Shown here: one piece after another, positions 1 to 64,000 of the stretch | Layout of the letters: each line of letters begins with the position of its first letter | How positions within the stretch are numbered: position 1 is the stretch's first letter | Assembly (NCBI GenBank): GCA_947041945.1 | Contig: CAMREV010000002.1 | Coordinates: 1 to 64,000, forward strand | Reading direction: 5' to 3' | Origin: an uncultured Mycoplasmataceae bacterium | GTDB taxonomy: Bacteria > Bacillota_I > Bacilli_A > Mycoplasmatales > Mycoplasmoidaceae | Length of the DNA: 64,000 nt | The notes under the pieces: model-generated | Told to the model about the DNA's origin: nothing | The model's database searches: none | What the model saw: the letters and a program-made list of their open reading frames with translations, nothing else | Made by a program: the position numbers and the translations under genes

Positions 1-447
1 TTCTTTGAAAATGTAAATAGAGTTGAAGATACAAATACTGATGATTTATTTACAATAGAAGATATTGAATATTTAGCAGATAATAAAAGCAAAGAAACCT
101 TTATAACAGTTTCTGGAACTATTCAAAATTATTATGGAAAGGTAAATTCTTTTAAAGTATTAGTTAAGCATTTATATAATCTTGGAATTTATAATATAGA
201 TGGTTTAACTTGAAATAATGAATTAAAAACATTTCAAATTAATAAACTTAATAATGAAAATGATAAAAATTATTATAATCTTAATAAAGATATTTATGAT
301 TATCAATATTGAATTGTTAAGCATAACAAGGAAATAGAATTAGAAACTTTGCTTAAAGCAGAATTTAGCAATAAAAAATTTGATATTATAAAATATGATA
401 ATTATAGATATGATATTGCTTTTAAAAGTGTTCCATATATAGCATAA
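1..447 (+). CDS. C-terminal part of an unrecognised protein
   Basis: The reading frame is open from base 1 and ends at TAA 445-447, so 148 C-terminal residues are present and the start lies outside the window. Two in-frame TGA codons are read as Trp. The sequence is soluble-looking, rich in Asn, Lys, Asp and Tyr, with no membrane segment and no motif I recognise. It lies in an accessory stretch ahead of an RHH-like gene and a lipoprotein array, and a strong hairpin with a T-run follows at 511-552. Function unknown. Confidence 0.6.
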
Positions 448-510
448 TTTATAATTAAATAGTATTTTTTTAAAAAATATGCTATATTTACATTTTAATT
501 TTAATTATAA

Positions 511-552
511 ATATAATTCTTTCTTTTGAATGGAGAAGAATTATATTTTTTT
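511..552 (+). terminator. Intrinsic terminator after the truncated gene
   Basis: A perfect 11-bp inverted repeat (511-521 with 536-546) is followed by a run of T. It lies 64 bp past the stop of the gene at the left edge and probably ends that transcript. Confidence 0.55.
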
Positions 553-666
553 ATAATTGTTGTTTGTTCTTTTGATATCTATGATATCATCAAATTAAGT
601 TAATAAAGAGATTTAATAATAAATGAGATTAATTCTCAATGTTTAATTATTTTTTGATTAATTAAC

Positions 667-700
667 AAAAGACAGTTCTTGGCGGTTCTGTCTTTTTTCT
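667..700 (+). terminator. Intrinsic terminator
   Basis: A 9-bp stem, AAAAGACAG (667-675) with CTGTCTTTT (688-696), runs into a T-run. No ORF ends just upstream, so it terminates either a small RNA that starts near 562 or read-through from the left. Confidence 0.6.
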
Positions 701-846
701 TTGCTATATCATTTTTATCTATATTTAATAGAATGTTAAGAAAATGACTAAAAATATGGTGGTTGTGTGAAGAGTTTTAAAACTCTATGTAAATCATTAA
801 AGTATTGTTTAAAGTGTCTTAAAAGTGTTTAAAACAAGGAAAAATA

Positions 847-912
847 TGGGAAATAAGAATTTAGGGTTAATCTTATTTAAATATGTATGTAAATTATCTA
901 TAATATTGTAGA
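847..912 (+). CDS. Possible 21-aa hydrophobic peptide
   Basis: ATG at 847 is preceded by AAGGA (836-840) at a 6-nt spacing, and TAG is at 910-912. The peptide is hydrophobic (Leu/Ile/Val rich) and is followed at once by a terminator at 918-950. Such ORFs occur by chance in AT-rich DNA, so only the RBS spacing and terminator placement support it. It could be a small membrane peptide; function unknown. Confidence 0.2.
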
Positions 913-917
913 TAGAA

Positions 918-950
918 AGAAAAACAAGAATTTTTAGTTCTTGTTTTTTG
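918..950. terminator. Bidirectional terminator
   Basis: The 11-bp stem 920-930/938-948 has T-runs on both strands. It follows the minus-strand RHH-like gene, whose stop is at 958, and could also end rightward transcripts from the preceding intergenic region. Confidence 0.65.
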
Positions 951-957
951 TTTTATA

Positions 958-1254
958 TTAACCTTCTATTTTAAAGTATTGTTTTAAAATATAATTCATT
1001 GCTTCTGATTGTTTTATTTTATTAGTTTTAAGAAACTGATTAAAGTATTCTAAATTTTTTGGTTCAATATAAACTTGTAATAAAATTTTACTTTCCTTTT
1101 TGATTTTAATGTTTCCTAATTTTGGAACAATTAAATTGTTGTTTGTATTATTACGTTTCTTCCCTGAAAAGTATTCAATGTTTTCTCTTGGTTTATTAAC
1201 ATTGCTATTCATATAAGAGTTGTTGTTTATATTGTTTGTTTTTTTATTAGACAC
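958..1254 (-). CDS. Ribbon-helix-helix-like DNA-binding protein
   Basis: The 98-residue frame opens with GTG at 1254; an internal ATG 14 codons later is an alternative, and neither start has a clear RBS. The first ~55 residues are a low-complexity Asn/Lys tail. The last ~45 residues read as a beta strand (ILLQVYIEP) followed by two helices (NLEYFNQFLKTNK, SEAMNYILKQYF). This is the order seen in CopG/Arc-type ribbon-helix-helix regulators. Such proteins in accessory DNA are often plasmid copy-control or antitoxin repressors, but no toxin or replication gene is adjacent. The fold is inferred from pattern only. Confidence 0.5.
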   Translation of the reverse strand: MSNKKTNNINNNSYMNSNVNKPRENIEYFSGKKRNNTNNNLIVPKLGNIKIKKESKILLQVYIEPKNLEYFNQFLKTNKIKQSEAMNYILKQYFKIEG

Positions 1255-1630
1255 AAAGCTATTATTAATCTTATTATGGTTGTTGGAAATTAAACCATAT
1301 CATTATGTTTGGCATTATTCTAGTGAGAGCATAATTTATAAATAGTATCTATAGAAGATGCTTTTTTTATATATGTTGTAAATGATACAATATTGAGAAA
1401 TAGACAAAAGGGGACACTTCTATGAAGAGTTTTGAAACTCTATGACTAGCACCTATTGTGGAAGACACAGAATTCTGGCCAGACCAGAATAAATTAATAA
1501 TATCATCTAAATAAAAGCACTAAACATCCACACAGATCATAATAAAATAATCTAAATATAAATTTTATTTGATACATGTATAAAAACTGTGATATTATTA
1601 TTTATAATTTATATAAATAAGGAAAAAATT
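1255..1630. other. Intergenic region with a copy of a short inverted repeat
   Basis: AT-rich and without a supportable gene. It contains TGAAGAGTTTTGAAACTCTATG at 1423-1444, a one-base variant of the element at 768-789, so the same 22-bp hairpin sequence occurs twice, once on each side of the RHH-like gene. Confidence 0.4.
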
Positions 1631-1819
1631 ATGAATAAAAAAATAAAAATAAGTTTGTTAGGAACATTAGTAGTTGGTTCAGCTTTAGCTGTTACTTTAC
1701 CAATTGTTAGCAATTCTGTAGCTTCAACTACAGAATCAAAATTTCATGGTAATGATTGCTCATGTGGTAGTTGTTCTATAACACTACTTACTGATGAAAA
1801 CTTTCTTGATAAAAAGTAA
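1631..1819 (+). CDS. Short secreted protein related to the lipoproteins, lipobox Cys lost
   Basis: 62 residues. The first 27 are nearly identical to the signal peptides of the two lipoproteins downstream (MNKKIK, LLGTL, LPIVS). The lipobox cysteine at residue 28 is Asn here (PIVSNS instead of PIVSCS), so lipid attachment is not expected. The mature part is about 35 residues and carries CSCGSC. The frame has AAGGA ahead of ATG and TATAAT about 25 bp upstream. It may be a decayed paralogue that kept its leader, or a small secreted Cys-containing peptide. I cannot decide which. Confidence 0.5.
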   Translation: MNKKIKISLLGTLVVGSALAVTLPIVSNSVASTTESKFHGNDCSCGSCSITLLTDENFLDKK

Positions 1820-2235
1820 TTATAGATACATTGAATGTGGTTTTAAAGTAACTACAGTTATAAATATCTTTTTACTAAAATAATACTTACTGATCTTGAT
1901 CTAGTATTTGTATCATCTTCTAAAAAATTATCTTAGCAGATTTCACTAAATGAATGAAACAAAGATTGTTGAGTTAAAGGTTGCATTTAAAAGTTAGTAT
2001 CACCATAGTAATAGATTTATTAATAAATAATATATTCTATCATCTCATAATTAATAAATAATTTGAGTTTGTTTAGAATATTTTTTTATAAAAAAAACAT
2101 TTGTTTAGGAATAAAAAATTAATAATTAAAATAATAAATTTAGGTTTTATTAAATAAAAATAAATATTTTTTTTAATTTTAAATTTACTTTTTAAAAAAA
2201 AGAACTATAATATTCCATATATAAAGGATAAAATT
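1820..2235. other. Intergenic region, possible gene remnant
   Basis: 416 bp of AT-rich DNA after the truncated secreted protein. No frame stays open for long. It may be decayed coding sequence of a third lipoprotein paralogue, but I see no clear similarity. The last ~50 bp hold the promoter of the next gene. Confidence 0.3.
2184..2211 (+). promoter_or_regulatory. Promoter of first lipoprotein gene with poly-A spacer
   Basis: TTTACT (2184-2189) and TATAAT (2206-2211) are 16 bp apart. The spacer contains a run of eight A (2194-2201). The matching promoter of the second copy has seven A. Homopolymer length between -35 and -10 changes expression of some mycoplasma surface proteins; switching here is inference. 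Confidence 0.5.
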
Positions 2236-3465
2236 ATGAATAAAAAAATAAAATTTAGTTTATTAGGAACATTAATACTTAGTTCAAGTCTTGCTATGGC
2301 TTTACCAATTGTTAGTTGTTCAGCAGCAAGCACACCTGAACCAACACCAACAAAAACTTTAACAGTTGATCTTGGTAATTCAGCTATTGATGCAACAAAA
2401 GCTATCACTTCATTATTTAATGCAAAAAAAACTTTTCAAGAGCAAGAGAATTTATTAGCTGGATGAACTGCTGATGCACAACTTGATGCAAGCATTATTA
2501 CTGCAATTAGAAAAAATATAAAATTCACAGATGATATTGGCGCGCCTGTTGAATATGTTTATGCTGTTGCTGGAATATCATTTTCAAAATCATTTGCACC
2601 TCTAATTTCTGGTTCTCCAACAAGTACTGCACAGTTAAAAATTATATTTACAAAAGAATATTTATCTTCTGCTAATACATTTATTGAAATTGGTAGTTTA
2701 GGTAATCCTGTAGCACCAACAAATCTAACACCAACTCTAAATAATTCAACAAAAGATGCAACAAGTGCTTTTAAAAAATTATTTGATGCAAAAACAACTT
2801 TTTATGAACAAAAAGATTTACTAGCTAGTTGAGCGATTGGTAAACAAGTTGATCCAACTGTTTTTGAAGCTATCAAAAATACAATAACATTTGTTAATGG
2901 TACTGCACCTATTTCTTTTGATGTTGCTGTTGATAGAATAGAAATATCAAAACCATTTGACCCTCTAACTGCAGGTGTTGCCCCAACTGGCGCTGAATTA
3001 AAAATTATATTTAAAAACGGATATACATCTTCTCCTGAAACAATTATTCCAATTAGTAGTTTAGGATTTGCTAAAGCAATACCATTAGAATTTGATGTTT
3101 TATTGACACCAGAATTGGAGAAGGTTATGAGTAACGGACTTAAAAATGCATTGGCTGCTGCCCCAAATAGAGAAGCACAATCAAAATTATGATGAGACAC
3201 ATTTGTGAAAGGAAATATGAAAGAAATACTTACACAATCACTTAACTCTGCTAAAGATTTTCATTTTACAGAAATTGAAAATAATAATATAATTAATTGA
3301 ATAGATGCTATAGAATCTATTCAATCAGTAGATTTTATTCCTTCATTGATACCAGCAACCGGACTGCCGTTTGAAGAATTTAGTTTAAAATTTAATTTGA
3401 ATTCAAATTATTCAACTACGAGAGTTTTAACTTTTAGAATGAGCAATTTAGGTAATGCTAAATAA
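2236..3465 (+). CDS. Surface lipoprotein with two internal repeats (copy 1)
   Basis: 409 residues. A signal peptide ends in a type II lipobox (ALPIVSC, Cys28), so the mature protein should be lipid-anchored on the cell surface. It contains two tandem related domains of about 110 residues, roughly residues 45-160 and 170-285. Each has the pattern DA-T-A---LF-AK-TF-EQ--LLA-W, then T-AQLKI or TGAELKI, and ends in I-SLG. A third, more divergent segment follows. Four TGA codons are read as Trp. A paralogue of 411 residues follows at 3719 and is close to identical in the N-terminal half. No known family recognised; antigen or adhesin role is inferred from location and repetition. Confidence 0.85.
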
Positions 3466-3532
3466 AAATTAATAAAAAAAGTTATTAATATATAACAAAT
3501 TTATTATGATGATAAAATCATGAAAAAAAAAT

Positions 3533-3562
3533 AAAAAATGTATTTACAAATACATTTTTTTA
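3533..3562 (+). terminator. Terminator of lipoprotein copy 1
   Basis: AAAAATGTATT pairs with AATACATTTTT and runs into T. The same hairpin, and about 40 bp of sequence before it, recur after copy 2 at 5099-5130. Confidence 0.65.
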
Positions 3563-3667
3563 TTTGGGTTAACACATTATTCAAATTAATAAATATTTTT
3601 TATAAAAAATATTCATTTGTTAATCAATAATTAAAGCAAGATATTTATTTTAAACTTTATAAATTTA

Positions 3668-3695
3668 TTTGTTTTTTCAAAAAAAGAATTATAAT
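3668..3695 (+). promoter_or_regulatory. Promoter of second lipoprotein gene with poly-A spacer
   Basis: TTTGTT (3668-3673) and TATAAT (3690-3695) with a 16-bp spacer containing seven A (3679-3685). Geometry matches the copy 1 promoter; the A-run is one base shorter. Confidence 0.45.
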
Positions 3696-3718
3696 ACACA
3701 ATATATAAGGATAAAATT

Positions 3719-4954
3719 ATGAATAAAAAAATAAAATTTAGTTTACTAGGAACATTAATAGTTAGCTCAAGTCTTGCTATGGCTTTGCCAATCGTTAGTT
3801 GTTCAACAAGCTCATCTGAAGAGACGCCAACAAAAACTTTAAAAGTTGATCTTGGTAATTCATCTATTGATGCAACAAAGGCTATTACTTCATTATTTAA
3901 TGCAAAAAAAACTTTTCAAGAGCAAGAGGATTTATTAGCCGGATGAACTACTGATGCACAACTTGATGCAAGCATTATTACTGCAATTAGAAAAAATATA
4001 AAATTCACAGATGATACTGGCGCACCTGTTGAATATTTTTACGCTGTTGCTGAAATATCATTTTCAAAATCGTTTGCACCTCTACTTTCTGGTTCTCCAA
4101 CAAGTACTGCACAGTTAAAAATTGTATTTACAAAAGAATACTTATCTTCTGCAGATGTATTTATTGAAATTGGTAGTTTAGGTAATCCTGTAGCATCAAC
4201 AACAATAACTTCAACACTAAATAATTCATCAAAAGATGCAACAGATGCTTTAAAAAAAGTATTTGATGCAAAAAAAACATTTTATGAACAAAAAGATTTA
4301 CTAGCTAGTTGAAAAATTGGTAAAGTGGTTGATCCAAGTGTTTTTGAGGCTATCCAAAAAACAATGACATTTGTTGATGATGGTACTAAAGAACCTGTTT
4401 CTTTTGTTGATGCTGTTGATAGAATAGAAATATCAAAAACATTTGATCCTCTAACTCCAGGCGTTGCTCCAACTGGCGCTGAATTAAAAGTTGTATTAAA
4501 AACTGGATATATATCTTCTTCTCTTGAAACATTTATTCCAATTAGTAGTTTAGGACTTGCTAAAGCAATGCCATTAAATTTTGATGCTGATGTTACATTG
4601 AAAAATAAATTGGAGGAAGTTATGACTAATGCGCTTAGTGCTGTGTTAGCTGACACAACTGATAGAGTATCACAAAATATGGTATTTGAATTAATTATTA
4701 AAGGAGATATTAAAGATATGCTTACAGAGTCACTTAATACTGTTGAAAATTTTCATTTTTTAGAAATTAAAAATAATAATATAATTAATTGAATAGATGT
4801 TATATCTACTATAAAAAATATTTCTGCTTTTATTGAACTACCCGCTGCTGGAGAGGTCATTCCAGGATTTAGTTTAAAATTTAATTTGAATTCAATATAT
4901 TCATGCAGTAATGATTTAACTTTTAATATTGGTACTTTAGGTATTGCTAAATAA
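3719..4954 (+). CDS. Surface lipoprotein with two internal repeats (copy 2)
   Basis: 411 residues, paralogue of the gene at 2236. It has the same signal peptide and lipobox (PIVSCS, Cys28) and the same two-domain repeat architecture. Divergence is concentrated in the second half, while residues 1-180 are nearly unchanged. That pattern suggests recent tandem duplication or partial gene conversion. The copied unit includes the promoter and downstream terminator. The start has the same AAGGATAAAATT leader. Probably an exposed antigen; function unknown. Confidence 0.85.
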
Positions 4955-5098
4955 GAATCATTAAAAAAAGTTTACTAATAAATACACTTTTTTTCTAAAA
5001 AATAGATCATAAAATTAATTATTTCATTAGAAATACTTACCTTTTATATGTATTGATATATAACAAATTTATTATGATGATAAAATCATTAAAAAAAA

Positions 5099-5130
5099 TA
5101 AAAAATGTATTTACTGATACATTTTTTTTA
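5099..5130 (+). terminator. Terminator of lipoprotein copy 2
   Basis: AAAAAATGTAT and ATACATTTTTT flank a short loop and are followed by T. Duplicate of the hairpin at 3533-3562. Confidence 0.65.
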
Positions 5131-5222
5131 TTTATTTTTGGAGACATTAATTAAATTAATAAATATTTTTTGTGATATCAAATTATAATTAATTATAAAT
5201 ATATTAAAATTAAGAGATCCGA

Positions 5223-7613
5223 ATGTATAATCATAATTCCATTGAAAAAAAATGAATTGAAAAATGAAAAAAAAATCAAACATATAAATTTGTTGATGAT
5301 AAAAAATCACCTAAATTTTATGTTTTAGATATGTTTCCATACCCTTCGGGAAGCGGCTTACATGTTGGCCATCCTAAAGGATATGTTGCATCCGATATTC
5401 TTGCAAGATATAAAAAATTCAAAGGTTTTAATGTATTACATCCAATTGGATGAGATGCATTTGGTTTACCAGCAGAACAATATGCATTAGAAACCAAAAA
5501 TCATCCAAGCGGATTTACTGAAACAAATATAAACACGTTTAGAAATCAATTACAAAAAATTGGTTTTAGTTTTGACTATGAAAAAGAAGTTAATACTACT
5601 GATGAAAACTATTACAAATGAACACAATGAATCTTTACACAATTATATAAACAAAGATTAGCAGAAATAAAAGAAGTAGATGTTAATTGATGTGAAAACT
5701 TAGGAACAGTTTTAGCTAATGAAGAAGTTATTAAGGACGACAAAGGTCAGATGCTATCTGAAAGAGGTAATCATCCAGTAACTAAAAAACCAATGAAGCA
5801 ATGAGTTTTAAAAATTACTGAATATGCTGATAAATTAATTGAAGGTCTTGATGAAATAGATTGACCAGAAGGTCTTAAAAATATTCAAAAAAAATGAATT
5901 GGTAAGTCAGAAGGATTTGAAATCATATTTAAGGTTAAAGACTTAAATATTGATTTAAATGTTTTTACTTCTAAACCTGAATCAATTTTTGGAGTAACTT
6001 ATATTGCAATTGGACCTGAATCAAAAATAATTGAACAACTAAAAATTAACAAAAATCCAGAAATAGAAAAATTTATTGAAGTTTCTAAAAATAAACAAGA
6101 GTTTGAAAGAACAAAAGAAAATACAGAAGCTAATGCAATTAATACTAACTTGGTAGCTATTCATCCAATTACCAAAAAAGAAGTTCCAATTATTATTGCT
6201 GACTATGTAATTGGAACATATGCATCAGGAATTGTAATGGGAGTTCCTTCTTTTGATTTAAGAGACAAAAAAATTGCTTCTAAATATAATTTAAAAGTAA
6301 TTGAAATACTACAAGATAATAAAATGATTAATTCAGACTTTGTAAATGGATTAAGTACTGATGATGCAAGAATAAAAATTATTAAATATCTTGAAGATAA
6401 TAAACTTGGTCTAAAAAAAGTCAACTACAAACTAAGAGATTGATTATTTAGTAGACAAAGATACTGAGGGGAACCATTTCCTGTACTTTATGATGAAAAT
6501 AACAATATAGAATTAATTGAAGACTTACCATTAGTTTTACCTAAAACTAATAATATTAGTCCTTCAAAAGATGGAACATCTCCTTTATCTAATCTTACTG
6601 ATTGAATTAATGTAGAGATTAATAATAAGAAATATAGAAGAGATTCAAATACAATGCCTCAATGAGCAGGCTCTTGTTGATATTATATTGCTTACATTCT
6701 AAAAAATGATGATGGCACATATACTCCATTAGATTCTGAAGAAGCAAAAAAAAGATTTAAAAGATGATTACCAGTTGATGTTTATATTGGCGGACAAGAA
6801 CATGCCGTTCTTCATTTACTATATGCTAGATTCTGAAATAGATTTTTGTATGACATTGGTATAGTTAGTAATAAAGAACCATTTCAACTTGTAGTTAATC
6901 AAGGAATGATTTTAGATCAAAATAATCAAAAGATGTCTAAATCAAAAGGTAATGTTATTAGTGTTGATGATGTAATAAGTGAATATGGAGCTGATTCTTT
7001 AAGAATTTATGAAATGTTTATGGGACCAATAAACTATTCATTAGCATGAAATGATGACTCTTTAAAAGGATCTAAGAAATGAGTTGAGAAGGTATATCTT
7101 TTATTTGAAAACAAAAAAGATATTATTAAAGATAATGTCACTAATGATGAACTATTAAAAGATTACAAATTATTTGTAAATAATGTTTCAAATAATATTG
7201 AAAAGTTACAATTCAATTTAGGTGTATCAGATATGATGATTTTCATTAATGCTTGTTATAAAGCATCTGAAATCAAAAAAGAATATTTAAAAAACTTTAT
7301 AATTATTCTTTCTTGTTATGCTCCATTTATAGCAGAAGAAATTAATTTGAACTTCTTTAAATCAAATGAAAGCATTACAAAAGGACAATGACCTAAAATA
7401 GAATCAATTAGTTCTGAAAATGAATTAATAAACATTCCAGTTCAAATAAATAGCAAAGTTAGAGATATTGTTAAAGTAAAAAACAATATTGTTGAAGAAG
7501 AATTAATTGATTTAGTAAAATCAAATGATAAAATAAAACCATATTTAGAAAATAAGGAAATTGTTAAAACAATCTTTGTTAAAAACAAAATAATAAATTT
7601 TATTCTAAAATAG
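5223..7613 (+). CDS. leuS: Leucyl-tRNA synthetase
   Basis: 796 residues, class I synthetase charging tRNA-Leu. HIGH-type motif HVGH is at 47-50 and KMSKS at 570-574. The CP1 editing domain is present (about 220-420), but its signature is worn: the threonine-rich motif TTRPDT is TSKPES (249-254) and the GTGAVM segment is ASGIVM (334-339). The catalytic-site Asp345 is kept (PSFDLRD). The C-terminal part is short for the family. ATG 5223 starts the first conserved segment. Many TGA codons are read as Trp. Confidence 0.97.
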
Positions 7614-7646
7614 AAAATATAACTATAATTTAATTAGGAGTATATA

Positions 7647-7718
7647 ATGAATAACAAAAAATGCCTTTGTAATCCTTGTACATGTGAAAAATGTACATGT
7701 GAAAATTGTGAATGTTAG
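7647..7718 (+). CDS. 23-aa metallothionein-like cysteine peptide
   Basis: The ORF encodes 23 residues with eight Cys (6, 8, 11, 13, 16, 18, 21, 23), that is four CxC pairs each separated by exactly two residues. All other positions after the first five are Leu, Asn, Pro, Thr, Glu or Lys. AGGAG stands 6 nt before ATG, a TATAAT lies 25 bp upstream and a terminator follows at 7747-7786, so it looks like a complete small gene. The regular CxC spacing is typical of thiolate metal clusters in metallothioneins. I know no mycoplasma family of this kind. Metal binding or redox buffering is inference. Confidence 0.65.
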   Translation: MNNKKCLCNPCTCEKCTCENCEC

Positions 7719-7746
7719 ATTTAATCCAAATCTAAATAATATATAT

Positions 7747-7786
7747 AAAAAAAAGAATGAGTGGTTAACTCATTCTTTTTTTCTTA
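7747..7786. terminator. Bidirectional terminator
   Basis: The stem AAAAAAGAATGAG/CTCATTCTTTTTT with loop TGGTTAA ends the Cys-rich peptide gene on plus and the ABC transporter operon on minus (stop at 7792). Confidence 0.75.
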
Positions 7787-7791
7787 GTTTC

Positions 7792-8598
7792 CTAAATAAT
7801 ATATTTATCAACCATTTTATATAATGTACCAAACTTTTTATTTACATCATTAATTGATGCATCAACATAAATTTCTTTATCATGGATAACGATTGCTCTA
7901 TTAACCATTTGTGACATTGTTTCTATATCATGACTGATAATAACAAATGTTATCTTATATTTATCACAGAATTTAATTAAGAAGTCCTTAATATTCTTTT
8001 TAACAGCAATATCTAAACCAGTTGTGAATTCATCTAAGAATAATAGTTTAGGTTTACTTAATAGAGAAAGAATAACATTTAATCTTTGTTGTTGTCCACC
8101 TGAAAGTTTATGTGCTTTAGTATCAAGAATTGAAGTTAATGAGAATATTAATAACATTTCTTCTAATTCTTTTTCATCAATTGCAGTTCCATCTAATCTA
8201 ACAACAAAATCAATTACGTTTCTAACTGATAAGTTTCTAGGGAAAGATAAATCTTGGAATTGAACACCAATCGATTTATGCGGATTAACACCTTCACCAA
8301 AATTATAAGTAATACTTCCTGCAGTTGCGTTTTTGAAACCACATATTAATTCAACAATTGTAGTTTTACCACAACCATTAGCACCAATTAATGCAAGTTT
8401 ATCACCTTGATGAATATCAAAGCTTAAATTTTCAAATATAACTTTTTCACTTTTAAATGACTTATATACTTGTGCAATATTTTTTACTTCAACAAGTTTA
8501 TTTTCTTTATTAGATTTAACAATGTATTTTTCTAAAATCTCTACAGGCTTTTCAACTTTTATTAATTTTACTTTTTCTCAAAATGCTTTACTAATCAT
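7792..8598 (-). CDS. ABC transporter ATP-binding protein
   Basis: 268 residues. Walker A is GANGCGKTT, the Q-loop region is GVQFQDLSF, the ABC signature is LSGGQQQR, Walker B is LLFLDEF (Glu after Asp), and the switch His is in ISHD. About 35 residues precede the domain. It starts 2 bp after the stop of the ABC-2 permease and forms a two-gene exporter operon with it. The Glu after Asp and 'TTGLD' D-loop fit drug, lipid or peptide exporters of the ABC-2 type. Substrate unknown. Confidence 0.92.
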
Positions 8599-8600
8599 AA

Positions 8601-9545
8601 TTACCTACCGAACCATTTGAAGTATCTCACACTAAATACACCGAAACCAATTGATACAATAATTGGCATGAATACATTAAGAGCTTTTTGTCATGTTTTG
8701 TAAACAATAGTTGATTCTCCACCACTACCAAAACCACCAATAACAAAATCATGTGAGAAATTAAATATATTTTGAATTTCATCAGGTGTAACACCTGCAA
8801 CAGGAGCTGGTTCTATTAATACAGTGTTTAATAATCCAGCTGCATAAGTAAGTGGTGAAAACAGTGATATATATCTAAATGCTTCAGTTCCACCAATTAC
8901 TTGAATTGGAATAAATTGTCCAGCAAAAGTTATTGTAACAAGAATAACAATTATTCCTGATATTAATGCATAAGAAACATTTTTAATAACTGAACTTAAG
9001 AATATTCCTACAGATAATGAAGAAACTATTAAAAGTAAAATTGAATATATTAATCCACCAATATTAATATTTGATAATTCTTCTTCTCTAACTCCATTTG
9101 GATCTTTCATTGTAAAAAAGAAAACAAAGAACAATCCAAATACAATTAATACAAATGCTATTGATAATAGGAAATAAAGAATAAATGTTAATGCTAGAAA
9201 ATTATTTTTTGTAAATCCTGAGTTTTTAATCCTTCTAAGAATAATAGAGTTCTTTAACTCTACTATAATTTGTGGCATTGAAATTAATGCTAATGGTAAT
9301 ATTGATAGTGATATATATGTTGCTAAACTACCAAGAAATAATTGTAATCCAGCATCTGGATCGTCTGAACCTGAAGCTGCAACATAGAAAACCATCATGA
9401 ATAATAATGGTAGTAAAAAAGAAATAATTGGACTTAATTTTGATTTAAAGAAATATACAACCAAAAATTTAGCCAAAAACTTATTTCTACTTAATGATTC
9501 TTTTGTAAGAATTTCATTTTTATAATTTACGTTTATTTTATTCAT
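8601..9545 (-). CDS. ABC-2 type transporter permease
   Basis: 314 residues with about six hydrophobic segments after a ~30-residue cytoplasmic N-terminus. Layout and length match ABC-2 family permeases. A strong RBS (GGAGGA) stands directly ahead of ATG 9545. It is co-transcribed with the ATPase gene that follows at a 2-bp distance. The extracellular stretch before the last helix is Gly/Ser/Asn rich. Probably exports a small molecule or lipid; not resolvable further. Confidence 0.85.
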
Positions 9546-9584
9546 TTTTTCCTCCTAATTTTTTTTTTAATTAATCTGTATAAT

Positions 9585-9610
9585 TAAAAAAATGTCTTAA
9601 ACATTTTTTG
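9585..9610 (-). terminator. Terminator of rpsT
   Basis: AAAAAATGT/ACATTTTTT hairpin just beyond the rpsT stop (9627) on the minus strand, separating rpsT from the ABC operon. Confidence 0.5.
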
Positions 9611-9626
9611 GGAATGCTTTTAACAT

Positions 9627-9863
9627 TTATTTACTAATTGAGTTAGTAAGTCTAGATTTCATTCTATTACTTTTATTTTTAGAGATTAAACCCTTTGACA
9701 CTGAACTATCTATTTTTTTGTAAGATAAGTTTAAGTCTGCTTGATCTTTAGTTTTTACAGTTTTTTTAATTTGTGTTTTTAAATTAGATTTTTGACTATG
9801 ATTTTGAGTTTTTCTTTTCGCATCTCTTTTATAATTTTTTTCATTAGATTTAATGTTCGCCAA
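9627..9863 (-). CDS. rpsT: 30S ribosomal protein S20, TTG start
   Basis: 78 residues, basic, beginning (M)ANIKSNEK and containing KSRLT near the end, as in S20, which binds 16S rRNA in the small subunit. The start is TTG at 9863: AGGAG lies 7 nt upstream, and the family N-terminus begins exactly there. A longer reading from an ATG at 9917 would add 18 residues without family support. The gene is monocistronic with its own terminator and is divergent from the gene at 9976. Confidence 0.9.
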   Translation of the reverse strand: MANIKSNEKNYKRDAKRKTQNHSQKSNLKTQIKKTVKTKDQADLNLSYKKIDSSVSKGLISKNKSNRMKSRLTNSISK

Positions 9864-9975
9864 TGTTTTTCTCCTAAATTGCTGATATTCTAAAAATTTT
9901 AAAGCAATGTATAACATTTAACATTATAATATAAAATATATTAATAACCATAATATTTTTTGTGAAAGGGTCAAA

Positions 9976-10701
9976 ATGAATAACGGAAGCAGTTTAACCT
10001 CATTATTACTTTTAATCCTACCTATCGGGCTTGTAATTTATTTTGTTCAAAAAAAGAAAAAAGGTTCTGTTAACACTGTTGCTAAAAAAAGAAGAGATGA
10101 TGATGAAGTTTGAAAAACTTTGAAATCATATATCAAGAAAAATTCAGAAGTTGGAAAAGAAATTATTGAATCTTTTGTTGCGAAAAGACCACCAAATGAT
10201 TTTATTGATAAATCTTTATCTAAAGAAGAAATTTTGAAACAAAGAAACGTTCTTAAAGAAAAACAAAATCTTGAAAAAGAGAAAAAAAAGCAAATGAAAA
10301 AAGAAGGTAAAAGATATATTACTCCTGAACAAAAAGAGTTATATGTTGTTTTGTTTACAACAAGAAACCCTAAAACATTAGTTGAAGATAAACCAAGGGC
10401 AATAGAATGTCAGGTTGTTAATAAAAAAGTAAGTAAAAAAGACTTTGAAAGAGAAATAGTTGTTACAAAAACTCTTGATTATGATGAAGAAGTAAAATGA
10501 ATTCTTCCTATTAAAGAAAAAGAAGAAGCTCAATTCAAAAAAGAAAAAGAGAAAAAAGAAAAAACTAAATCTATTAAAGCTAAATTTAAATTTAAAAAAT
10601 CAAACAATAAAAACTCTAATAAAAATCCTGATTCTGAAGAACCAAAAACAACTAATAATAAAAAAAATAATGATAATAAAAAATCAAAAAATAAAGATTA
10701 G
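9976..10701 (+). CDS. Membrane-anchored, highly charged protein of unknown function
   Basis: 241 residues. Residues 5-25 form one membrane helix followed at once by KKKK, so the body is cytoplasmic. A conserved-looking core (about 45-175) is followed by a Lys/Asn/Glu-rich disordered tail. Good RBS (AAAGGG). It sits 8 bp before fmt and is probably co-transcribed with fmt and lepA. I believe similar uncharacterised single-helix proteins occur in other mycoplasmas; no function can be assigned. Confidence 0.75.
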
Positions 10702-10709
10702 AAATAAAA

Positions 10710-11651
10710 ATGGATACAAAGAAAAAAGTTATATTTTGTGGAACTCCTAAAATAGGTGCAGAAGCACTAAGGGCCTTATTTGATACTAATAAATATGAAA
10801 TATTATTTGTTATTACACAACCAGACAAATTAGTTGGTAGAAAAAAAGAAATTGTTTTTTCTCCAGTTAAAAACTTTTGTCTTGAAAACAATATTAAATT
10901 CTTTCAACCAGTTAAAATCTCAGATATTCAAAATGAAATTATTGAAGCAAAACCAGATTTAATTTTAACATGTGCATATGGACAATTTATCAACACTAAA
11001 ATTCTTGAAGTTCCTAAATATAAATGCATAAACATTCACGCCTCTTTATTACCAAAATATCGTGGAGGAGCACCAATTCATTGATCAATAATTAATGGTG
11101 AAAAAGAAACTGGAATTTCAATTATGTTTATGGAAAAAGCAATGGACTCAGGTGATGTAATTTATGTTGAAAAAATAGATATTGAAGATAGTGATAATTT
11201 AGCAACTCTTTTTACTAAAATGGAAGAACTTGCTTATAAGGTTGTTTATAACCAAATTGACACTTTATTTGATTTAAATTTAGTTGGTGAAAAACAGGAT
11301 GAATCAAAAGTTACATTTGGTTATAATATTAAAAGAGAAGATGAAAAAATTAATTGAAATAGTTCTTCTAAAAATATTCATAACCTTATAAGAGGTTTAT
11401 CACCTAAACCAGGTTCATTTACTACACTTGATAATAAAATAGTGAAAGTATTAAACTCAAAATTAACACAAGATACAACACTTGATAAAGAACCAGGTGA
11501 TATTATTTCAATTACAAGAGAAGGTATTTTAATTAAAACTTTAGATAATGATTTATTATTAAATGAAATTCAATTTGAAGGTAAGAATATAATTAAAGAA
11601 AATGATATATTTAATAGTAAACAAAAACTGTTTAATAAAAAATTCATATAG
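10710..11651 (+). CDS. fmt: Methionyl-tRNA formyltransferase
   Basis: 313 residues. Transfers formyl from 10-formyl-tetrahydrofolate to initiator Met-tRNA. The N-terminal motif FCGTPKIGAEAL, the catalytic region NIHASLLPKYRGGAPIHW (Asn-His) and the downstream Asp in MDSGDVI are all present. The C-terminal OB-like domain is about 205-313. ATG is 8 bp after the preceding stop. The TAG overlaps the AGG used by lepA. Normal length for the family. Confidence 0.96.
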
Positions 11652-11657
11652 GTAATA

Positions 11658-13460
11658 ATGATGGAAAAAAAATTTATAAGAAACTTTAGCATTATTGCTC
11701 ATATTGATCATGGTAAATCTACACTATCAGATCGTATCATTGAAGAAACAAGTGGTCTTACAAAAAGGGAAATGAAAGAACAAGTTCTAGACTCAATGGA
11801 ACTTGAAAGAGAAAGAGGAATTACAATCAAATTGAACGCTGTTCAATTAGAATATTTAGCATTAAATGGTAATACATATTTATTTCATTTAATTGACACT
11901 CCAGGGCATGTAGATTTTACTTATGAAGTATCAAGAAGTTTAGCAGCTTGTGAAGGTGCTATTTTAATCATTGACGCATCACAAGGTGTTGAAGCACAAA
12001 CTTTATCTAATGTATATTTAGCATTAGAAAATAATTTAGAAATAATCCCTGTTGTAAATAAAATTGATTTGCCAACAGCAGATCCTGAGCGTGTTAAAAA
12101 ACAAGTAGAAGAAATCATTGGAATAGATTGTTCTGATGCTCCACTAGTTTCTGCTAAAACAGGATTAAATATTAGAGATGTATTAGAAGCAATTGTAAAT
12201 AAGGTTCCGCCTCCACAAGAAGGTATGAGTGATAAAAAAACAAGAGCATTAATTTTTGATTCATACTATGATGCATATAAAGGTGTTGTTTGTTTGGTTA
12301 GAGTTTTCTCTGGTAAATTAAAAGTGAATCAAAAAATAAAATTCATGTCAAACGGAATTGAATACAACATTACTGAACTTGGTGTAACTACTCCAAAGAT
12401 AGTAAATAAAGAATATTTAGAAGATGGTCAAGTTGGCTGAATATCAGCATCAATTAAGAACATTAAAGATATAAATGTTGGTGATACTATTACTGACTCA
12501 AATGATCCATCAGATGAACCTTTACCAGGATACAAAAAAATAGTTCCTATGGTTTTCTGCGGACTATATCCAATTGATACATCACAATATGAATATTTTA
12601 AAGAAGCTATGGAAAAGATATCATTATCTGATTCATCATTAACATATGAATATGAAACATCACAAGCATTAGGATTTGGAATTAGATGTGGTTTTCTTGG
12701 TTTGTTACACATGGATGTAATCCAAGAAAGATTATTTAGAGAATATAATATTGAGCTAATTGCATCAAGCCCATCAGTTATTTACAAAATTATTCAAACT
12801 AATGGTGAAGAATATACAATTGACTCACCTTCTAAGATGCCAGATCGAACAAAACTAAAAGAAATACATGAACCAATGTCTAAGGTAGAGATAATCACTC
12901 CTGAAGAGTTTATTGGTGGATGCATGGACTTATGTCAAAACTCAAGAGGGGAATATTTAGATCTAATCTATATTGATAATACTAGAAGAAAATTAGTTTA
13001 TAAAATTCCATTAGCTGAAATTATGTATAGTTTCTTTGATAATTTAAAATCTTTATCAAGAGGTTATGCAACAATGGATTATGAGATTCTTGGATATGAA
13101 AAACAAAAATTAGTTAAAGTAGACATTTTAATTAATAATGTTAAAGTAGATGCACTATCAGCAATTCAACATGCTGATTTTGCTGCAGCTAGATCTAGAG
13201 TTATTTGTGCAAAGTTAAAGGATGCAATTCCAAGACATTTATTTGAAGTTCCAATTCAAGCCGTTATTGGTGGGAAGATTATTGCAAGAGAAACTATTTC
13301 AGCAATGAGAAAAAATGTTTTAGCCAAATGTTATGGTGGAGATATTACAAGAAAGAAAAAACTTCTTGAACAACAAAAAGAAGGAAAGAAAAAACTTAAA
13401 TCAATTGGAAATGTAAATGTTCCTAAAGACACATTTATTAAAGTCCTTGGTGGTAAATAA
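11658..13460 (+). CDS. lepA: Elongation factor 4 (LepA) GTPase
   Basis: 600 residues, normal for the family. G1 [10 protein letters not shown]2 around RGITIK, G3 DTPGHVDF, G4 NKID, then domains II, III, V and the LepA-specific C-terminal domain ending with [14 protein letters not shown]. It back-translocates or remodels stalled ribosomes. Two adjacent ATG codons (11658, 11661) are possible starts. It is last in the fmt operon and ends in a terminator shared with lplA. Confidence 0.97.
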
Positions 13461-13498
13461 AAAATAATTACATTAAGTTGTAATTATTTTTTTTCAAA
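13460..13498. terminator. Bidirectional terminator lepA/lplA
   Basis: AAATAATTAC (around 13463) pairs with GTAATTATTT (around 13479) and is followed by eight or more T. The lplA stop (13484-13486) lies in the stem. Confidence 0.75.
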
Positions 13499-14494
13499 GA
13501 ATAACTCAAGCAATTCATCACTTGATATTTTTCCAAAATATTTTTGTAAATCTATTTCATTAAGAATTGATTTTATATTATTAATTTCTAATTTTTGATT
13601 AATAAATTTATCTAACATTTTTGAATGATCCTCAGTTGCTAAGAAGTCACCTTCAAAAAGAATTTTTTGAATAATGTCATTCTCAATATTCAACCATAAA
13701 GTTATTGTTCCACCATCAAATCTTTCAGCATTATGCTTTGATAAATTGTATGGATGATTAAATGTTCATTCTTTAGTAGCATATTTTTCTTTAAATATTT
13801 TATTGATTAACTTATTATCTTTATCAATTGTTTTATATGCAACACCAGGTTGAAGTTTAAAGTAATCAATAAATTTATCAAAGAAATTTTCAGTATCAAT
13901 TTTTGTTTCCAAATAGTTAATAATGTTATCAACACTTGTTATTTGAGATCTTTGTACTTTTGCTTGAATCTTAATTGGATTAACAGTTAAGTATTTTTTT
14001 ATCGCAGGCAAACATGCATCAAATAAAATTGTTCCATGATGAACCAATACATTATTTCAGACATATTGAGCATTACCACTAATTTTTACATCATTAACTG
14101 CTAAATCATTTTTACTAGATAATTTAGCATTGATGTTATATATTTTTAAAAAACTAATAATTGGATTTAAAAATAATTCATAATTTCCAGCTTGTTTTTT
14201 ATTTTCAACAATAAAGCTAAAACAAAAGTTTCCTAAATCATGAAAAACAGCTCCACCACCAGAAAGTCTTTTAACAATTCTAACCTTATCTTCAATAGCA
14301 TTATTCAAATTAATTTCAAATTCTGCAACTTGGTTTTTTCCAATTACAATTGTATTTTTATTTCTTCATAAAAAGACAATAGGTACATTATTTTTTGGGA
14401 AAATATTTTTAGATAAATGTTCTTCTAAAGATAAGTTGTAATATGGGTCATTACTTTCTGAAACATATAAATAAAAATTATTTATAGTTTTCAT
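13484..14494 (-). CDS. lplA: Lipoate-protein ligase
   Basis: 336 residues. Activates lipoate with ATP and attaches it to the E2 lipoyl lysine. The biotinyl/lipoyl transferase core has RRLSGGGAVFHD-like motif (KRLSGGGAVFHDLGN) and a conserved Lys in the DVKISGNAQ segment. The C-terminal accessory domain is also present. The gene overlaps pdhD by 17 bp and is last in the pdh operon, so the ligase is made together with its substrate protein PdhC. Confidence 0.93.
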
Positions 14495-15872
14495 ATAAAG
14501 CTTTTTTTGCAACTTCATATATTATTTCAGATATAGAAGGATGTGGATGAATTGTTGCAACAAGGTCAAACACTGTTGCTTCAGATTGCATTGCTACAGC
14601 TATTTCAGAAATCAAATCAGAAGCAGTAGATGCAATAATGTGACATCCAATAATTCTTCCTGTTTTTTTATCTAAAATCATTTTAATAAAACCATCAGTT
14701 TCATGATCTGCTAATGCTTTACCAAGATGAGACATTGGCATTTTAGTTACAAATGATTCGTTTGGATTCATATCTCTTTCAATTATACCAATTGAAGCAA
14801 CTTCTGGATAAGTGTAAATAACTGAAGGGCTTTCAACTAAATGATATGGAATATCTTTTCCAAGAATATGATCAACAGCAATCATTGCATGTTTATATGC
14901 AACATGAGCTAACATTAATTTTTGAGTTAAATCTCCAATAGCATAAATATGCCCTTTAGATGTTTGTAAATTTTTATTGACTACAATTCTATTTCTCTCA
15001 TCATAAACTAAATCTATTTTCTTAAATGCATCATATCTTGGAACTCTTCCAACTGAAACCAAAACTTTATCAACATTTTTTTCAATTATTTTACCATCTA
15101 ATTCATATGATAATGTTTTGTCATTTATAGATTTTATTTTTACATTGGTAATGATTTTTATTCCTTTGCTTGTAAGAATTTGAGTCATTGTTTTACTAAT
15201 CTCATTATCTAACACTTCTAAAATACGATCAAGACCTTGCAGAATTGTAACTTCAGTTCCTAATTCACAATATAGTAATGCAAATTCAATGCCAATTACT
15301 CCACCACCAATTACTGTTAATTTTTTTGGAATTTTATTAAGTTCTAATGCATCAGTACTATCAATAATTATTCCTTTTGTTTTTGCTTCTTTAAAACCAG
15401 GTAAATCTAATTCTCTTGGTAAAGACCCTGTAGCTAGAATAATTTTTTCTCCATAGTATTTTTCACCATTAACTTCAACAATGTGATCGCTAACCATTGC
15501 AGCATTTCCTTCAATTAGCTTTGCTTTTGCATTTTGAATAATAAATTTTACTCCACTAACCAATTTATCAACTACTTCTTTTTTGTTTTCTTGCATTGCT
15601 TTTCAATCAAGGCTAAATTCATTATTTCCTTCAATATTAATTCCGTAATGTTTAGCTTCTTTTAAATAGTGTAATACTTTAGCTGATTTTAATAATGTTT
15701 TAGTAGGAATACATCCTTTATTTAAACAAACTCCACCTAAAGATTCTTTTTCAATTACAAGTGTTTTTAAATTATGTTTTCCAGCATGTTCTGCAGCAAC
15801 ATAACCACCAGGTCCCCCACCAATAATTATTAGATCATAGTGGTTTGCTTCTTCAATTAATTTACTTTTCAT
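14478..15872 (-). CDS. pdhD: Dihydrolipoamide dehydrogenase (E3)
   Basis: 464 residues. FAD-dependent reoxidation of dihydrolipoamide. The FAD-binding [10 protein letters not shown] (about 19-28), redox disulfide [12 protein letters not shown]-binding GGGVIGIE and the C-terminal HPHPSISE His-Glu pair are all present. No N-terminal lipoyl domain, unlike some mycoplasma E3 proteins. ATG 15872 is chosen over 15890: AAAGGA lies before it and it is 1 bp past the pdhC stop. Confidence 0.96.
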
Positions 15873-15873
15873 T

Positions 15874-17238
15874 TTAGAAATTCCTTTCATAGAATTTTAA
15901 TTCAATTTGGTCTTTTATGAACTTAGCAAATCTTCCTATATCGGCTCCATCAATTCATCTATGATCTGCACTTACAGTTATGTACATCATATCTTTTGAT
16001 GCAACTTTACCTTCTTTATCTAAATATAATTTTTTCTCAATTCCACCTAATCCAAAGATTGATAATTGTGGATAAAAAATTATTGGTTGTCCATACATTG
16101 CACCAGTACTACCTAAATTAGTAATAGTATATGTTCCACCTTGAATTTCATTTACAGTTAATTTTTTATCTCTTGCAGCTTTAGATAACCTTACAATTTC
16201 TTTAGCAATATCAGATAAACTTAAATAATCAGCATTTTTAATATTTGGAACTAATAAACCTTCTGGTGAATCTACTGCAAACCCCATGTTTATATCTCCT
16301 CTATAAATAATTTTTTCATTGATCTCATCATAAACACCATTGAAAATTGGGAATTGTTTTAATGCTAAACTTATTACTTGAACAAAGAATGATAAGTAAG
16401 TTAGGTTAACACCATGTGTTGTTTTAAAACTATCTTTTACTTTTGCTCTAAATTTAACTAATTCAGTTACATCAACTTCAAATACTAACATTGTATTTGC
16501 AATATTAACATGTGCTCTTGTCATTGAATTAGCAATTTGTTTTCTAATTGGAGTTATGTCACTACTATGATCAATATCTTTCATTGTTACAGCAACATGA
16601 TTTTCTTTTTTAAGTTTATCTGTAAAACTATTTATTTCATTTGCTAATCTATTTCTTTTGAAGATTAAGACATCATCATATAGCACTCTTCCGTTAGGTC
16701 CAGAGCCACAAACTTGTGACAAATTAATTCTTAATTCATTTGCAACTTTTCTTGCTAATGGAGTTGCAATTAAATTGTTGTAATCAGTTACTTGGTTATT
16801 GTGTAATTCCTCACCTTGATTTCCAATTTTTCCCATTAATTTATTTGAAACAGTTACTTGACCTACAACAGATGATCCTTCATTACTTGCGGACTCTTTT
16901 TTGTCTTCTGTTTTTTGCTCCTTTGTTGTTTCAATAGTTTGAACAGCTGGAGTTTGTTGTGTTGTAACAACAGATTCTTCATCAAGTTTTTCACCAGGAT
17001 CACCAATATACATTAATGGATCACCAACATGAACTAGTTGACCTTCTTTAATATATATTTTTAGAATTACTCCATTTGATGGACAAGGTAAATCAGAAGC
17101 AACCTTATCAGTTTGAACTGATAATAATGGTTCTCCCTCTTCTACTTTTGCACCAACTTTTACTTTAATCTCTTGAATTGTTCCTTCATGAAGACCTTCA
17201 CCTATATCTGTGAAACGAAATATTTTTTTTTGACTCAT
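15874..17238 (-). CDS. pdhC: Pyruvate dehydrogenase E2, dihydrolipoamide acetyltransferase
   Basis: 454 residues. One lipoyl domain (1-80, lipoylated Lys45 in QTDKVASD), a Pro/Glu/Thr-rich linker, an E3-binding domain ([23 protein letters not shown]) and the catalytic acyltransferase domain ending in DHRWIDGAD with the active-site His. Transfers acetyl to CoA. Core of the complex with PdhA, PdhB and PdhD, whose genes surround it. Confidence 0.96.
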
Positions 17239-17251
17239 AATTTACTCCCTG

Positions 17252-18253
17252 TTAAAATTGCTCTGACATTATTGCTTCAATAGCATCAATTGTTCTTTGT
17301 TTTATATCGAAGAAGTATTTTTCTCCGTTTGCATATGGAACTGTTATATCTCAACCAGTTACTTTTCCTGGTGGTGCTTTTAAATCATAAAAACATTTAG
17401 AAGTTACTCTTGAGATTATTTCTGATGATAAACTAAATGAGTAAGTTGCTTCATGAACAACTAATAGTCTTCCAGTTTTAACTACTGATTTAAAAATTGT
17501 TTTTTCATCAATTGGTTTAATAGTTCTTAAATCAATTAACTCAATGCTAATATCTGGATGAGATATTTTCATTTCATTTACTAAATGTATCATATCAATT
17601 AGTGGACTTCCATAAGAAACAATTGTTAAGTCTTTTCCATTTGTAACAATATTAGCTTTTCCAATAGGAACTTCATAGTAGCTACTAGGAATTTCTTGTT
17701 TAAATGACCGATAGATTTTTTTAGGTTCAAAGAATACAACTGGATCTGGATCATTTATAGCTGCTAATAATAAACCTTTTGTATCATATGGGTTTGAAGG
17801 TAATACTATTTTTAATCCTGGAATTGTAGCATAAAGTGCTTCTAATGATTCTGAATGATGTTCTAATGCTTTTATTCCGCCACCCATTGGCATTCTTACT
17901 ACAATTGGACAACTATATCTTCCTCTTGATCTTGTTCTAAATCTTGCAGCATGTGTGAATAGTTGATTCATTGCTAAAAAAGAGAATCCTGAGAATTGAA
18001 TTTCAACAATTGGTTTTATTCCTTGTGTTGCAGCACCAATAGCAACCCCCAACATTGCATTTTCAGCAATTGGTGAATCTCATACTCTTTCAACACCATG
18101 TTTTTGTTGAAGTCCTTTAGTTGCTCTAAATACTCCACCTTCATAACCTGCATCTTGTCCATAAAGAACAACAGATTCATCTTTTGTAAGAGCAATATCT
18201 AATGCATCATTTAATGCTTCTATGTTGTTTACAACAATATTTTTATCTTTCAT
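17252..18253 (-). CDS. pdhB: Pyruvate dehydrogenase E1 beta subunit
   Basis: 333 residues, thiamine-diphosphate-dependent E1 beta. Typical segments: SPIAENAMLGVAIGAA, PIVEIQFSGF, MPMGGGIKALEHHSES and the C-terminal IDLRTIKPID. It has one TGA Trp near the end. It lies between pdhA (8-bp gap) and pdhC (13-bp gap) with a GGGAG RBS ahead of pdhC. Confidence 0.96.
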
Positions 18254-18261
18254 AATTAGTC

Positions 18262-19338
18262 CTACTCAAAATATTTCTTAGCAATCTTTTTTTGCTCTTG
18301 GAGATCATCTGGTAATGTTTCATATGTATGATTAAAGATATCATCAATAGATGTATTGTTCATTAAAACCATTTGATCATATTGTTCTTGTATAAATGAT
18401 TTAGAATTTTCAATTAATTTGTCTTGATCTTCTATGCTTCAAAGTTTTTGAGAAACCAAATATTTATATAGTCTATCAATTGGATCTTTTTTCATCCATT
18501 TTTCTTCTTCTTCTTTTGTTCTATAGATTGTTGGATCATCACTTGTTGTATGTGGCCCTTGTCTATATGTAACAAATTCTACTAGAACGGGACCATTTCC
18601 ACTTCTTGCATGCTCTAAAGCTTCTACCATTACATCATATGAAGCTAATAAATCATTGCCATCTACTCTTGCTCTGTGAACTCCAGCAGCAATCCCTTTA
18701 ATCGAAAGATCAACAACTTTTGATTCTTTTTCTCTTGGAGTTGAAATTGATCATTGGTTATTATTGATACAAAAAACCACTGGTCAATTATAAATAGCTG
18801 CTAAATTCATTGATTCATAGAATTCACCTTCTGAGGTTCCTCCATCACCAATAAATGTAACAGCTACACTTTTTTTTCTTTTTAAACTAAAGGCATATCC
18901 AAGGCCAGCGGCTTGTGACATTTGCGCACCAATTGTAATATTAATTGGAAGCACATTTACATTATCAAAAAACCTAGAACCTTTTTCATTCCCGTTTCAA
19001 TATAAAAATAATTGTCATATTTCTACACCTAGTTCATTCATTAAATGAAATGATCTAAATGCCGGAACTAATCAATCCTTTTTTTTGTCCATTGCTAATG
19101 CACAACCAAATTGTAATGCTTCTTCTCCAAGGTTAGGAGCAAATGTTAACATTTTTCCAATTCTTTGTCATTGCATCATTTTTTTATCAACTTCTCTTCC
19201 AACAACCATTTTCTTGTATGTTTCAACAATTTTTTTAGGAGCTAGTTTAGGTTGGTAATTTTTTACTAAAATTCCTTTTTCATTCATAACTTGGTGAAGT
19301 TCTGATGGAATTATGTCGAGATATATTAACTTATTCAT
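18262..19338 (-). CDS. pdhA: Pyruvate dehydrogenase E1 alpha subunit
   Basis: 358 residues. The thiamine diphosphate motif GDGGTSEGEFYESMNLAAIY and a conserved phosphorylation-loop-like region (RQGPHTTSDDPT) are visible. Decarboxylates pyruvate with PdhB. First gene of pdhA-pdhB-pdhC-pdhD-lplA. ATG 19338 starts the family N-terminus; the promoter should lie at 19340-19390. Confidence 0.96.
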
Positions 19339-19391
19339 AAACGTATGTAAAACCCTTTTTCTTTATTATACATTTATAAAAAATATACAAA

Positions 19392-19421
19392 TAAAAAAAT
19401 GTCTATTCAAGACATTTTTTG
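19392..19421 (-). terminator. Terminator of the surface protein gene
   Basis: AAAAAATGTCT/AAGACATTTTTT hairpin. The stop of the minus-strand surface protein (19403-19405) lies inside it. Confidence 0.65.
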
Positions 19422-21781
19422 TTGTTATTTTTATGATCATTTTTTAACTTATTTTTTTTATATTTGTAAAAGAAAATACTGCCCAAACCAATAGTAATAA
19501 ATATTATTGCTGACAAAATTGCAATATTCAATATATTCAGTCCTTCGATAGAAACTTCATTTGATTTTATACTATTTTTGATTTCAAGTATTTTATTTCT
19601 AACAAATTCATTATTTATTTCATTTTCATATTCAATATTTAATTCATTAAATATAAAATCTAAATAATTAAATATATTGTTTGGGTCTTTTTTTATTTGA
19701 GTTCATACTTCTTTTTCAATAAAACTACCATCTATATTATCGTGCGTAATTCCATTAATTTCTGTTGTATTTAATATTTCAATACTATGAAATTTTTTAC
19801 TTTGATCATTTGTAAAAAAGTCATTGTTATTTTTTTCAATATAATTTATTTTAAACATAATATTAAAGTTATTAAGAATGTTTAAATAGTCATTAAAATT
19901 TTTTGTATAATTTGTTTTGTTTGTTCTTAATTTTATAAGAAAATATCCATTGGTATCTTGCTCATTATTTACAATAAACTCTTTGATATTTAAACTGTTT
20001 TTATTTATATTATTTATAAATCTTATTTTATCTTCAATGCTGAAATCACCATTAAAATTATTTACACTATCAATTGTGTTTCATTTTGGAATTGTTGCCA
20101 AAACATAAAATATTCCATTGTTATTACTTGGATTGTGATTTATTAATTCTTTATTTTCAAAAATATTAAAATCTTTTAAAACATCATCGATATTATAAAA
20201 AGTATTTTTTGAGTAATCAAATGCTTCTATTGTATTAAATAAATTGTTTCCAACTCTTTTATTTAAATTTTCTTTTATTTTTAATGCCAAGTCATTATCA
20301 GCAGTTTCCACAAAAGAAACATTTTGCCCATCATTCATTAAAATATCTTCAACATTTGCATCTAAATCAATAGGAATACACTTATCAAATGAATTTTCCA
20401 CATTAATATTAGTTTCAGTAAAATCATTTCTGTAATTTAATGTATATTCTCCAAATGCATCACTTGTTTTTAAGGAACCAGAAATTACTTTTGATTCAAA
20501 GCTTTTTAATTTGTTTTCTATATGATTAATTTTAATATTTAAAGTATTTTTGTTGCTATCAATATTGAAAAAATCATATTCATTTAATAATGAATTTCCA
20601 TTTCAAATGATATAGTCTTTTCCCTCAAAGCCATTGATACTAATATTAGCAATTATTTCATTATTTTTAAATCAACCAATTATTCTTTCATACAATAAAC
20701 TTAATTCATTAATTGAGTATTTTTGATTATCATTTTTTTGCTTAATTATCTTGCTTTTGATTAATCTATCTTGAAGATTATTCATTTCATCATCATTAAT
20801 AAATTCCTTACCATTATTTGATTTGATATAGTCACTAATAAATTTTAATAATTTCAAATCATCAGAAAATTTAAATATACTTTCATAGTTGTTTTTTGTT
20901 AAATCTTCTTTATTTCAAATTCCGGATTCATTATTTGGATTATTTTCTAAATATGGAAGATTAATTGATAGAAATGTTTTGATTATATCTATACTATTTT
21001 TAGAGCTAAATAAATCAATTGAAAAATCTGAATTAAAAACATTACTTTCCTTCTTATTATTCAGATTTTTTTCAGTAGAAATTGTGTAATCAAACCCAGA
21101 AAAATAATTTCAATCAAAACCTTGATTATAAATATGAAAATCTTCTATATGGTTTAATAAATTCGTTTCAAATTTATAGTCCATGACATACTGGCCACCA
21201 ATTTGATTTTCAGTTGATTTCATTTGTTTGAAACTAGATAATAAAAAAACTTTTCAATCAAAGTTGCCAGATCAACTACAATTTTTAGCATGTGTCTCAC
21301 CATAAACTGCATTAAACTTTTGATCCAATTTTGTTTTCTCAGTAATAAAAAATTTATCAGATTTTAAATATTTTGTTTGTTCTCCTAATTTTTTTCCAAA
21401 AGGATTTTCATCATTATTTATTTCACCAATTAATTTCAATAATAGATCATCATCAACTTTGAAATTTAAATCCTTATTTATATTAAATGCATTTAAGTAT
21501 TCTAGTGTTTTCTGACCTCCATTATTTCATAATGTAGTGTAATTTCTTGCGCTTCAATTGATTAAATCTTTTGCTAATATAAAATTATTATTGTACATAG
21601 ATATATCTTTATTTAAAATATCTTCAACAATAGTGGTTTTACTTTGATTTGAATCTTTTTTATTTTGCTTACTACTCATTTGTTTATTAATGATGCTATT
21701 CGATCCACTAAATGCTATCATTGAACACAGCGATAGCGTTGAAATAGCAACAATTCTTTTTTTGTAATTTTTTAATTTCAT
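19403..21781 (-). CDS. Large surface protein with signal peptide and C-terminal anchor
   Basis: 792 residues. A basic N-terminus and hydrophobic segment (about 9-28) form a signal peptide or anchor without a lipobox. The body is Asn/Asp/Lys/Ile rich, and a hydrophobic helix close to the C-terminus (about 752-772) is followed by a Lys-rich cytoplasmic tail. This is the topology of mycoplasma surface adhesins or nutrient-binding proteins anchored at both or one end. I recognise no family. ATG 21781 has GGAG just upstream. It is divergent from the MFS-like gene. Confidence 0.8.
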
Positions 21782-21823
21782 TATTCTCCTTAAAACTAGA
21801 ATTTTTTATTTGTAATATCTAGC

Positions 21824-21887
21824 ATATATACCTTATGTATTAGAAAATAATTTTTATTTTATTTAAAACTATATTTTTGGTATATAT
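21824..21887. promoter_or_regulatory. Divergent promoter region with separated inverted repeat
   Basis: The 132-bp gap between the divergent surface protein and MFS genes holds ATATATACC (21824-21832) and its exact inverse GGTATATAT (21879-21887), 46 bp apart. Could be paired operator half-sites or chance in AT-rich DNA. Confidence 0.25.
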
Positions 21888-21913
21888 TTATTAAGTAATA
21901 TTAAGGAATATAA

Positions 21914-23224
21914 ATGTTTTTAAATCCTACAAATTTAAAAATACTTATAAACTGCATTATTCTTTTATTTGTTTTGATTGTTACAGTTTTTGTAATGATT
22001 AAACTAAAATTTAATAATCCTTTTTATAAGTATCTATTTATTTTATATATATTTTTTTGAATACCAGTTATGCTTGTTAGACCCTATAGAGGAACAGTCC
22101 AATCAGAACTTGATAATTTAATTAAATGAGCACCATTAATGCTATATGGTTTGATTGGAGTTTTTGCAAGACCAATCATGGATTTTTTTGGTTTGTATTT
22201 AAGAAACAGAAAACTAGTTGTTCAAACATCTGTTGCACTAATATTACTTTCTTTTATACCAATGGTTTTTGTACAAAGCACAGCCACAAACATTATCCAA
22301 ACTATTGGAGTTGGTATTGGTGCGTCAATTATTGGTACGTATGAATTACTATTTAAAGAGCAATATGGAAAATCCAAGACATTATTAACTGTTTCAATAT
22401 TGGCAATACCACCACTTTTTGCTGACTTTGTTACTTCTCCAATTCAATCAGCTGTTGTTTCTTTTGCAAAAAATACTAATGGATATGATTTATCTAAACT
22501 ATCAATTCTTTGAATAATTGCATTAGTATTTTTAGTGATAGTTTTTGTGATGGCTTTTTTCATAAAAGAGAATAGGCAATTTGTTGGGGATAACTTTCAA
22601 AATAAAGTGCTTGAAAAAAGAGATGAAAAAATTAATTTTGGATTAATTTGTTTGATTGGTGCAATTATTCTATTTGTTAAATTTGGAAATAGTGGTTCAG
22701 TTGGTACAACTCATTTACAGCAATTAGGGATCTACACAAATATGGATGTTTCTGCATATGAAGGATATTTATCTACTGTTTTTAGTGTATTCCAATTATT
22801 AGGAACATTATTATTTGGTTATCTAGTTATGAAAAATACTTCGAATATTAAAATATTTGTAATTGGTTTAAGCGTCTGAATTTTTTATCATTTTATTTCT
22901 ATTCTATATTTCAACCCAATTTTCTTTATTTCAATTCATTCATTAAATGGGTTTGCATATGGTCTTTTATACAATTTATTATTAGGTTATGTATTATCAC
23001 TTTCATTTAATAAAAAGTATTTTACTCCAATGGGAATATACCAATCAATTTTAGCAATTGGTATTACAGTTAGTAATTTCTTTACCACTTTTATATCTAA
23101 TAATATTGAATCCTTAAAATTAAGGGACTCAATATTTATTATTGATTCGACTATTATTGTTTTCCTGGTTATTTCTATGTTTTTATTTTTGTATGTTGAT
23201 AAAAAGAAAAAATTATTAAATTAA
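21914..23224 (+). CDS. MFS-like multi-pass transporter
   Basis: 436 residues, about twelve hydrophobic segments in two halves with a charged loop (about 215-240) between them, as in the major facilitator superfamily. The loop after helix 2-3 has GVFARPIMDFFGLYLRNRK, resembling the MFS GxxxDRxGRR motif. AAGGA stands before ATG. Substrate unknown. Similar MFS proteins are common in mycoplasmas. Confidence 0.8.
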
Positions 23225-23279
23225 TCAAACTTATTTTTTGTTTTTTTCTTATACTTAATATAAGTATTTAAGGATTTTT

Positions 23280-25169
23280 ATGAGTTCAAAACAAACTATA
23301 CCATATATTGTTAACCAAGAAGTTAATGTTGCTGCTTCATTAGCAATTCAAATTGCAATGAAAAAAAATTATCCAACATTCAGATTATATAAAGTATCAA
23401 GTAGTGAATATGGCTTTTATATTGATTTTTATGTTGAAGATAAAATTTCTTCAAATGATTTAAACAAAATAACTAAAGAAATAGGCAAAGTTATTGCTGG
23501 TGGTTATAACATTGATTTATTAGAAAAAAATTCAAGCGAAGTAAAAGAAATACTAAAAACAAAAAAAGATTGAAATAAAAACACTTTCTTTAAAATTAAT
23601 AATAATATTTTTACTTCATTTACTCCAAATGAAGAAAACATAGACTATTTTAAAAACACAAATAAAATAAAAAAAGTTGTTCTTACAAAAATTGGTGGAG
23701 TTGAATATGAAGATGAAAAAAAACAGATTCAATTAGTTAGGATAAATGCTAGTGCCTTTATTAGTGATGATTCTTATAATTCTTTTGAAGAATTAATGGA
23801 TGAATTAAAAGCAAGAGACCATAGAACAATTGGTGAAGAACTTAAAATATTTTTATTAGATGAATTTGCTGGAAAAGGGTTTCCTATTTGATTAGCAAAT
23901 GGTCATTTTCTTAAAGAAAAAATAAGCACTTATTTAAAAAAAGAATTTAGTGAATATGGTTTCTCTTTAGTTTCTACTCCAATATTAGGTAGTAAAAAAA
24001 TGTATACAACTTCTGGTCACTGAGACTTATATAAGGAGAATAACTTTTCTCCTATAATGATTGATAATGAAGAGTTCTTATTAAGACCAATGACTTGTCC
24101 TCATCATATTTTAGTGTTTAAATCAAGTCCTAAATCATACAAAGACTTACCATATAAAATGGCTGAAGAAGCTAAATTACATAGATATGAATCAAGTGGT
24201 GGTTTAATTGGTCTTGAACGTGTAAGAGCAATGGAATTATTTGATTCTCATGTGTTTTGTACAAGAGATAATATTGAAACAATTATAATTGAGTTAAATG
24301 AAATGATTTTAAAAACTATGAGTTATTTTAATATTGAAATTGATCGTGTTGATTTATCTTTAAGATCTGATGAAAAAAATAAATATTTTGATGATGAAGA
24401 AATCTGAGAAACTTCTCAAACAATGCTTAGAAATATTTTAAAAAAATTTAATTACAAGACAAAATTATCAAAAGAAGAAATCGAAAGAAGAGAAGATTTA
24501 AATAAACACACAAATTTAAACTTTTTAAAAAGATGATTAAAAACCGAAAAAGATTCATATGAAATTGAAAAATTAGAGGTTGAAGGTGAAGCAGCATTCT
24601 ATGGCCCTAAAATCGATTATCAATATAAAACTAATTTAGGTAAATGAATAACAATCTCAACAATTCAATTAGATTTTTTATTACCTAAAAAATTTGAATG
24701 TGAATACAAAGATAAAGATGGATCAACAAAAACACCAGTTTTAATTCACTTTGGTGTTATTGGAACTTATGAAAGATTCATTTCTGTTTTATTAAGTAAG
24801 ACTAAAGGTTTCTTACCATTTAAACTATTACCTACTCAAATTATTATTATGCCAGTTAATAATAGCTTTCATTTAGACTATGCACTTGAAGTTAAAAAAT
24901 TATTTGAATATAATGGTTTCTCAGTTAAATTAGATGATTCTAATGAGAGATTATCTAAAAAGGTAAGAATAGCTCAAAAAGGAAAAATTCCAATTCAAAT
25001 AATCATTGGTGATAAAGAAGTTGAATCATGAAATAAGAAGTCATTTGATAAGAAAAAACAAGAAAAATTTGATGGAGATATTTCGTTTAGAGGATATGGC
25101 GAAGAAGACACACATTCAACTTCATTAGACAAATTTATTACAATATTAAATAATTTTTCAAAAGATTAA
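23280..25169 (+). CDS. thrS: Threonyl-tRNA synthetase, editing site eroded
   Basis: 629 residues, class II. Catalytic zinc ligands are present: MTCPHH, FDSHVF and PVLIHF. Motif 2 is [16 protein letters not shown] and motif 3 ends in GTYERF. The C-terminal anticodon domain is present. The N2 editing domain remains in length, but the HxxxH pair is Val17/Leu21 in this protein, and I find no equivalent of the Cys/His motif DMCRGPH. AAGG precedes ATG. No T-box leader is visible upstream. Confidence 0.95.
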
Positions 25170-25243
25170 AAAAAATTACCATATTTTTAAGTTTAATAAT
25201 ATAATATACTCATTATTGTTTAATTTTATAGAAGGTAGCAAAA

Positions 25244-25426
25244 ATGGCTGTACAACAAAGAAGAGTTACAAAGAGTAGAAAAGGGATGAGAAGAAGTCAT
25301 CATGCTTTGTCTGTTCCAAATCTAACTGCATGTAAAAAATGTGGTACTAAAATCCAAACACATAGAGTTTGTTCAAATTGTGGATATTATAAAGAAAAGA
25401 AAATAATCGATACTGCAAAAGTTTAA
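25244..25426 (+). CDS. rpmF: 50S ribosomal protein L32
   Basis: 60 residues. Starts MAVQQRRVTKSRKGMRRSHH and contains the zinc ribbon CKKCG plus CSNCGYYK with all four Cys. Large-subunit protein. Preceded by AAGGTAG RBS and followed by a small membrane protein gene and mnmG, probably one operon. A TATAAT-like box is at about 25200. Confidence 0.97.
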   Translation: MAVQQRRVTKSRKGMRRSHHALSVPNLTACKKCGTKIQTHRVCSNCGYYKEKKIIDTAKV

Positions 25427-25428
25427 TT

Positions 25429-25575
25429 ATGAATATTAAAAAGAATATAATTGATAAACCAAAAAATGAAAAAGAAGATACAAAGATAGTTGATATACTT
25501 TGTATTTTTATGTTTATGGGTTTGTTTATCCTAGTTGGTGTAATTCTAGCTTGCCTTCTAATAATATTTATTTAG
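25429..25575 (+). CDS. Small single-helix membrane protein
   Basis: 48 residues. A charged 20-residue N-terminus is followed by one long hydrophobic helix that fills the rest of the protein. ATG is 2 bp after the rpmF stop and TAG is 7 bp before mnmG, so it is translationally coupled in the operon. The AGGAACC over its stop serves as the RBS of mnmG. Topology and a short cytoplasmic tail resemble SecE or other tiny membrane subunits. I would not assign it: no conserved SecE sequence is seen. Confidence 0.55.
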   Translation: MNIKKNIIDKPKNEKEDTKIVDILCIFMFMGLFILVGVILACLLIIFI

Positions 25576-25582
25576 GAACCTT

Positions 25583-27421
25583 ATGAATTATAAAGGAATG
25601 GTAATTGGTGCTGGTCATGCAGGTTTAGAAGCAGCATTTGCTTTTGCTAACAAAAAAATGCATGTTGCTTTAGTTTTAATGGATGAAAAATTAATTGGAA
25701 ACATGCCATGTAATCCATCAATTGGTGGACCTGCAAAAGGAATTGTAACAAGAGAAATAGATGCTTTAGGTGGAATGCAAGGAATGGCAGCTGATGCTTG
25801 TCAATTACAAATGAAACTTTTAAATAGCTCAAAAGGTGCTGGTGTTAGAGCATTAAGAGCACAAATTGATAAAATTGAATATCATAAATTTTTTAAAAAA
25901 TTAGTTGATGAAAATGAATACATTGATTTAATTGTTGGAGAAGCGGAAGAAGTTTTAATTAAAAACAATCAAGCAGTTGGCTTGAAAATAAATGGAAAAG
26001 ATTATTTTTCAGATACTGTAATTATTTCAACTGGAACATTTTTAGATTCAAAGGTATTCATTGGTCACGAGAGCAAACAAGAAGGACCAGATGGTTTTTC
26101 TGCTTCAACAAAGCTTGCTAAAAATATTAAAGAAATTGGTTTTGAAACAATTAGATTAAAAACAGGAACACCTCCCAGATTAGATAAACACTCATTAGAT
26201 TATTCACAATTTCAAATAGAACCAGGAACTGATGGAAAATATAGTTTCTCTCATTTTAATTGTAAATTTCTTGATATAAAAGACCAAGAGGTATGTTATT
26301 TAGTTCATACAAATTTAGAAACTCATGAAATAATCAAGAACAATTTAAAAGAATCTTCAATGTATGGTGGAGCAATTAGTGGTACTGGTCCTAGATACTG
26401 CCCAAGTATTGAAGATAAAGTTGTAAGATTTCATGATAAAGAAAGACATCAAATATTTATTGAACCAGAATCTAAACAATTAAATACAGTTTATTTAGCA
26501 GGTATTTCATCATCCTTACCTAAAAACATTCAAGAACAAATGGTTCATTCAATTAAGGGTATGGGAAATGCCATATTCATTAAACATGCTTATGCTATTG
26601 AATATGATTCAATAAAACCAGAACAATTATATCCTTCTTTGGAAAGTAAGAAAATTTCAAACTTATTTTTTGCCGGTCAAATAAATGGTACAAGTGGATA
26701 TGAAGAAGCTGCTGGACAAGGATTAATTGCTGGAATTAATGCGATCTTAAAAATTGAGAATAAAGAACCATTAATTTTATCAAGATCTGAAGCATATATT
26801 GGAGTAATGATAGATGATATTGTAACTAAGGAAATAACAGAACCATATAGACTTTTAACTAGTAGAGCAGAACATCGTTTAGAATTAAGAAATGATAACG
26901 CAGATGAAAGATTAATTAAGTATGGTTATGAAATTGGTTTAATTTCAGAAGAGAAATATAAATTATTCAATGAAAACATTGACAAGTTAAATAAGAATAT
27001 TGAAATGCTTAAAAACAAACTTACATCTGAAGTTAAAGGACTTAAAACTACATATAAAAAATCAAACATCAGCTTATATGAATTAATTAAAAGACCAGAC
27101 TTTTCATATCAAGATTTAAAACAATATATTGATGCATATGAATTAGATGATTTTTGACAAGAAAAAATAAACATTAAAATTAAATATGATGGCTATATTA
27201 AAAATCAAAAAAATTTAATTCAAGATTATGAAAAATTATCAAGAACAAAATTAAGTGTAAATATTGATTACAAACAAGTCAACAATTTATCATTAGAAGC
27301 AATTGATAAATTGAATAAATTCAAACCAATAGATTTAGGTCAAGCCTCTAGAATATCTGGAGTTACTTTTAATGATTTAATAAACATTAAATTTTTCTTA
27401 AAAGGTAATAGCAATGAATAA
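25583..27421 (+). CDS. mnmG: tRNA modification enzyme MnmG (GidA)
   Basis: 612 residues. FAD-binding GAGHAGLEAAFAFA at the N-terminus, GTFLD, and KTGTPPRL, plus the conserved CPSIEDKVVRF and NGTSGYEEAAGQG segments. With MnmE it makes cmnm5U34 in tRNA wobble positions. The stop overlaps the rsmG start by 8 bp. Order gidA-gidB-soj is the classical cluster near many bacterial origins. Confidence 0.97.
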
Positions 27422-28103
27422 AGACAATTTTAAAAAAGAAATTCTTAATCATTTTAAATGTGATGAAACCTTATTTGATAAGATTGAATTATACAAAGAA
27501 ATATTAATTGAAAATAATAAAAAATATAATCTAACTAGACTTGAAGAAGAAAGCAAAATATATTTGAATTATTTTTTTGAATCTATTATTGTTTATAAAG
27601 ACATTCTTAAAAATGAGAAATGTAGACTTTTAGACATTGGCTCTGGTTCTGGAATTCCAGGAGTTTTAATTAAACTTTTTTATCCAAATATTGATGTAAC
27701 AATCATTGAATCAAATAATAAAAAATGTGATTTTATGGACTTACTTATTGATAAATTGGAATTAGATGGAATTAATGTTATTTGTAAAAGAGCAGAAATT
27801 TTAGAAAGTGATGAAAGAGAAACTTTTGATTTTGTAACTTCAAGAGCTGTTGCTAGTTTGAAAGCATTAATTGAAATTTCTACACCCTATTTAAAAATAA
27901 ATGGCTTATTAATTGAACCAAAATCAAATAATTTAGAAAATGAATTAATGGAATCAAAAGATATTATAAAAAGATTAAAGTTATCTTTTGAAGGCGCATT
28001 AAATTACACCTTCTTTGATCGTGTCCATAATGTTGCTATCCTAAAAAAAACAGAAGTAACAAGTATGGAATTTCCTAGAATGTGAAAGGACATTGTAAAG
28101 TAA
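27414..28103 (+). CDS. rsmG: 16S rRNA (guanine-N7) methyltransferase RsmG
   Basis: 229 residues. SAM-binding motif LLDIGSGSGIPGVLIK (about 71-86), then KCDFMDLL and TSRAVASLKALIE as in GidB. Methylates G527 of 16S rRNA. A TGA Trp occurs near the C-terminus. Overlaps mnmG upstream and shares TAATG with the ParA-like gene downstream. Confidence 0.94.
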
Positions 28104-28801
28104 TGAATAAAATAACTATTATAGAATCTAAAAATGAAATATACAGATACATTTATTCTTTGCATCTTGCTAAAATAATTGCTAAAAAGAAAATGAGAGT
28201 TTTGATTCTTGATACAAATCAAATAAGTAGCTTTTTAGATTTCCCTAAGTCAACCTTTAATATAAAAATAATAAAAGATGAAGAACCATACAAATTAAAA
28301 ATAAATACAATAACCAAAAATACAGACTTTTTAAAAATGCCAAATGATATTTTTATTGATGAAGAACTAAATGAAAATTCAGTAAGTAAATTTAATATTT
28401 TTTTTGATTACTTAATTGAACAATATGACTACATTATTTGCACCACTTTTATTACAGAAAACTTCTTATCAAAAATATTAGTTAAACATTCTTCTCTAAT
28501 TATTGATATTAAAGATATAGAAAAATTAAATGAGGAAGAAATTATTTCAAAAGTTAAATTAATTAAAAATAATCAAGTTGAATATAAGATAGTTTTAAAT
28601 CATTTTGAACATAAAGATATTTCAAAGAATAAAATATTTTTATACTACAATAAGTTCTTTAATAATGTAATTGTTAAACAAGACATTTTCTTCAAAGAAT
28701 ATACTAACAATATATCTTTTATTAATCCAAAAATATATGATAAAAACACAACAAATAATTTGAATACAATTCTAGAAGAGATTAACTTCAATAAAAACTA
28801 A
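28103..28801 (+). CDS. ParA/Soj-like protein without a P-loop
   Basis: 232 residues in the soj position after mnmG-rsmG. The pattern follows ParA: an N-terminal strand (KITIIES), a helix ending IAKKKMRVLILDTN, a strand YDYIICTT where ParA has its Walker B-type segment, then NVIVKQDIFFKEY and a final helix LNTILEEI. The Walker A KGGVGKTT is KNEIYRYIY here, so ATP binding by the usual motif is lost. ATG 28103 overlaps the rsmG stop; a start 21 bp upstream is possible. Probably a divergent pseudoATPase; homology is inferred from position and pattern. Confidence 0.6.
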   Translation: MNKITIIESKNEIYRYIYSLHLAKIIAKKKMRVLILDTNQISSFLDFPKSTFNIKIIKDEEPYKLKINTITKNTDFLKMPNDIFIDEELNENSVSKFNIFFDYLIEQYDYIICTTFITENFLSKILVKHSSLIIDIKDIEKLNEEEIISKVKLIKNNQVEYKIVLNHFEHKDISKNKIFLYYNKFFNNVIVKQDIFFKEYTNNISFINPKIYDKNTTNNLNTILEEINFNKN

Positions 28802-28835
28802 TTTTGAATTTATAATTAATACCAAGGGGTAAATA

Positions 28836-30176
28836 ATGCTAAAAAGTATGATATCTTCAATAGTTGCAAAAAAGATGCAAAAAAAGCTAATTAATGCTAC
28901 TATTTCTGAAGAAAATATTAAAGATGTTTTAAAAGAAATAAGAATATCACTATTAGATGCTGATGTTAATATTTCTGTTGTCAAAACACTTGTAAAGAAT
29001 ATTAAAGAATCTGCTATCGGATATACTGTTTCACCTGATGAAAAAGTCGATGATGCATTATTACTAATTATTAAAGATGAACTTGTAAAAATTTTAGGTA
29101 AAGATGTATCTAAAATGGATTACAAGAAAAACCCACTAAAAATAATGATGGTTGGTTTACAGGGTTCTGGTAAAACAACTACTTGTGGTAAACTTGCTTA
29201 TTTTTTAAAAAATAAAGAAAAAAAGAAACCGCTACTTGTTGCATTAGATGTTTATCGTCCAGCAGCAATCCAACAATTAAAAACAGTCTCTGAAAATGCT
29301 AAAAGTGATTTCTTTGAAAAGGGAAACATTCAACCATCAAAAACAGCAAAAGAATCATTAGATTTTGCATCAAAAAATAAAAATGATGTAATTATCTTAG
29401 ATACTGCCGGTAGATTACAAACAAATAAAGAACTAATGGATGAATTAGTTGAAATCAAGAAAACTTTTAAACCTGACGAAATTATCTTTGTAGTTGATGG
29501 TATGGCTGGTCAAGATATTATTAATGTTGCTACTGAATTTGACAAAGTATTAAAACTTACTGGAATCATAGTTACAAAATTAGATTCAGATGCTAGAGCT
29601 GGTGCCGCGCTTTCTTTGACTGCTTTAATTAATGCTCCAATTAAATTTACTGGTATTGGTGAAAAAGTAAATGAGTTTGATATCTTCTACCCAGATAGAA
29701 CGGCTGACAGAATATTAGGTTTTGGAGACATGATCACATTAGCTGAAAAGGCAGCAGAAACAATTGATGAAGCATCTGCTAAAAAATCTATTCAGAAAAT
29801 GCTATCAGGAAAAATGGATTTAGAAGATCTAATGAAGCAAATGGAACAGTTAAAAAGCATGGGTTCAATGAGTTCTGTATTATCAATGGTTCCTGGAGCT
29901 AATAAAATTAGTGAAGATAAAATAAGTCTTGCTGAAGAACAATTAGTTGTTTGAAAAACATTATTATCTTCAATGACAATTGAAGAAAGAAGAAATCCTT
30001 CATTAATTAGAAGAAATCCAAATAGAAGAATAAGAATCATTAAAGGTTCTGGTAGAAAACCTGATGATTTAAATAAACTATTAAGTAAATGAGAAAAGTC
30101 TAGTAAACAAATGGGAGAAATGGGTAAAATGATGAAAAAGGGTAACAACCCTTTAACATCAGGATTTAAATTTTAG
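28836..30176 (+). CDS. ffh: Signal recognition particle protein Ffh
   Basis: 446 residues. N domain, then G domain with GLQGSGKTTTCGKLA, DVYRPAA, DTAGRLQ and TKLDSDARAGAA, then the methionine-rich M domain with MLSGKMDLEDLMKQMEQL. Binds SRP RNA and signal sequences and targets membrane proteins. Own RBS (AAGGGG). Ends in a terminator shared with the TtcA-like gene. Confidence 0.97.
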
Positions 30177-30213
30177 AAAAAAGAAGCTGAAATTATTTTT
30201 CAGCTTCTTTACA
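30177..30213. terminator. Bidirectional terminator ffh/ttcA-like
   Basis: Stem AAGAAGCTGAAA/TTTCAGCTTCTT. The stop of the minus-strand gene (30193-30195) is inside the hairpin. Confidence 0.7.
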
Positions 30214-30993
30214 TTTACCAATGATATCTTTGAAATTATTTTTAGTCTTATCTTCATTTGTGAATCAAAGATCACATTCTTTTCCATTCATTAATGCTAC
30301 TAAGAAATTCTTATATGATGCTTCTCACTTTTTGTTTCGATAAAAACTTTCTAATAAAAAATCTTTTGTAGTGTCTCTTTGTGTGAAGCCCTCCATTGGG
30401 CAACCACAAGGTATAATAGGCATTTCTGCTTTATTAGTAATCTTTTTTATATCTTTCTCTCTTGCAAGTATTAAAGGTCTTATAAATCAAATATCTGTTC
30501 TATCTAAATACATTTTAGGTTTGAATGTAGCAATTCTACCTTCATTAATTAAATTCATAAAGAATGTTTCAATTGCATCATCTGCATGATGGCCCATTGC
30601 GACTTTATTACAACCAAGCTTTTTTGCTTCTTCAATCAAGATTGCTTTTTTCATCTTTGAACATAATGAACATTGTAGTTTGTTATTTTTCATTTTATTC
30701 ATTAGAATTTCTCCCATGTGAGTATCTGCAATGATAAAATCAACTTCTTTTTCTTTTCAATATTTAGTTATCTCAGTATAATCAATTGCACACAAACTCA
30801 TTTTTAAATGAACTCCAACTACTTTAATGTCCCAACCTAATTTTTCTTTTACAATTTTTTTGTATAGAGATAAACCCTCAAGTAAAAGCATTGAATCCTT
30901 ACCGCCAGAAACACCAACACAAACATAGTCTTTATCTTGTATTAAATCAAATGCTTTATTTGCTTGTGTAATATTACCTATTATTGTTCTCAT
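30193..30993 (-). CDS. TtcA-family tRNA thiolation/PP-loop protein
   Basis: 266 residues. PP-loop GVSGGKDSMLLL (about 28-39) for ATP pyrophosphatase activity, a CSLCSKMKK pair, the segment MGHHADDAIETFFMNL, and a later CGCPMEG. This combination is that of TtcA-type enzymes, which use an Fe-S cluster or Cys pair to thiolate tRNA (s2C32 in TtcA). TilS is less likely because it lacks the CxxC. Single gene between convergent ffh and the divergent fusion gene. Confidence 0.8.
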
Positions 30994-31054
30994 ATTTTAA
31001 ACTTTCAAATAATATATTATATTTATATATTATCATTAATTAAAGTGGAATAAA

Positions 31055-32371
31055 ATGCAAAAGAATATATTAATTATAAAACCTTATGGCTCTGATAATA
31101 ATTCATTTTTACAATATATAGAAAACGAAACAAACTTTAAATTATTTTGTGTTGAGAAGTTAGAAGAAGACTTTAAAGGTGTAATGATTTTTTGTAGATC
31201 AAAAGATGATTTAAAAAAGTTTAAGAACAAGAATAATGAATATGTTATTAATTTTCAATTAGAAGATGAAAGTCATTACAAACAATTAAATATAGATATA
31301 AAAAAATTCATTTCGAGAGAAAAGAATATTTTATCTGTTAAGTTTTTATTCAATGAAAATATTCTAACTTTAAAAATAGTTACCAAATATAATTACAAGA
31401 TATGTGGTTTTGTTAAAAATATTTTAGATAATTTTGATCAAATTCAAAAATTAAACTCAGCCATAAGAGTTAAGAATTGTGGTGTTAAATTAGAAAATTG
31501 TATTTCAATTGATGAGTTATGAAAATTTTCTAAAAATATTGTAATACTTAATGATTGTAAAAAAAGCATTAAAGATGTAAAAAATTTAGCTATTGGAGAA
31601 TTTGACTTAATTCACAAGGGGCATGAAAAATTATTGAAAGAAAAAAACTTATCCATACTAACATTTATTCACAATCCTAATAAGAAACATTCAATATTCA
31701 ATGATAATTATAAAATCAATCAATTAAAAAAATTAAACTCACATAAAATTTTCATTTATGATATTTCAAAAGAAAATATTTCAGCGAAAAAATTCATAGA
31801 AACATTCTTATTAAAAATTAATCCAAAAAAAATAATAGTAGGTTCTGATTTTAAATTTGGTCATAATGCAAAAGGGAATATAAATTCATTAAAAAAATAT
31901 TTCAGTGTTGAAATAATAGAAAGAGATGAAAACTATTCAACATCAAAAATTAAAGATCTAATCTTAAAAAATAAATTTAATGATGTAAACAAAAAACTAT
32001 GTCATGACTTTCTATTTGAAGGATTAATAGTAAGAGGAAAACAATTGGGAAGAACGCTTGGATTTCCGACTGCTAATATAATAATGAAAACAGAGTTTCC
32101 ATTTATCAATGGTTCATATTATTCAAAATCAATAATAAATAATAAATTTTTTGATTCAATGACTTTTATTTGTTCAAAGAAAAATAATGCAATTTTAATA
32201 GAAACATTTATCTTTGATTTTAATCAAAATATCTATGGAAAAAAGATGCAAGTTATTCCTTTGAAATTTATTAGAAAAAAAGAAAAATTTAAAAATATAG
32301 ATGAATTAATATGTGGAATAAAAAGGGATGAATTAAAGGCTAAGGAATTTAAAAATATTAATAAAAAATAA
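31055..32371 (+). CDS. ribF: Fusion of a TruB-like domain and RibF (FAD synthetase/riboflavin kinase)
   Basis: 438 residues in one frame. Residues about 175-438 are RibF: AIGEFDLIHKGHEKLL with HxGH 187-190, VGSDFKFGHN, then the flavokinase signature GKQLGRTLGFPTANI and GSYYSK. It makes FMN and FAD. Residues 1-165 look like shrunken TruB: the start ILIIKPYGS, the position of GTLDPFATGVL occupied by KLEEDFKGVM, and SAIRVKNCGVKLENCISIDEL-like end (compare LRRT-VG-F-LEDAI-LEEL). The catalytic Asp position is Glu, so pseudouridylation is doubtful. truB and ribF are normal neighbours in Firmicutes. Confidence 0.85.
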
Positions 32372-32429
32372 AATTATAATAATATAATTTTTATAAATTA
32401 ATAAATATTAATAATTCAGAAAGAAAACA

Positions 32430-33848
32430 ATGGAAAATAAAAAGATAATAAAAAGAAGTGTTGATTTTGCAAAATGATATACTTCAATCATTTCTGAAGC
32501 AAATTTAATTGAGTATGGTCTTGTAAAGGGAACAATGATTTTCAAGCCTTATTCATGATCTATATGAACTAATATTCAAGATATATTAAACTCATATTTT
32601 AAGGAAATGGGAATTGAAAATTGTTCAATGCCATTATTTATTCCTTATAGTGAATTTTTAAAAGAAGCTAAACATATTGAAGGTTTTGCGCCAGAGCTAT
32701 TTAAAGTTACTGAAATTGGAGAAAAAAGAATTGAAGATCCTTATGTAATAAGACCGACTTCAGAAATAATGTTTTGTCATTATTTTTCCAAAAATATTTT
32801 AAGTTATAATGACTTACCATTAATTTTAAATCAGTGGTCAAATGTATTTAGAGTTGAAAAGAATACAAGACCATTCTTGAGAAATTCAGAATTCTTTTGA
32901 CAAGAACAACATGGAATCTTTTCTAATGAAAAAGAAGCCTTAGATTTTACTAAAAAAATGATTAACCTATATAAAAAATTTATAGAAGAATACTTATGTA
33001 TTCCTGTTTTAATGGGTAAGAAAACAGAATATGAAAGATTTGCAGGAGCAGATGAAACATTCACTGTTGAAGCAATAATGCAAGATGGTCAAGCATTACA
33101 ATGTGGTACATCACATTATTTAAATCAAAATTTTTCTAAAAAATTTAACATCAAGTTTCAAAATAAATCTAATCAATTTGAATATGGGTATCAAAATTCT
33201 GCAGGAGTTTCTACAAGGCTTATCGGAGCAATAATAATGTCTCACTCTGATGATAATGGTTTAGTGCTACCTCCAAAAATTGCTCCAGTACAAATAAAGA
33301 TCAATTCTTTATTTGCTGATAAATCAATAGAGGTTAAGAATTTTTGTAAAGAACTTTCAACAAATCTCTCTCAAAAATTTAATGTAAAAATTGATGACAC
33401 TGATAAGTCAATTGGATTTAAACTTTCAGAAGGTGAAGTGAGCGGAATTCCAATTCAAATTAATATTGGACCAAAAGATTTAGAAAATGGCTCTCTAGCT
33501 TTAGTTTATAGACATGATAGATCAAAAGAAATTTTAAATATAAAAGATGTTGATATTAATTTCATTGAAAAAAAATTAGATTTAATTTCAAAAGAACTTT
33601 ATAAAAAAGCAAAAGAAAACTTAGATAAGAGAATTGTTGAGGTTTCTACTTTAGCTGATTTTAATGAGAACATTTCCTTAGGTAATTTTGTATCTGCTTT
33701 CTGATCGGGAACAGAAGAAGACGAAAAAAAACTAAAAGAAACAACAGGAGCTTCTTCTAGATGTATTAGTGATGAAACTAAGCAAGGTGTTTGTTTCTTC
33801 ACTGGTAAAAAAACAAATTTAAAAGTTTTTTTTGCTAGAGCTTATTAA
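32430..33848 (+). CDS. proS: Prolyl-tRNA synthetase (archaeal/eukaryotic type)
   Basis: 472 residues. Class II core: RPTSEIMFCHYF, motif 2 [24 protein letters not shown], and STRLIGAIIMSHSDDNGLVLP as motif 3. No INS editing domain between motifs 2 and 3. The C-terminal domain ends in Tyr (FFARAY*), which is the hallmark of the shorter ProRS type used by mycoplasmas. It overlaps the convergent Cof gene by 14 bp. Confidence 0.96.
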
Positions 33849-34710
33849 TATTTAATTCTTTCATTAATTGAAGTACAACACCATCATTGTCATTACTTTT
33901 TTCTGTAATTTTATAAGAAACTAATTTTGCACTTGGTAATGCATTTTTCATTGCAAAAGCATTTTCAGATACTTTTAACATTTCTAAATCATTTTCACCA
34001 TCTCCAAATGCATATATTTTATTCAATGGTTTTCCATAGAAAGATGATAAGTATTTCATTGATGTTCCTTTAGTAGAAAAAAGAGTATTTAATTCAATAA
34101 TCACTTTTTGGTTTTTCTTATCAGATTCATCATCTCAAACTCTAACTACAAAAGTACTTAGAATTGTTTTAATTGAGAAAGATATTTGATCAATATTTTC
34201 TTTGTTAGATGAAATTAATACAGAAATTGGTTGAACAATAGAATCATTTGCAAAAAGAGATTCACAATTATTAGTTGATATTAAAGTTTTTTTATCAATA
34301 TGAAATTTATTTAAAAAATTCTTATTTATATTAAATTCATTTTTTTGACAAATCAAGAATGTACAATTTAAACTTTCAACAACAATATAGTTAGTAAGTT
34401 TTTGTACTGTTTTATCAAGTAATATTCTTCTTAGAACCTCCTTGTCAAAAGCAAAATATAAGTCATTGAAATTTTTATCAGATGGATTTGATAACACCCC
34501 TCCATTTAATGTACTAATTATTGTAGATAATCCCAATTGATTGTAAAATTTAATTGCTGATCTTAAGGGTCTTCCTGTCGAAATACAAAAAATGTGACCC
34601 ATTTCATTTATTTTTTTAACAACTTTAATTGTTTTTTCAGATAATTCACCCTTATTGTTAAGTAAGGTACCATCTAAGTCTGCTATTATTAATTTTTTAT
34701 TAGTATTCAT
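33835..34710 (-). CDS. Cof-type HAD-superfamily phosphatase
   Basis: 291 residues. HAD motif I DLDGTLLN (about 10-17), motif II STGRP, a type IIB cap in the middle, Lys in STKGTSMKYL and motif IV GDGENDLEML. Acts on phosphorylated sugars or nucleotides; substrate unknown. Overlaps trpS start to stop (34700-34710) on the same strand, so they are co-transcribed, and overlaps proS convergently. Confidence 0.92.
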
Positions 34711-35701
34711 ATTCTAACCCCAATATTTTATGTATTTCTTTTATTTTATTATGCGCTTCTTTTTTACATACACTTGAATTTAATTTTAATTCTTTATCTA
34801 GATTTTTATTATTTTTTGCATCATTGTATTTCTTTTGAATATCTTCTACAACTTTACAGACAATTTCTGCTAAATCTTTTTTAAGATCGCCATAATTTTT
34901 GTTAATATATTTTTTTTCAATTTCTTTTATGCTTAATCCAGATAGAGAAGAATAGATCGTTAACAAGTTTGCAACACCTGGTTGATTTTCAATATCGAAA
35001 TTAACCTTATTTAGAGAGTCAGTCTTTGAACCCATTATTTTTTTTCTAATATCTTCAATTTTATCTAAAAGAAATATTGTTCCTTTTTTATTTTCACTTG
35101 ATTTTGACATCTTTACTGTTGGGTCTAATAAGTCCATTATTCTTCCACCAATTTTTGGAGGATAAAATTCAGGTATTTTAAATATTTTTGATTTATATTT
35201 TTTATTAAATCTATCTGCTAGAATTCTTGTTAACTCAATATGTTGTTTTTGATCACTTCCAACTGGAACAATATCAGCATCATATAATAGAATGTCAGCA
35301 GCCATTAAACAAGGGTATATTAAAAGTCCAGTGGGAATAGTTTCTGTTTTATTTGATTGTTTTAAACTTTTACTTTTAAACTGATTCATTCTATTTAGTT
35401 CACCTAAATTTGAATGACACATAAGAATGTATGCTAAGTGTGAGTGTTCAATGATACTTGATTGATAAAAGATTTTACTTTTCTTAAAATCCAAACCACA
35501 TGCTTTATATAAGCAAACAATTGATTTTCTATTTTTTTCCAAATCTTTTGGATCAATTGGAACAGTAATTGAATGCAAATCTGCAATAAAAACATATAGA
35601 TTGTTTTCATTTTGTAATTCAACTAATGATTTAATGCTTCCGATGTAATTACCAAGTGTTAATGAATCAGTTGCTTGTAATCCTGAAATAATTTTTTTCA
35701 T
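34700..35701 (-). CDS. trpS: Tryptophanyl-tRNA synthetase
   Basis: 333 residues, class I. HIGH-equivalent TLGNYIG, DADIVPVGSDQKQHIELTR and KMSKS are visible. Charges tRNA-Trp, which in this organism must serve UGA as well as UGG. ATG 35701 begins the family N-terminus (MKKIISGLQ); a GTG three codons upstream is less likely. First gene of a two-gene operon with the Cof phosphatase. Confidence 0.96.
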   Translation of the reverse strand: MKKIISGLQATDSLTLGNYIGSIKSLVELQNENNLYVFIADLHSITVPIDPKDLEKNRKSIVCLYKACGLDFKKSKIFYQSSIIEHSHLAYILMCHSNLGELNRMNQFKSKSLKQSNKTETIPTGLLIYPCLMAADILLYDADIVPVGSDQKQHIELTRILADRFNKKYKSKIFKIPEFYPPKIGGRIMDLLDPTVKMSKSSENKKGTIFLLDKIEDIRKKIMGSKTDSLNKVNFDIENQPGVANLLTIYSSLSGLSIKEIEKKYINKNYGDLKKDLAEIVCKVVEDIQKKYNDAKNNKNLDKELKLNSSVCKKEAHNKIKEIHKILGLEYEY

Positions 35702-35789
35702 ATTTACCACATAATATTAATACTTAATTATAATAAATTAATTTATAATTATTTTAAGATATTTTTTTAATGAAAAAAATGGAGATCAT

Positions 35790-37076
35790 ATGTATTTAAT
35801 AATAACTAAGTCAGGTTGTCTTTCTTGCGAAGAAGTAAGAGAATTTTTTGAAAAAAACAGGGTTAAATTTAGAGAGGTAAATTGCAGTAATGATGAGTTA
35901 TCTGTAGAAGATATAGAAATAATGAAGTCTTCTCCAAATAATAGTTTGGCAATTTACTTAAAAAGAGATTATGTAAGAAATAGAGAAAAAATTTCAAGAG
36001 AAGAATTGAAAGATATTTTTTCAAACTTTGTTAAATATGGAAGTTTTCCAATAATCATTAAATATAACTTTTTAAATCAATTAGAAAACTATTCAATTGG
36101 CTTTTCGAAAAAAATAATTCAAAAATGAATTGATAACGAATCTGTTGTTGGACAATATATTGATATAAACTATGCTTTTAAATCAAGAAATTGTTGCTAT
36201 ATGTGCGATAGAAAAACTTTAATAGAAAAAATTGAAGCAAAGGAAAAATTACATGTTAATCATTCAATCGATAGATTGAATAGCATCAAACAAGAAAGTA
36301 AAAATTTTGTTGAAAAATATACAAAAGCAAAAGTCCAAGAAAATATTTCTGAAAATAGTGAAGATTTAATAATGGCTTCTGAACTTCCTAGATATAGAAA
36401 AAATTCATTTAACAACAATAATGAAGTTTTTATGAAACAATCAACAAGAACATTAGAAATTCCTATTAACTTATATGTTGAACCTGAAGAAACTCAATTA
36501 GAAAAAGATAGAACCTTAATTAACAAGTTCAAAGATAAATTTCAAAAACTTGGAAAAAATAAAATTAAAAAGGAAGACGATTTTATTGTTGAACACATAA
36601 AAACTTCAAGAGAAGAATCTGAATTTGATGATAGTTTAATTTTTGGAAAAAAGAATATCGTTAAAAATAATAATGAATTAAAAATAAAAAAAATTAAAAA
36701 AGAAAAAGATGACATTGAATTTCTTAACAAAGAAATAGATGACATGAATGAATTATTAGAAGAACAAAAAAAAATTAATGAACTATTTGCAAAAGAAATG
36801 CTTGAAGAAGAAAACAAAATTGAAAATAACAAATTAAATGAAAATTCATTTGTTTTAGAAGAAGTTGATTTTTCAAAAAAATCTAAATCATCATCAAAAG
36901 AAGATGAAGAAGATTTAGATGAAGACATTACAGAAAATTTTGTTGAAAATAAAAATGAATATGACGATGAAATAGATTCAGAATTTAGAAAAAATTTAAT
37001 TCAAGAAAAGTATATGTTAGCTGATGATGATTTTGAAAGCCTATATGTAAGTAAGGAAAAAGATATTAATGAATAA
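35790..37076 (+). CDS. Spx-like protein fused to a long charged coiled-coil tail
   Basis: 428 residues, three times the usual Spx. Residues 1-125 have the Spx/ArsC thioredoxin fold pattern: TKSGCLSCEEVREFFEKN with Cys10/Cys13, EELKDIFSNF and GSFPIIIKYN. A TGA Trp joins this to the rest (the frame is continuous). RNCCYMCDRK at 133-142 gives three more Cys. Residues about 150-428 are highly charged, mostly Lys/Glu/Asp/Asn, with helical coiled-coil stretches and an acidic end. Spx binds RNA polymerase and senses thiol stress. The role of the tail is unknown. Overlaps nadK by 8 bp. Confidence 0.75.
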
Positions 37077-37845
37077 TTATCTGATCATATTAAGTGATAG
37101 TTCTAAGAGTCAAAAAATAAAGGCAAAACTTGAAAGTTTATTTGATAGCACTTGAAAAAGCAACCCAAAGAAACCTGACTATATATTCATAATCGGCGGA
37201 GATGGAACATTCTTAAAAAGTTTAAACAAACTAAATAAATTTAAAAATGCTCGTGTTATTCCAATTAATGGCGGAACAATTGGTTTTTATTCATACTTCA
37301 ATACTAAAAATATTAATAGTATTTTAAAAAATATAACAAATGAAGAAAAGTATTTTAAGCCTATAGTTATTAACTTATTTGATGGATTAAGAAAATATAT
37401 TAGCATTAATGAAATATTAATTACTAGCACTAAAACATTAGAGTTAGATATTAAAATTAATAATATAAAATATGAAAAATTTGTTGGAACAGGATTTATG
37501 ATATCAACACCAACAGGTTCTACCGGAAGAAACAAGAGTATTGGTGGAGCAGTTATATTCCCTGGAATAGATGTTATTCAATTAATAGAAGTAGAACCAA
37601 TTAGTCAAAAGAAATTTAATACATTAAAGTCTCCAGTTATTTTGAGAAACGATTGCAACATAAAAGCTTCTGTTTCAAGTAATAATAAACAGACATTTCT
37701 TGTAATTGATGGAGATACGGTTTTAGATGTTAACAAAAAAATAATTGATATTGGTTTTGATAGAACAAATTTCTTTCTATATAAACCTTGCAATACTAAA
37801 TCATATATTTCAAAATTAAGAGAAACATATATCTCGGGAGTTTAA
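37069..37845 (+). CDS. nadK: NAD kinase
   Basis: 258 residues. GGDGTFLKSLN (catalytic GGDG), NGGTIGF, and TGFMISTPTGSTG are the family signatures. Phosphorylates NAD to NADP. Starts inside the preceding Spx-fusion gene and ends 1 bp before the EIIB-like gene. The nadK-EIIB-like order is also known in M. genitalium/M. pneumoniae. Confidence 0.95.
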
Positions 37846-37846
37846 A

Positions 37847-38218
37847 ATGAACAATGGAAAATTAAAACTATATTTACTTTATATATTTACATTTGGGATA
37901 GCTTATTTCTATCTAAAGGGTCAAGCCAAGAAATTAAAGGGTGTTGAAAACGAACAACTTACACTTAGTGAAGAAATTCCGATTGATGTTGATAAGCTAA
38001 TTGAATACTTGGGTAGTTTAGAAAATATTGTTTCTACAACAAACACAATTAGTTCAATAAAAATTTTTGTTAAGGATTTATCAAAAATTGACACTGACAA
38101 AGTTAAAAAATTAGGTGTTAAAGGTTTAATTAAAGGTAAGGATTATATTTCTTTTATCTTTGGTGACTTCTCACATTTATTAAAAGAAGAACTTGATAAA
38201 AAAATATCTACTCAATAG
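37847..38218 (+). CDS. Membrane-anchored EIIB-like protein lacking the phosphocysteine
   Basis: 123 residues. One N-terminal helix (about 7-24), then a PTS glucose-type EIIB fold: LIEYLGSLENIVS, KIFVKDLSKID, KKLGVKGLIKG and FIFGDFSHLLKEEL. Where EIIB has the phosphorylated Cys (DACITRLR) this protein has TNTISSIK with Thr67, so it cannot carry phosphate in the usual way. It is probably a regulatory or scaffold pseudoenzyme. Its stop lies in the shared terminator at 38200-38232. Confidence 0.8.
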   Translation: MNNGKLKLYLLYIFTFGIAYFYLKGQAKKLKGVENEQLTLSEEIPIDVDKLIEYLGSLENIVSTTNTISSIKIFVKDLSKIDTDKVKKLGVKGLIKGKDYISFIFGDFSHLLKEELDKKISTQ

Positions 38219-38232
38219 TAGATATTTTTTTA
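38200..38232. terminator. Bidirectional terminator
   Basis: AAAAATATCTACT/AGTAGATATTTTT hairpin with T-run. The stops of both convergent genes (38208-38210 minus, 38216-38218 plus) lie inside it, and the genes overlap by 11 bp. Confidence 0.7.
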
Positions 38233-39119
38233 TTCATATTTAATTCATTTTTTACTTTGGAATATTTTTTTCAAATAAAAGATTTTGTTTTGTTAGAACC
38301 CATTACCACTTGAAGTAATGTTATTATGGTAATTACTAATCAACCCAAGAAGTATGCAAGGACTGCTATTCATGGAAATGGGATTCCACCGAATACTTTA
38401 GATACTCCAGAATATTCTCCACTTACAGCAAATCCATTCTCAAATGCAAGGTTTTGTTCTCTGGTTAATCAATCTCTTATAGAAATACCAGAAGTATTAT
38501 ATTCTACTTTTGTAGTTGCAACAATTATAAAAACATATAAGAAGTAACCAATTATAAATGCATAATAAGTTCATAAGTATTTAAGTTTATTTACATTGGA
38601 TTGGAATACAAGCATAAATCCCATAACAATTAAGTAAGCATGAAGAATGAAATATAATTCATTTCCTGAGTGACCTACAAATAAATATTGGTATGTGAAT
38701 TCAACACTACCACCTGGAGAAACACCACCTAAGATACTTCCAAATACTGTAAAACCACCAAGTATACAAAATGGTGCTAATACATATGAAGATTTTCTTG
38801 TTTTGTCCACAATTAAAGATATTGGTAAAAAAATACCTAAAAATGGACACAAGTCTAATAATAGAGCCTTACTTATAGTAATTGATTGTCCATACGATGT
38901 TAATTTGTTACCAGTTATAAAACTAGTATCTTTAAAGAAATCATTTCAATCTCCAAAATATCTAACATCAATAAAGTACGCCAAGAATAAAGCAGCAGGA
39001 ATCGCTCAAAAGAAATAGTTATTAATTACCCTTTTATTTACAAATTTTAAACCAACTGTTGAGAATGATACAAAAATTACAATTAAAAAAAGTAAGATCC
39101 CAACAGTTTGTGAAGACAT
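38208..39119 (-). CDS. Polytopic membrane protein, possibly YwaF/TMEM164-like
   Basis: 303 residues with about seven hydrophobic segments and a Lys-rich cytoplasmic C-terminus. Conserved-looking polar residues occur within helices: LDLCPFLGIFLPIS, and FVGHSGNELYFILHAYL with two His. Intramembrane His and this size and helix count resemble YwaF/TIGR02206 proteins found in mycoplasmas, a match made from memory only. TGA Trp codons are used. First gene upstream of nothing else; recO follows on the same strand in the other direction of the gap. Function unknown. Confidence 0.6.
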
Positions 39120-39160
39120 ATTGTTTCCTTTTAAAAATTTGATTTAATAATATTATACCA

Positions 39161-39829
39161 TTAGTGATAAATGTTAATAAAAGTTTTCAAAAATGCAATT
39201 GCAATTAATCTATCACTTTTTTTAATTTTGAATATTTTCTTATAATATTTTTTACTAAGAAAATAAAATATTTTATTTACATCTGTATCATAAATATATT
39301 CACTATTTTCCCTAGAACATTGTTCACATAAAAAACCTTGAAATCTAATTGAGGTAGTTTTAATTTTATTGTAATTACAAATTGCACATCCATTTAATTC
39401 AAATCTCAATCCAATTGATTTTATAATTTCAAATAAAGAAAATAATGAAATGAATGACATGTCTCTATTTTCTGAAATCATTTTCATTATTTTTTGATAT
39501 GTAGTAAATTTAAAATTATTATTTCCTTTTTTAAGAAATTCATTTAAAAATTCAATTATATCTATATTGGCAGTTTCTCATGGGACATCATTTATAATTG
39601 TTAATTTTTTTAATCTTGATAAGTTAGTATCAAATCTTGCTTTGAAAAATTCAAAATCAATCATGGCACCCACCTTCATGTTTCTTCCATTTTTAGATAA
39701 TATTTTTCTACTTCCTAAAGACAAAAGACTATAAACTCTATTATCTTCTCCAAAGAATGTTATTACATTATCAAATAATTGATAATCCTTGATTGCAATA
39801 ATATATCCTTTTAAAATAGTTTCGCTCAT
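39161..39829 (-). CDS. recO: DNA repair protein RecO
   Basis: 222 residues. N-terminal OB fold (KGYIIAIKDYQLFDNVITFFG), helical middle, and a zinc-finger pair CAICN and CEQCS. Mediates RecA loading and strand annealing. ATG overlaps the era stop as TAATG. Order ybeY-era-recO matches Firmicutes. Sequence is divergent, but position and zinc motif support the call. Confidence 0.88.
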
Positions 39830-40719
39830 TACTTTTTATATCCAAAGCTTTTTATTTGTTCATTATCATTTCTTCAATTTTTTCTAACTTTAACATTTAG
39901 TTCTAAAAATATTCTTGAACTATATATTTCCAATAGTTCTTCTCTTGCAAGTGTTCCAATTTTTTTAATCATTGTTCCACCCTTTCCAATAATTATTGGT
40001 TTTTGAGACTCTTTTTCAACAATGATATCTGCATATATTTTAGTCAAGTTTTTTTCTTTATCATAACTTATCTTTTGAGTAACTACTGCTACACTATATG
40101 GAACTTCTTGTTGAAAGTTTAATAAAATTTTTTCTCTTACTATTTCATTAATCATGAATTCATCTGAAGAATCAAGATCTTCAATATTTTCAAATAACGG
40201 ATGATCACTATCTTCTAAAATATTTTTTAAATCTTTTAAAACTTTTTTAACTTCTTGATTATTAGTTGCAGATATTTTTTTAATAATAAAATTTGGATAT
40301 TGTTTTTGGATGAATGCATATCTATCTTCGATTTCATTTTGTTCACAAATATCTATCTTATTTATTAAACAAATTACATTTTTAATATTGAATGAATTAA
40401 TTTGTTTTACTAAATCAAAATCTTCATCATCAAACTCTCTTGAAGGATCAGTTAAGAAAATACATGTTTCACTTTTTTTTAGTGAACTTTTAACTTCAGA
40501 ATTTAAGAACAAATCTAATTTGTTTTTTGAATTATGAAAACCAGGTGTATCAATAAAGATTATTTGAGAATCCTCATCTTGATAGCATGCATATATTTTG
40601 TTTCTTGTAGTTTGCGGTTTAAAAGTTGCAATAGAAACTTTCTTATCTAAAATATTATTTATTAATGTTGATTTTCCAACATTTGGTTTCCCAATTATAC
40701 TTACATATCCAATTTTCAT
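39829..40719 (-). CDS. era: GTPase Era
   Basis: 296 residues. G1 GKPNVGKSTL, G2 TTRN, G3 DTPGFH, G4 NKID, then a C-terminal KH domain with IIGKGGTMIKKIG. Binds 16S rRNA 3' end and assists 30S assembly. Starts 2 bp after the ybeY stop and overlaps recO, so all three are one operon. Confidence 0.96.
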
Positions 40720-40721
40720 AA

Positions 40722-41162
40722 TTACTCTTTCATATTAATTTTTTCAAAAACTTCTTTTTGAATATTAAACATTTCTTTTTCTTCAGATGGTGTTTGATGA
40801 TCATAACCTAATAAGTGTAGTATACCATGTGTAAAAAGGAAATATAATTCCCTTTCATAAGAATGACTGTATTTTTTAGATTGAGATATAACTTTATCAT
40901 TATTTATGAATATCTCTCCCATAAGATTAGATGATTTTAAAATAATTTCATCACTAGGAAAAGAAAGCACATCTGTTGTCTTCTTTTTTTTGTAGTATGT
41001 TTTGCATAAATTTTGCATTTCTGAATCATCAACTAATGATAATTCAAAGTATAAATCTTTTTTGATATTTACTATTTTAGATATTTCAATACAAATATCA
41101 TCAAATATTTTTTTATCTATTTTTTTTATTTTACTTTTAGAATTAAAAACATAAATTATCAA
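40722..41162 (-). CDS. ybeY: Endoribonuclease YbeY
   Basis: 146 residues. The zinc-binding motif HGILHLLGYDH is present, and TTDVLSFP lies upstream as in the family. Processes 16S rRNA and contributes to ribosome quality control. First gene of ybeY-era-recO. Confidence 0.96.
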   Translation of the reverse strand: MIIYVFNSKSKIKKIDKKIFDDICIEISKIVNIKKDLYFELSLVDDSEMQNLCKTYYKKKKTTDVLSFPSDEIILKSSNLMGEIFINNDKVISQSKKYSHSYERELYFLFTHGILHLLGYDHQTPSEEKEMFNIQKEVFEKINMKE

Positions 41163-41253
41163 TATAATATCCTTAAATATATTATATAAATTTTATAAAT
41201 ATTTTTTACAAAAAAGATTATAATATAATCACATTTCAAGCATGGAGAAAAAA

Positions 41254-41574
41254 ATGCCTAAAAAAAATATTAACAATAGCAATTTAAATGAAGTTGAAAG
41301 TTCGAAAGATTTAACTATTTTAAAATTCTCAGCTGAATGATGTGGACCTTGTCAAATGTTTGTGCCTATTTATGAAGAAGCATCATCAAAGTATAGCGAT
41401 ATATTATTTGGCGAAATAGATATAGATGATGAAGAAACTAAATCTATAGTATCTAAATATCAAGTTAACACTGTTCCAACAATTGTTTTAATGAAAGATG
41501 GAAAAGAATTAGAAAGATTTTCAGGATATAAAGACTTTTCTAAATTTGAAGAATTAATTAACAAAAATAAATAA
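41254..41574 (+). CDS. trxA: Thioredoxin
   Basis: 106 residues. Active site WCGPC at about 29-33 (the Trp is encoded by TGA), TVPTIVLMKDG with the cis-Pro, and the C-terminal helix. General protein disulfide reductant. Monocistronic: a TATAAT-like box lies at 41220-41225, GGAG is 10 nt before ATG, and a terminator follows. Confidence 0.96.
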
Positions 41575-41579
41575 TTTTT

Positions 41580-41608
41580 AAAAAAAACAAGCAATTGCTT
41601 GTTTTTTA
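41580..41608 (+). terminator. Terminator of trxA
   Basis: AAAAAACAAGC/GCTTGTTTTTT hairpin with AATT loop and T-run. Confidence 0.75.
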
Positions 41609-41694
41609 TTTTTGCAATAAAAATATAAATCATTTATGTTTTTTTGAATTATTATTAATAATGCTATTGCTCAATAAGCTTTATAAGGTTTTTT

Positions 41695-44535
41695 ATGAAA
41701 GAAAATAAATTTAACTCAAAAGATTACATAATTGTAAAGGGTGCAAGAGAAAATAATCTTAAGAATATGGACATAAACATTCCAAAGAATAAACTTGTTG
41801 TTATAACTGGTTTATCTGGTTCTGGAAAATCTTCTTTAGCATTTGATACAATTTATGCAGAAGGCCAAAGAAGATATCTAGAATCACTATCTTCTTATGC
41901 AAGACAATTCTTAGGTGGTAATGAAAAACCCGATGTTGATTCTATTGAAGGTTTATCTCCTGCAATTTCAATAGAACAAAAAACAACATCAAACAATCCT
42001 AGATCAACCGTTGGTACAACAACAGAAATCTATGATTATTTTAGATTAGTTTTTGCAAGAGTTGGAAAACCTTTTTGTCCTAAAGGGCATGGAGAAATTA
42101 AAACACTAACTATCCAATCAATTCAAGAAAGAATATTTAAAATGCCCGAAGGAACTAAACTTCAGATTTTAGCACCAATAATTAGAAGTGAAAAAGGTAC
42201 ATTTCAAAATAAATTCAAAGAATTATTACATTTAGGTTACTTAAGAGTAAGAGTAAATGGTGAGTACTATTCTTTGGATGACGAGATAATTTTAGAAAAA
42301 AATAAAAAACATGACATAGATATAGTAATTGATAGAGTAATAATCAATGATGATTTAATTACTAAATCAAGAGTATATGAGGGCATTGAAAAAGCCACAA
42401 ATGAAACAAAAGGTTCTGTTTGCCTAGTCTTTGACAATGAAGAAGAAATCTTATCTTTAAATCATTCATGTAATAAATGTAGTTTTTCTATTCCTGAACT
42501 TGAGCCAAGACTATTTTCATTTAATTCACCAATTGGTGCTTGTAATGACTGTAATGGTTTAGGTTTTAAATATGAACCAGATGTTTCAAAGCTTATTCCA
42601 GATGCAAACTTATCAATAAATGATGGTGCAATTGAATACTTTAAAAACACACAAGAAACAAGTTCAATTGATTGACAAAGATTTGAAGCTCTATTAAAGC
42701 ATTTTAAAATAGATAAAAATAAAAAAATAATTGATTTTACTAAAAAAGAATTAGACCATATTTTATATGAATCAGAAGAAAAAATTGAAATTAAAATTAG
42801 AACTGTTTCAGGTAGTTTATATAATGCATTTGAACATGCTGAAGGTGTTTATTCTTTAATTCAAAGAAGACATATGAATACTACTTCAGAACTTTCAAGA
42901 GAATATTATTCAAAGTATATGTCTAATGTTCAATGTCCTAGATGTTTAGGAAAAAGACTTTCTGAAAATGCATTATGTGTTAAGTTAAATAAAAAAGATA
43001 TTATTGATGTAACAGAATACACAATTGATAAATGTCTTGACTTCTTTTTAAATCTTGAATTAAGTAAGGAAGATACTCAAATAGTTAATTTGGCATTAAA
43101 TGAAGTTACCAATAGATTATCATTTTTAATAGATGTTGGATTAAACTATTTAACATTATCAAGAACAGCATCAACGCTATCAGGTGGTGAATCACAAAGA
43201 ATAAGATTAGCTACTCAAATTGGTTCTTCATTAACAGGTGTTTTATACGTGCTGGATGAGCCCTCAATTGGTTTGCACCAAAAAGATAATAATAGATTAA
43301 TAGATACGCTTAAAAAAATGAGAGATCTTGGAAACACATTAATTGTTGTTGAACATGATGAAGATACAATGAGATTAGCAGATTACTTAATTGATATTGG
43401 TCCCGGTGCTGGTCAGTTCGGTGGTCAAATAGTTTCTCATGGAACTCCATCACAAGTTGAAAAAGATAGTAAATCTTTAACAGGGCAATACCTTTCTAAG
43501 AAGAAATCTATTCCTATTCCAAAAAATATTAGAACAGGTAATGGTAAATCATTAACTCTTACAGGTGCTTCTGGACATAACTTAAAGAATGTAAACTTAA
43601 AAATCCCATTAAATAAACTTATAGCCATCACAGGTGTTTCAGGTTCTGGTAAATCTACATTAATAAATGAAACCTTAGTAAAAGCAATTGAAAAAGAAAT
43701 TTCAAACCCTTTCATTACCCCTTTAAAATACAAAACAATTCAAGGTATTAATAACATTGATAAAGTAATAAAAATTTCACAAGATCCTATTGGAAGAACT
43801 CCAAGATCAAATCCTGCTACATATGTAACTGTTTTTGATGATATTAGAGATATCTTTACAAATACAAAGCTTTCAAAAGAAAGAGGATATAAAAAAGGTA
43901 GATTCTCATTTAATGTAAAAGGCGGAAGATGTGAAAACTGTCAAGGTGATGGCGTTAAAAAAATAGAGATGCATTTCTTACCAGATGTTTACATAAAATG
44001 TGTTGAATGTAATGGTAAAAAATATAATAGTGAGACTCTTTCAATTTTATGAAAAGGTAAGTCTATTTATGATATTTTAGAAATGAGTGTTGATTCTGCA
44101 ATTGATTTCTTCCAATCTGTTGCTCAAATAAAAAGAAAATTGCAACTAATGCAAGATGTTGGTTTAGGTTATATTAAATTAGGAGAGCAAGCAACAAAGC
44201 TTTCTGGCGGGGAAGCACAAAGAATTAAGATTGCTAAATTCCTTCAAAAGAAAGCAACTGGTAAAACTTTATATGTACTAGATGAACCAACTACTGGATT
44301 ACATATTCATGATGTTTCACTTTTAATTAAGGTTCTAAACAGAATTGTTGATAATGGAGACACAGTTATAGTTATCGAGCATAATCTTGAATTAATTAAA
44401 GTTGCTGATTACATCGTAGATATCGGTCCAGATGGTGGAAACGGCGGTGGTGAGATTGTTGCAGAAGGTACTTTAAAAGATATTATTGATAACAAAAAAT
44501 CTTACACTGGAGAATTTTTAAGTAAAATAATTTAA
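41695..44535 (+). CDS. uvrA: UvrABC system protein A
   Basis: 946 residues, full length. Two ABC ATPase modules: [14 protein letters not shown] near the N-terminus and [14 protein letters not shown] in the second, signatures [12 protein letters not shown] and [12 protein letters not shown], Walker [10 protein letters not shown] and VLDEPTTGL. Zinc modules CNKCS/CNDCNG and [17 protein letters not shown] damage recognition in nucleotide excision repair. uvrB and uvrC are not in the window. Confidence 0.97.
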
Positions 44536-44586
44536 AAGACTACTTAAAAATAAGAAAAAAATATTAAAATAAGTATGTATGTATAA

Positions 44587-46361
<1,775 letters not shown>

Positions 46362-46377
<16 letters not shown>

Positions 46378-46395
46378 AAAGCTTATTTTTTTTTC
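46362..46395 (+). terminator. Terminator of dnaK
   Basis: AAAATGAGCT and AGCTTATTTT pair around the TAA stop, followed by T. The stop codon forms part of the loop. Confidence 0.6.
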
Positions 46396-46508
46396 GTAAA
46401 GAATTTATAAAAAAATATAAATTATGTTATTATTAACTTGCTATGATTTTTTAAATAGCTAAAAAATTGTATTTTTATAACATGTTGTAGAAATTATAAG
46501 GAGAAAAA

Positions 46509-46811
46509 ATGTTTGCAATATTTGAAACTGGCGGAAAACAATATAAAGTTCAAAAAGACGATATTATTTACGTTGAAAAACTTGAAAAAAACGAAGGCGA
46601 AGTAGCTAAGTTTGATAATGTTTTAATGGTTGATGGCAAATTTGGAGCACCTTTTATTAAGGGAGCTAGTGTTACTTGCAAAGTTGAAAAACAAGGAAAA
46701 CAAAAAAAAATTAACATCATTAAACATAAAAGATATAGCAGAATGCTAAAGAGAAAAGGTCATAGACAAGCTTATACTAAACTTTCAGTAGTAAGTATTG
46801 ACGCTAAGTAA
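46509..46811 (+). CDS. rplU: 50S ribosomal protein L21
   Basis: 100 residues. [18 protein letters not shown] start and KRKGHRQ--T end as in the family. Binds 23S rRNA. AAGGAG precedes ATG. The 130-bp leader has a short GCTAT/ATAGC hairpin (46440-46460) that might be part of an L21 leader; not certain. First gene of rplU-prp-rpmA. Confidence 0.97.
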
Positions 46812-46815
46812 GATT

Positions 46816-47433
46816 ATGATTAACATCAAGTTATATAAAAATGGATTTGTAATAAATGGCCATGCTGAATATAATGATCATGGTAAAGATATTGTTTGTG
46901 CAGGTGTTTCGGCAATATCTCAAGGATTTATTAATAGTTTTAATAAAGATGAAATTAGTGTTTTGAATGTTTCTGAAGAAGGGGAAATTATCTTTACTTT
47001 AAAAAAAGAAATGAACCCAGACATCTTAAACATAATAAGCTCTCAATTAAAAACAATTGCAATTGCATATCCAAAAGAAATCAACATAGAAAGCTATAAT
47101 GATTTTTTGGAATTAGAAAGGAAATTAAAAATGAAAAATTTTAACAAAAACATAAATTTAAACTTACAACTTTTTGCTTCAAAAAAAGGTGTGGGTTCAA
47201 CTAAAAATGGTAGAGACTCTAATCCTAAAAATCTTGGAGCGAAACTTGGAGATGGTCAGTACACTAAATCAGGCCAAATAATTTATAGACAAAGAGGAAA
47301 TAAAATTTATCCTGGAACTAATGTTGGACAAGGTAAGGATCATACTTTATTTGCTAAAACAGAAGGTACAGTTAAATATTCTAGCTTTGGAGATAATAAG
47401 AAAAAAGTTAGTGTATTTCCTCTTGAAAAATAA
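46816..47433 (+). CDS. prp: Prp cysteine protease in frame with ribosomal protein L27
   Basis: The frame that starts at ATG 46816 encodes Prp (YsxB) for about 105 residues: [19 protein letters not shown] gives catalytic His16 and Cys28, 12 apart as in the family. No stop separates it from L27: the sequence runs [14 protein letters not shown] into [11 protein letters not shown]. The whole ORF is 205 codons. Prp removes the N-terminal extension of L27 in Firmicutes by cutting before ASKKG. L27 may be made from its own start at 47131, as part of the fusion, or both. ATG 46816 is 4 bp past the rplU stop. Confidence 0.85.
47131..47433 (+). CDS. rpmA: 50S ribosomal protein L27 with Prp-cleavable N-terminus
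   Basis: 100 residues if started at ATG 47131, which has AAAGGA (47117-47122) 8 nt upstream. The extension ends LNLQLF before [15 protein letters not shown], the site cut by Prp in Firmicutes; the exposed N-terminus then reaches the peptidyl-transferase centre. It is in the same frame as the Prp gene with no intervening stop, so a Prp-L27 polyprotein is also possible. C-terminal [11 protein letters not shown] is typical. Confidence 0.9.
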
Positions 47434-47470
47434 ACTTTAAAAGTTATTTACATATAATAAAATATTTATG

Positions 47471-47520
47471 TATAATGATAATAATAAGTAAGCATATTAT
47501 GTGCTTGCTTATTATTTTTA
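47471..47520 (+). promoter_or_regulatory. nusA promoter -10 box followed by a 15-bp hairpin
   Basis: TATAAT (47471-47476) is followed after a few bases by a perfect 15-bp inverted repeat, AATAATAAGTAAGCA (47480-47494) with its complement at 47502-47516, and then ATTTTTA. It is either the terminator of the rplU operon or a leader hairpin/attenuator at the very 5' end of the nusA mRNA. The overlap of -10 and hairpin is unusual. Confidence 0.5.
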
Positions 47521-47544
47521 TAAACGGGAGAAATTAAAAAACCA

Positions 47545-49119
47545 ATGGTAACTAAGAAAAAATTTTTTGAATTGATAGAAGAGATTTCAAAAAGCAGAAA
47601 TGTATCAATCGAAGATGTTGAAAGGGACTTAACAATAGCTATTGAAAAAGCTTATTTAAAAGAAAATCCTGAAACAAATATTAAGGTTGTTATAAATAGC
47701 GCAAGCTCTAAATTTGATTTTGCAGAACTTAAAACTGTTGTTGAAGACAACAAGGAAGATATTGATGATGATATTGAAATCACTTTATCAGAAGCAAAAG
47801 AAATTAAGAGTTCAGCTAAACTAAATGATGTTATTGAAAACAAACTAGATATATCAAAATTTGATAGAATGATTGCTTTGCATATAAAACAAGTTTTTTC
47901 TCAAAAACTAAATGAAGGTTCAAACAACAAAATTTATGATGAATGAGTTGATAAAATAGGAATGAACATTAGAGCTGAAGTTGAAACAAGAAAACAAAAC
48001 TCAGTTGAAGTTAACTTAAACGATACAGTTGGTGTTGTTTTAAGAAAAGAACAAATTCCAGGAGAAGAACTTGAACCAGGCTCTAAATATATTTTCTATA
48101 TTAAAAATGTTCAGCAACAAACAAAAGGTTGACCTATAATTCTTTCAAGAGCTGATGCTGGATTAGTTGAAAATTTACTAAGAAATGAAATTAGTGAAAT
48201 TGAAGAAGGAAAAATTGAAATAAAAGCTATTGCAAGAATTCCTGGTATGAAAACAAAAGTTGCTGTTAAATCTCATGATCCAAACATTGATCCTGTTGGT
48301 ACATGTGTTGGACCTGGTGGTTTTAGAGTAAAAGAAATTATGCACAATCTTAATGGAGAACACATCGATATAATTTTATGAGATGATGATCCTAAACAAT
48401 TCTTAGTTAATGCATGTTCTCCTGAAAAAATTTATGGTCTTGAAATAACTGATGATGAAGATTCAACAGATGGAAGACACAAGTTTGTAACAATAATAGT
48501 AGAAGATGAAGTTTTACCAAAAGTAATTGGTAGAAAAGGTATGAATATAAAGTTAATATCTAAACTTACTAATTGAAGTATTGATATTCAGACATTATCA
48601 ATTGCAAAAGAAGATCAAATTGAATACGAAGATGTTTCACACTTAACTCCCACAAGACATAATAGAAATAATAACAGTAACTGACAAAGAACTGTTAGAA
48701 ACTTCGATGATAAAAATAATGCAAACAAAAAAGGAAAATCTTTTGGTAAAAAAGATGGAGAATATGGAAACGATTTCTCATTCCTTAATACACATTCAGA
48801 TAAATGATCTGGTTCTAAAAAGTCTGATCCACATAACAGTTTATCTATTACGGACGATGACATTGATGAAATATTAAATTTCTCTGGTGCTCCACAAAAA
48901 ACAAAAAATGTTAGTATTGAACTAAATGAAGATGACTTATTTGATAACAATAAAAAATCTTTTGATAATTCAAACTATAAAAAGGCAAAACCTAAAAAAA
49001 CTAAAAAAGATGAAGATAATCTTTTTGATGAATTTGATGATATTACAGAAGAAGATCTAAACAATGATAATTCAGCTGAAAATATCAACTTAGACATCTT
49101 AGAGTTTGACGAAGAATAA
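47545..49119 (+). CDS. nusA: Transcription termination/antitermination factor NusA
   Basis: 524 residues. N-terminal RNA polymerase-binding domain, S1 domain (about 145-210), then KH domains with DPVGTCVGPGGFRVKEI and VIGRKGMNIKLISKL. The final ~150 residues are an Asn/Lys/Asp-rich extension ending in acidic repeats, longer than B. subtilis NusA. The ylxR and ylxQ genes usually between nusA and infB are missing; infB follows at 25 bp. Confidence 0.95.
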
Positions 49120-49144
49120 GTAAAATAAAAAAGGAGGTAAAAGT

Positions 49145-50986
49145 ATGGCTAAAAAAGTTAAAACAAATAAAGTTAATAAAAAGCAAGACTCAAGAGTAAA
49201 CATTAATATTAAGGAAACTCTTAAACAAGTTGATTCTGGAATAAACAATGATGGAATTTTTATTTTTGCTTCACTTTTAACTCCTGAAAATTTTGCAAAA
49301 AAACTTGGCAAACAAACACAAGAAATTATTAAGTTCTTTTTCATGAAGGGAAAAATCATTAATGTTAATGCAGAATTAACAGCTGATCAAATGGGTGAAT
49401 TTTGTTTAGAATCAGGATTTGACTTTAAATGAGAAGAACAAGTTAATGAAGAAAACTTCTTAGAAGAAGTAATTGCTAAATCAAATTTAACTAATGATGA
49501 AGCAAGACCTCCAATTATTACAATAATGGGACATGTTGATCATGGTAAAACTACTTTATTAGATAAAATTAGAGATGGTATAGTTGCTAAAGGCGAAGTT
49601 GGTGGAATCACACAAAGAATTGGTGCTTACACTACTAAGTTTAATAACAAGTCACTAACATTCTTAGATACTCCAGGTCATGAGGCTTTTTCTCAAATGA
49701 GATCAAGAGGTGCTGATCTTACAGATATAGTTGTTTTAGTAGTTGCAGCTGATGATGGTGTTAAACCACAAACAATTGAATCAATTGATCATGCAAAAGC
49801 AGCTAACTCTCCTATTATTGTTTTTATTAACAAAATGGATAAACCAGGAGTTAATACTGATAGAGTTATTTCAGAATTATCTGATCATGGATTAGTATCT
49901 GAAGAATGAGGTGGAGAAACAATCTTTATTAAAGGTTCAGCAATGACTGGACAAAATATTGATGAACTATTAAATTCAATTTTACTAATGTCTGAAATTC
50001 TAGAACTAAAATGTTCTAAAAAATCTTTAGCTAATGGTGTTGTTTTAGAATCTCATATTGATAAAGGGTTAGGACCTGTATCAAGTATTTTAGTAAGAAA
50101 TGGAACTTTAATGCTTGGTGATTTCATTGTAGCTGGAAGTTGTTATGGAAAAATTAAAAAAATGACTAACTACAAAGGTGAGGAAATCGCTTTAGCTTAT
50201 CCTTCAACACCTGTCTCTATTTCTGGTTTAAATGGTGTTACAAGTGCTGGTGATAAATTTATAATTACTAAAGATGAAAAAGACTCAAAAACATTATTGG
50301 ATAAAAGAGTTCAAAAAGGTAAGAACCTACTTAACACTTTCTTAACTGAAGAAGATAAAGATAAAAAGATATTAAAAATTGTTTTAAAATCTGAAATTGA
50401 TGGTTCTTTACAAGCTATTAGAAATTTACTTGAAAAGATTGATGTTGAAGGAGCTAAGTTAGTAATCATTAGATCTGCTGTTGGACCAATAACAGAGTCG
50501 GATGTTTCATTAGCTAAAGCATCAAAAGCAATCATTTATGGTTTTAATCTAGAACCATCAAATCAAGTAAGTGATTTTGCTAAATCAGAAGATGTGTTTA
50601 TTAAAACTCACAATATTATTTTTCATTTAAAAGAAGAGATTGAAGAAATGCTTCATGGTAGATTAGATCCAATATATGAAGAAGTTGTTACAGGTAAAGC
50701 TGAAGTAAGACAATTATGACAACACTCTGCTGTTGGTACAATAGCAGGTTGTAGAGTGATAGAAGGTACAATTGCAAGATCAAGTTTTGCAAGAGTATAT
50801 AGAGCTGGAGAAGTTATTCTTGAAAAAGCAAAATTGACTTCTTTAAAAAATGGAAAAGAATCAATAAATGAGATTTCAAATGGTAAAGATTGTGGTTTAA
50901 CAATTGATAATTTTAATGATATAATAGAAGGTGATATTATCGAAATTTACAAATTAGTAAGAAAAAATAATATAGGAAAAAAATAA
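49145..50986 (+). CDS. infB: Translation initiation factor IF-2
   Basis: 613 residues. The N-terminal extension is short. G1 [10 protein letters not shown]2 [11 protein letters not shown]3 DTPGHEAF, G4 NKMD and SAM, followed by domains II, III and IV with [13 protein letters not shown]. Delivers fMet-tRNA to the 30S subunit. The RBS AAAGGAGGT is the strongest in the window. Followed 1 bp later by rbfA. Confidence 0.97.
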
Positions 50987-50987
50987 T

Positions 50988-51338
50988 ATGCAATCAGCTA
51001 AGTCTATTAGAATTGAAAGATATGAATCAAACATATTAGAGCATCTTTGTAATTTTTTGAATAAAGAAATTTATAACAAAGTTTTAAAAAAATCTTCTTT
51101 TACATATTGTAGATTATCTAGAGATTTTTCTATGTTAAAGGTTTATGTTGATTCTATTAATCGTGAAGAATTAGATAAGATTGTTTTAAATTTAAATAAA
51201 TTCAAAGGAACTTTTAGAACTGAAATTGCTAAAAACTTTGATTTTAGAAAAGCTCCAACAATTGAATTCTTAAGAGATACATCAATTGATAGAGCAGATG
51301 AAATAGAAGATATTTTAAGTGAATTAAAAGGTAGTTAA
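50988..51338 (+). CDS. rbfA: 30S ribosome-binding factor A
   Basis: 116 residues. KH-like fold with SAKSIRIERYESNILEHL at the start and APTIEFLRDTSIDRADEIEDIL at the end, as in RbfA. Helps 16S maturation of helix 1. In the nusA-infB-rbfA operon. truB, which normally follows, is not here; only a degenerate TruB-like domain exists at 31055. Confidence 0.93.
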   Translation: MQSAKSIRIERYESNILEHLCNFLNKEIYNKVLKKSSFTYCRLSRDFSMLKVYVDSINREELDKIVLNLNKFKGTFRTEIAKNFDFRKAPTIEFLRDTSIDRADEIEDILSELKGS

Positions 51339-51339
51339 A

Positions 51340-52086
51340 ATGAGTATAAAAAAAGAAAATAAAAATTCAAAACCTATTGAACTAGTTGTTACTAGTAAAA
51401 ATAGTAAAGATTCAAAACCAGAAGAAGTAAAACAAGATGTTACTACTATTTTAAAAGACTCAAATTCAAAAAAAGAAGATAAAGTAGAAATTGATAAATC
51501 TAATAATGATTCTTCTAAAGGATCTAATGATCTTTTCTTTGAGAAATTTAATAAATCCAAAAAAGATTTTAAAAAAGATAACAAAGAAAAGCAACAATTA
51601 GCTAAGAAACAAATTATTTCTCAAGCAAGAATAAGTGGTTTATCAAAAAGATTAGAAGATAATTCATTTACAATGAAAATTTATTCATTCTTACTAATCA
51701 CAATGTTTATAACAATTGGTTTTGCAATCGCTATATTTGTAGTTTTACTACCATATTCAAATCCAGGTGTTTATGATTCATCAAATGTTAATGACATTTG
51801 ACAAAGAGTTAACTATATTGAGTATCCCAACTTTGCTATAACTTCTGTTGTTTTATCAGGAATTACATTTATTTTACTTCCTGCTCCTTATTTATACCTA
51901 CTTGCAACATGATTTGTTGGTATTAATCAAGTTACAAGAAGTAAGGCATTCATTCTTATTAATATAACTCTTTCATTCTTAGCTATTATTATGTTTATTA
52001 TCATATTAATCCTAAGTACAGTGATATTTGTAGGTGTTTCTGCTCCAATAATTCAATTTCCAGCAGACCCTTTACCAACTCCATAG
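51340..52086 (+). CDS. Membrane protein with long hydrophilic N-terminus
   Basis: 248 residues. Residues 1-100 are Lys/Ser/Asp/Asn-rich and probably disordered and cytoplasmic. Three hydrophobic helices follow at about 108-135, 165-190 and 200-230. No family recognised. ATG is 1 bp after the rbfA stop, so the gene is co-transcribed with nusA-infB-rbfA. A strong terminator follows. Confidence 0.7.
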
Positions 52087-52099
52087 TATAAAACCATTC

Positions 52100-52140
52100 A
52101 AAACAAAAAAACAAGCCTTAAAACGCTTGTTTTTTTGTTT
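52100..52140 (+). terminator. Terminator of the nusA-infB-rbfA operon
   Basis: Perfect 15-bp stem (52102-52116 with 52125-52139), loop CTTAAAAC, T-rich 3' arm. Confidence 0.85.
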
Positions 52141-52487
52141 AATTAAAAAATATTTTTTTGTTATTAAATTACCCACAATTTATGTGGGAAACTAAAAAAC
52201 CCCTTATATTTTATAATTTTTTTCCAATTTTATTAGAATTAAATTGTGGGAAAAATCATTGTTATACAAATTTATAAAGATTTATTTTGAAATTTTTTTT
52301 ATTTTTCAATTTTATAGTTTTAAGATAATATTGTTGTTTGATTCAGGTTGCAAAAACCTTGGATTTTAAATTAATTCAATTATTTTGAACCTTTAACCTT
52401 ATTGTGCTAACAATATTAATTAAAGTAATTTTTATATAAAAAAATTATAATCATTATTTTATTTTTTGTTATTAGATAGGGGGATTT
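52141..52487 (+). promoter_or_regulatory. Long leader/regulatory region upstream of dnaB
   Basis: No ORF. Three CCCACA/TGTGGG elements (52172-52187 as a hairpin, and AATTGTGGGA near 52243-52253). A perfect 10-bp inverted repeat at 52326-52335/52409-52418 encloses two small hairpins (AGGTT/AACCT near 52345-52359 and TTCAA/TTGAA near 52375-52389), giving a possible multi-branched RNA fold. TATAAT-like box near 52445. Could be an operator region, a structured 5' leader or both. Confidence 0.4.
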
Positions 52488-53663
52488 ATGTCAACAATTA
52501 TTAAGCATAGTTATTTTTACAAGATTCAACCTGAATTTTTACCAAATCTGTTTAATATAAATACACTTTATAAACCCATTTTGGGTAATGAGGCTTATTT
52601 GCTACTCCTTGAGATGTTAAATGAGTCTAAATATAAAGTATTTAACTCAGATGGTAAAAGATCATTGTTTGATTTGTGAAAGAAAATGAATTTTTCATTT
52701 GAGTCATTTGAAGAAAACAGAAAAATTTTAGAATCTGTTGGTTTATTAAGCACTTATATTGTCAATAATGATGAAAAAGAAACAAAGTATTACTTTTGTT
52801 TTAATCATCCATTAGATTACAATTCTTTTATGTCAAACAACAAGCTAAAAAAGCTGTTAAGTTTGAAATTGCCTTCACACAAATTTGATGAATTAGAGTT
52901 TATTTTTAATTCAACACAATTACCAATTAATGCTAAAAATATTTCAGCTAATATTGATGATATTTTTTCTTTAATAGTTGCAGATGAATATGAATTTAAT
53001 TTTGATGAATTATATTCAAGCTTATCTTCACTAACATCAAAAGTTATTGTTTTTTCTAATGAGACAAAAAACATTATTAACTCTTTTTATAAAAACTTTT
53101 CTCTATCTCTAAAAGAGATAGAACTATGTTGTTTAAATTCAATTGTAAATATTGAAAATACTTACAGAATTGATGAAGCAGTTTTGGAAGAAAAAATTAC
53201 TACTTTTTTCAATAATAAAACAAATTTAAATTATCATGAAATTTTAAAATTAAATAGAAATATGGAAATGTTTTCTAAAAGAATTGATTCTTCAGAATTA
53301 CAAAGAATATTTTTAGACTATAAAAATATTTCACCAGAACAATATTTATCTAGTATCAATAGACAACAGTTAGATATTAATGAAATTTCTTTTTTAAAAA
53401 CAATGAAAAGAGACTATCATTTACCGAATTCAAGTATTAATATTTTAGTTGATTTTTCATTAAGAAAAACTAATGGAACAATGAATTTAAAATATATTAA
53501 AAAGGTTGCTAGATCTATATCTGTTTCTAATTTAGATAGTGTTGAAGATATATATGAATATCTATATAATGCAAACAATAAAGTATATTCATCTAATAAG
53601 ATTAAAAGTAGTAAAATTGAAGAAAACACTAACGATTTAGTATATGTTGATGTTGTTTTTTAG
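52488..53663 (+). CDS. dnaB: Replication initiation/membrane attachment protein DnaB-like
   Basis: 391 residues. Helical, with a winged-helix-like N-terminus (LYKPILGNEAYLLLLEML) and a C-terminal DnaB/DnaD-type segment (YLSSINRQQLDINEISFLKTMKRDYHLP). This is the mollicute relative of B. subtilis DnaB, not the helicase. With DnaI it loads the replicative helicase. The call rests largely on pairing with dnaI 9 bp downstream. GGGGG just before ATG acts as RBS. Confidence 0.8.
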
Positions 53664-53672
53664 GAGAAAAAT

Positions 53673-54635
53673 ATGAATTCATCAAATAATTTAATCTTAA
53701 ATAAACATAAGAAAAACAAGGAAGCTAATTCACAAAAAAGTGACTTGATAATTTTAACTATAAAAAAAATTAAAGACCATCCGCTTTTTAAAGAACTTGA
53801 TTTAAAAAGTAAAGAAATTGAAAAGAATATTGTTTTCTTAAATGAAATAATTGAGGAAAACAGTTTGTGTATTTCAAAGGGTTCTAGAAGTTGTTTTTCA
53901 GATTTAAAACATCACTTACATGTATCAAGAGACAATAAAAATGATTTGTATTTTTTCATTGACTCATGTGATAAATTTAGAAAAAGTTCAGCCAAGACAA
54001 ACAGCAGAAATTTTTTATACAATTATTATAAAAATACAGAAATATCTAAAGTAACTTTCTCTGGAGATCACTTTAAAAAAATTGAAAAATCTGGTCAAGA
54101 TATAATTAATAAATATTTCAAAATGATTGAGGAAGAATCATTTGATGGAATGTATATTTATGGTGATCTTGGAGTAGGAAAAACACACTTACTTTTTGCT
54201 ATTGCAAATAATTTAGCTAATGAGCAAAACATGACTGTTGCATTTGTTTTTCTACCTGAGTATATTAATATAGTTAAAAAAGGATTTAGTTCTGATTCAT
54301 GACAAAGAGCATATGCGGATGATCTTATGGATTCTTTTAAAGAAGCAGATGCTTTATTTATTGATGATATTGGAACAGAATTTTCATCAGAGTGATTTTA
54401 TATAGAATATTTATTTAATATTCTTAACTATAGAATGAATAAGAAAAAAGTAACATTCTTTAGTTCTAATTTATCACTTGATGAACTAGAAGATAGTTTC
54501 TATTCAAAATTTAAAGAGGCAAATTCTAAAAAATCAGTTTTAAGATTAATGGATAGAATTAGAGCTTCTGTAAGTAATGAAAACTTATTATTTAGGGGCA
54601 TTAACCATAGATATGTTAAAAAAAATAGCAATTAA
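53673..54635 (+). CDS. dnaI: Primosomal helicase loader DnaI
   Basis: 320 residues. AAA+ domain in the C-terminal half with GDLGVGKTHLLFAIA as Walker A and DALFIDDIGTEF as Walker B, sensor-like TFFSSNLS and the RLMDRIRA segment near the end. The N-terminal helicase-interacting region contains Cys and His (CISKGSRSCF, KHHLH) that could bind zinc. Coupled to dnaB. Confidence 0.92.
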
Positions 54636-54639
54636 GATA

Positions 54640-54825
54640 CTAACGCATCTTTCTTGCTAATTTTTTTAATTTTTTTGCTGCTGCTTTTTCTTTTTCTTTT
54701 TGTCTAAGTCCTGGTCTTAAATAAAATTCATGTCTTTTTGAATTTTTTCTTGTCTCAGAAGTTATTCTTTTAAAGTTTCTTAAAGCTTGCTCAACATCTC
54801 CGTTTCTTACTTCGATCTTTGGCAT
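54640..54825 (-). CDS. rpsU: 30S ribosomal protein S21
   Basis: 61 residues. MPKIEVRNGDVEQALRNFKR and RKNSKRHEFYLRPG are the family sequence. ATG 54825 is chosen because it begins the conserved N-terminus; GGTGA lies 8 nt upstream. A GTG four codons upstream would be atypical. Convergent with dnaI with a 4-bp gap. Confidence 0.95.
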   Translation of the reverse strand: MPKIEVRNGDVEQALRNFKRITSETRKNSKRHEFYLRPGLRQKEKEKAAAKKLKKLARKMR

Positions 54826-54913
54826 AAACAAAATCACCCGACTTCCTTATTCAAAATATATTATATAATAAAAACATTAATAATAAATTAATTAATATAA
54901 AAAAGGAATTAAT

Positions 54914-55159
54914 ATGAGTTACTACAAAAAACCAGTTTATCAAATAACTGATCATGTTTTAAAAAGATTCCAAGAAAGACACCCAGAAAAATTAACTTCA
55001 AGCGAAGCTAAAAGCACACTTTTAAACATGCTAGACAATACATATGAAGGTGAGATAGATGAAAATGGTGATCGTAAACTAATTTCATTTGATTGTTCAT
55101 CAACATATTTTATTGTTACAAAAGATAATGTTTTAAAAACATTTATCAAAAAGAAATAA
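54914..55159 (+). CDS. Small conserved-looking protein of unknown function
   Basis: 81 residues. Starts after AAGGA. ITDHVLKRFQERHPE has the His-x3-Arg-x3-Arg helix pattern seen in DUF4258-like and some RelE-like small proteins, followed by beta strands (KLISFDCSS, YFIVTKDNVLKTF). No partner antitoxin is adjacent. The toxin-like reading is weak; a stand-alone housekeeping small protein is as likely. Confidence 0.6.
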   Translation: MSYYKKPVYQITDHVLKRFQERHPEKLTSSEAKSTLLNMLDNTYEGEIDENGDRKLISFDCSSTYFIVTKDNVLKTFIKKK

Positions 55160-55207
55160 AAACATTATTTTTAATATATAATATATTTAATTTTTAATGA
55201 GATTCAC

Positions 55208-56218
55208 ATGGCAGAAAAAAAAATTAATAAACAAAAAGCTGACGCTACTTGTCAACCAGTTCAAAAGAAACTATCTGTAGAAGAAGAATTTCTTAAAATA
55301 AAAAATGAAAAATCTAATTACAAAAACTTACATCTTAAGTTTGCTTTGGAAAAAGTTAATTATAATTTTGTAAAGAAATTAATCCTAAGTATGATGGGCG
55401 GTATCTTTGCAGGACTTGGTTATATTGCATACAACTTATTAAACGGTGGATCATATAATGAACTTGGAGAATTTGTAAAAAACTTTGGTCATGACGGATT
55501 CTTCTATGGTGCTTTATTATTCCCAATGGGTATAATGATGTGTATATTCTTAGGTGGAAATTTATTCACCTCTAATGTCCTTGTTATTATGGGTGTCTAT
55601 GCAAAGAAAATTAAGTTTAGGATCTTTGCACATGACTTGTTTGTTACATTAATCGGAAATATTTTGGGTGGTATATTAATATCATTATTAGCATTTGGTT
55701 CTAGTATATATTGAAACTTTGATCAAGCCAATGGTTTTCAAATAAATGATATAGGAACTGGTGTTATGTATTTAGCTAATAAAAAAGTATCAACTGAATG
55801 ATGAACAAATATATTATCAGGAATTCTTTGTAATATGATTGTTGCTGGTTCTATTTATGCTTATGTAAAAGTTAATAATAGAGCTTTAGGTTCAATGTTA
55901 GTCTATTTATTTATTGTTGTTTTTGCAATTTGTGGTTTCCAACACGTTGTAGCAAATACATTTGTGTTTACACAAGCGTCATTGATTCATATTATTGCAC
56001 CTCCAGATATTCAACCAATTTTTGGAAGACTTGAAATGGGAGAGTCTGTATACATTAATATGCTTCCTACATTAATAGGTAATGTTATTGGTGGTGTATT
56101 CATATCATCGATTTACATGTATCTAGAAAGTGATAAAATTAAAAAAGGTTCTAAAATAGATGTAAACATAATTGTTCCAAATGAAGATGGAGCTCCTAAG
56201 ATGGACCACACTCTTTAG
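55208..56218 (+). CDS. Formate/nitrite-family (FNT) channel
   Basis: 336 residues. About 55 hydrophilic residues precede six transmembrane helices. FNT signatures GGNLFTSNVLV and GFQHVVANTF are present; the His in the second is the central conserved residue of FocA/NirC channels. Probably exports or imports formate or lactate, matching acid-producing pyruvate metabolism encoded by the pdh operon. Three TGA Trp codons. Ends in its own terminator. Confidence 0.93.
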
Positions 56219-56224
56219 TGAAAA

Positions 56225-56257
56225 TAAAAAAAATGTAACAATGTTACATTTTTTTAA
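56225..56257 (+). terminator. Terminator of the FNT channel gene
   Basis: AAAAAATGTAAC/GTTACATTTTTT with a three-base loop and T-run. Confidence 0.8.
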
Positions 56258-56271
56258 ACAATTATATTTAA

Positions 56272-56469
56272 TTATTTAATAGCGTTTTTTTTGCTATTAA
56301 AGTTTTCAAATAAGTTTTTTCAATTTCTAACTGCTCATATTGTTATAGGAGCAAAAGCGATTGGTAATAAGTAAAGTGCTCAGTTACAAAACATATTACC
56401 TACTATTGTTAAAATAATAAATAAAATCCCGAAAGAAATTGCTAATATTAAACTTTTTTTATTTTTCAT
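56272..56469 (-). CDS. Small two-helix membrane protein
   Basis: 65 residues, too short for most ORF cut-offs and containing three TGA Trp codons. Two hydrophobic segments (about 6-25 and 30-48) and a basic C-terminus. AAGGA lies just upstream of ATG 56469. It begins 4 bp after the stop of the 145-aa gene, so the two form an operon. No family recognised. Confidence 0.6.
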
Positions 56470-56473
56470 ATAA

Positions 56474-56911
56474 TTATCCTTTTAATTCTTTTAATATACT
56501 TTGGCTTTTTTTATCTAGCACCTGTCTAATAGATTCGTGGCTATGATTTTCAGATTCCATTTCTTTTCTGAAAAAGAAAATTGATAAGAGCTGTAAATAA
56601 TCAATAAAAGCATTTTCATCATTTTTGAACATTTCAGCAAGCTCTTTTTCATCTTGAGTTCTTAGTTTTCCTAAAAGCGGTCCAAAATGTGCTTGTTGAT
56701 ATTTTCTTATCTCATCAACTCTAGCATTATCAACTAATGTATCAAGCGCTTTTTGAATTTTTTCGTAATGATCTTTATCTAATTTGTTAATATGTTCATT
56801 ATCTAACAATGTTTTTTCTAAAAAATCAATTCTAGAATCATTTGTTGGAATAACTTCAATAAACAAATCTCTGCATAATATTATACTATTATCAAATTTA
56901 GTCTTATTCAT
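56474..56911 (-). CDS. Unknown helical protein
   Basis: 145 residues, soluble, mostly alpha-helical and charged (EKIQKALDTLVDNARVDEIRK). No motif recognised. GGAGA RBS before ATG. Its leader carries a 9-bp inverted repeat at 56923-56949 between the -10 box and the RBS. First gene of a two-gene operon with the small membrane protein. Confidence 0.65.
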   Translation of the reverse strand: MNKTKFDNSIILCRDLFIEVIPTNDSRIDFLEKTLLDNEHINKLDKDHYEKIQKALDTLVDNARVDEIRKYQQAHFGPLLGKLRTQDEKELAEMFKNDENAFIDYLQLLSIFFFRKEMESENHSHESIRQVLDKKSQSILKELKG

Positions 56912-56922
56912 ATTTTCTCCAA

Positions 56923-56961
56923 CCTATGTATATTTTTAAAATACATAGGAAAGTTATTATA
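56923..56961 (-). promoter_or_regulatory. Promoter with 9-bp palindrome in the 5' leader
   Basis: On the minus strand TATAAT (56956-56961) is followed by CCTATGTAT (56941-56949 complement) and its inverse at 56923-56931, spaced by 9 bp, then GGAGA and ATG. Either an operator for a dimeric repressor or an mRNA hairpin close to the RBS. Confidence 0.4.
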
Positions 56962-57032
56962 CAATAAAATCAAATTAATAATTATTTTTTTAAAATAATT
57001 GCTTTTCATATTATTATTAATAATAGGTATTA

Positions 57033-58052
57033 ATGATGATAGATAGAAATATTATAAATAATTTAAAATCGTTTGTTGAATCGATAGATAATGAAAAAAA
57101 ATTAGCAGAAGAAAAGAACATTTTTAATAAAAAACACATTTCTCCTATTTATGGTCAAATAAAAGATAAATCTCCTGAAGAAAAAAAAGACTTTGGACAA
57201 AAAATAAATATTTTAAAATCTGAAATTGACAAAATATTTGATGATCAATTAAATAGAATAAAGGAACAATACATTAATTCATTAAGATCAAAGGTTGATC
57301 CATTATTAGATGTAAGTGATTCACTGATTGGTGGAATTAATCCAATTGAAGCTTCAATTAATGAAATTAATAATTTCTTTAAAGTATTAAACTTTGAAAT
57401 AGTTTCTGGTACCGAAATTTCTTCAGCTAAATATAATTTTGATAATTTGAATATGGATGAAAATCATGCTGCAAGAGATGAGCATGACACATTTTTTATT
57501 AACAAAAACACTATTTTAAGAACACATTGTACATCTGTAAGTGCAAAAATAATTGAGAATAACCCAAATGATGAAATTAAAGTTATTTCATATGGTAATG
57601 TTTACAGGAAAGATGAAGATGATGCAACTCATTCTCATCAATTTAATCAAGTAGATATTGTTTGAATTAGAAAAGATTTAAATATAAGCAATTTGAAATG
57701 ATTAATTAATAATTTCTTAAAATATTTTTTCAAAAATGACAATATAAAAACAAGATATAGACTATCTTATTTTCCCTTTACTGAACCATCTTTTGAAGTG
57801 GATATGTCTTGTTTTAAATGTAATGGAAAAGGTTGCAATATTTGTAAGGAAACTGGGTGAATTGAAGTTTTAGGATCTGGAATTTTCAATCCTAAAGTAA
57901 TCTATAAAGCAAACTTAAATGAGGATATGATTGGATTGGCTGCAGGTATTGGAATAGATCGTATAACGATGTTAAAATACGGAATAAATGACATCAGATA
58001 TTTATACAATAATGACTTTAGAATATTATCTAAATTTAAAGGAGAAAAATAA
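57033..58052 (+). CDS. pheS: Phenylalanyl-tRNA synthetase alpha subunit
   Basis: 339 residues. Class II catalytic subunit: N-terminal coiled coil, motif 2 region [36 protein letters not shown] and motif 3 [18 protein letters not shown] Cys-rich knuckle [17 protein letters not shown] is present, as in several Firmicutes. Two ATG codons (57033, 57036) are possible. Stop overlaps the pheT start (TAATG). Confidence 0.96.
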
Positions 58053-60376
58053 TGTACTTATCTAAAAAATTAATTACTAATTTCTTTCCTGAATTTGGTT
58101 TATTTAATGATAAAAAATTACTAGAAATTTTTAATTCACTTGGGATTGAATTAGAAACTATTTTTAATTTTGAAAACACTAATAATTTAGTTGTTGGTGA
58201 AATTTTAGAAACCAAAAAACATCCAAGTGCAGATAATCTAAATTTGTGCAAAGTAAAAATTTCAAGTTCTAAAATAAATACTATTGTTTGTGGTGCAAAA
58301 AATGTTCACAAAGGACAAAAAGTCATTGTTGCATTAAAGGGAGCAAAATTTATTGATGGTAGAGTAATCGAATACAAAGAACTAAGAGGTATTTTATCTG
58401 AAGGAATGATCTGTGCATATAATGAATTAACAAACAGAACTGATTGATGCAATAAAAATGAATTAGATGATATTATTACTCTTCCACATGTTGCTAAAGT
58501 TGGTGATAAAGCGCCTCTTAATTTTATAAGCATGAATGATACTATTTATGAACTTTCTATTCCTAGTAATAGAAACGATTTAAATTCTGTTTTTGGAATA
58601 ATTTTAGAAATACAATCATTCCTTAACCTTAAAAAAGAATTAGCTTTTAAAAACTTAAATAAAAAATTAAATAGCAAAATTAAATTAAAAAATAAAGTAT
58701 CAGAAAATCATTATTTGATTTCATTAAATAATGAAAAATACACAACATCAAATTGAATTGTTAAAACACTTTTAATGAACTCAGGATTTGTCCCTAATGA
58801 TTCAATTGATGATTTAGCAAAACTTAATCAAATACTTTCTGGAATTCCTACAATTTCTTTTACCAATATTAAAGGTAATAATTTAGAAATATCAAAACTA
58901 GAAAAACCAACAAAAGTAGAATTAAATAATTATGGAATAGTTAGTCTTAAAAAAGGCGATATTGTTTTAAAAAACAATAATGATATTGTTGCACTAATGA
59001 ATATTGATGTGTGTAAAAAATACGCTGTTAATCAAGAATCAAAAAAAGTTTATTTCTTATCTAGTGATACAAATTCAATGGATATTAGAAAAACATCTAG
59101 TAGATTAAAAATTATGAATGATAAAGTAAAATTTAGTTTAAAGAAAATATCTAGTTGATGATACAAAAAGTCTTTAGATATTTTAATTGAGAATTTAAAA
59201 CCAAATTTTAAAAATATTGAAGTTGATTTTAAGTATAAAGAAAATAAACAAAACAGAATAAAACTTAGCTTAAACAAAGTAAATAAATTATTAGGAATTA
59301 ATATAACTGATGCAAACATTAAAAAAGTTATTAGTTCTTTTGGTTACAAATTAACTAAGGATTATATTGTTACTCCAGAATATAGAATAGATATTGAAAA
59401 TGATCATGACATAATAGAAGATATTTTAAAAGTAATTGGAATTCAAAATATCCCTGAGATAAGTATTAAAAATTCAAATGTTTATAATATTAAAATCAAA
59501 GATAGCGATAACATAGCAAAAGTAAACAACTTGTTATTAAATAGAGGTTTTTATTTATTAAAAACTTACAATTTAACTTCTAAACAAAATAATAATAATT
59601 ACAATTATTTTAAATATACTAAACCCATTCAAATAAAAAATCCCATTTCATCTGATAGAGAATTCATGAGATTATCTTTACTTGATGGCATTCTTTCTTG
59701 CTACTCATATAATAGTTCTTTAAAAAACGAATTGGTTCCTATCTTTGAAATTCAAGAAGTATATTATGGTAATAACAAAAGAAAACACTTGATAGCAGCA
59801 ATATCAGAAGATTTGGTTATTAATGTTTTTAATAATTCAGTTATTAAGTCTGATATATTTTCATTAAAATCAATTGCACAAAGTATTGCATTTATTGCTA
59901 ATCAAGAACTAAATTTCCAAAAGGAAATATGTGATTCATGAGGATGCAAAAAAGATTCGATTAAAGTTAATATTGATAAAAACAATATAGGTTACATTAC
60001 TAGAATAAATCCAGAAGTTTTAAAATCATACAAAATTAAATCTGAAAAAGTATATGTGATGGAATTAGATATAACAGATTTAATTAACTTTCAAAAACCT
60101 TTAAACTTTGTTTTTGATGATGACAAAAAACACAAAATTGTAAGAGATATCTCAATCATTATTGATAAGGACTATGATTTAAACAACATTTATAAGTTGG
60201 CTAAGTCATGTAATTTATTGGAAGATCTAAATTTTATAGGTGCTTTTGAAAAAGAAAATGAAGTTTCATATACATTTAGGTTTAACTTGATTTCAAATGA
60301 TAGCGATGTAAAAACAAACTTTCAAAAAGTTATTGAATTTTTCTCAAACAATAAAATAAAAATAATTACTGGTTAG
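58052..60376 (+). CDS. pheT: Phenylalanyl-tRNA synthetase beta subunit, editing site eroded
   Basis: 774 residues. N-terminal tRNA-binding (EMAP-like) domain LVVGEILETKKHPSADNLNLCKV, then B1/B5 with IPSNRNDLNSVFGI, and a C-terminal FDX-ACB domain (about 690-774). The B3/B4 editing region (about 215-360) is present but I cannot find the family motifs GQPLHAFD, ALAGIMGG or the E-A loop; the region reads GIPTISFTNIK and DIVALMNIDV instead. Translationally coupled to pheS. Confidence 0.94.
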
Positions 60377-60383
60377 AAAGTAT

Positions 60384-60411
60384 TTGACTCTTTTTATTTT
60401 AAGTGTATAAT
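60384..60411 (+). promoter_or_regulatory. Near-consensus sigma-A promoter
   Basis: TTGACT (60384-60389), 16-bp spacer, TATAAT (60406-60411). One of the best promoters in the window, 8 bp past the pheT stop and pointing into a region with no ORF. Confidence 0.75.
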
Positions 60412-60417
60412 ATAGAT

Positions 60418-60812
60418 GTGCATATGATTACAAAATTTTTAAGAAATTTATAAATCATAGAAGTGAATTTTGATTTTTAAGTATCCAAGCTCGGGAAAAG
60501 CGAATATAGGTAGCGAGAACAAAAAGTATCATGATCCGATTTGACCAATGACGATCAGACATATGAGTATGTTTTACGAGAGTAAAGATATTAAAATGAT
60601 ATTAGTAGTGATATGAATATTATACATATATGAAAGTTATGTATGAGGATGCACAGAATTTAAAATACTTTTAGGGTTTAATTAGTTGTTAAATTATGCA
60701 TATTTGCAATTAATCCTTCTGAAGGAAAAATTAAATGTATTTGGTACTACTCACCCAGAGTAATATTTCTGAAAAAAAACAATCTTGTGAGGCAAGATTG
60801 TTTTTTTTTATT
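60418..60812 (+). ncRNA. Probable ~390-nt structured RNA of unknown family
   Basis: Bounded by a near-consensus promoter and an intrinsic terminator, with no ORF inside. The sequence is less AT-rich than surrounding spacers and has many local hairpins: CAAAATT/AATTTTG (near 60430-60473), TGATC/GATCA (60531-60559), CATA-TGAG-TATG, TTTAC-GAGA-GTAAA (60573-60588), ATACATA/TATGTAT (60622-60646), TCCTT-CTG-AAGGA (60714-60726), TACTC-ACCCA-GAGTA (60747-60761). It lacks the RNase P P4 sequence AGGAAAGTCC, the tmRNA tRNA-like ends and the SRP tetraloop motif. Either an independent ncRNA or a long leader of deoC. Confidence 0.55.
60772..60812 (+). terminator. Terminator of the RNA unit upstream of deoC
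   Basis: AAAACAATCTTG (60776-60787) pairs with CAAGATTGTTTT (60793-60804), loop TGAGG, then a long T-run. Strong intrinsic terminator. Confidence 0.85.
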
Positions 60813-60869
60813 ATTTATTAGCATATTTATTTTAATTTGTTAAAATATTATTAATTAAATGGAGAAAAC

Positions 60870-61517
60870 ATGGAAAATTATTCAAAATACATTGATTCAA
60901 CTGTTTTGGCAGCAAATGCAACAAAAGAAGAAATATATAAACTTTGTAAGGAAGCAATAAGTGAAAACTTTTTTTCAGTTTGCATAAATCCTTTTTATGT
61001 AAATTTGGCTAAACAAATCTTAAAAGGCTCGGACATAAAAGTATGTACAGTCGTTGGGTTTCCACTTGGTCAAAATACAATTAGTACAAAAGTATTTGAA
61101 ACACTTGATGCAATTAAAAATGGTGCTGACGAAATAGATATGGTAATAAATATTGCTAGATTAAAAGAAAACGACTTTAAGTACTGTGTTACTGAAATAA
61201 ATGAAGTAACAAAAGCAGCACAAGGAAGAATTGTAAAAGTTATTGTTGAAACTGCATTATTAACAGAAGAAGATAAAATTAATGCATGTCATATAATTTT
61301 AAATTCAAAGGCTGATTTCATAAAAACATCAACAGGTTTTTCAACATCTGGTGCTAAATTAGAAGATATTAAATTATTTGATAAAATAATTAAGAGAAGA
61401 AAATTCATTAAAGCAGCTGGTGGAATTAAAAATCATGCTGAGTTATTAGAATTTGTTGAAGCTGGCGTTGATAGAATCGGAACTTCAAAAGGTAAGGAAC
61501 TAATGAAAAAATACTAA
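60870..61517 (+). CDS. deoC: Deoxyribose-phosphate aldolase
   Basis: 215 residues. Schiff-base Lys in FIKTSTGF, second Lys in FIKAAGGIK, and VVGFPLG and ADEIDMVIN segments as in the family. Splits 2-deoxyribose-5-phosphate to glyceraldehyde-3-phosphate and acetaldehyde in nucleoside salvage. GGAG lies 6 nt before ATG. It lies downstream of the terminator of the RNA unit and may need read-through or a weak promoter near 60845. Confidence 0.96.
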   Translation: MENYSKYIDSTVLAANATKEEIYKLCKEAISENFFSVCINPFYVNLAKQILKGSDIKVCTVVGFPLGQNTISTKVFETLDAIKNGADEIDMVINIARLKENDFKYCVTEINEVTKAAQGRIVKVIVETALLTEEDKINACHIILNSKADFIKTSTGFSTSGAKLEDIKLFDKIIKRRKFIKAAGGIKNHAELLEFVEAGVDRIGTSKGKELMKKY

Positions 61518-61542
61518 GACTATTTCTTAGTATTTTTTTTAT
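61507..61542. terminator. Bidirectional terminator deoC/pseudouridine synthase
   Basis: AAAATACTAAG/CTTAGTATTTT with T-runs. Both stop codons (61515-61517 plus, 61520-61522 minus) lie inside the hairpin. Confidence 0.75.
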
Positions 61543-62485
61543 TCTTTTCTAGCAATTCATTAATATCAATTTTTTTAGGATCATATTTTTTGAAATTAAT
61601 TTTATTCAAATAAAACAACTCGTTTTTTTTGTCAGCATTAAATTTAATTTCATTTGATATAAGTATTTGAGATTTAACATCTGAATCATATTTTTGATTA
61701 GCATATTTGTAATCTCCAACTATTGGATTTTTATAGTAAGACAAATGAGCTCTTATCTGGTGTTTCTTTCCAGAAATTAATTCTATTTCTACTAGAGAGT
61801 AAGTTCATTCTTCTTTGATAACAAAAACATTAGTTTCGATGACACTTGTTTCATATGTGTTTGGAGAAGAACACACTTTCATTTTATTTTTAGTAATTGG
61901 GTGTTTATAAATATAGTCAACTCAATAGTTTTCTTTATTTCTTAATCTTCCATGAACTAATGCTAAGTATTTTTTTGAAATTTTCTTATTTGCAATAAGT
62001 TTATTTAAGTTTCTTACAACTTTTTTATTTTTACCAGCAATTACCAAACCTTCAGTGTTAACATCAATTCTGTTTATCAATGCTGGCTCTTGTTCAATGC
62101 TATAACCATCTCATTCTTTTTTATTAAAAAGATACAATTTTAAATAATTACTTAGTGTATTTGTTTTTTCATTAATATCTTCTTGACAATAAACACCTTT
62201 CTTTTTATCAAAAATAATAATGTTTTCATCTTCATAAAAAATGATTGATTTTATCTTACAATCCTTAAAATCGTATTCTTTTTCTTTTGGAATTGTAATA
62301 TAAAAAGATAAAATATCACCCTTTAAAAGCAACTGATTATCCTTCACTTTTTTATTGTTTATTTTAATATTTCCCTTGTTTATGCTCTTTTTTACAAAAG
62401 AAATCGTTTTGTTTTGTAAGAAAATGAAACAAAATTCACTAACTGTTTTGCCAATATATTGGTCTTCTATTTTTATTTCTTTCAT
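61520..62485 (-). CDS. RluA-family pseudouridine synthase
   Basis: 321 residues. An N-terminal S4-like domain (VKKSINKGNIKINNKKVK) and a RluA-type catalytic core: the HRLDxxTSG motif is NRIDVNTEG here with the catalytic Asp kept, and KKYLALVHGRL and SGKKHQIRAHL follow. RluC/RluD-like modification of 23S rRNA is likely; exact site unknown. About 65 extra residues at the C-terminus after the core. Convergent with deoC. Confidence 0.88.
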
Positions 62486-62575
62486 AATTCCTTATTTTTT
62501 TATAGATTTTTAATCAAAAATGTATATAAAATCTTATAATAAATGTATCTATATATTATTTTACAAGGGAATACT

Positions 62576-64000
62576 ATGAATAACGAAGTTTATATTAAAA
62601 AATTAAGGTCTTTTGAACCTGGTTCGAAAGCAATGATCGCGACCTTAGCAAATGTAGAAGTTCTATCATTTATTATAAATGATTCAAATAGTAAACCTAT
62701 TATTTTTTTTGTGTCTAAGAATAAAATTTTTATTTATTCAAATTTAAATAAGAATCCAAGCACTGAAATTTATTCTTTGGACAAAGTTAAAGAATTTTAT
62801 CTTACTGATGAAACAAAAAGAAGAGGCTCACTTTTTTTAAAATTAAGTAATGACAAAAAATATATTATGGAAGATCTTAAAAAAGCTGATATTCTTGATT
62901 TCTTAAGTGTATTTGAAAAAGCTAAAGAATCTTTCCAAGGTAATGATGAAAACAAATTTATTAAGAATCTTGAAATTATGGATGATTACAATGATATTGA
63001 TTTATTAAAAAACATCCAAAGTTTAGAAAAGATTAATAGACAAACTTTTGACAAAGGTGTTGAAAGTAAACACGAAGAAAAAAAAGTTAATTACCAGGAA
63101 AACAAACAAATGATTAATAATCAAGTTAAATCAAAAAGAATTGTTGATGACTCAAAAATAAGTGATGATACTACTTTCTCAAGTAAGTATATTTATTCAT
63201 TATTATCAAAGAAAAATACTTTATTACCAGATGGTAAATTATCAAACATTGATAAGTTAAATAGCAAAGTAGATGAAATAGATATTTCAGATACAAAACA
63301 CAACGAAAAAAAAGTTGATGATAAATTTGTACAAGATATAAAAGTTGTTCTATCAAAGATAAATGAAAAAGTTAATTTATTAAAAGAAAACATTGAAAAT
63401 ACTGTTTCTGAAAAAACTTCTTCAACAAATGACAAAATAAATAAAGTCGCTGCTAATTCTGTTGATTCAAAAGAAATTATTAAATTAAAGTATTCAATAG
63501 AAAATTCAAAAAGTGAAATTGAAAAAGAACTAAAAGATTTTGTTAAAGCAACAAATGAGAAAATGCAAAAAATTTCAGACAACTTAATTAGTGATAATGT
63601 TCTTAAAAAAATAGATGACAGAATTAATGGATATAAAAAAGATTTCATAAGTGAAGTTGATGAAGTAAGAAATACATTAAAAGATAAACTTAGTTCAATT
63701 TCTGATATTGCAGATAAACAAATTAAATTTGCAAATGATTTAAAAAAATATTCTAATGAGAATGAAAATTTTAATGACGAAATATATGTTGTTCAAAAAG
63801 CTTGATTAGAAAATAATAAAAAATTTGAAGTTCAAAATGAAAAATTAAGCAAACTTGAAAATTCATGAAGAAATCAAGCTGATGCAATAAATGTTATTAT
63901 CAAAAAGATCAAAAGTAAATTTGGTGAAGAAGTTAATGATAACACTGAAAACAGTTCTGTTGATCCAGGTTGATTTCTAGATTCAATTCACAATACTAAA
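62576..64000 (+). CDS. Coiled-coil protein, 3' end outside the window
   Basis: 475 residues to the window edge, frame still open. AAGGGA precedes ATG 62576; an upstream in-frame ATG at 62543 is less likely. Residues 1-120 form a compact alpha/beta region that resembles a PH-like fold in pattern only (KKYIMEDLKKADILDFLSVFEKA). From about 240 onward the sequence is long, charged coiled coil (DKLNSKVDEIDIS, KINEKVNLLKENIENTV, ELKDFVKATNEKMQKI). No signal peptide. A cytoskeletal or cell-division structural role is possible; unknown. Confidence 0.75.

Follow-up and report, generated by a model that had tools for sequence, protein, structure and literature searches.

The window, by which is meant the whole stretch of 64,000 nucleotides analyzed here, from a wall-less bacterium, carries a short open reading frame between leuS and the convergent genes of an ABC transporter (Table 1). 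Its product is a 23-residue peptide of which cysteine makes up about one-third (8 of 23 residues), at residues 6, 8, 11, 13, 16, 18, 21 and 23, in a strict CxC-xx register; the stop codon is TAG. A first-pass annotation had described this peptide, its coordinates, its eight cysteines and the C-x-C-x-x register, all of which were exact. The AGGAG box that it reported lies six bases 5' of the ATG, and the terminator that it placed downstream is real, with 0.0 such structures expected in shuffled sequence; an Rfam search returned one sub-threshold miRNA match, on this terminator. The TATAAT hexamer also named there is present, but its role as a promoter is weak: the hexamer occurs 84 times on the + strand of the window (25% GC; a probability of about 3% for a stretch of this kind), no correctly spaced −35 precedes it, a promoter scan did not call it, and a transcript begun from it would start inside the AGGAG box. 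It is also dispensable, because transcripts of leuS may read through into the peptide gene, and since leuS ends so close upstream, read-through is the likelier source of transcription. The ABC ATPase and ABC-2 permease are not thought to be part of the peptide gene unit.

Table 1. Features of the peptide gene and its surroundings in the window
Feature	Position	Strand	Remarks
leuS (leucyl-tRNA synthetase)	5223..7613	+	TGA = Trp; ends 33 nt 5' of the peptide gene
TATAAT hexamer	7624..7629	+	weak as promoter; without −35, scan negative
Shine-Dalgarno AGGAG	7636..7640	+	6 nt before ATG
Peptide gene (23 aa)	7647..7718	+	MNNKKCLCNPCTCEKCTCENCEC; four CxC pairs, two-residue spacers; no aromatic residue, no His
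15-bp in-frame tandem repeat (TRF array)	7677..7715	+	2.6 copies, coding CTCEK/CTCEN/CEC
8-bp hairpin	7715..7735	+	small; spans the stop codon, just 5' of the terminator
Intrinsic terminator	7747..7783	both	bidirectional, 15–16 bp stem; common to the convergent ABC transporter gene
ABC transporter ATPase	7792..8598	-	convergent
ABC-2 permease	8601..9545	-	partner of the ATPase

The window has three in-frame matches to CxCxxCxC, where 100 dinucleotide shuffles averaged 0.02, and none of these shuffles produced eight cysteines within 18 residues; the chance figure is inflated by growth of the 15-bp tandem repeat that makes up part of the gene, a weakness of which independent relatives are free. 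With this caveat, the shuffles bore out the earlier claim that such a pattern is not expected of a random AT-rich open reading frame. The repeat is a likely route for the gain or loss of CxC units, and such in-frame changes would explain the differing numbers of units among relatives. Further matches to CxCxxCxC in the genome that contains the window (12 contigs, about 90% complete) included no small cysteine-rich gene with a start codon and a Shine-Dalgarno sequence.

Relatives in the order were sought by pattern and profile searches, because BLAST with the window peptide returned only itself. A first profile, dominated by genome G032, missed the window peptide and was replaced by a broader one, which at E ≤ 0.1 matched 20 of 320 genomes. 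This cut-off is loose: several single matches have poor E-values and are carried by their Shine-Dalgarno sequence, their size and, in genus g22, a conserved locus. One dubious match (G309, L444), which falls within a coding region, was set aside. Similar peptides of 21–34 residues occur in 19 of the 320 genomes, nearly all with a clear Shine-Dalgarno sequence. The cysteine spacing, for whose conservation the first-pass annotation had looked to BLAST, is kept in relatives found by these other searches, and two peptides from another family, MENKKICSCKNCSCTNCTCTNCSCNE (G201) and MSNKENKSCSCVSCTCQACTCSNCSCSAKK (G209), have the window's exact register of four CxC-xx units. A pattern match in G009 fell within an exonuclease-like protein (L012, 1069-2109, - strand) and not in a small gene; the inserted NCKCWDCTCNKCKC stretch of this protein is a likely metal-binding loop.

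These data bear on the possibility that the frame arose by chance inside a 15-bp AT-rich tandem repeat, as the TRF array might suggest and as might the lack of a match to the peptide gene in two genomes of the same genus (both 77–78% complete). Against this, the first CxC unit lies outside the array, the spacing of the Shine-Dalgarno sequence is good, 18 further genomes of the order have the same register, at unrelated loci, and the reversed pattern matched none of 395 genomes of the class. A chance origin is therefore very unlikely, and 7647-7718 is a real, unannotated gene, of a size below the reach of normal annotation. Peptides so short and so rich in cysteine may nevertheless resemble each other by convergence. 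The distribution of the gene is patchy, as is often the case with detoxification genes: it is absent from every other leuS locus examined, and at the leuS locus of G001 a different gene takes its place.

Genus g6, which belongs to the same family as the window, has the peptide gene in 3 of 11 genomes. G032 carries four tandem genes, encoding MLFKNECDCQCETTNKCTCDKCECENCSCAC and three paralogues of 33–34 residues, between efp and a tRNA/membrane-protein gene, with a terminator at the end of the array; G106 and G107 have one gene each at the same site between efp and the membrane-protein gene. Nearly all cysteines are kept among the G032 paralogues and synonymous sites vary, with pS and pN of 0.31 and 0.07 for copies 2 and 4, 0.31 and 0.10 for copies 2 and 3, and 0.21 and 0.14 for copies 3 and 4. 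The four tandem copies are under purifying selection, as measured among these paralogues.

A regulatory context was found in genus g22, where ten genomes encode a peptide of 21–28 residues, for example MKNISNACNNNECTCENCTCDNCTCNK or MLNISTACNCDVCTCTNCTCSSCSCTK. In all ten of the operator-bearing loci (L435, L438-L443, L445-L447) an ArsR/SmtB-family gene lies tail-to-tail with the peptide gene, its stop codon falling roughly 70–100 bp past the region of the peptide's start codon. By curated cut-offs its predicted product is an ArsR/SmtB metalloregulator (65.1 bits against NCBIfam model NF033788, cut-off 55; 44.3 bits against Pfam HTH_5, PF01022, cut-off 22), and its best PDB match is an arsenic-responsive ArsR. 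Its cysteines lie in a C-terminal CxxC and in a segment, CDCGCNKC, that opens the DNA-binding domain and looks unlike the classic ELCVC site. Between the promoter and the Shine-Dalgarno sequence of the peptide gene lie two tandem palindromes, TATCTATATAGATAGTTATCTATATAGATA, a predicted operator with the repeat unit TATCTATATAGATA. When the 20 g22 genomes were searched for it allowing up to three mismatches, one site each was found in 10, exactly those with the peptide and the ArsR gene, and always 5' of the gene for the peptide; the remaining ten had none (0/10), and a reversed operator gave 0. Since the only operator in each of these genomes precedes the peptide gene, this gene appears to be the sole target of the putative metal-sensing repressor, the module resembling a compact metal switch with one sensor and one target. 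This fits the known behavior of SmtB/ArsR repressors, whose sites are one or two inverted repeats close to where transcription of a target begins, metallothionein genes being among these targets (PMC8790569). G284, also of g22, has a different peptide, without operator. No CopY box was found upstream of the mollicute peptides, and a DNA search of the g22 locus against plasmids returned nothing.

The arrangement of neighboring genes also bears on whether the frame could be a leader peptide whose cysteine codons attenuate a downstream gene according to cysteine supply. A short cysteine-rich frame followed by a terminator would suit such a role, for which mycobacterial polycysteine sORFs offer a precedent (Canestrari et al. 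2020, cited in PMC9094748). However, the neighbors in the window are convergent and the nearest + strand gene downstream is more than 2 kb away, the next gene in g22 is the convergent arsR, and attenuation requires neither four tandem copies nor a fixed CxC-xx spacing. For the window this explanation is refuted by the absence of a downstream target, and its overall probability is slight indeed.

The window's genome was examined for comparable functions. No HTH_5/ArsR match and no g22-type operator were found in this genome, about 90% complete, so that the window copy is probably unregulated, or regulated in another way. No P1B metal ATPase scored over the curated cut-off, and the sole long P-type ATPase is without a CPx motif and looks to be of the calcium/magnesium type. 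Within the reach of these searches, the earlier statement that this genome has very few metal-resistance genes is borne out.

Combined, these observations make it most likely that 7647-7718 encodes a micro-metallothionein. The peptide is small and cysteine-rich, with four CxC pairs and no Phe, Trp, Tyr or His, as is characteristic of metallothioneins, and the proposal of a minimal metallothionein-like gene made in the first-pass annotation stands as the best reading, given that peptides of sister mollicutes appear to be single targets of an ArsR/SmtB repressor and that those of g6 occur in multiple copies under purifying selection. The strongest argument for this role is the predicted regulation in g22, which pertains to relatives and not to the window copy. 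We infer that the peptide binds metal: eight thiolates in CxC pairs would enclose soft metal ions (Cu(I), Zn(II), Cd(II) or the like) in a small cluster and so buffer or detoxify them. In g22, metal would release the repressor and so switch on synthesis of the peptide when it is needed, in the manner of SmtB/SmtA; the window organism, for whose copy neither the ArsR/SmtB gene nor the operator was found, would make it at a low steady level together with leuS. A thiolate peptide could conceivably do another job, as a metal chaperone, a redox buffer or a zinc-stabilized protein-binding peptide, and not store metal. Eight thiols would buffer redox too, CxC occurs in chaperones and sensors, and a longer look-alike in Flavobacteriaceae adjoins a cysteine-rich ECF sigma factor, conceivably its partner. 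Detoxification or storage is, however, the best fit to a putative ArsR/SmtB repressor whose operator stands before no gene but that of the peptide, and to the amplification in G032, and such other jobs are unlikely.

The proposed micro-metallothionein is a member of no defined family. The window peptide had no match in Pfam or NCBIfam up to E = 10, and no PHROGs model covers it; its relatives gave one chance match, far below cut-off, in these databases, and neither it nor they matched curated bacterial metallothionein models such as the SmtA type. A PDB sequence search gave chance matches only, and no report of such peptides was found in the open literature, although absence cannot be proven from that.

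Look-alikes outside the mollicutes were sought by scanning the pattern CxCxxCxCxxCxC-stop in 85,000 genomes. Among the matches listed, most are from Flavobacteriaceae, with a 33-aa peptide of consensus MKNxxCTCNCxGCKxGNCxNCTCENCTCxNCNC which is followed directly, in 42 of 58 loci among those matches, by a co-oriented gene for a SigZ-like ECF sigma factor whose cysteines in DCCGF and DCKVC are conserved (L220-L299). The pair is possibly a metal-sensing sigma factor and its target, or the peptide a leader. For its non-Cys codons alone, the Cys columns being fixed by the search, pN was 0.35 against a pS of 0.64. Further matches among those listed come from Streptococcus cuniculipharyngis (MSKDCTCQETGLCTCQNCTCDKCSC, stand-alone, with a Shine-Dalgarno sequence and a terminator), Dehalococcoidia and a Thaumarchaeota MAG. 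Prevotella loci L226, L231, L242 and L291 encode large CxC-repeat proteins of ~180–310 aa with C-terminal repeated CKCxDCKCDPC units.

Raw pattern counts in viral contigs were dropped as evidence, the reversed pattern being commoner (60 vs 39). In IMG/VR contigs, 29 of 39 matches were open reading frames of ≤50 aa led by a Shine-Dalgarno sequence, whereas a control register of equal cysteine content, CxxCxx, gave 0 of 24 (Fisher p about 1e-9). At L061, L072, L086, L087 and other IMG/VR loci, CxCxx peptides of 14–27 residues so led are packed tightly among apparent late genes; at several loci the neighbors look like portal/prohead and other late or structural genes. DNA searches of the viral loci in annotated phages found nothing, nor did tblastn against phages and plasmids, where low-complexity filtering possibly hides such queries. 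The look-alikes had no Pfam, NCBIfam or PHROGs match beyond chance.

A Bacilli genome of 22% GC (L295, L338) encodes a peptide with the tail VCTCDKCVCDKCNC, whose neighbors are two ABC exporters, a fragment resembling a subtilase and an acyl-carrier-like protein. The group looks like a RiPP export cluster and another use of the CxCxx register. That cluster, together with the ABC ATPase and permease adjoining the window gene, could suggest that the window peptide is itself a modified RiPP exported by the ABC-2 transporter. But a leader would not fit into 23 residues in total, no modification enzyme is encoded nearby, the neighbors being leuS and the transporter, and this transporter is convergent and missing beside relatives. 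A RiPP precursor is extremely improbable.

The look-alikes may be convergent, and they support the register without proving descent; common descent cannot be tested because the peptides are so small. Those of Flavobacteriaceae and viruses suggest a wider unannotated class. Tentatively, and at slightly under an even chance, prokaryotes and viruses may share a large unannotated class of phytochelatin-like, gene-encoded metal traps of 14–34 residues built of C-x-C-x-x units, controlled by ArsR/SmtB in mollicutes, set beside a cysteine-rich SigZ-like ECF sigma factor in Flavobacteriaceae and placed in late modules in viruses. To our knowledge, bacterial metallothioneins are thought to be rare and known from few lineages. 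If metal is bound, metallothioneins of ~2.5 kDa are in use in organisms with some of the smallest cellular genomes, and gene callers and low-complexity filters have concealed an entire class. The window peptide would then very likely be among the smallest metallothioneins known. The ArsR gene, operator and peptide of g22 would be a minimal, fully specified metal switch of one sensor, one site and one target, giving mollicutes a dedicated metal-detoxification system.

Known systems were compared with these genes. The mycobacterial polycysteine leader sORFs are, like the window gene, tiny and cysteine-rich; they precede the gene that they regulate (cited in PMC9094748), whereas the window gene has no gene downstream. 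CorE-type ECF sigma factors share conserved C-terminal cysteines with the Flavobacteriaceae neighbor (PMC8999054, PMC3107203), which differs in being SigZ-like and whose link to metal is hypothetical. Fungal family 8 Cu-metallothioneins (Neurospora crassa, Agaricus bisporus) have 26 residues and seven cysteines with the spacing X2-CXC-X5-CXC-X3-CXC-X2-C-X3 (PMC4755600) and are, like the window peptide, very short, with CxC pairs and small polar spacers. The window peptide is shorter, with eight cysteines in a uniform CxC-xx x 4; its spacing places it outside family 8, and there is no evidence of descent. In SmtA/SmtB of Synechococcus and NmtA/AzuR of Anabaena, as in the g22 relatives, the gene of a small cysteine-rich protein is placed under an ArsR/SmtB repressor, and palindromic operators sit close to the start of transcription (PMC8790569). 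By comparison with SmtA and NmtA, the present peptides have 23–34 residues and no Pfam or NCBIfam match, and that of the window lacks histidine and aromatic residues; unlike SmtB and AzuR, the g22 regulator is convergent, not divergent, with its cysteines in CDCGCNKC and the C-terminal CxxC, and for the window copy, unlike smtA, no regulator was found. By analogy, the peptide most likely works like SmtA-type metallothioneins and the short fungal Cu-thioneins.

Follow-up and report, generated by a model that had tools for sequence, protein, structure and literature searches.

In the window, by which we mean the whole stretch of 64,000 nucleotides analysed, a single open frame of 438 codons joins a degenerate TruB (tRNA pseudouridine 55 synthase) domain to RibF. 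The features of this locus are as follows.

31055..32371, + strand: fusion gene of degenerate truB and ribF, 438 codons, read with code 4 (TGA = Trp)
31055..31528, + strand: degenerate TruB domain, residues 1-158, delimited by alignment to the two fused TruBs of sister genomes and by a TruB/Cbf5 fold match
31145..31186, + strand: former motif II (GHxGTLDPxAxGVM), now FCVEKLEEDFKGVM, residues 31-44; the catalytic Asp is changed to Glu, and Gly-His-Gly-Thr and Pro are lost
31274..31318, + strand: region of a ~50-residue deletion, residues 74-88; the TxTYDxxG Tyr/Asp motif and the Q-PP-S-IK-NGKKLYEYAR segment are missing
31385..31423, + strand: former SKGFYVRSFANDL motif, now TKYNYKICGFVKN, residues 111-123; the invariant Gly, Tyr and Arg are lost
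31520..31522, + strand: TGA codon of Trp156, an apparent stop under table 11
31580..31966, + strand: RibF FMN adenylyltransferase (FAD synthetase) domain, motifs GEFDLIHKGH and GSDFKFGHNAKGN
31967..32368, + strand: RibF riboflavin kinase domain, motifs GRTLGFPTAN and ETFIFDFNQNIYG

The frame at 31055-32371 (+) is open only if TGA is read as Trp; table 11 breaks it at the TGA of codon 156, yielding a product of 155 amino acids and a RibF frame. The leuS gene in the window contains 19 internal TGA codons, many more are found in other genes of the window, and the genome (661 kb, 12 contigs, 90% complete) encodes a tRNA-Trp with anticodon TCA; hence code 4 is correct for this genome. A reading made earlier from the sequence alone had described one 438-codon frame here, which matches exactly under code 4, and the strings that it quoted from the protein (ILIIKPYG, KLEEDFKGVM and IRVKNCGVKLENCISIDEL) are all present. 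Standard annotation would label the gene just RibF and so overlook that it is a fusion and that Psi55 has probably been lost. Elsewhere in the window, positions 2236-3465 and 3719-4954 hold two adjoining lipoprotein-like ORFs whose starts are nearly identical (MNKKIKFSLLGTLI...); they are apparently tandem duplicates.

In both other genomes of the same genus that were compared, TruB and RibF likewise share a frame without interruption, and TruB is intact there (GGTLDP or AGTLDP).

2544-3989: intact TruB-RibF fusion, locus L061 (L002/L061), 481 codons
2575-3732: intact TruB-RibF fusion, locus L062 (L015/L062), 386 codons, running to the contig end

The TruB halves of these fusions (records CASEQO010000035.1 and CASDUM010000043.1, uncultured Mycoplasmataceae) score 200 and 191 bits against TIGR00431, where the cut-off is 151, and 157 bits against PF01509. 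They bear out the gene fusion that the sequence-only reading had proposed. When relatives were searched with the window protein, a match was found in 45 of the 59 genomes, reaching the N-terminal half in the two same-genus genomes. In the family's other genera each of the two genes has its own frame, frequently next to the other, and outside the genus (95 genomes of the family and 148 of the order, two overlapping searches of ~200 distinct genomes) no TruB match sits in an open frame exceeding 330 codons. The fusion thus appears confined, within this sample, to the genus of the window, and no paper describing a TruB-RibF fusion was found in the open-licence literature searched. In the RibF tree the three fusions form one branch with weak support (83/52), which is joined with genus g10 in a well-supported group (97/95); a single ancestral fusion event is likely.

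Two further arrangements were seen among the relatives. In genus g6 of the same family, the C-terminus of RibF is fused in one frame, under code 4, to a full MnmA, the tRNA 2-thiouridine synthase (L007, 1480-3453, TIGR00420 394 bits; L008, 1501-3474; L010, 1447-3420), with truB immediately upstream in a different frame. Counting TruB-RibF, ribF has thus gained a tRNA-modifying partner by fusion on at least two occasions in the family. In genera g4 and g5 of family f1 (G005, G006, G014, G015 and others), both TruB_N and FAD_syn are unmatched in every genome; these genomes are mostly single-contig, and a different or strongly diverged enzyme may supply FAD there.

The C-terminal part of the window protein, residues 176-436, matches RibF over both of its domains (Pfam FAD_syn, E=4e-16, 59.6 bits, cut-off 27; Flavokinase, E=3e-28, 99.2 bits, cut-off 19.6). 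Alignment with solved RibF structures shows the signature motifs retained, the HxGH motif (GEFDLIHKGH) and the PTAN motif (GRTLGFPTAN) both being present, and the model of the kinase domain matches the kinase module of C. ammoniagenes with Z 16. Against the NCBIfam equivalog TIGR00083 the RibF half scores 164.0 bits, below the cut-off of 184.35. The sister L061, whose TruB is intact, is also under this cut-off (155.9 bits), so the sub-threshold score reflects divergence of the lineage; it is no defining feature of RibF function. By its sequence, the region of residues ~176-436 is apparently an intact RibF with FAD synthetase and riboflavin kinase.

The N-terminal part is far less conserved. 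No TruB family of Pfam or NCBIfam is matched by residues 1-155, the cut-offs of PF01509 and TIGR00431 not being reached, and a hit of the protein to Pfam DUF4897 (20 bits, under the cut-off of 28.6) was discarded. When aligned globally with each sister TruB half, at an identity of 22-25%, these residues gave Z=5.4 and 6.4 (1000 shuffles, none of which reached the real alignment score), and among 1042 reading-frame segments of the genome this segment ranks first in similarity to those halves. The alignment of the window protein with both sister fusions is collinear across the two halves, and the excised region scores 14.5 bits (E=0.003) against TruB, the flanks on both sides of the deletion being in register. 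With templates from outside the genus, hhalign recovered the same register over 153 columns at a score of 29.2, equalled by one of 400 unrelated segments; since that segment is a purine nucleoside phosphorylase, the hhalign score is not decisive by itself. The match to TruB from sequence alone is marginal, yet the resemblance of residues 1-155 to TruB, as measured by these comparisons, exceeds chance. It is the comparison with the sister fusions that upholds the earlier claim of a degenerate TruB at the RibF N-terminus, at residues ~1-158.

A model of the full protein, built from a five-row alignment, has mean pLDDT 80, with blocks of the N-domain at 76-92. Its residues 1-158 match TruB 1ze2 (Z 15.5, 157 residues, 2.9 A), and Cbf5 chains match too. 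Because the alignment includes intact TruB rows, this fold match demonstrates compatibility and is not independent proof. The N-domain alone, modelled from the single sequence, gave a poor and uninformative result (pLDDT 44), but the order of its strands and helices is the same as in TruB. Retention of a pseudouridine synthase fold by residues 1-158 is supported by the aligned model and by the simulations described below, and structure prediction, which had been proposed as a check, returned a TruB-like fold from the aligned model, with the bias of its TruB rows.

The motifs of TruB are largely gone from this domain. In TruB structures the Tyr and the Arg have active-site roles, and the segment deleted here is the part with which the enzyme grips the tRNA T-loop. 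We called a column strongly conserved if at least 85% of the rows of 38 relatives share the same residue. Of 38 such columns, six are kept in the window protein (K9, K29, L36, G42, Y63 and R138) and 10 are deleted. FGxxTxTYDxxG and the PP-SA-K segment are mostly deleted, and the YxRS motif has become NYKICG. The deletion at residues 74-88 appears as two gaps in the alignment, 16 and 34 columns long, whose exact endpoints vary by aligner. The Asp of the GTLDP block, invariant in the rows of all 38 relatives, is Glu (KLEED) in the window protein; this is the catalytic Asp of the family, which in motif II of human TRUB1 is D121 (PMC9458420). The loss of catalysis proposed earlier thus agrees with the substitution or deletion of all the Asp, Tyr and Arg active-site motifs and with the failure to find a second TruB (below), whereas the suggestion that tRNA binding was perhaps kept is unsupported, the largest deletion being the T-loop-gripping segment. 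We read the domain as vestigial, folded and catalytically dead, and predict from the sequence that both Psi55 and TruB activity are absent from the organism.

If the domain had decayed neutrally, its pattern of substitutions should resemble that of simulated decay. We ran 420 neutral simulations starting from the sister TruB genes, with three base compositions, no stops, equal identity and the same realignment. Hydrophobic columns stayed hydrophobic in 87% of cases (simulated, 79-85%); this retention alone was rejected as evidence, as neutral AT-rich simulations also give ~0.8. Polar columns turned hydrophobic in 14% of cases, against 31-37% in the simulations. The contrast between hydrophobic and polar retention is 0.73 versus a simulated 0.48-0.49 (sd 0.07-0.08), and none of the 420 simulations was as high. 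Thus, much of the divergence happened under a continued need for a soluble fold. This requirement could come either from a function of the domain itself or from the solubility of the attached RibF, and either before or after the loss of catalysis.

No TruB was found elsewhere in the assembly. TruB_N has no match in the whole window genome, while the same search was positive in 14 of 14 control genomes; none of the 3432 reading frames of at least 50 codons is an intact TruB; no other frame of the 31055-32371 region matches TruB; and a genome scan for G[TS][LM]D[PSK] gave no site in a TruB context. A frameshifted or second truB was rejected on the strength of these region-frame, genome-frame and motif scans. 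The two checks suggested by the sequence-only reading therefore came out in its favour: the 90% complete assembly contains no second truB, and two split genes are contradicted by the lack of TruB in other frames and by changes scattered across the whole domain. A separate truB within an assembly gap is possible at this completeness. truB is often located after rbfA, which here lies elsewhere in the window.

50988..51338, + strand: rbfA (Pfam RBFA, E=8e-20)

It is followed not by truB, whose absence from this place had been noticed earlier, but by an ORF that resembles a membrane protein and matches no Pfam family. The pseudouridine synthase class as a whole is not lost, since synthases of the RluA and TruA types are present in the genome. 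Loss of truB is common in the family (no match in 39 of 95 genomes), and M. genitalium, M. pneumoniae and the hemoplasmas are Mollicutes without TruB (PMC4014445).

A compensating change in the tRNAs was considered and rejected, all 27 of 27 tRNAs retaining U54 and U55. C56 of the tRNA T-loop is nearly universal; the tRNAs for Glu, Asp and Ala (contigs C3, C5 and C9) have U56 in its place. A relative with TruB has an identical Glu tRNA; at least for tRNA-Glu, U56 is therefore no consequence of TruB loss.

The persistence of the remnant may be explained by the position of the start codons. The usual in-frame starts available to RibF are limited to two ATGs, one at codon 1 and the other at codon 44 within the TruB remnant; the next in-frame ATG, GTG or TTG comes no earlier than codon 194, which is already past the HxGH motif of RibF. 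As RibF has no usual start of its own, the simplest assumption is that it is translated through the remnant, though it may start at a rare codon, ATT or ATA. Two FAD enzymes, named from sequence, are encoded in the window, and hence RibF is still needed.

25583-27421: MnmG
14478-15890: dihydrolipoamide dehydrogenase

We propose that truB and ribF merged into one frame in the ancestor of the genus, so that the product became a protein of two parts. Selection for Psi55 would then have been lost in the lineage of the window, the active site substituted and the RNA-gripping segment deleted, while RibF, the maker of FMN and FAD, would have remained required. Carried along by RibF as a small folded passenger, the remnant would have to keep both its open frame and its solubility. 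That an ancestral fusion left a dead but folded TruB remnant, kept because RibF lacks its own start, is in our view probable. Fusion to a needed gene could in this way protect a useless domain from deletion, even under strong genome reduction.

Alternatively, the domain could be a pseudoenzyme with a retained job, either binding or folding tRNA like the dead E. coli TruB, or stabilising or assembling RibF. TruB is a tRNA chaperone, and a catalytically inactive form of it relieves the growth defect that E. coli lacking truB shows in co-culture (PMC11301382); moreover, the fold and the soluble surface pattern are retained above neutral expectation, and the domain is undeleted despite a genome of only 661 kb. 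However, the conserved PP-SA-K-GKKLYEYAR segment and the FYVRS Arg are lost, the truB-less related genera have a normal stand-alone RibF, which therefore needs no such domain, and the absent start codon accounts for persistence without any function. We consider this alternative unlikely; if it were true, the fusion would have made a tRNA-modifying enzyme an accessory domain of flavin synthesis, and the system provides a test of a non-catalytic role of TruB.

The possibility that the N-terminal part is an extension before RibF unrelated to TruB draws on the lack of any family library match above cut-off and on the marginal profile scores. It is very improbable given that the position of this part equals that of TruB in the sister fusions, with collinear alignments (Z 5.4 and 6.4), and that the TruB order of secondary structure is seen even in the single-sequence model and a TruB-like fold in the aligned one. 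Slightly less credible still is an enzyme of changed kind, with a new RNA or ligand target: the domain is folded in the model and far diverged (its identity with the TruB halves of the sisters is 22-25%), but the catalytic Asp common to pseudouridine synthases is now Glu, its neighbours and the Tyr and Arg motifs are lost, and no new conserved motif is visible in what is the single such sequence known. An assembly or sequencing artefact, a frameshift or chimera joining two genes, might be suspected from draft assemblies and a frame open only with TGA=Trp, but can practically be dismissed, as the fusion is seen in three independent assemblies, the substitutions are scattered with no frame change, no other frame matches TruB, and code 4 is backed by tRNA-Trp(TCA) and many genes.

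Returning to the reading of a dead remnant carried by RibF, we may compare the window gene with known systems. Its residues 176-436 match RibF (TIGR00083, PF06574, PF01687) over the full length with the signature motifs kept; unlike RibF, the protein begins with an additional domain, and its RibF part has no usual start codon to itself. This domain resembles TruB (TIGR00431, PF01509) in domain order, in modelled fold, in partly keeping motif I (KP-G) and in a position matching that of the intact TruB in the two sisters. It differs in having lost the catalytic block, the motifs that bear Tyr and Arg, and ~50 residues from the part that binds RNA, and in being missed by both the TIGR00431 and the PF01509 models. 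The sister fusions are the same gene, in the same order and in one frame, whereas their TruB retains GTLDP, the Tyr and Arg motifs and its full length; they probably carry all three activities. Hence there is a natural series, from separate truB and ribF in other genera through the intact fusion of the two sisters to the fusion with dead TruB in the window. As in the TruB-less Mollicutes (PMC4014445), the Psi55 synthase would have been lost in a reduced genome; TruB is reported to be plainly absent there, whereas in the window genome a fused remnant survives. Thus, the loss of truB is itself ordinary in Mollicutes, and what is unusual is the TruB-RibF fusion and its persistence as a dead half.

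Follow-up and report, generated by a model that had tools for sequence, protein, structure and literature searches.

How does a bacterium come to encode the protease Prp and its substrate, ribosomal protein L27, in one uninterrupted open reading frame, and does such a frame represent an evolved polyprotein or the loss of a single stop codon? We addressed this question for a locus in the 64,000-nucleotide stretch of DNA analysed here (the window), which belongs to a low-GC (25%), mollicute-like genome in which TGA encodes tryptophan, as its core genes are intact when read with code 4 and interrupted when read with code 11. From an ATG at 46816 the frame runs for 205 amino acids to a stop codon at 47431-47433, with zero stops in translation under either code 11 or code 4. 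The ATG of rpmA, the L27 gene, at 47131 is exactly in phase with the prp ATG, 105 codons downstream ((47131-46816)/3), so that protease and substrate share one open frame, as would be expected of a self-processing polyprotein. Translation and domain matches both agree with the initial annotation, which had described this fused frame. An upstream TTG at 46798 was considered as the start of the frame and rejected, because the ATG start of relatives aligns with 46816. The gene order is rplU, prp, rpmA and then nusA, infB and rbfA, with prp starting 4 nt past the rplU stop, and the features of the locus are as follows:

46509..46811, + strand: rplU, encoding ribosomal protein L21, which opens the conserved rplU-prp-rpmA operon; TIGR00061 L21, 108.7 bits against a cut-off of 43.7
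46816..47124, + strand: prp part, 103 codons to the site of the presumed ancestral stop; Pfam PF04327, E 1e-15; His16 and Cys28; weak start
47115..47123, + strand: Shine-Dalgarno region serving the internal start of rpmA; calculated energy with the 16S rRNA tail, -10.2 kcal/mol
47125..47127, + strand: codon TTA, at the place of the prp stop TAA of in-phase relatives in the junction comparison
47131..47433, + strand: rpmA, encoding pre-L27 of 100 aa from its own ATG (47131); TIGR00062 L27, 114.6 bits against a cut-off of 90.35
47131..47175, + strand: L27 leader, fusion residues 106-120, of the kind removed by Prp

Both parts of the frame are complete. Pfam Peptidase_Prp covers fusion residues 1-89 (58.1 bits against a cut-off of 27, profile positions 1-89 of 90), and a sequence search with the Prp part led to the solved Prp structures 4PEO/7KLD and 7JVS. 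In the Staphylococcus aureus enzyme, SaPrp, residues Gly21, His22, Asp31, Cys34 and Ser38 have been described as required either for activity or to hold the active conformation (PMC9405229). These correspond to G15, H16, D25, C28 and S32 in the window, with identical spacing: the His and Cys are 12 apart, a Gly precedes the His, and an Asp and a Ser stand three before and four after the Cys. H16, D25, C28 and S32 are invariant in an alignment of 42 sequences, which upholds the catalytic His16 and Cys28 that had been proposed. The best NCBIfam Prp equivalog score, 61.8 bits, did not reach the cut-off of 133 (NF011129), but these equivalogs are narrow subgroup models and the Pfam domain of the window's Prp is complete. 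These data suggest that the Prp part is a Prp ribosomal-processing cysteine protease (PF04327, MEROPS C108), predicted to cleave L27 before ASKK.

The downstream part matches Pfam Ribosomal_L27 over fusion residues 121-200 (E 4e-32), and its L27 is of the long type, scoring over the TIGR00062 cut-off and carrying a leader that ends in LQ(L/F)F before A-S/H-K-K. Within the 12-residue cleavage site the cut is predicted between residues 120 and 121 (F120/A121); Q118, F120, A121, S122, K123 and K124 are each invariant in 42 sequences. That L27 had kept its cleavage site and its internal ribosome-binding site and ATG was thus confirmed, both in the sequence and by Shine-Dalgarno pairing. Each of the two genes is single-copy, and no second copy of either was found in the genome searched.

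The only evident difference from related genomes at the junction lies in one codon. Equal phase of prp and rpmA is not special, as it is common in Bacilli, in which the two genes are often separated by one stop near the ribosome-binding site of L27. In approximately ten members of the family, one of them from the same genus, the Prp stop is a TAA exactly six bases 5' of the L27 ATG, beside the Shine-Dalgarno bases; junctions in relatives read AGG-AAA-TAA-ATT-ATG or AGG-AGA-TAA-CTT-ATG, whereas that of the window reads AGG-AAA-TTA-AAA-ATG. The same-genus relative (G001) encodes a Prp of 94 aa, a TAA and then L27 in the same phase, and in its junction, GAG-GAG-TAA-ATT-ATG, the TAA stands where the window has TTA. 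In a further member of the genus (G002), prp and rpmA are separate and in different phases. The genus comprises three genomes and the fusion is found only in the window's own (G000); the arrangement is not conserved in the lineage. Restoring the stop would give a Prp of 103 residues, within the 94-106 of relatives. From the aligned junctions, a single A-to-T change, TAA to TTA at 47125-47127, would explain the fusion.

To place this difference in a wider context, we surveyed prp-rpmA pairs in other genomes. Among 95 genomes of the family, no other match spans both parts without a TAA or TAG. The class sample (395 genomes), the phylum sample (392 genomes, largely overlapping the class sample) and the named loci were searched using a profile in which Prp and L27 were joined (A1). 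Neither sample contained an uninterrupted prp-rpmA pair, and the several dozen in-phase pairs in them each have at least one stop. A stop lies between the genes at all 80 named loci (45 TAG, 30 TAA and 5 TGA) and is the only in-frame stop within 40 codons at 71, which are thus one base change from fusion, although these counts do not estimate how frequent equal phase is, because the top-scoring loci rank high through Prp and L27 both matching in one frame. The order-wide L27 family search, with its best 150 matches listed, could not on its own exclude fusions. A contig scan with a single protein as query gave no match, and a later scan used an alignment; in viral contigs, a pattern for the same junction gave no match. 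The literature searched contained no account of Prp fused to L27. Four pairs separated only by TGA (G380, G467, G435 and G541) were considered as fusions and rejected: TGA is a stop in these genomes, whose long neighbouring frames are free of TGA. A candidate second fusion in G049 (locus L032, 898-1542, - strand), an L27 open frame of 217 aa, was rejected as a leaderless L27 (MSSKKG...) whose C-terminal extension brings it to 214 aa in all, and the query used gave no Prp match in that genome.

The expectation in the initial annotation that related species have separate genes was therefore correct: every other in-phase relative examined has a stop between prp and rpmA. Judged against these sequences, the missing stop exceeds chance expectation, and its retention among all other equal-phase pairs examined suggests that the stop is under selection and that losing it is usually disfavoured.

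The annotation had also proposed that a fusion would fix the dosage of protease and substrate. Pairing with the 16S rRNA tail is predicted at -1.7 kcal/mol for the prp start, against -10.2 kcal/mol for the internal rpmA start, and these values argue against a fixed 1:1 ratio. Across 21 junctions, including that of the window, the means are -2.1 for prp and -8.0 for rpmA, and rpmA is the stronger in 20. Because the rpmA start is predicted to exceed the prp start greatly in strength, just as it does in relatives whose genes are separate, the supply of L27 stays uncoupled from that of Prp. By this calculation 47131 should give rise to most of the L27, in unfused form, with the fusion expected only as a minor product, as scarce as Prp itself.

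In gene order, catalytic residues, leader and cut site, the locus is the same as the rplU-prp-rpmA operon of those Bacilli that have Prp (MEROPS C108) and long L27. It also shares with that operon the weak prp start, a strong ribosome-binding site for rpmA where prp ends and, in many cases, the phase; it differs from all the others examined in having TTA where they keep a stop. We think that the locus probably reflects a recent and tolerated loss of the prp stop (TAA to TTA), giving a low-abundance fusion that is cut by Prp, and that the change was nearly neutral or slightly harmful and was fixed by drift. According to this explanation, for which we infer the translation, cleavage, abundance and neutrality of the fusion, a single base change in one mollicute lineage would have turned the prp stop, in phase beside the rpmA ribosome-binding site, into a sense codon. 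Ribosomes from the weak prp start would then read on through L27 to make a low-abundance Prp-L27 protein of 205 aa, while the strong internal start at 47131 would still supply most of the L27, unfused. Prp would cut this protein, whether in trans or in cis, at the site that is normally used, to yield mature L27. As Prp removes everything before ASKK, mature L27 would be identical whether it came from the fusion or from the free precursor, and because the leader is discarded anyway, the fusion should cost L27 little and leave a scar on Prp only: a 17-residue tail that finishes with the P side of Prp's own substrate. Fixation probably occurred by drift in a small genome. If stop loss were neutral, however, in-phase relatives should have lost the stop many times, yet none of those examined has. 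Since stop loss is normally selected against, either this lineage differs somehow, or the base is wrong or not fixed.

The latter case, in which TTA is a wrong consensus base or a captured minority polymorphism and the species has separate prp and rpmA genes like its relatives, seems to us unlikely, although it carries real weight. The fusion was seen in one assembled sequence and hinges on one base, which lies in an AT-rich stretch with A-runs in a single draft assembly (12 contigs, 90% complete). The stop kept by all in-phase relatives gives stop loss a low prior, and scans for oddities over many genomes favour the finding of errors. Against an error, phase and spacing are preserved exactly, the change being a substitution, and wrong substitutions are rare in assembly consensus. 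Moreover, coding sequence makes up 90% of the 64-kb window and no gene in it is obviously broken; the ten neighbouring genes scanned are whole or nearly so and match their own families along most of the sequence, so that gross faults in the assembly can be discounted.

An alternative reading of the fused frame is that it has evolved as a polyprotein, in which Prp and L27 are made as one chain that frees itself in cis and thereby couples the supply of protease to L27 synthesis; the Prp product tail NLNLQLF could, on this reading, serve as an inhibitor built into the protease. One chain does hold both the full set of catalytic residues and a cleavage site that is unchanged, and the last Prp strand ends at residue 93, which leaves approximately 27 residues before the cut site, probably enough for it to reach the active site. 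We modelled the fusion with AlphaFold2 on a 42-row alignment of read-through translations (A2). The Prp and L27 domains were confidently predicted, whereas the junction was disordered (pLDDT below 50 at residues 112-116 and 121-137; pTM 0.49), with no ordering of the linker and no sign of the cut site being docked in the protease, so that the model speaks neither for nor against cleavage in cis. In a Foldseek search with the whole fusion model, L27 alone appeared among the top 50 matches. Proteases joined to their substrates are known from phages: in the C/Nu3 arrangement of phage lambda, the gene for the capsid protease contains a nested in-frame start for the scaffold protein, so that, as in the window, a protease is joined to its substrate and a free downstream protein arises from an internal in-frame start. 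The lambda proteins are unrelated, however, and their arrangement is established and functional, whereas that of the window is known from a single genome, in which it arose through the change of one stop codon. The eukaryotic ubiquitin fusions UBA52 and RPS27A likewise have a ribosomal protein as the C-terminal part, freed by proteolysis, but their N-terminal partner is ubiquitin and separate enzymes make the cut, whereas here the partner is the protease itself. An evolved polyprotein is improbable in our view: the fusion occurs in one genome with sister genomes lacking it, the strong internal start uncouples dosage, and no change is seen beyond the lost stop. It is similarly doubtful that a ribosomal protein of a bacterium is here synthesised in one self-processing polyprotein with the protease that matures it, alongside an unfused form from an internal start. 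Of the initial annotation's suggestion of a self-processing polyprotein plus free L27, a fusion accompanied by free L27 from the internal start survives as the straightforward reading, but the one-codon difference, the absence of the fusion from both other members of the genus and the low confidence of the model around the cut site give no sign that a polyprotein has evolved.

It is hardly credible that the fused frame is silent, with the prp start hardly used, L27 made wholly from 47131 and no fusion protein of note; the weak Shine-Dalgarno pairing of prp beside the strong pairing of rpmA would fit this, but maturation of long L27 requires Prp (PMC9405229) and this is the sole Prp found in the genome, the prp starts of relatives are equally weak, and the short distance from the rplU stop suits translational coupling.

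If the stop loss is real, the fusion is a natural experiment on the prp-rpmA boundary. In same-phase Bacilli, a single base change would usually suffice to fuse protease and substrate, yet no other genome examined has taken that step. From a lineage that had lost the stop one could learn whether Prp functions when its tail ends in the product of its own cleavage, and whether Prp is required in free form. For work on Prp, a proposed antibiotic target (PMC9405229), such a lineage would in addition supply a cis construct that is ready for use.

Other observations concern the rest of the window and L27 in other mollicutes. RibF, at 31055-32371 (+), has FAD synthetase at residues 175-284 and riboflavin kinase at 317-432, preceded by an N-terminal extension of approximately 170 aa without a Pfam match. 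Two further frames, 19403-21781 (-), of 792 aa, and 2236-3465 (+), of 409 aa, had no Pfam match at E 0.01. L27 of Mycoplasma pneumoniae is listed as leaderless in a review's table of leaders (PMC9405229); in PDB 7ood, chain u, it has 104 aa and from residue 9 aligns with the leader of the window's L27. In the family, class and phylum searches, many genomes of one genus (g7) and one family (f7) gave an L27 match without a Prp match, and several lineages of mollicutes may have lost Prp jointly with the leader of L27.

Follow-up and report, generated by a model that had tools for sequence, protein, structure and literature searches.

The 490-nt intergenic region between pheT (stop codon at 60376) and deoC (start codon at 60870) raises the question of what so long a spacer contains in a reduced mollicute genome, where spacer DNA is scarce. 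The region lies in the window analysed here, a stretch of 64,000 nucleotides corresponding to C2:1-64000. The genome comprises 661 kb in 12 contigs, is 90% complete and reads TGA as tryptophan, which identifies a mollicute. The segment of interest (60384-60812) and its surroundings contain the following features.

58052-60376, plus strand: pheT, the gene upstream of the segment.
60384-60411, plus strand: sigma-70-type promoter TTGACT-16-TATAAT, 8 nt past the pheT stop codon, matching at 11 of 12 positions.
60417-60812, plus strand: predicted noncoding RNA of ca. 395 nt, its start placed 6 nt past the -10 box (spacer from PMC5138195) and its end given by the terminator.
60735-60821, plus strand: ORF of 28 codons, with AAGGA at 60722-60726, 8 nt before the ATG at 60735.
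60770-60810, plus strand: intrinsic terminator with a 19-bp stem, a 3-nt loop and a T9 tail, nearly symmetrical and terminator-like on the minus strand too.
60838-60846, plus strand: extended -10 TGTTAAAAT, behind the terminator.
60870-61517, plus strand: deoC, the gene downstream of the segment, with a GGAG ribosome site immediately 5' of its ATG.

The promoter was present as described in the initial annotation of this DNA. Sites matching at 11 or more of 12 positions numbered 33 in 659 kb of the organism's own genome (both strands), and their density was ca. 9-fold higher in intergenic than in coding DNA (0.142 vs 0.016 per kb and strand). Of the 14 sites between genes, at least 11 precede a gene or the rRNA operon, ten being located 19-142 nt upstream of a same-strand gene and one ahead of the rRNA operon; the promoter at 60384-60411 is among the few without a gene downstream. 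Since sites of this quality are rare genome-wide, enriched between genes and mostly found ahead of genes, a chance match appears unlikely. Among mapped mollicute promoters, the TTGACA -35 box is clear or degenerate depending on the species (PMC5138195).

The strong terminator that had been claimed was confirmed at 60770-60810. It is the sole terminator-like site within 59500-61600, and the DNA from the end of pheT to 60770 contained none. With no other terminator behind pheT, transcripts of pheST probably stop here and carry the segment as a 3' UTR. Such a layout is that of a 3'-UTR-associated RNA having its own promoter. When the genome was scanned for intergenic promoter-terminator pairs, ca. 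seven units were obtained, among which the segment had the best promoter together with the strongest terminator.

The GC content of the segment was 27.3%, a value reached by 0 of 2364 other intergenic windows of the same length (mean 16.4, sd 3.2, max 26.5%), a set that omits known RNAs, missed ORFs and two further RNA candidates. Intergenic DNA of this genome has 16-20% GC on average, and its RNase P RNA, tmRNA and SRP RNA have 32.5%, 28.1% and 25.8%, respectively. Length combined with GC content has been used in the literature to pick out structured RNA genes where genomes are AT-rich (PMC8632094), and the segment, lying in a long intergenic region with GC like that of known RNA genes, is selected by it. 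Coding DNA of the genome has 25% GC, so that a decayed gene would look alike.

In agreement with the statement that the unit has no ORF, ca. 360 nt between the promoter and the terminator were devoid of a credible reading frame. The best ORF in the segment (71 codons under code 4, with a TTG start) is noncoding, since its codon score was -0.25 per codon, whereas real stretches of 71 codons have a 1st percentile of -0.05 under a codon model trained on the long genes of the genome. No Pfam match was obtained with six-frame translations of the segment, which speaks against a decayed protein gene.

Rfam searches at the gathering score gave no match in the whole window and nothing relevant to the segment in nearly all of the genome; at E ≤ 10, the intergenic region yielded chance matches alone, with no 6S, U6 or riboswitch. 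The absence of a known RNA family, previously judged by eye, thus withstood the Rfam check. It had also been stated that the segment is not RNase P RNA, tmRNA or SRP RNA, and all three were located elsewhere: RNase P RNA (RF00011) at C10:7064-7401 with 226.7 bits and no match in the window, tmRNA (RF00023) at C7:18319-18713 with neither a model match nor tRNA-like ends seen in the window, and SRP RNA (RF00169) at C7:28485-28577 with 52.1 bits. The rRNAs and tRNAs were likewise found elsewhere in the genome.

A blastn search with the segment against 38 relatives, all 95 genomes of the family and 248 genomes of the order returned short AT-rich chance pieces only. As a yardstick, the organism's own RNase P RNA matched 83 of the 95 family genomes in the same search, covering all 11 genera; an RNA of nearly equal conservation would therefore have shown. 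The two congeners are only ca. 78% complete, which makes the absence of the segment there likely, not certain. The suggestion of a housekeeping RNA was abandoned on these grounds, the RNase P, tmRNA, SRP and rRNA slots being filled elsewhere and homologs being absent. A weak likeness to U6 snRNA, to which the mycoplasma RNA MCS4 had been compared, also failed, as the resemblance covers 17 nt only and no U6 match was seen at E ≤ 10. MCS4 RNA, which has U6 similarity, is ca. 125 nt long and differs in length from the unit of ca. 395 nt.

Searches of other kinds were negative as well. Blastn against phages and plasmids gave noise, GTDB contigs scanned with PheT and with a 23-mer of the core contained no match, and neither did IMG/VR scanned with a 20-mer. 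No CRISPR arrays, sought with a tracrRNA in mind, were found, and antisense complementarity of the segment to translation starts was not above that of shuffles (P 0.24). No paralog was detected in the genome by nhmmer, indicating that the segment is single copy; one candidate from permissive blastn, at C3:46390, falls within a helicase-like gene and was unsupported by nhmmer. Elsewhere in the window, the noncoding stretch 1288-1455 shares 81% identity over 174 nt with C12:7371-7541 (E 1e-40), both adjoining MNKKIKxSLLGTL-type lipoprotein genes, and 3483-3635 and 5051-5208 form an intergenic repeat pair (82.5% identity over 160 nt) with similar repeat families at C4 62-66 kb and C12 3-7 kb.

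The fold predicted from the single sequence comprises the following elements.

60413-60486, plus strand: 5' side of a predicted long interrupted closing arm (base-pair probabilities 0.77-1.0), with predicted helices at 60413-60424, 60451-60456, 60458-60465, 60467-60473, 60475-60478 and 60481-60486.
60487-60646, plus strand: predicted central domain, with hairpins at 60490-60517, 60532-60557, 60572-60587 (GAGA loop), 60596-60623 and 60625-60645.
60647-60706, plus strand: 3' side of the closing arm according to the fold prediction.
60743-60767, plus strand: 3' hairpin with an ACCCA loop ahead of the terminator (helix probability 0.95 for 60748-60762).

Folding of the segment gave z = -3.3 with the terminator and z = -1.2 to -1.6 without it, while the controls gave -1.6 to -1.8 (flanking coding segments), -0.4 (RNase P RNA) and -3.2 (tmRNA). 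Without the terminator, excess folding was not significant relative to shuffles or coding segments, and the ensemble was no better defined than those of shuffles or coding controls. Since coding controls scored alike, the folding statistics were dropped as evidence. Of the many hairpins noted by the initial annotation, those with the GAGA and ACCCA loops are present, but their number does not exceed chance at these z values.

We favour the interpretation that the segment is a lineage-specific noncoding RNA gene, which we hold with evenly divided confidence. RNA polymerase carrying the main sigma factor would initiate at ca. 60417 and stop at the terminator ending at 60810, and the product would be a discrete RNA of ca. 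395 nt that is not translated. Read-through from pheST would end at the same terminator, so that the segment would double as the pheST 3' UTR. When folded, the RNA would most likely act in trans by binding a protein or other RNAs, and its action may be restricted to this species or its nearest kin. The promoter, the terminator, the noncoding character, the raised GC content, the absence of homologs and the likely separate deoC promoter are seen in the sequence; that the RNA is transcribed, stable, folded as predicted and functional is what we infer. The interpretation is based on a promoter close to the consensus, of a kind that in nearly every case has a gene behind it in this genome, on the terminator and the top rank of the promoter-terminator pair, and on a GC content like that of RNA genes in a single-copy segment with no coding signature. 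Counted against it were the lack of homologs, a fold at chance level, the lack of significant antisense targets, the coding-level GC, and the view that most catalogued noncoding RNAs of Mycoplasma pneumoniae are noise (PMC12494982). A 490-nt region with a GC content at the level of the essential RNAs suggests that an RNA gene belonging to none of the described families has been maintained. If it proves to be transcribed and conserved among strains, its RNA would form a class that is both new and young; otherwise the region would exemplify how promoter and terminator signals mislead in AT-rich genomes.

The main rival is a functionless transcribed or decayed spacer, in which a decayed gene or an expanded pheST 3' UTR carries a leftover or spurious promoter and the terminator merely ends pheST. 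This is a real possibility, although we consider it somewhat unlikely. Spurious promoters are numerous in AT-rich mollicutes (PMC5138195, PMC12494982), conservation was found nowhere, folding is at chance level and the GC content equals that of coding DNA. However, promoters of such quality are genuine in nearly all cases in this organism, none of the frames looks like a Pfam family, and the GC content exceeds that of every other unexplained intergenic window even though mutation drives spacers to 16-20%.

A bolder form of the noncoding RNA gene reading, that the segment belongs to a new large structured RNA class as part of a group of long orphan RNAs, trans-acting or serving as a scaffold in one mollicute lineage, seems unlikely. 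The group would consist of the segment and the units at C2:89331-89700 and C8:20000-20560. At least two more noncoding units in the genome are long, rich in GC and unmatched in Rfam, so the segment is not unique. The unit at C2:89331-89700 (L129:5331-5700), outside the window, is an orphan of ca. 310-330 nt with a promoter-like start, a terminator-like end, 29.8% GC and a well-defined fold (ensemble z -2.8); it matched nothing in Rfam, and the 95 family genomes contained no real homolog. The unit at C8:20000-20560 on the minus strand (L124/L148) forms a very long imperfect hairpin over ca. 450 nt (z -5.9), with an extended TG-TATAAT at 20522, a terminator at its end, no ORF and no Rfam match. 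Within the window, a 400-nt intergenic region on the minus strand (52087-52487) has TATAAT at 52449 and a terminator at 52110, and its plus-strand folding gave z -4.0.

The alternative raised in the initial annotation, a long riboswitch-like leader of deoC, would require that transcription from 60384 be attenuated at 60770-60810 by a nucleoside and that read-through transcribe deoC. The segment does lie directly 5' of deoC on the same strand, with the terminator 60 nt ahead of the deoC start codon. However, TGTTAAAAT at 60838-60846, between the terminator and deoC, is likely a separate deoC promoter, no segment of the RNA paired with the terminator arms better than shuffled sequences (P 0.71, 0.91), and no riboswitch family matched. 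Furthermore, in 25 relatives the gap between deoC and the gene ahead of it is 1-123 nt (in one, 237 nt) and holds no long leader enriched in GC; these were the relatives with readable DNA upstream of deoC, three contig-end loci and one congener locus (L106) being left out. With a likely separate promoter, no antiterminator detected and no such leader in the relatives, this alternative was judged quite unlikely; attenuation peculiar to this species retains a small probability.

It is very improbable that the segment belongs, in strongly diverged form, to a known RNA family such as the 6S-like RNAs, or to a family that the relatives possess but that sequence comparison fails to recognise. Single-sequence searches are of limited reach, and a closing arm enclosing a central domain recalls many large RNAs, in outline only. 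Against this, not even a weak 6S or other relevant Rfam match appeared at E ≤ 10, genes for RNase P RNA, tmRNA, SRP RNA and rRNA are already present elsewhere, and RNase P RNA was recovered across equal evolutionary distances by the same search. Among the matches examined, those of two single-sequence models were all inside coding genes: a covariance model of 60481-60652 (R1) gave one match, in G021 (E 0.003), inside a lipoprotein gene, and the best match of a sequence-only model (R2) in 33 near genomes, in G008 (E 0.007), was inside an ORF.

The weakest alternative, a short peptide gene formed by the 28-codon ORF, whose translation across the terminator could prevent termination and couple to deoC, is extremely improbable: although this is the only ORF of the segment with a Shine-Dalgarno site, well spaced and equalled in strength in just 5.8% of simulated sequences, its codon score (-0.34 per codon) is far under that of real genes, the terminator stem makes up a large part of the frame and it has no homolog, so the ORF is probably due to chance.

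The proposed noncoding RNA gene can be compared with several known systems. Like the candidates obtained from long GC-rich intergenic regions with the GC-IGR pipeline (PMC8632094, PMC11109978), the segment is long, GC-enriched within an AT-rich genome and clusters with known RNA genes, but those classes were defined by comparative alignment, whereas the segment has no relatives from which a consensus structure or covariation could be derived. Class B RNase P RNA (RF00011) and tmRNA (RF00023) resemble it in length and raised GC, but both occur elsewhere in the genome and show no sequence or model match to it. Bacterial small RNAs that are associated with 3' UTRs and have their own promoter form a general type, with which the segment shares a promoter right behind the upstream stop codon and a common terminator, although it is much longer than typical members. 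MP200 of M. pneumoniae is an example of the species-restricted abundant small RNAs of mycoplasmas. MP200 carries a 29-aa ORF (PMC12494982), whereas the segment has no credible ORF; both are mollicute-specific units with no family outside their species group, a likeness in type.
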